Shown here: positions 1 through 26,813 of the stretch, piece by piece | Position numbering within the stretch: position 1 is the first letter of the stretch | Layout of the letters: every line of letters begins with the position of its first letter | Assembly (NCBI RefSeq): GCF_022095675.1 | Contig: NZ_JAHYSG010000148.1 | Span: 1 to 26,813 of the forward strand | DNA from: Dactylosporangium sp. AC04546 | GTDB taxonomy: Bacteria > Actinomycetota > Actinomycetes > Mycobacteriales > Micromonosporaceae | Direction of reading: 5' to 3' | DNA length: 26,813 nt | Notes under the pieces: generated by a model | What the model was told of the DNA's origin: nothing | The model's input: only the letters and a program-made list of their open reading frames with translations | Database searches by the model: none | Program-made: the position numbers and the translations under genes

Positions 1-312
1 TCAGGCGGTGACGCCAGGTCAGGCGGTGACGCCAGGTCAGGCGGTGACGCCAGGTCAGGCGGTGACGCCAGGTCAGGCGGTGACGCCAGGTCAGGCGGTG
101 ACGCCAGGTCAGGCGGTGACGCCAGGTCAGGCGGTGACGCCAGGTCAGGCGGTGACGCCAGGTCAGGCGGTGACGCCAGGTCAGGCGGTGACGCCAGGTC
201 AGGCGGTGACGCCAGGTCAGGCGGTGACGCCAGGTCAGGCGGTGACGCCAGGTCAGGCGGTGACGGCAGGTCGGGTGGTGACGCCGGGTCGAGTGGTGAC
301 GGTGGTGACACC
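1..312. repeat. 18-bp tandem repeat, 14 perfect copies plus decayed copies
   Basis: The unit TCAGGCGGTGACGCCAGG is repeated without a single change from 1 to 252 (14 copies, probably more beyond the left edge). One copy with one mismatch follows at 253-270, then increasingly diverged copies to about 312. Eighteen bases equal six codons, so copy-number change keeps the reading frame. Read on the minus strand, each unit encodes SPPDLA. Perfect identity at silent positions indicates recent expansion by slippage or unequal recombination. Confidence 0.95.
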
Positions 313-644
313 GGAGGCTGCGCCGGCAGCGGCGCACGCGGAGCCGGCCGCGAAGGCGGCTCTGCCGGCGACAGCGCCCCGGCAACTCTGCGGGCGTCGG
401 CGAAGTGGCTCCGGTCCCGCTCAGGCGGGCGACGGAAGCGGGCGCCCGCAGCGGCCTCAGCGTCCCGCTGGCGGGCCTCCAGGTCCAGCCGGGCCAGCTT
501 CATGGCGTGGCGGGTGTGCAGGCCCCGGCGGCGGCACTCGGCGAACTCGGACCGGACGGCCCGGCGGGCCGACCTGCGGCGGCGCCAAGCGGCCGTGGAC
601 CCGGCCAGCCGGGCCTCCCAGTCGAGTTCCCACCGATCGTCCAT
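1..644 (-). CDS. Unrecognised protein with basic N-terminal helix and (SPPDLA)n repeat tail, truncated by left edge
   Basis: The frame is open on the minus strand from an ATG at 642-644 to the left edge, about 214 codons, with no stop seen. An AAGG Shine-Dalgarno lies 7 bases upstream of the ATG. The product begins MDDRWELDWEARLAGSTAAW and continues for about 105 residues that are rich in Arg, Ala and Glu and probably helical (an arginine run, then alternating charged residues as in a coiled coil). After a Pro/Ala/Ser linker it enters a hexapeptide repeat, SPPDLA, repeated at least 14 times. The tail would be extended, proline-rich and acidic, opposite in charge to the basic head. There is no signal peptide or membrane segment, so it is probably cytoplasmic. 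I do not recognise the family. The codon third positions are strongly GC-biased in this frame, as in the neighbouring genes. The plus-strand frames across the repeat are also open, but they lack comparable start signals. Confidence 0.6.
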   Translation of the reverse strand, partial: MDDRWELDWEARLAGSTAAWRRRRSARRAVRSEFAECRRRGLHTRHAMKLARLDLEARQRDAEAAAGARFRRPPERDRSHFADARRVAGALSPAEPPSRPAPRAPLPAQPPVSPPSPLDPASPPDLPSPPDLASPPDLASPPDLASPPDLASPPDLASPPDLASPPDLASPPDLASPPDLASPPDLASPPDLASPPDLASPPDLASPPDLASPP

Positions 645-756
645 GACCCGACCTTAGAACACCCGTACGACAATTTCCGGAGAACCGGCGGCATGGCCGG
701 AAAGGTGGGATCCACGGCGTTGTGGTCGGCAACCCGGCGCCGTGAGGATGGACAGC

Positions 757-1704
757 GTGCAGGACGTCGTGATTGTGGCGTTTGACGGGGTGCAGAGCCT
801 GGACGTCACCGGGCCGCTCGAAGTCTTCGCCGGGGCCAACGTCGGGGTCCCCGGCACCTACCGGATCACGGTCGGCAGCGTCGGGAAGCGCCCCGTCACC
901 ACCTCCGGCGGCCTGCGCATCCTCCCCGACGCCGACCTCGACGACGTCCCCGGGGCCGACCTCATCGTCGTCCCCGGCGGCACCGGCACCAGGCACGGCC
1001 AGGACGACGTCGCCGCCTGGCTGCGCGACCGCGCGCCGGCCGCGCGCCGGATCATGGCCGTCTGTACCGGAGCGTTCATCCTCGGCGACGCCGGCCTCCT
1101 CGACGGCCGGCAGGCGACCACCCACTGGGACCACTGCGCCGCCCTCGCGCGGCGACACACCAGCACCCGCGTCGACCCCGACCCGATCTTCGTCCGGGAC
1201 GGCAACATCGCCACCTCGGCCGGCGTCACCGCCGGCATCGACCTCGCCCTCGCGCTCGTCGAGGAGGACCTCGGCCGCCACACCGCCCTGCAGATCGCCC
1301 GCCAGCTCGTCATGTTCCTGCGCCGGCCGGGCGGACAGCGCCAGTTCAGCGTCCAGCTGCGCGCCCAGCTCGCCGAGCACGACAACATCCGCGAGGTCCA
1401 GCAGTACATCGTGGAACGGCCGGACACGGACCTGTCCATCAAGGCCCTGGCGGAGCGGGCCAGCCTCTCCGAACGCCAGTTCAGCCGGACCTTCACGAAG
1501 GAGGTCGGCGTCTCCCCCGGCCGGTACGTCGACCAGGCCCGCCTCGAAGCCGCCCGCAGGCGGCTCGAGGACACCCGCGACGGCATCGAACAGGTCGCCA
1601 GGGCGTGCGGCTACGGCACGCCCGAGGCCATGCGCCGCGCGTTCGTCAAGGAGCTGGGCGTCGCCCCACTCGACTACAGGGAGCGTTTCCGATGCGCATT
1701 GTGA
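757..1704 (+). CDS. GlxA-family transcriptional regulator (DJ-1/PfpI domain + AraC HTH)
   Basis: The product is about 315 residues in two domains. Residues 1-170 form a DJ-1/PfpI (class I glutamine amidotransferase-like) fold, with the VVPGG strand and the nucleophile elbow VCTGAFILGDAG (Cys about residue 103), followed by TTHW. Residues about 215-310 are an AraC-type DNA-binding domain with two helix-turn-helix segments, ending ...GVAPLDYRERF. Proteins of this architecture are transcription regulators in which the DJ-1-like part senses a ligand; the ligand cannot be inferred here. Start choice: GTG 742, ATG 748 and GTG 757 are all in frame. I prefer 757 because GAGG (744-747) is correctly spaced only for it, and homologues usually begin just before the first beta strand. 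The gene overlaps the next one by 13 bases, so the two are co-translated. Confidence 0.9.
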   Translation: MQDVVIVAFDGVQSLDVTGPLEVFAGANVGVPGTYRITVGSVGKRPVTTSGGLRILPDADLDDVPGADLIVVPGGTGTRHGQDDVAAWLRDRAPAARRIMAVCTGAFILGDAGLLDGRQATTHWDHCAALARRHTSTRVDPDPIFVRDGNIATSAGVTAGIDLALALVEEDLGRHTALQIARQLVMFLRRPGGQRQFSVQLRAQLAEHDNIREVQQYIVERPDTDLSIKALAERASLSERQFSRTFTKEVGVSPGRYVDQARLEAARRRLEDTRDGIEQVARACGYGTPEAMRRAFVKELGVAPLDYRERFRCAL

Positions 1705-2330
1705 TCGTGTTGTACCCCAGGATGACCGCCCTCGACGCCGTCGGCCCGTACGAGGTGCTGTCCCGCCTGCCCGGCGCGGACCTCGTCACCGCGAGCCACG
1801 ACAGGGGCCCGGTCGTCACCGACACCGGCGTCCTCACCCTCCACGCGGACGAGGCCCTGGACAACATCACGAACGCCGACATCGTCGTCGTCCCCGGCGG
1901 GCCGGACATCACCGACCAGCAGCACGACCGGGCGCTCCACGAGTGGCTGATCGCGGTGGACCCGACGACGACCTGCACCGCCTCCGTCTGCAGCGGCGCC
2001 CTGATCCTCGGCGCCGCCGGCCTCCTGCAGGGCCGCCGCGCCACCACCCACTGGCTGGCGATGCGGGACCTCGCCAGGCACGGCGCCACCCCGACGCACC
2101 AGCGCGTCGTGCGGGACGGCAAGTACGCCACCGCCGCCGGCGTCTCGGCCGGCATCGACCTCGGCCTCACCCTCGCCGCCGAGGTCGCCGGCCCGCAGGT
2201 CGCCATGGGCATCCAGCTCGCCATCGAGTACGACCCCGAGCCGCCGTTCGACGCCGGCTCGCCCGCGAAGGCCCCGCGGGAGGTGACCGCGTTCCTGACG
2301 GCGAACGAGCAGTTGGTCCTGCGAAGATGA
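1692..2330 (+). CDS. DJ-1/PfpI family protein (isonitrile-hydratase-like)
   Basis: This is a 212-residue single-domain DJ-1/PfpI protein. It has the N-terminal strand IVIVLYPRMTALDAVGPYEVL with its conserved acidic residue, the VVPGG strand, and the elbow SVCSGALILGAAGLL with the candidate nucleophile Cys100, followed by ATTHW. These features match the isonitrile hydratase/ThiJ-like branch, but substrate and even catalysis are unproven. ATG 1692 is preceded by GGGAG at normal spacing, and the start lies inside the last codons of the upstream regulator. The core motifs closely resemble those of the regulator's N-terminal domain (CxGAxILGxAGLLxGRxATTHW in both), suggesting that enzyme and sensor derive from one ancestor and may bind related ligands. 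The gene is cytoplasmic, and the DUF2461 gene follows after 4 bases. Confidence 0.87.
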   Translation: MRIVIVLYPRMTALDAVGPYEVLSRLPGADLVTASHDRGPVVTDTGVLTLHADEALDNITNADIVVVPGGPDITDQQHDRALHEWLIAVDPTTTCTASVCSGALILGAAGLLQGRRATTHWLAMRDLARHGATPTHQRVVRDGKYATAAGVSAGIDLGLTLAAEVAGPQVAMGIQLAIEYDPEPPFDAGSPAKAPREVTAFLTANEQLVLRR

Positions 2331-2334
2331 GGGC

Positions 2335-2943
2335 ATGGCATTCCGCGGCTGGAAGGTCGACGCGCTGGAGTTCTACGAGGGGCTCGAGGCCGACAACTCC
2401 AAGACGTACTGGACCAGGCACAAGGACGTCTACGACGAGCAGGTGCGCGGCCCGATGGCCGAGCTGCTCGCCGAGCTGGAGCCCGAGTTCGGCCCGGCGA
2501 AGATCTTCCGGCCGTACCGTGACGTGCGGTTCAGCGCCGACAAGTCCCCCTACAAGACCAGTTGCGCGGCCTCGTTCGAGCGGGGCGGCTACGTCCAGCT
2601 GACCGCCCACGGCCTGGCGGCGGGCATCGGCATCTACATGATGGACACCCCGCAGCTGCAGAAGTACCGCCAAGCCGTGGCAGGCAGCGCCGGCGAGCAG
2701 CTGCAGGCGATCGTCGACCAGCTCAGCTACGAGGTGACCTCACGCGAGCAGCTCAAGTCGGTCCCGAGAGGCTTCGACAAGGAGCACCCGCGCGCCGAGC
2801 TGCTGCGGCACAAGGGACTGATCGCCTGGCACCAGTTCCCGCTCAAGCCCTGGCTCGGCACCGCCAAGGCCAAGGACCACCTGACGACGTTCTACCGGGC
2901 CTGCAACCCCCTCCAGGAGTGGCTGCAGGCCCACGTCGGCTAG
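2335..2943 (+). CDS. DUF2461 domain-containing protein
   Basis: This 202-residue protein spans a single DUF2461 (TIGR02453-type) domain. Recognisable segments are the N-terminal FYEGLEADNSKTYW, the central FRPYRDVRFSADKSPYKT, and the C-terminal RAELLRHKGLIAWHQFPL. The family is widespread in actinobacteria and some eukaryotes and has no established biochemical function. ATG 2335 follows the upstream stop by 4 bases, so the gene is the third member of the operon that begins with the GlxA-type regulator. Its TAG stop lies in the palindrome CTAG (2940-2943), which also gives the stop of the convergent glycosyltransferase gene, so the two coding regions overlap by 4 bases and no terminator separates them. 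Confidence 0.9.
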   Translation: MAFRGWKVDALEFYEGLEADNSKTYWTRHKDVYDEQVRGPMAELLAELEPEFGPAKIFRPYRDVRFSADKSPYKTSCAASFERGGYVQLTAHGLAAGIGIYMMDTPQLQKYRQAVAGSAGEQLQAIVDQLSYEVTSREQLKSVPRGFDKEHPRAELLRHKGLIAWHQFPLKPWLGTAKAKDHLTTFYRACNPLQEWLQAHVG

Positions 2944-4325
2944 CGCCGCTCGACGGCGGCCATCACCACGTCGAACTGGTCGGTGCGCAGCAGGCCCTCG
3001 TCGCGCAGCGCCTCCCGCGCCGCCGAGGCGCCGGCCTGCCAGGCCGCCTCGTGCGCGGCCTCGGCCGCCTCGGTGAGTGAGCCGACCGGCACCGTGGGCG
3101 CGTCGGCGAGCAGGTTGCCCGCCGGCACGAACACGACCGGGCGGCCGCCGCCGACCAGGGCCGCCTCGCGCCGCGCCTCGAAGGCCGGGGCCTCGTCGAC
3201 CGCGGTGCCGTAGATGGCGGCGGTGCGGGCGGCGATCGCGTGCCACGAGTGCCGCTCGCGCACCATCTGCCGGGCGCGGGACGCCAGGGTCTGGGCGAGC
3301 AGCGGGTCGGCGAGCAGCGCTCCCACGGCCTCGGCCAGCCCGTCGGGCTCGCCGACCGGGAAGCGCACGCCGGTGACGCCGTGCTCGACGATCGAGGCGA
3401 GGCCGCCGGTCGAGGCCACGACGAGCGCGGCGCCGGACGCGGCCGCCTCCAGGGCGACGGTACCGGTCGGCTCGTAGCGGGCGGGCAGGACGAACGCGTC
3501 GGCGGCGGCGAGCACCGCGGCCAGGGTGCGCTGGTCGAGCCGGCCGGGGAAGCTCACCGCCCGGTGCAGCTTGAGCCGGCGGGCCTCCTCGATGAGCACG
3601 CCGCGGTAGTCGCCCTCGCCGACGACGACGGCGCGGGTGCCGGGGTGCCGCTCACGGATCGCCGGGAGCGCGGCCAGCAGGTCCTGGACGCCCTTCTCCT
3701 CGACGAGCCGCCCGGCGTAGGCCAGCAGCGGCCCCTCGCCCGCGAACCGCAGCCGCGCCGACAGCACGGCCCGCGGCGGGGCGGTCCACACGTCGGGGTC
3801 GATGCCGTTGGGCACCACGTCGACCCGCTCGGCGGGAACGTCGAAGAGGTGCTGGACCTCCCACCGCAGGTACTCGGTCGGGACGATCACCCGGCAGGCC
3901 TCGGACCCGAGCCACCACTCGACGGAGTGCACCGAGCGGCTGGTGTCGCCCGGGAGGTACCCCTGGTGCCGCCCCGCCTCGGTGGCCTGCAGCGACGCGA
4001 CGATCGGGATCCCGAAGCGCTCCTTGAGGGTGACGGCCGCGTGGGTGACGAGCCAGCCGTGCGCGTGGATCACCTCGAAGCCCTCCGGCGGGGCCGCCGC
4101 CACCGCCGCCTCCACCAGCAGGTGGTTCACGGCCATCGTGAGCGCCAGTTCGTCCGCCGTGCCGGACTCGTCGCCGCTGAGCGCGGCGGCCTGCACGACT
4201 CGGACGCCGTCGGGCGCCGGCGCCGAGCCGGCGCGGGTCACCACGGTGATCTCGTGGCCGGCCGCGACGAGCGCCGCTGCCAGCGAGGTGGACGGAACGT
4301 TCCAGGCGATCATCAAGACGCGCAT
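2940..4325 (-). CDS. Glycosyltransferase family 4 (GT-B), probable alpha-glucan-related
   Basis: The product has 461 residues with a GT-B layout. The N-terminal half starts MRVLMIAWNVP and holds the acceptor-side motifs (VIHAHGWLVTHAAV, then VPNGIDPDVW at the hinge). The C-terminal half has the nucleotide-sugar site LLAYAGRLVEEKGVQDLL and the GT4 EX7E motif in ARYEPTGTVALEA. No signal peptide is seen. GT4 enzymes are retaining and use a nucleotide-activated sugar. Because the gene sits 25 bases behind a GH133 glycogen debranching enzyme and opposite glgX-treYZ, I infer a role in alpha-glucan synthesis or elongation. It does not look like standard GlgA (GT5) or typical GlgM, so the product is open. 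ATG 4325 is supported by GAGAGG 8 bases upstream. The last ~60 residues form an Ala-rich helical tail outside the GT fold. Confidence 0.87.
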   Translation of the reverse strand: MRVLMIAWNVPSTSLAAALVAAGHEITVVTRAGSAPAPDGVRVVQAAALSGDESGTADELALTMAVNHLLVEAAVAAAPPEGFEVIHAHGWLVTHAAVTLKERFGIPIVASLQATEAGRHQGYLPGDTSRSVHSVEWWLGSEACRVIVPTEYLRWEVQHLFDVPAERVDVVPNGIDPDVWTAPPRAVLSARLRFAGEGPLLAYAGRLVEEKGVQDLLAALPAIRERHPGTRAVVVGEGDYRGVLIEEARRLKLHRAVSFPGRLDQRTLAAVLAAADAFVLPARYEPTGTVALEAAASGAALVVASTGGLASIVEHGVTGVRFPVGEPDGLAEAVGALLADPLLAQTLASRARQMVRERHSWHAIAARTAAIYGTAVDEAPAFEARREAALVGGGRPVVFVPAGNLLADAPTVPVGSLTEAAEAAHEAAWQAGASAAREALRDEGLLRTDQFDVVMAAVERR

Positions 4326-4350
4326 CGCGGATACCTCTCGTCGCCGACTG

Positions 4351-6348
4351 TCACCGTAGCGCGTTCCGGCGCTTGCGCGGACCGGCTTCTCGGGCCAATT
4401 TCATCTTTCCCGTCTGTGTGGGCTCTGCACCCTGCAACTTGCGGTTCTGCCTGATGACGGCACGCGCGTGGAGCACCGCGGCGACCGATCGGGCCGAGAA
4501 CGGCGCGCCGGTCGCCCGGTGCGGCGCGTCACCCTCCGCGATCTCGCTCACCGACCCGAGACCGCACTCGCCCAAATGTGCCTCAACGGCGGCCAGCGTC
4601 GCGTCCGCCGGAAGGCCGGCGGCGCAGCGCGCGTCGACGTACGGCCCGAGCAGCCACGCCCATGCGGTGCCCTGGTGGTACGCCGTGTCGCGGGGGATCA
4701 CCCCGCCGCGGTGGCTGCCGTGGTACCCGTACTCGGCCGGCGCCAGCGTGCGCAGGCCGAGCGGGGTCAGCAGGGTCGCGCCGACCGCCCGCAGCACGTG
4801 CTCGCGCAGGTGCGGCTCGTCGGCGCCGGGCGCGTACGGCAGGCTGAACGCGAGCAGCTGGTTGGGGCGCAGCACCGGGTCGTCGTGCTCGCTGCCGCCG
4901 CCCTTCGGGTACGGCGCCGGGCGCGCGTCGACGACGTCGAAGAGCCAGCCGTCGGGCGCGCGGAAGCGCTTCACGACCTGGGCCCGCACCGCGTCGCGGC
5001 GGCCCTGCACGACGGAGGCGTTCCGGCCGCAGCGCTCCCGCAGCGCGCAGACGGCGCCGAGGGCGTTGGCCCACAACGCGTTGAGCTCGATCGGCTTGCC
5101 GTCGCGCGGGGTGACCGGCCCGCGCGGAAACCGGGCGTTCATCCAGGTCAGGCCCGAGTGGTCGGCGTCGATGACGAGCAGCCCGTCGGCGGGGTCGACG
5201 CCCACGCCGTCGCGGGTGCCCTTGGTGTAGGCCGCGACGACGTTCTCGACCGCCGGGAGCAGCTCGGCGGCCAGCTCGGCGTCGCCGGTGTGCTCGACGT
5301 GCCGCTCGACGGCGTGGACGTACCACAGCGGCCCGTCGGCGTCGCCGAGCTCGTGGGAGCGCATCCGCTCGCCGAGGCCGGCGTTGGCCCGCAGCAGCCG
5401 GCGGCCCTCCACGTGCCGCCCGGTGTGCAGGAACAGCCCCTCGTAGGCCGTCATGGTGTCGCGCAGGTAGCTGCCGAACCAGGGGTAGCCGGCGATCACG
5501 TCCGGCACGCCGTCGCGGGTCACGACGAACTGGTCGGCGGCGAGCACGAGCGCCTTGTCGGCGGCGTCGCGCGACCCGGCCGCCCGCAGCAGCCGGCGGG
5601 CCCGCCGGCGGGCACCGTCGACCGTGAGGCGGGCGTCCGGCGCGGGAAGCTCGTCCGAGCACGCCACGACGTCGGCGGACTCCCCCGCCGCGAGCGTGGC
5701 GGTGAAGGCGCCGGCGGCCCACAGGTCCTCGACGGCGTTGAGCCCGCGGGCGGCCTCCTCGCGGGTGTACGCGCCGAGGTACCACTCCCCGACCGGCCGG
5801 AAGCCCGGGCCGTGCACACGGTAGGCGTCCTCGACGCGGATGCCGCCGTCGACGGTCATCACCTCGGGCGGCGCGGACGTCCGGTCGCGCTCCACGTCGG
5901 CGTCGCGCCAGGTGCACAGGGCGGTGAGGGCCAGGTCGACGGTGGCGCCGGGCGGCGCGCTCACCAGGCGGTGGGTGACGGCGACGGCGTTGCGGCCGTG
6001 GACCATGGCGACCTCGCGCTCGAGGACGAACTCGCCGATCCGCCAGCGCCACCGCGGTACACCATCCACCAGCTCGAACTGCTCGAGGTGGTGGTGGCCG
6101 GCGGGATCCACCGCACCCGACGCCCACTCGTGGACCGCGAGCCGGACGGTCACGCCGCCCGGCAGGGTCAGCACCGGGTCGAGCGCGGCGAGCGCGAGGC
6201 GGCGCTCCGGCGTCACGAGGAGGCCGTGGTACCGCCGGGTGCGCAGCCCCGCGACGGTGCCGGTCGCGTATCCCCCGAGCCCGTCGGTGACCAGCCATTC
6301 AGCCTCGAATCCCGCGGCCGTCGCGCAGGCATGCGGACCGAAGGTCAT
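4351..6348 (-). CDS. Amylo-alpha-1,6-glucosidase / glycogen debranching enzyme (GH133)
   Basis: The product is about 665 residues with the GDE N-domain (FEAEWLVTDGLGGYATGTVAGLRTRRYHGLL, the diagnostic opening of the family) and a C-terminal (alpha/alpha)6-barrel glucosidase domain. Barrel landmarks include SYLRDTMTAYEGLFLHTGR, DADGPLWYVHAVERH, ELNALWANALGAVCAL and YHQGTAWAWLLGPYVDA. The family hydrolyses alpha-1,6 branch glucose in glycogen-like glucans. The last ~35 residues are a basic tail rich in Lys and Arg that is not part of the usual domain. Start choice: an ATG at 6366 is in frame, but the ATG at 6348 is preceded by AGGA six bases upstream, so I use 6348. The gene is first in an operon with the GT4 gene and divergent from glgX. 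Confidence 0.9.
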   Translation of the reverse strand: MTFGPHACATAAGFEAEWLVTDGLGGYATGTVAGLRTRRYHGLLVTPERRLALAALDPVLTLPGGVTVRLAVHEWASGAVDPAGHHHLEQFELVDGVPRWRWRIGEFVLEREVAMVHGRNAVAVTHRLVSAPPGATVDLALTALCTWRDADVERDRTSAPPEVMTVDGGIRVEDAYRVHGPGFRPVGEWYLGAYTREEAARGLNAVEDLWAAGAFTATLAAGESADVVACSDELPAPDARLTVDGARRRARRLLRAAGSRDAADKALVLAADQFVVTRDGVPDVIAGYPWFGSYLRDTMTAYEGLFLHTGRHVEGRRLLRANAGLGERMRSHELGDADGPLWYVHAVERHVEHTGDAELAAELLPAVENVVAAYTKGTRDGVGVDPADGLLVIDADHSGLTWMNARFPRGPVTPRDGKPIELNALWANALGAVCALRERCGRNASVVQGRRDAVRAQVVKRFRAPDGWLFDVVDARPAPYPKGGGSEHDDPVLRPNQLLAFSLPYAPGADEPHLREHVLRAVGATLLTPLGLRTLAPAEYGYHGSHRGGVIPRDTAYHQGTAWAWLLGPYVDARCAAGLPADATLAAVEAHLGECGLGSVSEIAEGDAPHRATGAPFSARSVAAVLHARAVIRQNRKLQGAEPTQTGKMKLAREAGPRKRRNALR

Positions 6349-6375
6349 CACCGATCCTGGGGGCATGTGCCCAAC

Positions 6376-6399
6376 TATGATCCGAACCCCTTTGCTTCA
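6376..6399 (-). promoter_or_regulatory. Possible promoter of the GH133-GT4 operon
   Basis: On the minus strand a TTGAAG hexamer (6394-6399) is followed, after a gap of about 15 bases, by a CATAGT hexamer (4 of 6 match to TATAAT). It lies upstream of the preferred start at 6348. Spacing is short and the match is modest, so this is only a candidate. The rest of the 6349-6608 gap holds no gene. Near the glgX side, CGCGCGT occurs twice at 6524-6530 and 6534-6540 and makes a small CG palindrome. Confidence 0.3.
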
Positions 6400-6608
6400 A
6401 ACCCGCGCCACGGCGGAATTCGCCGGAGATTCATCCTGAAACGCTGTCGGATAGCCGACCGGGAGCCCGGCACGATTCATTATCGAGTGCGGTGGGCATA
6501 TGGCAGCCAGCTTCGCGCGTACCCGCGCGTGAACTTTCGACGCACGTAACACGGTGGCAACGGGCAGCCGTTGAGCATCGCGGTGGCGGCAGAGGAACAG
6601 GGGCGAAC

Positions 6609-8713
<2,105 letters not shown>

Positions 8714-8714
<1 letters not shown>

Positions 8715-10915
8715 TGGTCCCGTCCGCGACCTACCGGGTCCAGGTCCGGCCGGACTTCGGCCTCGACGCCACCGCCGGGCTCGCCGGCTACCTGCGCGAC
8801 CTCGGCGTGAGCCATCTCTATTCGGCGCCGCTGCTGGCCGCGACGCCCGGCTCGCCGCACGGCTACGACGTGGTCGACCCGCGGATCGTCAACCCCGAGC
8901 TGGGCGGGGCGGCCGCCCTCGACCGGCTGGTGTCTGCGTTGCGCACGCAGGGACTGGGGCTGGTCGCCGACATCGTGCCGAACCACGTGGGCCTGTTCCA
9001 GCCGGCGGCGAACCCGATGTGGTGGGACGTGCTCAGACGCGGCCCGGCCAGCGACTACGCGGGTTGGTTCGACATCGACTGGACCGCCGGCCCGATCGTG
9101 ATCCCCGTCCTCGGGACGCCCGCGCTCGACGAGCTGCGCATCGACCACGGCGAGCTGCGCTACTACGAGCATCGCTTCCCCATCGCCGACGGCACCGGCG
9201 GCGGCACACCGCAGGAGGTGCACGACCGGCAGCACTACCGCCTCGTGCACTGGCGGGAGGGCAACGAGCGGCTGAACTACCGGCGGTTCTTCGCCGTCAC
9301 CGAGCTGGCCGGGGTGCGGGTCGAGGACCCGGCGGTCTTCGACGCCACCCACACCGAGATCCTGCGCTGGGTGCGCGAGAGCCTGGTCGACGGCATCCGG
9401 GTCGACCACCCTGACGGCCTGCGCGACCCCGTCGGCTACCTGGCCCACCTCCGCGCGGAGGCGCCGGGCATGTGGCTGGTGGTCGAGAAGATCCTGGAGG
9501 ACGGCGAGCCGCTGCCGCCGTGGCCGGTCGACGGCACCACCGGCTACGACGCCCTCGCCGAGGTCTGCGGCCTGTTCATCGCGGCCGCCGACGACCCCGG
9601 GGACTGGGCCGAGGAGGCGCACACGCAGAAGCTCGACGTGACCCGGCGCCTCTTCCCGGCCGAGCTGCACCGCCTCGGCCGGATCAGCCACCCGGACTGG
9701 GAGGAGCGCCTCGCCGAGCTGGCCTCCTGCTTCGAGGTGTACCGCACGTACCTGCCCTATGGCCGCGAGTACCTCGACCGCGCCCTCGGCGAGGCCCGCC
9801 GCCGCCGGCCCGACCTCGACTTCGACCCGCTGCTGCCCCGCCTGACCGACCCGGCCGACGAGCTGTGCGTGCGGTTCCAGCAGCTCACCGGCGCCGTCAT
9901 GGCCAAAGGCGTCGAGGACACGGCGATGTACCGCTGGAACCGCTGCATCGCCCTGAACGAGGTCGGCGGCGACCCGTCCCGGTTCGGCGTGCCACCGTCG
10001 GAGTTCCACACGGCCGCGGCCCGCCGGCAGGCGGAGTGGCCGGCGACGATGACCACGCTGTCGACCCACGACACCAAGCGCGGCGAGGACGTGCGGGCCC
10101 GCCTGGCCGTGCTCACCGAGCTGCCGGACGAGTGGGCGGCCGCGCTCACGCGCTGGCGGGCGGCGGCGCCGCTGCCCGACCCGTCGTTCGAGGACCTGTT
10201 CTGGCAGACGGTCGCCGGCGCCTGGCCGATCGAGCGGGACCGGCTCAGCGCCTACTTCGTCAAGGCGGCCCGGGAGGCGAACCGCTCGACGTCGTGGAGC
10301 GACCCGTCGGCGCCGTTCGAGGCGGCGGTCGAGGCCGCCCTCGACCGCGTCTTCGGCGAGCTGCGCGACGACGTGGCCGCGTTCGCCACCGCGATCACCC
10401 CGTTCGGCTGGAGCAACGCGCTGGGCCAGAAGCTGCTCCAGCTCACGATGCCCGGGATTCCCGACGTGTACCAGGGCAGCGAGCTGTGGGAGAACTCGCT
10501 GGTCGATCCGGACAACCGGCGGCCGGTCGACTTCGCCGAACGGCGCGACCTGCTGACGGCCCTCGACAGCAGCCTGGTGCTGCCGCCGATCGACGTGTCC
10601 GGGGCGGCGAAGCTGCTCGTCGTCAGCCGGGCGCTGCGGCTGCGGCGGGACCGGCCGGAGCTGTTCCGGGGCTACGCGCCGGTGCCGGCGGCCGGGCCCG
10701 CGGCCGGGCACGCCGTCGCGTTCGACCGGGGCGGGGTGGTGGCCGTGGCGACGCGGCTGCCGGTGACCCTCGCCATCGCGGGCGGGTGGGGCGACACGGC
10801 GCTGGAGCTGCCGCCCGGCGCCTGGCACGACGTCCTGACCGACCGGCCCGTCATCGCGCCCGAGCTGAGCGCGCTGCTCGACACGTATCCGGTGGCACTG
10901 CTGGTAGGGGGCTGA
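8714..10915 (+). CDS. treY: Malto-oligosyltrehalose synthase TreY (GH13)
   Basis: The 733-residue product starts with SATYRVQVRPDFGLDATAGL, the characteristic opening of TreY. The barrel motifs are VADIVPNHVGL, DGIRVDHPDGLRDP (nucleophile Asp, about residue 230), WLVVEKILEDGEPLP (Glu, about 257) and TLSTHDTKRGEDVRARL (His-Asp, about 452). The VMAKGVEDTAMYRWNR segment is also typical of TreY. The enzyme isomerises the reducing-end alpha-1,4 bond of a maltodextrin into alpha,alpha-1,1, making maltooligosyltrehalose, the substrate of TreZ. It is cytoplasmic. The ATG overlaps the glgX stop by one base and the stop lies two bases before the treZ GTG. Confidence 0.96.
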
Positions 10916-10917
10916 GC

Positions 10918-12636
10918 GTGGAGTTCCGGGTGTGGGCGCCGTCGGCGCGGCGGGTCGCGCTGCGGCTCGACGGGCGGACGGTGCCGATGTCCGCCGCGGA
11001 CGGTGGCTGGTACACGGCGACCGACGAGGCGGCCGGGCACGGCAGCGACTACGGCTTCCTGCTCGACGCCCCGGGCTCCCCGGGCAACGAGCCGCCGCTG
11101 CCCGATCCGCGCTCCCGCTGGCAGCCCGGCGGCGTGCACGGGCTGAGCCGGGTCTACGACCATGCCCGGTTCGCGTGGGGCGACGCGGCCTGGACCGGCC
11201 GGCAGCTGCCCGGCAGCGTCGTCTACGAGCTGCACGTCGGCACGTTCACCCCGCAAGGGACGTTCGACGCCGCCGCCGAGCGCCTGCCGCACCTGGTGGA
11301 GCTCGGCGTGGACCTGGTCGAGCTGCTGCCCGTCAACACGTTCAACGGCGAGTGGAACTGGGGCTACGACGGCGTCGGCTGGCACGCGGTGCAGGAGTCC
11401 TACGGCGGGCCCGACGGGCTCAAGCGGTTCGTCGACGCCGCGCACCGGGCCGGCCTCGGGGTGATCATCGACGCGGTCTACAACCACTTCGGCCCGTCCG
11501 GCGCCTACACCCCGCGGTTCGGCCCGTACCTGTCCAGCGGCGCGAACACGTGGGGCCGGTCGCTGAACCTCGACGAGGCCGACTCGGGCGAGGTCCGCCG
11601 GTTCATCATCGACAGCGCGCTGCAGTGGCTGCGCGACTACCACGCCGACGGGCTGCGGCTCGACGCCGTCCACGCGCTGGTCGACCGCGGCGCCACGCAC
11701 CTGCTGGAGGAGCTGGCCGTCGAGGTCGACGCGCTGTCGACGGCGCTCGGCCGGCCGCTGTCGCTGATCGCCGAGTCCGACCTCAACGACGCCAGGCTGG
11801 TCACGGCCCGGGAGGGCGGCGGCTACGGGCTGCACGCCCAGTGGGACGACGACGTCCACCACGCGCTGCACGCCATGCTCACCGGCGAGCGCCAGGGGTA
11901 CTACGGCGACTTCGGCTCTTTGACGTGCCTGGCCACCGTCTGGCAGGAGGCGTTCTGGCACGCCGGGACCTGGTCGTCGTTCCGGCGGCGGGTCCACGGC
12001 CGGCCGGTCGACCGGGCCCGCATCCCCGGCCACCGGTTCGTGGTGTGCCTGCAGAACCACGACCAGATCGGCAACCGCGCCACCGGCGACCGGCTCACCG
12101 CGTCGCTCTCGCCCGGCCTGCTGCGCGTCGGCGCGACCCTGCTGCTGACCTCCCCGTTCACGCCGATGCTGTTCATGGGTGAGGAGTTCGGCGCGCGCAC
12201 CCCGTGGCAGTTCTTCACCAGCCACCCGGAGCCCGAGCTGGCGGCGGCGGTCGCCGCGGGCCGCCGGTGCGAGTTCGCGGAGCACGGCTGGCCGCCCGGC
12301 GACGTGCCGGACCCGCAGGATCCGCAGACGTTCCAGCGCTCCAAGCTGGACTGGGCGGCCCAGGACCAGGACATGCTGGCGCTGTACCGCTCGCTGATCC
12401 GGCTGCGCAAGGACGTCGCGGATCTGTCGGACCCGCGCCTCGACCGGGTCCGGGTCGTCCACGACGACGGGGTGCTGCTGATCTCGCGCGGGGCCTGCAC
12501 GGTGATCGCGAACCTGACGCCCGATCCGCGGACGCTGCCGCTGCCGGCCGAGCGCTTCCTGCTCGCGACCGACCCGGCCGCCGTCCTGCAGGGCGACTCC
12601 GTCACCGTACCGGGCGAGTCGGCGGTCATCCTGTGA
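10918..12636 (+). CDS. treZ: Malto-oligosyltrehalose trehalohydrolase TreZ (GH13_10)
   Basis: The 572-residue product begins with a CBM48-like beta domain (EFRVWAPSARRVALRLDG) and continues into a GH13 barrel. Motifs are LLPVNTFNGEWNWGYDGVGW and AVYNHFGPSGAY, DGLRLDAVHALVDRGATHLL with the nucleophile Asp (about residue 248), LIAESDLNDARLV with the catalytic Glu (about 284), and LQNHDQIGNRATGDRL with the His-Asp pair (about 380). FMGEEFGARTPWQFFTSH is a strong TreZ signature. The enzyme cuts the alpha-1,4 bond next to the trehalosyl end and releases free trehalose. The start is GTG 10918, two bases after the treY stop, so it is coupled to treY. No treS, glgB or glgE is present in the window, so the other actinobacterial trehalose/glucan genes must lie elsewhere if they exist. 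Confidence 0.96.
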   Translation: MEFRVWAPSARRVALRLDGRTVPMSAADGGWYTATDEAAGHGSDYGFLLDAPGSPGNEPPLPDPRSRWQPGGVHGLSRVYDHARFAWGDAAWTGRQLPGSVVYELHVGTFTPQGTFDAAAERLPHLVELGVDLVELLPVNTFNGEWNWGYDGVGWHAVQESYGGPDGLKRFVDAAHRAGLGVIIDAVYNHFGPSGAYTPRFGPYLSSGANTWGRSLNLDEADSGEVRRFIIDSALQWLRDYHADGLRLDAVHALVDRGATHLLEELAVEVDALSTALGRPLSLIAESDLNDARLVTAREGGGYGLHAQWDDDVHHALHAMLTGERQGYYGDFGSLTCLATVWQEAFWHAGTWSSFRRRVHGRPVDRARIPGHRFVVCLQNHDQIGNRATGDRLTASLSPGLLRVGATLLLTSPFTPMLFMGEEFGARTPWQFFTSHPEPELAAAVAAGRRCEFAEHGWPPGDVPDPQDPQTFQRSKLDWAAQDQDMLALYRSLIRLRKDVADLSDPRLDRVRVVHDDGVLLISRGACTVIANLTPDPRTLPLPAERFLLATDPAAVLQGDSVTVPGESAVIL

Positions 12637-12640
12637 CGAC

Positions 12641-12690
12641 TTGACTTCTCGGACCGTCTCGGCGTTAGATAACCAGGAGGTTAGATAACC
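12641..12690 (+). promoter_or_regulatory. Promoter and twin operator of the arsR-type gene
   Basis: TTGACT (12641-12646) and TTAGAT (12665-12670) form a -35/-10 pair with 18-base spacing. The 11-mer GTTAGATAACC occurs twice, at 12664-12674 and 12680-12690, with 5 bases between copies; each copy is itself an inverted repeat GTTA-GA-TAAC. The first copy covers the -10 box and the second the expected transcription start. ArsR-family repressors typically bind such short AT-rich inverted repeats, so I infer autorepression by the gene that follows. Confidence 0.7.
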
Positions 12691-12707
12691 GACTGGTGAG
12701 GTAACGC

Positions 12708-13073
12708 TTGGCTACCGAACGAGGAGTCACTGACCGGCTCTCCACGACCTTTGCCGCGCTCGCGGATCCCACGCGGCGGGCGATCCTGGCCCGGCTCACG
12801 CAGGGCGAGGCCACGGTGAAGGAGCTGGCCGAGCCGTTCTCGATCAGCGGCCCGGCGATCTCCAAGCACCTGCGGGTGCTGGAGCACGCCGGGCTGATCT
12901 CGCGCGGCCGTGACGCACAGTGGCGGCCGTGCCGCCTCGAGGCCGCGCCGCTGCGCGAGGTGGCCGCGTTCACCGAGGAGTACCGGCGGTTCTGGGACGA
13001 GAGCTACACCCGCCTGGACGCCTACCTGCAGCTGCTGCAGGACGATGTGAAGGAGCCACCCGATGACCACTGA
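12708..13073 (+). CDS. ArsR-family winged-helix transcriptional regulator
   Basis: This 121-residue single-domain regulator has the pattern STTFAALADPTRRAILARLTQGEATVKELAEPFSI-SGPAISKHLRVLEHAGLI, the helix-turn-helix and recognition helix of the ArsR/SmtB fold. No metal-binding CxC motif is seen in the recognition helix, which fits the subgroup that controls neighbouring AHSA1/SRPBCC genes rather than metal sensing. Start TTG 12708 is preceded by GAGG six bases upstream (12698-12701). The gene overlaps the next by 11 bases. A promoter and paired palindromic operator lie directly upstream, which suggests negative autoregulation of the two-gene operon. Confidence 0.93.
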   Translation: MATERGVTDRLSTTFAALADPTRRAILARLTQGEATVKELAEPFSISGPAISKHLRVLEHAGLISRGRDAQWRPCRLEAAPLREVAAFTEEYRRFWDESYTRLDAYLQLLQDDVKEPPDDH

Positions 13074-13956
13074 GCTCGGCGTCACCGAGTTCGAGCTGCC
13101 CAGCGACCTGGAGATCCGGATCGTCCGGACGGTCGCCGCACCCCGCCGGCTGGTGTTCGACGTGCACACCCGCCCCGAGCACCTGCCGAAGTGGATGGTC
13201 GGGCCGCCCGGCTGGACCATGCCCGTCTGCGAGATCGACCTGCGGCCCGGCGGGCGGTTCCGGTACGTCTGGCGCTCGGCGACCGGCGACGAGCTGACCA
13301 TCACCGGCACCTTCCAGGAGGTCATCCGGCCCGACCGGCTGGTCAGCACCGAGGGCTGGAGCGACGGCGACTGGCCGGAGACCCGCAACACGGTGACCTT
13401 CACCGAGCACGACGGGCGCACGACGATCACCACGACCGTGCGCTATCCGTCGCAGGAGGCCCGGGACGCGGCGCTCGGCTCCGGCATGCGGGAGGGCATG
13501 TCCTCCGGCTACGCCAGCCTGGACGCCTACTTGGCGACGGTGGAGGTCGCGCCGGCCGTCCCGGGGATGCGGCTGGAGCTGGTGCCTGTGCCGGTCACCG
13601 ACGTCGACGTCGCGCTCGCCTTCTACGAGGGCAAGCTCGCTTTCGTCGTCGACCATGACGTGCAGCCGGGCAACGGTTCGCGGGTCACGCAGCTGACGCC
13701 GCCGGGCTCGGCGTGCTCGATCGTGCTGTACAAGGACCTGCCGGGGCTGGACCTGGCGCCGGGCACGCTGCGGGGCCTGCACCTCGTCGTCGACGACATC
13801 CACAAGTCGCGGGAGGTGCTGCTGGCCCGCGGGGTCGAGGTCGGCGGGGTCGACGACCTCGGCGGGATCCTCTACGCGCCGTTCAGCGACCCGGACGGCA
13901 ACACGTGGCTGCTCCAGGAGATCCCGCGCGGCTCCCAGCGGCCCGACGACCTCTAG
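13063..13956 (+). CDS. AHSA1/SRPBCC - glyoxalase (VOC) fusion protein
   Basis: The 297-residue product has two domains in one uninterrupted frame. Residues about 15-160 are an AHSA1-type SRPBCC fold (IVRTVAAPRRLVFDVHTRPEHLPKWM, then WTMPVCEIDLRPGGRFRYVW, GTFQEVIRPDRLV, and the closing helix SGMREGMSSGYASLDAYL). Residues about 168-290 are a VOC/glyoxalase-like fold (LELVPVPVTDVDVALAFYEGKL, SRVTQLTPPGSACSIVL, GLHLVVDDI, FSDPDGNTWLLQEI). SRPBCC domains bind hydrophobic ligands, and VOC domains often bind or modify small molecules or confer resistance; no substrate is evident. The arrangement ArsR then AHSA1 is common in actinobacteria, while the in-frame addition of a VOC domain is less usual. 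GGAG precedes ATG 13063. The gene converges on malQ with only 7 bases between stops. Confidence 0.9.
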   Translation: MTTELGVTEFELPSDLEIRIVRTVAAPRRLVFDVHTRPEHLPKWMVGPPGWTMPVCEIDLRPGGRFRYVWRSATGDELTITGTFQEVIRPDRLVSTEGWSDGDWPETRNTVTFTEHDGRTTITTTVRYPSQEARDAALGSGMREGMSSGYASLDAYLATVEVAPAVPGMRLELVPVPVTDVDVALAFYEGKLAFVVDHDVQPGNGSRVTQLTPPGSACSIVLYKDLPGLDLAPGTLRGLHLVVDDIHKSREVLLARGVEVGGVDDLGGILYAPFSDPDGNTWLLQEIPRGSQRPDDL

Positions 13957-13963
13957 GCTTTCT

Positions 13964-15760
13964 CTAGCTGTTGAAGATGTCCACGATCTGGTGCATGCGG
14001 GCGTCGGCGGTGAGGTCCTCCAGGGGCAGCGGGAGCGGGAGGCGCCAGTTCGGGTACTGGTCGGTGGTCCCGGGCAGGTTCGGCTGGCGCACCGCGCCGA
14101 GCACGTCGTAGGGCGAGACGAGCACGATCCGGCACGGGGTGCGCTTGAGCAGCCGGTGCATGGCCAGGACGATCTCGTCGTCGGTGCTGTCGGGCTCGGT
14201 GAGCCCCTCGGCGTCGAGGAGGTCGAGCAGGGCGGTGCGCTCCAGCGCGGCGGCCGCCCACTCGTCCTTGACGTCCCGGCCGTACTTCCCGCCGAGCACA
14301 CCGGCCTCGGCCCGGGCCAGCACGTGCTCACCGGCCAGGAACCCGGCAGCGGTCGGCAGGTCGTGGGTGGAGATGCTGGCCACGGCGTTGGCCGGCCACT
14401 CCGCGGGCGGCAGGAACGCGCCGGCCCCGTCGCGGGTGAACCACAGCACCGCGGAGCCGAGGATGTTGCGCTCCTGGAGGGTCCGGCTGACGACCGGCTC
14501 GACGGTGCCGAGGTCCTCGCCGACGACGACGGCGCCGGCCCGCGTGGCCTCCTCGATGAGCACGCCGAGCATGGCGGCGTCGTCGTAGTGCACGTACGTG
14601 CCCTCGGCGGGCCCGCGCCCCGGCGGCACCCACCACAGCCGCCACAGCCCGGCGACGTGGTCGACCCGCAGGCCGCCCGCATGCCGGAAGATGTCGCGGA
14701 GCAGCTCCCGGTAGGGCTCGTAGCCGCTGGCGGCGAGCCGGTCGGGCCGCCAGGTCGCCAGGCCCCAGTCCTGCCCCTGCTGGTTGAACGCGTCGGGCGG
14801 CGCGCCGACCTTGGCGCCCTGAGCGATGACGTCCTGCATCGTCCAGGCGTCGGCGCCGCCGGGATCGATACCGACGGCGAGGTCGTGGACGATCCCGACG
14901 GCCATGCCCTCGGCGGCCCGGTTGGCCTGGTCGAGCTGCTCGGCGCACCGTCGTTGCAGCCAGGCGTGGAACGCCACCCGGTCCGCGGGCGCCGCCGCCG
15001 TGGCCGCCGCCCCGGGCCGGCGCAGCTCGGCCGGCCACCGCCGCCAGTCGGGGCCGTGGACCTCGGCGAGCGCGGTGTACGTGGCGAAGTCCCGCAACGC
15101 CGCATCGCCACCGACCCAGACGTCGACCCATTGATCTTCCGTCTCGGCTCCCCCGGTGAGGGTGGATCGACCAACGTCGGTGGAGCCCGCGAACAGCACA
15201 GCCAGGGCGGCGTGCTTGGCGCGCCAGGCGGTGCCGTAGTCGATCAGGCCGTCCTCGGGCAGGGGCGGGCGCAGCGCGTCGACCTGGGCGCGCAGCGCCT
15301 CGGGGGCCGTGCGGTACTCCGGCAGGTCGGTCACCCGCAGGTACAGCGGGTTGACGAAGCGGCGGCTGGACGGGGAGTACGGCGACGCCGGCAGCGGGTC
15401 GACCGGGGCCACCGCGTGCAGCGGGTTGACCAGGATCGCGCCGGCGCCGGTGGACGCGGCCCAGGCCGTGAACGCGGCCAGGTCGGCGAAGTCGCCGACG
15501 GCCCATGAGTCGAGCGACCGCACGCCGTACAACTGGATCATCCATCCCCACGTCCGCGGTGGCTCCGGCATGGACGCCGGCGTGCCGACCCGGCTGTGGG
15601 GCGCCGGCTCCGGGCCGAGCAGCGCGAGCACCGCCTCGACCACGTCGTCAGGGATGTCGATGCGCCGCTTGTCGGCCGTCTCGTAGTGGGTCGCGACGCC
15701 GTGCGCCGCCGCCTGCGCGTGCAGCTCGGGAGGGGATGTGGGTGACACGTCTCCCGTCAT
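13964..15760 (-). CDS. malQ: 4-alpha-glucanotransferase MalQ (GH77), short form
   Basis: The 598-residue GH77 enzyme has TWGWMIQLYGVRSLDSWAVGDFADL and VNPLHAVAPVDPLPASPYSPSSRRF at the start of the barrel. The catalytic regions are LRVDHVAGLWRLWWVP (nucleophile Asp, about residue 366), VVVGEDLGTVEP (acid/base Glu, about 415) and ASISTHDLPTAAGF (His-Asp, about 463). MalQ disproportionates maltodextrins and releases glucose, supplying longer chains for phosphorylase or TreY. Only about 70 residues precede the barrel (ELHAQAAAHGVATHYETADKRR region), whereas actinobacterial MalQ proteins usually carry an extra N-terminal beta domain of roughly 100 residues; it is missing here. The ATG at 15760 overlaps the stop of the MEDS-STAS gene as ATGA, so the two are translationally coupled. 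Confidence 0.95.
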   Translation of the reverse strand: MTGDVSPTSPPELHAQAAAHGVATHYETADKRRIDIPDDVVEAVLALLGPEPAPHSRVGTPASMPEPPRTWGWMIQLYGVRSLDSWAVGDFADLAAFTAWAASTGAGAILVNPLHAVAPVDPLPASPYSPSSRRFVNPLYLRVTDLPEYRTAPEALRAQVDALRPPLPEDGLIDYGTAWRAKHAALAVLFAGSTDVGRSTLTGGAETEDQWVDVWVGGDAALRDFATYTALAEVHGPDWRRWPAELRRPGAAATAAAPADRVAFHAWLQRRCAEQLDQANRAAEGMAVGIVHDLAVGIDPGGADAWTMQDVIAQGAKVGAPPDAFNQQGQDWGLATWRPDRLAASGYEPYRELLRDIFRHAGGLRVDHVAGLWRLWWVPPGRGPAEGTYVHYDDAAMLGVLIEEATRAGAVVVGEDLGTVEPVVSRTLQERNILGSAVLWFTRDGAGAFLPPAEWPANAVASISTHDLPTAAGFLAGEHVLARAEAGVLGGKYGRDVKDEWAAAALERTALLDLLDAEGLTEPDSTDDEIVLAMHRLLKRTPCRIVLVSPYDVLGAVRQPNLPGTTDQYPNWRLPLPLPLEDLTADARMHQIVDIFNS

Positions 15761-16566
15761 ACCCCCACGACCCCGTCGCGAAGCACCAGGGACGGCACGT
15801 CGTCGGCGCCGACGAGCTGGAGGGCCTGGCGGACGCCCCGGGTGCAGCGCACCACCGTGTGGCGGGTCGGGCGCGACGCGGCGAAGCGGACCAGCGTGCC
15901 CGCGCCCGCGGCGTCGATGAACACGAGCTCGCTGGCGTCGACGAGGACCACGTTGTCGCAGACGGCGAGCAGGGCGAGGATCGCGGGCAGCGCCGCCGCG
16001 TTGGAGGCGTCGAGCTCGCCGGCCAGGCGCAGCTGGGCACCCCACCCGCCGATGGTGAACCGCAGCAGCGGGGCGGGATGGGTGGCGCCCAGCCGGGCGA
16101 GCAGGTCCTGCGCGAACCGGCGGCGGTCGTAGAGGCACAGCGCCGCCACCTGAGCGTCCCCGAAGAAGCGGGTGGTGCTCGTCTCGTAGCCCAGGACGTC
16201 GTCGTCGCGCAGGCCGGCGGTGCGGGTCCAGGACATCTCGCCGGCGACGCAGACGCCGGCGAAGCCCGCGGCCCGGGCCTCCTCGCGCAGCGCGTCGAGG
16301 CTGTCGATCATGTCGGGGCCGCCGAAGCCGAGCCCGCCGAAGCCGGTGCCGAACCGCAGCACGCTGAACTGCCCGACGCGGGCGTCGGGCACGGCGGCGG
16401 TGAGGGTCCGGGCGAGGTCGACGGACCCGGCGTCGAGGTACGCCACGACCCGGTGGCCGGCGCCGACGCCGTGGCGCACGTACGCGACCATCAGGTCGCG
16501 GCACTCGGGGTCGGATGCGTAGGTCAGCGACAGATGGTCACCGAGCCGCCACGCCTCCACCGCCAC
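15757..16566 (-). CDS. MEDS - STAS domain signalling protein
   Basis: The product has 269 residues. Residues 1-165 match the MEDS (DcmR-like sensory) domain: GDHLSLTYASDPECRDLMVAYVRHG, VGAGHRVVAYLDAGS, AAGFAGVCVAGEMSWT, and FGDAQVAALCLYDRRRF. Residues about 165-265 form a STAS domain like anti-anti-sigma factors (GELDASNAAALPAILALL, NVVLVDASELVFIDAAGAGTLV). In SpoIIAA-type proteins the phosphorylated Ser sits in the D-S/x-x-G loop; here the loop reads Asp218-Ala-Ala-Gly, with no hydroxyl residue to phosphorylate. I infer a ligand-sensing regulator acting by protein-protein contact, possibly with an anti-sigma kinase elsewhere. GTG 16566 is the likely start (GTG 16560 is an alternative). It lies 17 bases after the DUF427 stop and overlaps malQ. 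Confidence 0.85.
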   Translation of the reverse strand: MAVEAWRLGDHLSLTYASDPECRDLMVAYVRHGVGAGHRVVAYLDAGSVDLARTLTAAVPDARVGQFSVLRFGTGFGGLGFGGPDMIDSLDALREEARAAGFAGVCVAGEMSWTRTAGLRDDDVLGYETSTTRFFGDAQVAALCLYDRRRFAQDLLARLGATHPAPLLRFTIGGWGAQLRLAGELDASNAAALPAILALLAVCDNVVLVDASELVFIDAAGAGTLVRFAASRPTRHTVVRCTRGVRQALQLVGADDVPSLVLRDGVVGV

Positions 16567-16583
16567 AGCCTACGACGCCTGGC

Positions 16584-17339
16584 CTAGGCGCTCGGCGACT
16601 GCCGGACGCCGTCGAGGAAAACATCGACCCGTTCGTTATAGAAGCAGGCCAGTCCGGCGATCTTCTGGCTCTCGGGCAGCGGGGTCCGGTAGATCCACAC
16701 CAGGTCCTCGTGCCGCTGCGGGCCGCCGGGGCCGCCCTCGACCTCGACCGCCCAGTAGTGCGCCTCGCCCTTGTAGGGGCAGTGGGTCACGGTGGTGGAC
16801 GGGCGGAGCAGGTCCATCCGGACGTCGGTCAGGGGGATGTAGTACCGCGTGGGCAGGCTCGTCTCGAACAGCATCCGCGGGTTGCGGGACTCGGCGAGGA
16901 CGACCCCGTCGAGCTCGACGCGCACGGTGCGGCCGCTGGCCAGGATGTCGACCCGTTTGTAGGGGTCGCGCGGGTGGGTGTAGACCGGCTCGTCCTCCTC
17001 GAACCACTCGCTCATCGCGTCCCAGTCGAAGCGGACCGCGTCGCGCAGCTCGGGCAGGGGCGAGTCGGCGAACCGGCGGGCGGCGGCCTTGGCCACACCG
17101 CCGGCCGTGACGACGTCGAAGATCTCGGCGGTGCCGCGGCTCGGCGACCGCTCGGTGGTGCCGGTGCCGACGAGCTCGGCGTGCACGTCGGCCGCCGGGA
17201 TGTAGTACGCCGGGTAGTAGGGGACCTCCCACACGAGCAGCGGACGCAGCGTGTCGGCCACGAGGCTGCCGCCCAGGAAGGTTCGGACGCGTTTGGGACC
17301 GGTCTCGACTCGCACCCGGCCCCGGTGGCTTTCGGTCAC
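16584..17339 (-). CDS. Tandem DUF427 protein
   Basis: The 251-residue product contains two copies of the DUF427 fold. The first spans about residues 8-60 (VRVETGPKRVRTFLGGSLVADTL, WEVPYYPAYYIPAADV). The second spans about 130-230 (VRVELDGVVLAESRNPRMLFETSLPTRYYIPLTDV) and includes the family signature THCPYKGEAHYWAVEV. The family is common in actinobacteria and fungi; its biochemical role is not established. The GTG at 17339 is used as start. GGGAGG lies unusually close to it (one base), so a slightly later start is possible. The gene follows ppk2 by 20 bases and precedes the MEDS-STAS gene by 17, so it belongs to the same minus-strand operon. Confidence 0.85.
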   Translation of the reverse strand: MTESHRGRVRVETGPKRVRTFLGGSLVADTLRPLLVWEVPYYPAYYIPAADVHAELVGTGTTERSPSRGTAEIFDVVTAGGVAKAAARRFADSPLPELRDAVRFDWDAMSEWFEEDEPVYTHPRDPYKRVDILASGRTVRVELDGVVLAESRNPRMLFETSLPTRYYIPLTDVRMDLLRPSTTVTHCPYKGEAHYWAVEVEGGPGGPQRHEDLVWIYRTPLPESQKIAGLACFYNERVDVFLDGVRQSPSA

Positions 17340-17359
17340 GCCTCCCAACGCTACAAGCC

Positions 17360-18247
17360 CTACAGGCGCGGCGCGTCGTCCGCGGAGTCGTCGGCGAGGG
17401 CGGCCGGGCCCACGATCAGCGGGTCCGGGGTACCGACGAGATCGTCGTCCTTGTTGTCGTAGTCGAACCGGCTGAGGACGTGCCGCATCGCCTCCAGCCG
17501 GGCGCGCTTCTTGTCGTTGCTCTTCACCACGGTCCACGGCGCGTCGGCGGTGTCGGTGTAGAAGAACATCGCCTCCTTCGCCTCGGTGTAGTCGTCCCAC
17601 TTGTCGAGCGAGGCGAGGTCCATCGGCGACAGCTTCCACTGCCGGACGGGGTCGACCTGCCGGATGAGGAACCGGGTGTGCTGCTCGTTGCGCGACACCG
17701 AGAACCAGAACTTGACCAGCTTGATCCCGGACCGGACCAGCATCCGCTCCAGCTCGGGGGCCTGGCGCATGAACTCCAGGTACTCGGCGCGGGTGGCGAA
17801 GCCCATGACCCGCTCGACGCCGGCCCGGTTGTACCAGGACCGGTCGAACAGCACGATCTCGCCGGCCGCCGGGAGATGGCGGATATACCGCTGGAAGTAC
17901 CACTGGGTGGACTCCCGCTCGCTGGGCTTCTCCAGCGCGATCACCCGGCAGCCGCGCGGGTTGAGGTGCTCCATGAACCGCTTGATGGTGCCGCCCTTGC
18001 CGGCGGCGTCACGGCCCTCGAAGAGCACGACCAGCCGGTCACCCCGCGCCTTGATCGTGTTCTGCAGCTTGAGCAGCTCGATCTGCAGGAGACGCTTGAC
18101 CCGGTCGTACTCGTCGCGGGTCATCCGCTTGTCGTAGGGGTAGTCCTCCCGCCAGGTGTCGACCGGCTGCCCGTCCTTGCGCAGCAGCACGGGGTCGTCG
18201 TCGTAGTCGTCCTCGACCAGATAGTCGTCGAGCGAGAGGTCGGCCAT
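17360..18247 (-). CDS. ppk2: Polyphosphate kinase 2 family protein
   Basis: The 295-residue product is a complete PPK2. The Walker A motif GRDAAGKGGTIK is at about residues 78-89, the Walker B-like motif FDRSWYNRAGVERV begins at about 134, and the lid-region segments are KFWFSVSRNEQHTRF and RQWKLSPMDLASLDKWDDY. PPK2 enzymes transfer phosphate between polyphosphate and nucleoside mono- or diphosphates, mostly making NTP from polyphosphate; whether this one prefers ADP or GDP cannot be read from the sequence. The N-terminus is very acidic (DDYLVEDDYDDD) and lies outside the kinase core. ATG 18247 has no strong ribosome site. The gene is the first of the ppk2-DUF427-MEDS/STAS-malQ operon and is separated from the vWA gene behind it by 58 bases. 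Confidence 0.95.
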   Translation of the reverse strand: MADLSLDDYLVEDDYDDDPVLLRKDGQPVDTWREDYPYDKRMTRDEYDRVKRLLQIELLKLQNTIKARGDRLVVLFEGRDAAGKGGTIKRFMEHLNPRGCRVIALEKPSERESTQWYFQRYIRHLPAAGEIVLFDRSWYNRAGVERVMGFATRAEYLEFMRQAPELERMLVRSGIKLVKFWFSVSRNEQHTRFLIRQVDPVRQWKLSPMDLASLDKWDDYTEAKEAMFFYTDTADAPWTVVKSNDKKRARLEAMRHVLSRFDYDNKDDDLVGTPDPLIVGPAALADDSADDAPRL

Positions 18248-18305
18248 CCAAACGGTCTACCCGGTCGCCCGGCTTTTCACCACTGCCGGAGCTTGAACAA
18301 TCCAT

Positions 18306-19922
18306 TTACTGGTACCCGCGGATCTCCTTGAAGGCGGCGGGCAGCGCGCCGGTGCGGGCGTCGAACGACCGGCCGCCGGTGAGCGTGGCCACCTGCTGCA
18401 TCTCGGCGACGTTGCCCTCGCCGAACAGGATCGTGAACACCGGGATCTTCGGCAGCTGCGGCAGGCGGGCCTGGAACGCGGCCAGGTCGGCGCCGACGGT
18501 CCGTTCGCCGTCGGTGAGCAGCACGATCGAGGTGAACCGGTCGGGCTCGGCGGCGATCAGCGGCGCGGCCTGGGCGTAGGCGGCGAGCAGCGCGTCGTAG
18601 ATCGCGGTGTCGCCACCCGGGGCGAGCCCGCCGGCGTAGGCGCGGATCTGCTCGAGCGTGGGCTGCACGTCGCCCTCGGGCACGTCGAACCGGCGGGTCT
18701 GGCCGGGCTTCGTGCTGAACGGGATCATGAGCACCTGCTCGCGGCCGTTGAACCGGGTGAACTGGCCGGCCAGGCTGGTGTCGGCGCCGGTGAGCCCGGT
18801 CAGCGCGGCCTTGAGCCCGGCGATGCGCTCACCCTTCATCGACCCGGACACGTCGAGCACGTAGATCGTGCGGGCCGGCTTGCGCAGGCTGTCGCCGAAC
18901 GCGCCGATGAGGGCGTTGGCGGCCTCCAGCTTGCCGGGGAACGGCAGCTCGGGCAGCGCCCCGCCGCCGGCCGGGCCGAACTGCTCACCGAGCTTGACGT
19001 TCGGCACGCCGGGCCGCCGCAGGGTCTTGGTCATGATCTCCTGCTGCACGCTGGGCCGGCGCAGGTAGTCGGCGACCGCCGCGTAGTTGTTCTTGGTCTG
19101 TTCGGAGACGCCGTTCAGCAGCGTCAGCGGGTAGTCGGCGCTGACCACGCCGTCGGACGGGTACACGACGGTCATCGGCTCGGCCAGCTTGCCCGACGCG
19201 TTCAGCGACAGGATCACCGACTCGTAGTTGACCAGCCCGTCGACGGGCTTGCCCTCCTGCTGCTGCTTGAGGAACGCGTCGGCGAGCCACCCGGAGGAGC
19301 CGGCGGTGAGGTTCTGCCCGGCGAAGAACGCCCGCAACCGCGGGGTGAGCGGCGCGATCTGCTCGGCGGTGAGCGCGGCGCCGGTGCCGGCGAGCGCGGC
19401 CGCGATGCCGACCAGGGCCGAGAAGCCGGAGTTGGAGCTGGCCGGGTTGGTCATGCCGTAGCTGAACCGGTGCTCGCCCGCGGCGACGGCGATCTCGCTC
19501 CAGGTCGGGCGGTGCTCGGTCCAGCCGAGCTGCTGCGCGACGGAGCGGCGCAGCCCGAGCACGACCGGAGAGGTGGCGACCTTGGTGGCGGTGCCGATCT
19601 TGTCGCCGGCGCCGGGGTGGAGCTGGAGGTAGCGGTTGCTGGCGAACCAGATCGCGTCGTACTGCTGGGCCGCGGTGCCGTTGACGACGGTCTCGACGCC
19701 CTCGAGGGTGCCGGTCGTGCTCAGCTTGACGGTGACCCCGGTCGCGGCGGCGGCCGCGTCCAGGATCGGCTGGAGGTCGGCGAGCTCGCTGCCGGCGAGG
19801 ACGCGCAGCACGCCGCTGCCCTTGAGGTACGGGCCCTCGCCCTGCTCGGGCGTGGCCTTCTTGTCGCTGGTGCAGGCGGTGAGCGCGACGAGCGCGAGCG
19901 CGACCCACGTGAAGCGCCTCAT
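18306..19922 (-). CDS. Lipoprotein with solute-binding-like domain and C-terminal von Willebrand A domain (intact MIDAS)
   Basis: The product has 538 residues. A lipoprotein signal peptide ends in the lipobox LTAC (Cys17), so it is anchored on the outside of the membrane. Residues about 36-300 resemble a ModA/SBP-type periplasmic binding fold (GVLRVLAGSELADLQPIL, YDAIWFASNRYL, ATSPVVLGLRRSVA, RFSYGMTNPASSNSGFSALVGIAAAL, GLVNYESVIL). Residues about 350-535 are a vWA domain with a complete metal-ion-dependent adhesion site: Asp357-Val-Ser359-Gly-Ser361, GGDTAIYDALL (Thr439) and LLTDGERT (Asp471). Proteins of this composition occur in actinobacteria without a settled function; I infer a surface protein that binds a ligand and makes metal-dependent protein contacts. 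Its ATG overlaps the stop of the upstream gene (ATGA, 19919-19922), so the two are coupled. Confidence 0.88.
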   Translation of the reverse strand: MRRFTWVALALVALTACTSDKKATPEQGEGPYLKGSGVLRVLAGSELADLQPILDAAAAATGVTVKLSTTGTLEGVETVVNGTAAQQYDAIWFASNRYLQLHPGAGDKIGTATKVATSPVVLGLRRSVAQQLGWTEHRPTWSEIAVAAGEHRFSYGMTNPASSNSGFSALVGIAAALAGTGAALTAEQIAPLTPRLRAFFAGQNLTAGSSGWLADAFLKQQQEGKPVDGLVNYESVILSLNASGKLAEPMTVVYPSDGVVSADYPLTLLNGVSEQTKNNYAAVADYLRRPSVQQEIMTKTLRRPGVPNVKLGEQFGPAGGGALPELPFPGKLEAANALIGAFGDSLRKPARTIYVLDVSGSMKGERIAGLKAALTGLTGADTSLAGQFTRFNGREQVLMIPFSTKPGQTRRFDVPEGDVQPTLEQIRAYAGGLAPGGDTAIYDALLAAYAQAAPLIAAEPDRFTSIVLLTDGERTVGADLAAFQARLPQLPKIPVFTILFGEGNVAEMQQVATLTGGRSFDARTGALPAAFKEIRGYQ

Positions 19923-20962
19923 GCGAGCTTCTCCTCGACCTTGGTCAGCAGGGTGTGCAGGGTGGCCTGGTCCGGGGCCGGGACGGCGCCCACGATGAGC
20001 TCCGGCAGCCGGGCGTCGCCGGGGCGCACCTTGTCCAGCACCGGGCGGGACACCGCCGGGTCCAGGGCCCGGAAGCCGTGCTCGGCGGCGAGGCGCTGCA
20101 GGTCCGGGTCGGTCTGGAGCAGCTTCGCGACCTTCACGCCGGCCTCGGTGAACGGCACGACGGTGTGGGCGCACATCACCGTCGGCGTCGGGTAGATCAG
20201 CGTCGTCGTCTCCTTGATGCCGCTGTGGAGGGCGTAGTCGACGAACTGGGCCTCGTAGATGAGCACCAGGGGCGCGAAGTTGCTGCCCTGCAGCAGGTAC
20301 TTCTCGAACGGCTCGCCACTGGTGGTGTCGACGGCGCCCTGGTCGGCGAACAGCTGCGCGACCTCGGCCACGTCGCCCTTGGTGACGCTGTCGAGCAGCG
20401 CCGCGTACATGGCGGCCGAGTTCGAGTCCTGCGGGTGCGTCGTTGCGACCAGCACCTTCCGCTCGGCCGGGTAGGCCGCGTTGCCGGGGATCGCCTTCCA
20501 CAGCAGGCCGGCGCGGTGCCGCTCGACGAGCTTGGCCAGGTCGAGCCGCCAGACGCCGGTGCCGTCGCGGGCGGCCAGGCCGGCGGTCTGCAGCACGTCG
20601 ACGATCGGGGTGAAGGTGGCGACCGCGAGCGGCGAGCTGAACACGGTGACCGGCTCGCCGGCCGGCGCGCGACGCGCGGCGAGCTCCTGCGCGGCGGCCA
20701 GGCTGCCGGGAAACGCCAGGTCGTAGCCGGCGAGCCGGTTCGCCATGTCGCGGGAGCCGGACGGGTCGGCGCGGTAGGTGAAGCCCTGCTTGTCGAACGC
20801 GGCGCGCACCGCCGGGTCGGCGAAGAAGCCGAGCTTCTCCGAGCCGACCAGCAGCGTCACCTGCGTCGTGCCGCCCCGCGCCCTGCCGACGAGGTGCCCG
20901 ACGAGGGCGCCCGCGACCACCAGCGCCACCACGGCGACGATCAGCACTCCGGTGCGTCTCAC
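19919..20962 (-). CDS. Membrane-anchored solute-binding-like protein
   Basis: The product is about 347 residues. The N-terminal RRTGVLIVAVVALVVAGALV segment is a membrane anchor or uncleaved signal, and no lipobox Cys follows it. The remainder resembles a periplasmic binding fold: VTLLVGSEKLGFFADPAVRAAF, GSRDMANRLAGYDLAFPGS, AVATFTPIVDVL, a region centred on EKYLLQGSNFAPLVLIYEAQ, and LIYPTPTVMCAHTVVPF. No vWA domain is present. I use GTG 20962 as start because it places the basic RR pair directly before the hydrophobic stretch; an in-frame TTG at 20989 has no ribosome site. The gene is co-translated with the SBP-vWA lipoprotein and divergent from the third SBP-vWA gene. No permease or ATPase is nearby, so a transport role is doubtful. 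Confidence 0.8.
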   Translation of the reverse strand: MRRTGVLIVAVVALVVAGALVGHLVGRARGGTTQVTLLVGSEKLGFFADPAVRAAFDKQGFTYRADPSGSRDMANRLAGYDLAFPGSLAAAQELAARRAPAGEPVTVFSSPLAVATFTPIVDVLQTAGLAARDGTGVWRLDLAKLVERHRAGLLWKAIPGNAAYPAERKVLVATTHPQDSNSAAMYAALLDSVTKGDVAEVAQLFADQGAVDTTSGEPFEKYLLQGSNFAPLVLIYEAQFVDYALHSGIKETTTLIYPTPTVMCAHTVVPFTEAGVKVAKLLQTDPDLQRLAAEHGFRALDPAVSRPVLDKVRPGDARLPELIVGAVPAPDQATLHTLLTKVEEKLA

Positions 20963-21030
20963 GACCCCGATTCTGGCCCATGGCCGCAACCACCATCCAT
21001 ATATCTGCTGTTCAGTGGCCGTTCATGTGA

Positions 21031-21041
21031 TCCACTGTGGA
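21031..21041. promoter_or_regulatory. Palindrome in the divergent SBP/vWA intergenic region
   Basis: TCCACTGTGGA is a perfect 11-bp inverted repeat (5-bp arms around one base) about 70 bases upstream of the 20962 start and 200 bases from the 21237 start. It is a possible operator for the divergent genes. The rest of 20963-21236 (274 bases) contains no gene. Confidence 0.3.
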
Positions 21042-21169
21042 CGATCGCCGGCCCCCGGCCGTAGCCGGCTCCGCACGCTGGGTATACGGCGGAGCGCCAG
21101 CAGTCGGAGAACGTGCTGGCCGAACGGGCCGGGGTGGCCGCCGGACGGCCGAGAGGGGCCGGAATCCGC

Positions 21170-21197
21170 TGCGCTCGATGACATACTTGCGCTCGAT
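21170..21197 (+). promoter_or_regulatory. Direct repeat and extended -10 element before the 21237 gene
   Basis: TGCGCTCGAT occurs twice (21170-21179 and 21188-21197), 18 bases apart. Between the copies lies TGACATACT (21179-21187), an extended -10 (TG-n-CATACT) that would place a transcription start about 40 bases before ATG 21237. There is no convincing -35 hexamer, so an activator binding the repeats is possible. Confidence 0.35.
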
Positions 21198-21236
21198 CAA
21201 ACACCCCCCTTCGAAACCTCTGGCGGACGGTCGACC

Positions 21237-22892
21237 ATGGGCAAGCATCAGGCCGGGAGCCTGGGGAGCCGCGGCGTGGGCATGGTGCTGCGTGGGCTGG
21301 TGCTGGTGCTCGCGGTCGGCCTCGTGGCCGGCGCGGGCTGGTACGTGCTGCGCGGCAAGCCGACCGAGGCCGACGGCGCGGCGTGCCCCACCACGCTGCA
21401 CGTCGTCGCCGCGGCGTCGATCTCCAACGTCGTCTCGGCCGCCGGGCGCACACTGCGCGCCGGCGACGACTGCATCCTGGTCGACACCGTCAGCGCCGAC
21501 GGGCGCTCGGGCGCGTCCCAGCTCAGCCAGACCCCGGTCGACGTGTGGATCCCCGACGACACCGCCTGGACGGCGATCGCGCCGCCGCAGTTCCTGGCCG
21601 AGAAGGGCAACCTCAACGCGTACAGCGTGATCGCCAGCAGCCCGATCTACATGGTCACCGACCCGGCCACCGGGGACCGGATCAAGGCCGCGGGCGACAG
21701 CTGGCTGGGGCTGGCGAACCTGCTGAACAACCGCGCCTCCGGCGTGCGGCTCGTGGTGCGCAACCCGGCCCTCAACGGCGACGGCATGGTCGCGGCCGGC
21801 GCCGTCGGCGAGGCCGTCTGGATCGACAAGGGCATGGACGCCTCGTCCCTGGCCCTGGCCAACATGCTCCCGGTCACCCGGACCGTCAACGTCGACCTGT
21901 CCGCCGCGCCGAGCGCGGCCGGCGAGGTGGGCCTGATCCCCGAGTACGCGCTGCTCAGCACGCTGCGACTGGCGCAGGGCGACCGCCGCTACATCGTCGG
22001 CGCCGACCACACGGCGCTGCTGCGCTACACCTGGCTCCCCACCGCCGCCGCGGTCAAGAACGCGAAGCGGGCGGCGGCGCTCAAGCGGCTGTACAGCGCG
22101 TTCAGCTCGCAGGAGGGCAGCCGCGCGCTGGCCGCGGCCGGGCTGCGCGGCCCGGACAACATCCGCCCGATCTACGACGGCGCGAACGCGCTGCCCGAGC
22201 CGACCGCGAAGCCGTTCGACGTGCTCGCGCCGCACCACGTCCAGCACATCTTCGCGACGTGGGACCCGGAGGACCGGCGCAGCAACCTGCTCATCATCGC
22301 GGACCTCGCCACCGGCGGCTCCTCCCCCACGCCCGGCAGCTCGTCCTCTCCCGGCGGCAAGCAGGCACCGGTCGACGTGGTCAAGCAGGGCTGCCGCCAG
22401 CTCGCCGACCTGATGCCGATCGGTTCGCGGCTGGGCCTGTGGGAGGTCGCGCCCGGCCAGCCCGGGTACCGCAAGATCGTGCCCACCGACCGCCTGGACG
22501 ACGCGACCCGGGCCCAGTTCGGCACGTCGGTGAAGTCCCTCGCCGCGCACCGCGCGGGCCCGGGCCTGCTGGACGCGATCGTGGCGGGCTACCAGTCGGT
22601 CCGCGACGACTGGCACGACGACATGTTCAACCAGGTCTTCATCCTGACCGACGACCAGAACAAGGACAGCGCCAACGCGGCCGCGGTGACCGCGATGGTC
22701 CAGAAGCTCACGGCGCTGAAGGACCCGAACAAGCCGGTGACGATCAGCGTCGTGGTCCTCAACAAGAAGGACGCCGCGGAGTCGCTGAAGGCGTCCCTGA
22801 AGCCGATGGACGCGTACGTCGACAACGCCACCAGCTCCGACGACGTGCAGGCCGCCTTCATCCACGTCGTCGCCGGCGGCCTGCACGAGTAG
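21237..22892 (+). CDS. Membrane-anchored SBP-like / degenerate von Willebrand A protein
   Basis: The product has 551 residues. A short cytoplasmic N-terminus is followed by one membrane segment at residues 16-36 (MVLRGLVLVLAVGLVAGAGW). Residues about 50-310 resemble a solute-binding fold (TTLHVVAAASISNVVSAAGR, VDVWIPDDTAW, ASSPIYMVTDPATG, NPALNGDGMVAAGAV). Residues about 348-550 have the layout of a vWA domain, but the metal-site motif reads Asp356-Leu-Ala-Thr-Gly instead of DxSxS. The loop after it is a Ser/Pro/Gly-rich insert, and the distal motif is ILTDDQNKD rather than TDG. The domain is therefore probably unable to hold a standard MIDAS metal. It is a paralogue in architecture of the 18306-19922 lipoprotein on the other side of the divergent region. 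The start context (GGACGG upstream) is weak. Confidence 0.85.
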   Translation: MGKHQAGSLGSRGVGMVLRGLVLVLAVGLVAGAGWYVLRGKPTEADGAACPTTLHVVAAASISNVVSAAGRTLRAGDDCILVDTVSADGRSGASQLSQTPVDVWIPDDTAWTAIAPPQFLAEKGNLNAYSVIASSPIYMVTDPATGDRIKAAGDSWLGLANLLNNRASGVRLVVRNPALNGDGMVAAGAVGEAVWIDKGMDASSLALANMLPVTRTVNVDLSAAPSAAGEVGLIPEYALLSTLRLAQGDRRYIVGADHTALLRYTWLPTAAAVKNAKRAAALKRLYSAFSSQEGSRALAAAGLRGPDNIRPIYDGANALPEPTAKPFDVLAPHHVQHIFATWDPEDRRSNLLIIADLATGGSSPTPGSSSSPGGKQAPVDVVKQGCRQLADLMPIGSRLGLWEVAPGQPGYRKIVPTDRLDDATRAQFGTSVKSLAAHRAGPGLLDAIVAGYQSVRDDWHDDMFNQVFILTDDQNKDSANAAAVTAMVQKLTALKDPNKPVTISVVVLNKKDAAESLKASLKPMDAYVDNATSSDDVQAAFIHVVAGGLHE

Positions 22893-22906
22893 CCCGCCGC
22901 GCGGGC
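22892..22906. terminator. GC hairpin between convergent genes
   Basis: GCCCGC (22892-22897) and GCGGGC (22901-22906) form a perfect 6-bp stem with a 3-base loop. It begins at the last base of the SBP-vWA stop codon and sits just before the convergent peptidase stop (22918). No T-run follows, as is common for terminators in GC-rich actinobacteria. Confidence 0.4.
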
Positions 22907-22917
22907 GCTAGCGGGTG

Positions 22918-24330
22918 CTAGGCGGGGGTCGTCGGGGAGTCGAGCCAGTCGTTGATCAGGCCGGTGAAGTCGCGGCCGGTCTGGCGGTTCACGAACGCGG
23001 TGAACGACGCCCGGTCCTGCGCCGTGCCCGCGTAGTTGCGCACCCAGGCGCGGCCCAGCGCGAAGAACTTCGCGTCGCCCAGGGCCTTGTGCAGCTGCCG
23101 CAGCATGAGCGCCGGGCAGACGTAGACGTTGCCCTCCGCGAAGCTGTCCGCCGGCGGGTTGCCCGGCGGGCCGACGTCCTTGCGCAGCCGCGCGTCCGCC
23201 GCGCGCGCCTGCCGCTCCCATCGCTCGATGGCAGCCGTGTTGCCCTGGGCGACGTACAACTGCTCGGCGTAGCTCGCCCAGCCCTCGTTGAGCCAGACGT
23301 CGCGCCACGTCGACGGGCCGACGGCGTCGCCGAACCAATGATGGGCATACTCATGGACCATCACCTGGCGGACGGCGGGACTCCCCGCGACCTCGTTGCC
23401 GAGGGTGACCATCTGCTGGGTCTCCATCGCCGATGACGACGGCACGACCACCACGCCCGCGCTGGGGAACGGATACGGGCCGAACCGTTCCTCGAGCCAG
23501 CCGATGAGCTGGCCTGACTGTACCAGGGCATCGACCGCCGCGTCGTCCCGCCCGGTCCGCGTCCAGACCGTCACGGGCAGCCCGCGCGGCCCGCTGACCT
23601 GCGTCTTCGTGTACCGGCCGACGGCGAGCGTGGTGAGGTAGCTGGCCACCGGCTGGGTCGTCGTGTACTCGAACGTGCGGCCCGACTGCGGCAGCGGCGT
23701 CCCGCTGGCGATCCCGGACCAGCCGTCCGGCACGGTCACCGAGATGTCGTAGAGCGCCTTGTCCGACGGCTGGTCGCTCACGGGGTACCACGTGGAGGCC
23801 CCATATGGCTCCTGCATCGTCCACAGCTCGCCGTCGGCGGTGACGGTGAGCCCGAGCGGCTCGGCGTCACCCCGGTGTGAGGGCATCGGCACCGTCCGCG
23901 GCGTGCCCGTGTACTCGACGACGAGGGTGGCGACGGCCCCCGCGGCCAGCGGCCGGTCGACCGTCAGGTCCTCGCCCGTGAAGGCCGCCGCGGCGTCGGT
24001 GTCGTCGACGCTCGCCTTGCCGACGGTGTACGCGCTGGAGAAGTCGAGCCGCACCTGGGGCACCGCCCGCACGGCCCGCAGCCGGATCGTCGCCCGGCCG
24101 CTGAGCGTCTTGGTCCCCGGCGTCCAGGTCAGCGTCAGCCCGTAGTGCAGGACGTCGATCGCCGGGTTGCCGTACCCGGGGTACACCGGATCCGCCACGG
24201 GTGCCGAGGTGCCGTCCGCGGCCGCCGGGCGCACCGGCAGCGGCCGGGCCTGCGAGATCACCGGGGCCGTGCAGGCCGTCGAGCCGGCCAGGACCCCGGT
24301 GATCGCGATCGCGCTCAGCAGTCGTCGCAT
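22918..24330 (-). CDS. M1-family zinc metallopeptidase, lipoprotein
   Basis: The 470-residue product has a lipoprotein signal peptide with lipobox GSTAC (Cys20), so it is surface-anchored. Residues about 55-250 are the N-terminal beta saddle of M1 aminopeptidases. The substrate-recognition motif, usually GAMEN, reads SAMET here (about 300-304). The thermolysin-like domain has HEYAH (zinc ligands His326 and His330, catalytic Glu327) and the third ligand Glu349 in WLNEGWASYAEQ. The C-terminal helical domain of large aminopeptidases is absent, as in other short bacterial M1 lipoproteins. The predicted role is extracellular peptide cleavage. The gene starts 10 bases after the znuA-like stop, so it is likely on the same zinc-regulated transcript. 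Confidence 0.93.
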   Translation of the reverse strand: MRRLLSAIAITGVLAGSTACTAPVISQARPLPVRPAAADGTSAPVADPVYPGYGNPAIDVLHYGLTLTWTPGTKTLSGRATIRLRAVRAVPQVRLDFSSAYTVGKASVDDTDAAAAFTGEDLTVDRPLAAGAVATLVVEYTGTPRTVPMPSHRGDAEPLGLTVTADGELWTMQEPYGASTWYPVSDQPSDKALYDISVTVPDGWSGIASGTPLPQSGRTFEYTTTQPVASYLTTLAVGRYTKTQVSGPRGLPVTVWTRTGRDDAAVDALVQSGQLIGWLEERFGPYPFPSAGVVVVPSSSAMETQQMVTLGNEVAGSPAVRQVMVHEYAHHWFGDAVGPSTWRDVWLNEGWASYAEQLYVAQGNTAAIERWERQARAADARLRKDVGPPGNPPADSFAEGNVYVCPALMLRQLHKALGDAKFFALGRAWVRNYAGTAQDRASFTAFVNRQTGRDFTGLINDWLDSPTTPA

Positions 24331-24340
24331 CGGCCCAAGG

Positions 24341-25228
24341 CTAACCGCACCCCAGCGCGTCCTTGAGGGCCGTGAGGTTGGCCCGCATCACCGTGAAGTA
24401 GGTGGCGTCACCCTCGACGCCCTCGATCGGGTCGAGGACCGCGGCCTTCGCGCCGATCTCCTTCGCCACCGTCTCCGAGAGCTTCGGGCTGACCAGCGCC
24501 TCGAAGAAGATCGTCGTCACGCCCTTCTCCTTGGCCAGCTGCGCCACCTCCGCGACCCGCTGCGGGCTGGGCTCCTCCTCGGGGTCCAGGCCCGAGATCG
24601 GCACCTGGTTGAGCCCGTACCGCGCCGCGAGGTAGCCGAAGGCCGCGTGACTGGTGACGATGTCGCGCCGCTGGCAGGTCTTGAGACCGGTCTGGTACTC
24701 CTGGTCGAGCTGCTGCAGCTCACCCTGCAGCTGGGCCGCGCGGGTCGTGATGCCGGCCGTGTCGGCGCCGTCGACCTGCTGCAGCCGCTCGCTGAGCTTG
24801 CCCACGATCACCGACAGCCGCAGGGGGTCGAGCCAGACGTGCGGGTCCTTGCCGTGCTCCTCGTCACCACTGCCCTCCTTGAGCGCCTCGACGGTGGCGA
24901 CGTCGAACGCCTTGCCCTTCGCCTCCTGCGCCACCGCCTCGTCGACGGCCGGCTGGAACCCCGAGAGGTACACGACCAGGTCGGCGTCCTCGATCGTGGC
25001 CAGCTGGCCGGGCTGGAGCTCGAGGTCGTGCGGCTCGGCGCCGGCCTTGGTGAGGTTGGTGACGCGGACGCCGTCGCCGCCGACCCGCTCGCTGATGAAC
25101 TGGAGGGGGTAGAACGCCGCCACGACCTGCGTACCTCCACCGCCACCGGCCTGCTCGTCACCGCAAGCACCGACCCCGGCCACCACCGCAAGGGCGGTCA
25201 GGCCGGCCACAATCCCACGTCGCAACAT
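24341..25228 (-). CDS. znuA: Zinc/manganese ABC transporter substrate-binding lipoprotein (ZnuA-type)
   Basis: The product has 295 residues. The signal peptide ends in the lipobox GVGAC (Cys22). The cluster A-I metal-binding fold is clear: VVAAFYPLQFISERVGG, the first His ligand in AGAEPHDLELQP, a short charged loop (GSGDEEHGKDPH) with the second His in DPHVWLDPL, the third in IVTSHAAFGYLAARYGL, and the late acidic ligand region VLDPIEGVE. The family delivers Zn or Mn to an ABC permease; the Zur-like box upstream argues for zinc. No permease or ATPase gene is adjacent, so partners must be encoded elsewhere. ATG 25228 is taken as start. No ribosome site lies at normal spacing, but the promoter predicts a transcript starting next to this ATG (leaderless). 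Confidence 0.92.
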   Translation of the reverse strand: MLRRGIVAGLTALAVVAGVGACGDEQAGGGGGTQVVAAFYPLQFISERVGGDGVRVTNLTKAGAEPHDLELQPGQLATIEDADLVVYLSGFQPAVDEAVAQEAKGKAFDVATVEALKEGSGDEEHGKDPHVWLDPLRLSVIVGKLSERLQQVDGADTAGITTRAAQLQGELQQLDQEYQTGLKTCQRRDIVTSHAAFGYLAARYGLNQVPISGLDPEEEPSPQRVAEVAQLAKEKGVTTIFFEALVSPKLSETVAKEIGAKAAVLDPIEGVEGDATYFTVMRANLTALKDALGCG

Positions 25229-25235
25229 GCCGACG

Positions 25236-25265
25236 AGTGTGTCCCTTGATGACAATCATTGTCAA
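25236..25265 (-). promoter_or_regulatory. Promoter with overlapping Zur-like box
   Basis: TGACAATCATTGTCA (25250-25264) is a perfect 15-bp palindrome (7-bp arms, one central base), matching the TGAxAAT-x-ATTxTCA pattern of actinobacterial Zur sites. On the minus strand it overlaps a consensus -35 TTGACA (25260-25265), followed after 18 bases by CACACT (25236-25241). Transcription would start at about 25229, directly at the ATG. Zur binding with zinc would block the -35 region. Confidence 0.8.
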
Positions 25266-25416
25266 AAACGCATGCGACGCGGCACGTTGCAGGTGGGCGG
25301 GACGACATGGATGTTCAACAAGACCGATCTTCGAGATTTTGTCGTACCCCACGTCGAGAATCGCGGTACCGCCTCGACCAGCTGGTGACCACGAAGTCCG
25401 AGAAGGGATCGCCATC

Positions 25417-26061
25417 ATGTCCAAGCTGCGTGTCCAGAACTTCTGCATCTCGCTCGACGGCTACGGCGCGGGCGCCGGCCAGAGCCGCGAGGAGCCGCTC
25501 GGCACCGGCGGGGAGCGGCTGCACGAGTGGTTCTTCCCGACCCGGATGTGGCACGAGATGACGGGCCAGGAGGGCGGCACGACCGGCCTCGACAACCAGT
25601 ACCTCACCGAGGGCCACACCGGGATCGGCGCCACGATCATGGGCCGCAACATGTTCGGCCCGGTCCGCGGGCCGTGGAGCTCCGACCCGTCGTGGTCGGG
25701 CTGGTGGGGCCCCAACCCGCCGTATCACCACGACGTCTTCGTCCTCACCCACGAGCCGCGCGAGAGCATGGAGATGGAGGGCGGCACGGTCTTCCACTTC
25801 GTGACCGACGGCATCGAGTCCGCGCTGGAGCGGGCCGTCAAGGCGGCCGCCGGCCAGGACGTCCTGGTCGCTGGCGGCGCCTCGACCATCAAGCAGTATC
25901 TGCGGGCGGGCCTCGTCGACATCGTGCACCTGCCGGTCGTCCCGATCCTGCTGGGCCGCGGCGAACGCCTGCTCGACGAGCCGTTCCCGGGCTACGAGTG
26001 CACGTCGTTCGTCAGCACCGACGCGGTCACCCACTACCGCCTGGACCGGGTGCGTTCATGA
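25417..26061 (+). CDS. Dihydrofolate reductase family protein (RibD C-terminal domain)
   Basis: This 214-residue single-domain protein has the RibD_C/DHFR-like fold: the N-terminal strand LRVQNFCISLDGYGAG, the NADPH-binding region GATIMGRNMFGPVRGPW, DVFVLTHEPRES, and the Gly-rich DVLVAGGASTIKQYLRAGLVDIVHLPVVPILLGRG. Members are NADPH-dependent reductases of unknown substrate rather than true folate reductases. AAGGGA at 25403-25408 precedes ATG 25417 by 8 bases, giving a firm start. The 150 bases upstream separate it from the divergent zinc operon, and I find no convincing promoter there. It converges on the acetyltransferase gene. Confidence 0.9.
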   Translation: MSKLRVQNFCISLDGYGAGAGQSREEPLGTGGERLHEWFFPTRMWHEMTGQEGGTTGLDNQYLTEGHTGIGATIMGRNMFGPVRGPWSSDPSWSGWWGPNPPYHHDVFVLTHEPRESMEMEGGTVFHFVTDGIESALERAVKAAAGQDVLVAGGASTIKQYLRAGLVDIVHLPVVPILLGRGERLLDEPFPGYECTSFVSTDAVTHYRLDRVRS

Positions 26062-26063
26062 CA

Positions 26064-26085
26064 GGGCCCGCCGGCGGCCGGGCCC
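26064..26085. terminator. GC hairpin between convergent genes
   Basis: GGGCCCG (26064-26070) and CGGGCCC (26079-26085) form a perfect 7-bp stem with an 8-base loop, lying between the reductase stop (26061) and the acetyltransferase stop (26107). There is no T-run. It could serve both strands. Confidence 0.5.
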
Positions 26086-26106
26086 GGGGGTGTGCCGGGT
26101 CGCGCG

Positions 26107-26610
26107 TCAGGAGGTGCTGCCCGGGAGGCGGAACTGGCGCGCCGTCAGGCCGAACCAGCGGTCGGTCAGCCCCTCGTCCCGCATGCCCAGCCGCCGGGCC
26201 ACGGCCTGCGACCGGTCGTTGTCGGGGTCCGTGAGGGCGAGCACCCCGGCCGGCGCGTCCCGCAGCAGCCGCCGCGCGGCCTCGGTGACGAGGCCGCGCC
26301 CCTGGTGGTCGGGGTGCAGATGCCAGCCGATCTCGACCTCGTCGGTCAGCCCGTCCTGGTCGTGCAGCGGCAGCAGCAGCACGGTGCCGACCGGCACCGC
26401 ACTCCCGGCGGGCACGATGGCCCACAGCCCGTAGGGCGCCGCAAGGTCCCGCTCCCGCGCGTGCCACCGCGCCAGCCGCTCCCGCGCCTCGTCCACGTCC
26501 GCGAGCGCCCGCCGCGGCTGCGGACCGAGCCACCGCATGACCTCCCACCGGGAGTAGATGTCGAAGAACGCCTCGAGGTCGTCCTCCACCCAGTGCCGCA
26601 ACTCCACCAC
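26107..26610 (-). CDS. GNAT-family N-acetyltransferase
   Basis: The product is about 167 residues and resembles RimJ/RimL-type GNATs. It begins with VVELRHWVEDDLEAFFDIYSR, includes GLWAIVPAGSAVPVGTVLLLPL and the core EVEIGWHLHPDHQGRGLVTEAA, where HQGRGL is the acetyl-CoA pyrophosphate loop (Q/RxxGxG/A), and ends with LTDPDNDRSQAVARRLGMRDEG. It transfers an acetyl group to an amine, with unknown acceptor. Start choice: GTG 26610 has AGAGG five bases upstream. The frame continues upstream to an ATG at 26679, but that adds a Gly/Arg/Lys-rich stretch without family character, so I leave it out. Confidence 0.88.
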   Translation of the reverse strand: MVELRHWVEDDLEAFFDIYSRWEVMRWLGPQPRRALADVDEARERLARWHARERDLAAPYGLWAIVPAGSAVPVGTVLLLPLHDQDGLTDEVEIGWHLHPDHQGRGLVTEAARRLLRDAPAGVLALTDPDNDRSQAVARRLGMRDEGLTDRWFGLTARQFRLPGSTS

Positions 26611-26756
26611 ACCCACCTCTTTCCCACGCCTTCCCCGCGCCGCTTTCCCGCGCCTCTTCCCGGGCCCTGGCAGGCCCACCGGGTCGCGGGCGACGTCGAC
26701 CGCCCGGCCGCGGGACGGACCGGCTCACCAGGGTGCGACAGCCCACCCGCCGGTGT

Positions 26757-26813
26757 CTACGCCAGCCACCCCACGCCCTGCCCTCGCTCCGCCGACGCCA
26801 GCCACTCCACGTC
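26757..26813 (-). CDS. Possible C-terminal fragment of a gene entering from the right
   Basis: On the minus strand a frame is open from the right edge to a TAG at 26757-26759, giving DVEWLASAERGQGVGWLA. The 18 residues contain a partial repeat (VEWLA/VGWLA). This is too short to judge as coding. The remaining 26611-26756 shows no gene. Confidence 0.2.
   Translation of the reverse strand, partial: DVEWLASAERGQGVGWLA
26759..26811. repeat. Pair of 17-bp direct repeats at the right edge
   Basis: ACGCCAGCCACCCCACG (26759-26775) recurs as ACGCCAGCCACTCCACG (26795-26811) with one mismatch and a 36-base period (12 codons). It may be the start of a longer repeat array beyond the window. Confidence 0.5.

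Follow-up and report, generated by a model that had tools for sequence, protein, structure and literature searches.

A membrane-tethered pair of binding proteins in Dactylosporangium as the probable outer half of an envelope-stress cassette of the TelA type

The closest described counterparts of the locus considered here are the toxic-anion resistance operons of TelA (PF05816), namely lmo1966-lmo1967 in Listeria, xpaC-yaaN in Bacillus and orf53-telA-telB-telC in Lactococcus. As far as the available parts of the cited reports go, TelA has been connected with tellurite and with envelope antibiotics, nisin among them, by a mechanism stated to be unknown (PMC12791056), and disruption of lmo1967 increases the susceptibility to nisin 4-fold and to tellurite 2-fold (PMC12791056, with which PMC11765107 agrees). 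In the same partial sources the sigma-W regulon includes xpaC-yaaN and yceC-yceH (PMC3498285), TelA has been put forward as part of sub-membrane structures (PMC7824862), and the Lactococcus locus is tied to tellurite (PMC13109727). These portions of text, from which the Firmicutes operons are known here rather than from their gene neighbourhoods, mention no gene for a binding protein (SBP) or for an SBP joined to a von Willebrand A (vWA) domain, whereas relatives of the two such genes treated below lie directly beside TelA.

The window, by which we mean the whole analysed stretch of 26,813 nucleotides from Dactylosporangium sp. AC04546, contains 21 called genes, all of which were scanned with Pfam. 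On balance, two of them, A and B, probably represent the extracytoplasmic, receptor half of an envelope-stress cassette of the TelA type, which this genome would have retained after losing the cytoplasmic half. The features of the locus are as follows.

17360-18247, minus strand: PPK2-family polyphosphate kinase, on the same strand as B and 58 bp after it
18306-19922, minus strand: gene B, lipoprotein with SBP and vWA domains, 538 aa
19919-19922, minus strand: ATGA overlap of the A stop and the B start, 4 bp
19919-20962, minus strand: gene A, signal-anchored protein with a stand-alone type II SBP fold, 347 aa, GTG start
20963-21236, no strand: intergenic stretch separating the divergent genes A and C, 274 bp
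21237-22892, plus strand: gene C, SBP_bac_11 protein with a TM anchor and an unproven vWA domain, 551 aa

Gene A starts with GTG at 20962 and stops at 19919. Its product has a single hydrophobic stretch from about residue 7 (helix 2-28 in the model), and structure prediction assigns it a type II periplasmic-binding fold (pLDDT 93); the Pfam scan of A returned no family, and its profile matched no PDB sequence at E values up to 1. Gene B combines an SBP domain (about residues 36-350) with a vWA domain (about 346-538). Its lipobox is present, with a nearly invariant Cys17, its Pfam matches to VWA and SBP_bac_8 both lie below the curated cut-offs, and the structure model is confident for both folds (pLDDT 90). 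A and the SBP domain of B are homologous (hhalign 99%, E 5.7e-18). The fold of A and of the N-terminal half of B is that of the sulfate-, thiamine- and ferric-type type II periplasmic binding proteins, from which the two differ in being membrane-anchored, in the fusion of B to vWA and in having no ABC partner in the window. The preliminary description of the locus had proposed that a TM-anchored SBP-like protein is co-translated with an SBP-vWA lipoprotein; both architectures and the 4-bp overlap were recovered, and the overlap of the A stop with the B start makes the coupling itself plausible.

SBP-vWA proteins with the same domain order as B are widespread in the family, and the window genome has five matches to B and four to C, B and C themselves included; the B subgroup is distinguished from the others by its pairing with A and, in relatives, with TelA. 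The vWA domain of B has the complete MIDAS motif (DxSxS...T...D), consisting of D357, S359, S361, T439 and D471, all of which are unchanged in each of the 20 B proteins aligned, and in fold it is close to known vWA domains, among them that of the inter-alpha-inhibitor heavy chain. The adjacent MoxR AAA+ ATPase that defines the MoxR-vWA chaperone pair is missing, no AAA family being found among the 21 called window genes. The B gene of Phytohabitans suffuscus (L039:10336-11930) reads as two frames.

A surface adhesion or wall-contact device, whose MIDAS-type vWA domain would bind a partner in the wall or outside the cell while the SBP domains serve as ligand-free scaffolds, would account for the invariant MIDAS and for the fold of the vWA domain. 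It is nevertheless quite improbable, since Pfam identifies no wall-anchoring or repeat domain and since the short lobe-edge motifs GSE, GS/GT, SP, SNS and YE, common to A and B, suggest that the pocket is used; these motifs may be ligand contacts. Two homologous binding domains tethered outside the membrane, of which one has a complete MIDAS, would fit a receptor in which the vWA domain responds to closure of the lobes.

Relatives of A numbered 269 in genome contigs, and the best 80 of these 269 were examined as named actinobacterial loci, with layouts assigned by tblastn. The layout A-TelA-B-m19 is present in 41 of the 80 loci, A-B in 9 (4 of them Dactylosporangium), A-B-m19 in 2 and A-TelA, cut by the contig end, in 1; in the remaining 27 there is no B near A, two of these (L107 and L148) ending within 350 bp after A. 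The gene clusters that recur near A are B (52 loci), TelA (42) and m19 (42), followed by the next cluster with 14. Four scanned TelA proteins of the cassette match PF05816 with E values from 1.7e-70 to 7.7e-89. The m19 protein, of about 200 aa, is anchored in the membrane by an N-terminal segment, and no Pfam family exceeded the cut-off in the members scanned. In a survey of 296 genomes of the class, A was detected in at least 42, TelA over the cut-off in at least 52 and both in at least 31, an association with a Fisher odds ratio of 31 (p 3e-19, uncorrected for phylogeny); the two genes are adjacent in 22 of these 31 genomes, as counted by eye. No description of an SBP or SBP-vWA protein with TelA was found in the accessible portions of the open literature, the 2012 survey of Ter systems (doi 10.1039/c2mb25239b) lying outside that scope, so that the four-gene cassette could already have been published.

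A also occurs without B, as is evident from the 27 loci with no B nearby and from the genomes concerned: nine of the ten A-only genomes searched (six Nocardia, two Kribbella and one Sphaerisporangium) have no close B relative, the best E value being 4.1e-16 or weaker, compared with 4.8e-203 in the control L087. Nonomuraea guangzhouensis, with an A-only locus, has a B relative elsewhere in its genome (1.0e-190). In many Nocardia loci (e.g. L125:7013-8996) A stands alone near genes recognised from sequence as nusA-like and proS-like and near DUF4439 ferritin-like genes. In the 150 genomes of the window's own family that were surveyed for A, B and C, A occupies at least 48 places in at least 38 genomes, these genome counts being lower bounds from a limited number of scored candidates, and a listed B lies within 3 kb at 47 of the 48. 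The B rows of this count are 51 picked among the matches listed, and 'no B near' means no B among them.

The operon B'-XpaC-A'-TelA, a second and more distant layout, was recovered from 15 loci in 15 genomes, the XpaC and TelA families being checked in L063; in L074 the place of A' was labelled B by the best-hit rule. In this layout the relatives of A and B adjoin an XpaC-family protein (PF10112), the family that accompanies TelA in the Listeria and Bacillus operons. In the family survey TelA scored above the cut-off at 25 places, a weaker match being set aside: 18 are divergent, with B' within 6 kb in all 18 and A' within 3 kb in 15, and 7 are canonical, with neither B' nor A' nearby among the matches listed. 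When the profiles of the two TelA sets were compared directly, the probability was no more than 0.7%, although scanned members of both match PF05816. The comparison of m19 with XpaC reached 13.5% only, and they are therefore not called one family.

Three of the seven canonical TelA loci, all from Dactylosporangium, were read (L167-L169), and in each of them TelA forms one cluster with TerD genes, a shorter m19-like protein and what the sequence suggests is a TerC-like gene. These three congeners thus carry a cluster of the TerD/TerC/TelA (Ter) type, but A and B sit outside it. The shorter protein, which adjoins TelA (L167:6393-7971, also in L168 and L169), matches m19 only past the membrane segment, from profile positions 61-71 to 201. 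Its position beside TelA suggests that the nameless m19 domain is a general partner of TelA, and the combination of TelA and m19 domain in Ter clusters looks like a cytoplasmic half, to which A and B would be the outer half.

The window genome, listed as 99.75% complete with 11.54% contamination, yielded no match to TelA, a search in which 3 of 14 control genomes were matched, and none to XpaC. TerD likewise had 0 matches there, compared with 20, 8 and 18 in G044, G106 and G081, and m19 is absent from the window genome and from Dactylosporangium sucinum (G095), 10 of the 12 genomes searched being matched, 7 of them strongly. D. sucinum has no match to TelA or TerD either. In the window genome, A and B consequently have neither TelA beside them nor a membrane partner of the XpaC or m19 kind, as members of a TelA operon would, nor the TerD of a Ter system. 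A link to TelA-like genes, named in the preliminary description as an example of what a neighbourhood survey might find, holds in the relatives.

The position of the window's A was examined in a tree of 101 A proteins with six XpaC-type A' as outgroup; 4 loci yielded no usable A, 7 duplicates and 9 further XpaC-type loci were omitted by design, and layouts outside the 80 loci were assigned by hand. The window's A falls in a clade of 18 TelA-less rows (14 A-B and 4 A-B-m19; SH-aLRT 96), and this TelA-less clade of the window's family nests within TelA-bearing A-TelA-B-m19 rows. On the tree the TelA state requires five changes and the B state two. The simplest story would be that TelA was lost first, and then m19, in the window's lineage; because the outgroup is distant (branch 2.48) and the tree a quick one, we infer the direction, loss rather than gain of TelA, instead of reading it from the branching.

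The lack of TelA, m19, XpaC and TerD matches in the window genome would also be expected if A-B were a decaying remnant after TelA loss. This is extremely unlikely, as the frames are intact, dN is well below dS between two congeners without TelA and TerD, and the A-B pair is retained across the family's TelA-less clade. Compared with D. sucinum, the NG86 estimates are dN 0.049 and dS 0.172 for A, dN 0.023 and dS 0.166 for B, and dN 0.044 and dS 0.255 for C, the dS values being rough at this G+C. A and B are under purifying selection, and debris was rejected as an explanation on these values. Together with the identities to D. sucinum (A 92%, B 96%, C 92%), this selection indicates that A, B and C are genes and not chance open reading frames.

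In the fuller form, A-TelA-B-m19, A with its TM segment and B with its lipid would hold two homologous binding domains at the outside of the membrane. Binding of a ligand would bring the lobes together, and B could relay this closure through its metal-dependent vWA domain as a contact with A, with m19 or with the wall, while TelA and the cytoplasmic part of m19 would act at the inner face, m19 possibly passing the signal to TelA. In the window genome A-B would work without TelA, either via another membrane partner or alone as a ligand-gated complex of the outer surface. Ligand sensing, A-B contact and vWA output are presumed elements of this scheme, as would be a role in envelope or toxic-anion stress. 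More broadly, and as a possible rather than a probable reading, A-TelA-B-m19 could be an undescribed transmembrane stress sensor of Actinomycetes, with A and B as the outside receptor for TelA and with a TelA-free Dactylosporangium version that uses another partner. A conserved outside ligand-binding pair encoded with TelA offers a concrete, testable input and encourages us to ask which ligand is bound and whether the signal reaches TelA via m19. From the version that lacks TelA it seems that a genome can retain the outer half by itself, which provides a natural case of separation of function.

A link to signalling is supported by a single case in Allocatelliglobosispora scoriae (L070:3963-7892), where a 1309-aa protein combines a NACHT NTPase, hydrophobic segments and then SBP and vWA domains, the B-type SBP-vWA part being 41% identical to the window's B. 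A second NACHT-SBP-vWA fusion was not found among 7995 scored candidates. PADLOC, run on A, B and C, gave no match.

The type II periplasmic-binding fold of A and B is also the fold of ABC importer binding proteins, and the two could in principle belong to an orphan importer with its permease and ATPase encoded elsewhere. The adjacent cognate permease and ATPase are missing: none of the 21 called window genes matched a permease, an ABC ATPase or a secretion family in Pfam, which bears out the preliminary description on this point. In the 80 loci only the B, TelA and m19 clusters recur in more than 14, and the transporter genes that were checked are lineage-specific and are not binding-protein-dependent ABC permeases. 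An iron-uptake set of FTR1 permease, imelysin and Dyp-peroxidase lies directly upstream of A-TelA-B-m19 in L123 (4468-7749), where the families were checked, and the same clusters precede the cassette in 11 loci from Planotetraspora and Microbispora. Nine loci, eight from Lentzea and one labelled Nocardia, have an ABC gene a few genes upstream whose membrane and ATPase domains are fused (checked in L085), and several loci from Saccharothrix have an upstream MFS gene (checked in L124). There may be a transport link in these lineages, but none of the genes recurs across lineages as TelA does. Since a signal-anchored binding protein accompanied by a second one fused to vWA would also be unusual for import, the orphan importer is considered unlikely, and sensing or assembly, which had been favoured over nutrient import from the outset, is the better fit for A-B as a unit of two proteins that has no transporter beside it in the window.

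The preliminary description had counted gene C, as a divergent TM-anchored SBP-vWA protein, into a three-protein module. The divergent orientation, the anchor (a hydrophobic stretch starting at residue 14) and the SBP domain (SBP_bac_11, E 3.8e-9, over the cut-off) were all found, but the vWA domain was not: Pfam detects none in C, profile comparison of C with B gives a probability of 17%, and the DxSxS serines of the MIDAS are missing in six of six aligned C orthologues. In the family survey, relatives of C over 190 bits occupy 18 places, and A lies within 5 kb at five of them, all in Dactylosporangium. The 13 places without A within 5 kb comprise two in Dactylosporangium (G115 and G064) and 11 outside, and in 7 of the 13 genomes with C far from A there is no A match anywhere. 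C and A-B are separated by 2.8 Mb in the congener G115. In the congener G064 (locus L073) homologues of PPK2, C, an M1 peptidase and ZnuA stand together while A-B are absent there and A is absent from the genome; eight further C loci (L159-L166), taken from other genomes or from other places within the genus, have neither A nor B beside C. The three-protein composition is thus not supported, C lying beside A-B only inside Dactylosporangium, and the earlier proviso that the genes might not co-occur in other genomes proved true of C and untrue of A and B. The proposed SBP/vWA complex with A, B and C as its three proteins, for which the divergent arrangement kept in five genomes of the genus can be cited, is very unlikely given the 13 of 18 places without A, the A-free genomes among them, the absence of A-B beside C in G064 and the missing MIDAS serines. 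C was rejected as a member of the module on its 5 of 18 places with A, and looks like a mere neighbour outside the A-B unit.

The PPK2 gene is probably an incidental neighbour as well, since its homologue adjoins C in the congener that lacks A-B. Promoter and terminator scans of the locus found nothing, and no sigma-70-like site was found in the 274 bp between A and C. Elsewhere in the window, a further solitary binding protein, of the ZnuA metal-binding type, is encoded at 24341-25255, and the called window genes include neither ZnuB nor ZnuC. Three consecutive alpha-amylase-family genes occupy 6609-12636; the trio presumably resembles the treX-treY-treZ trehalose set.
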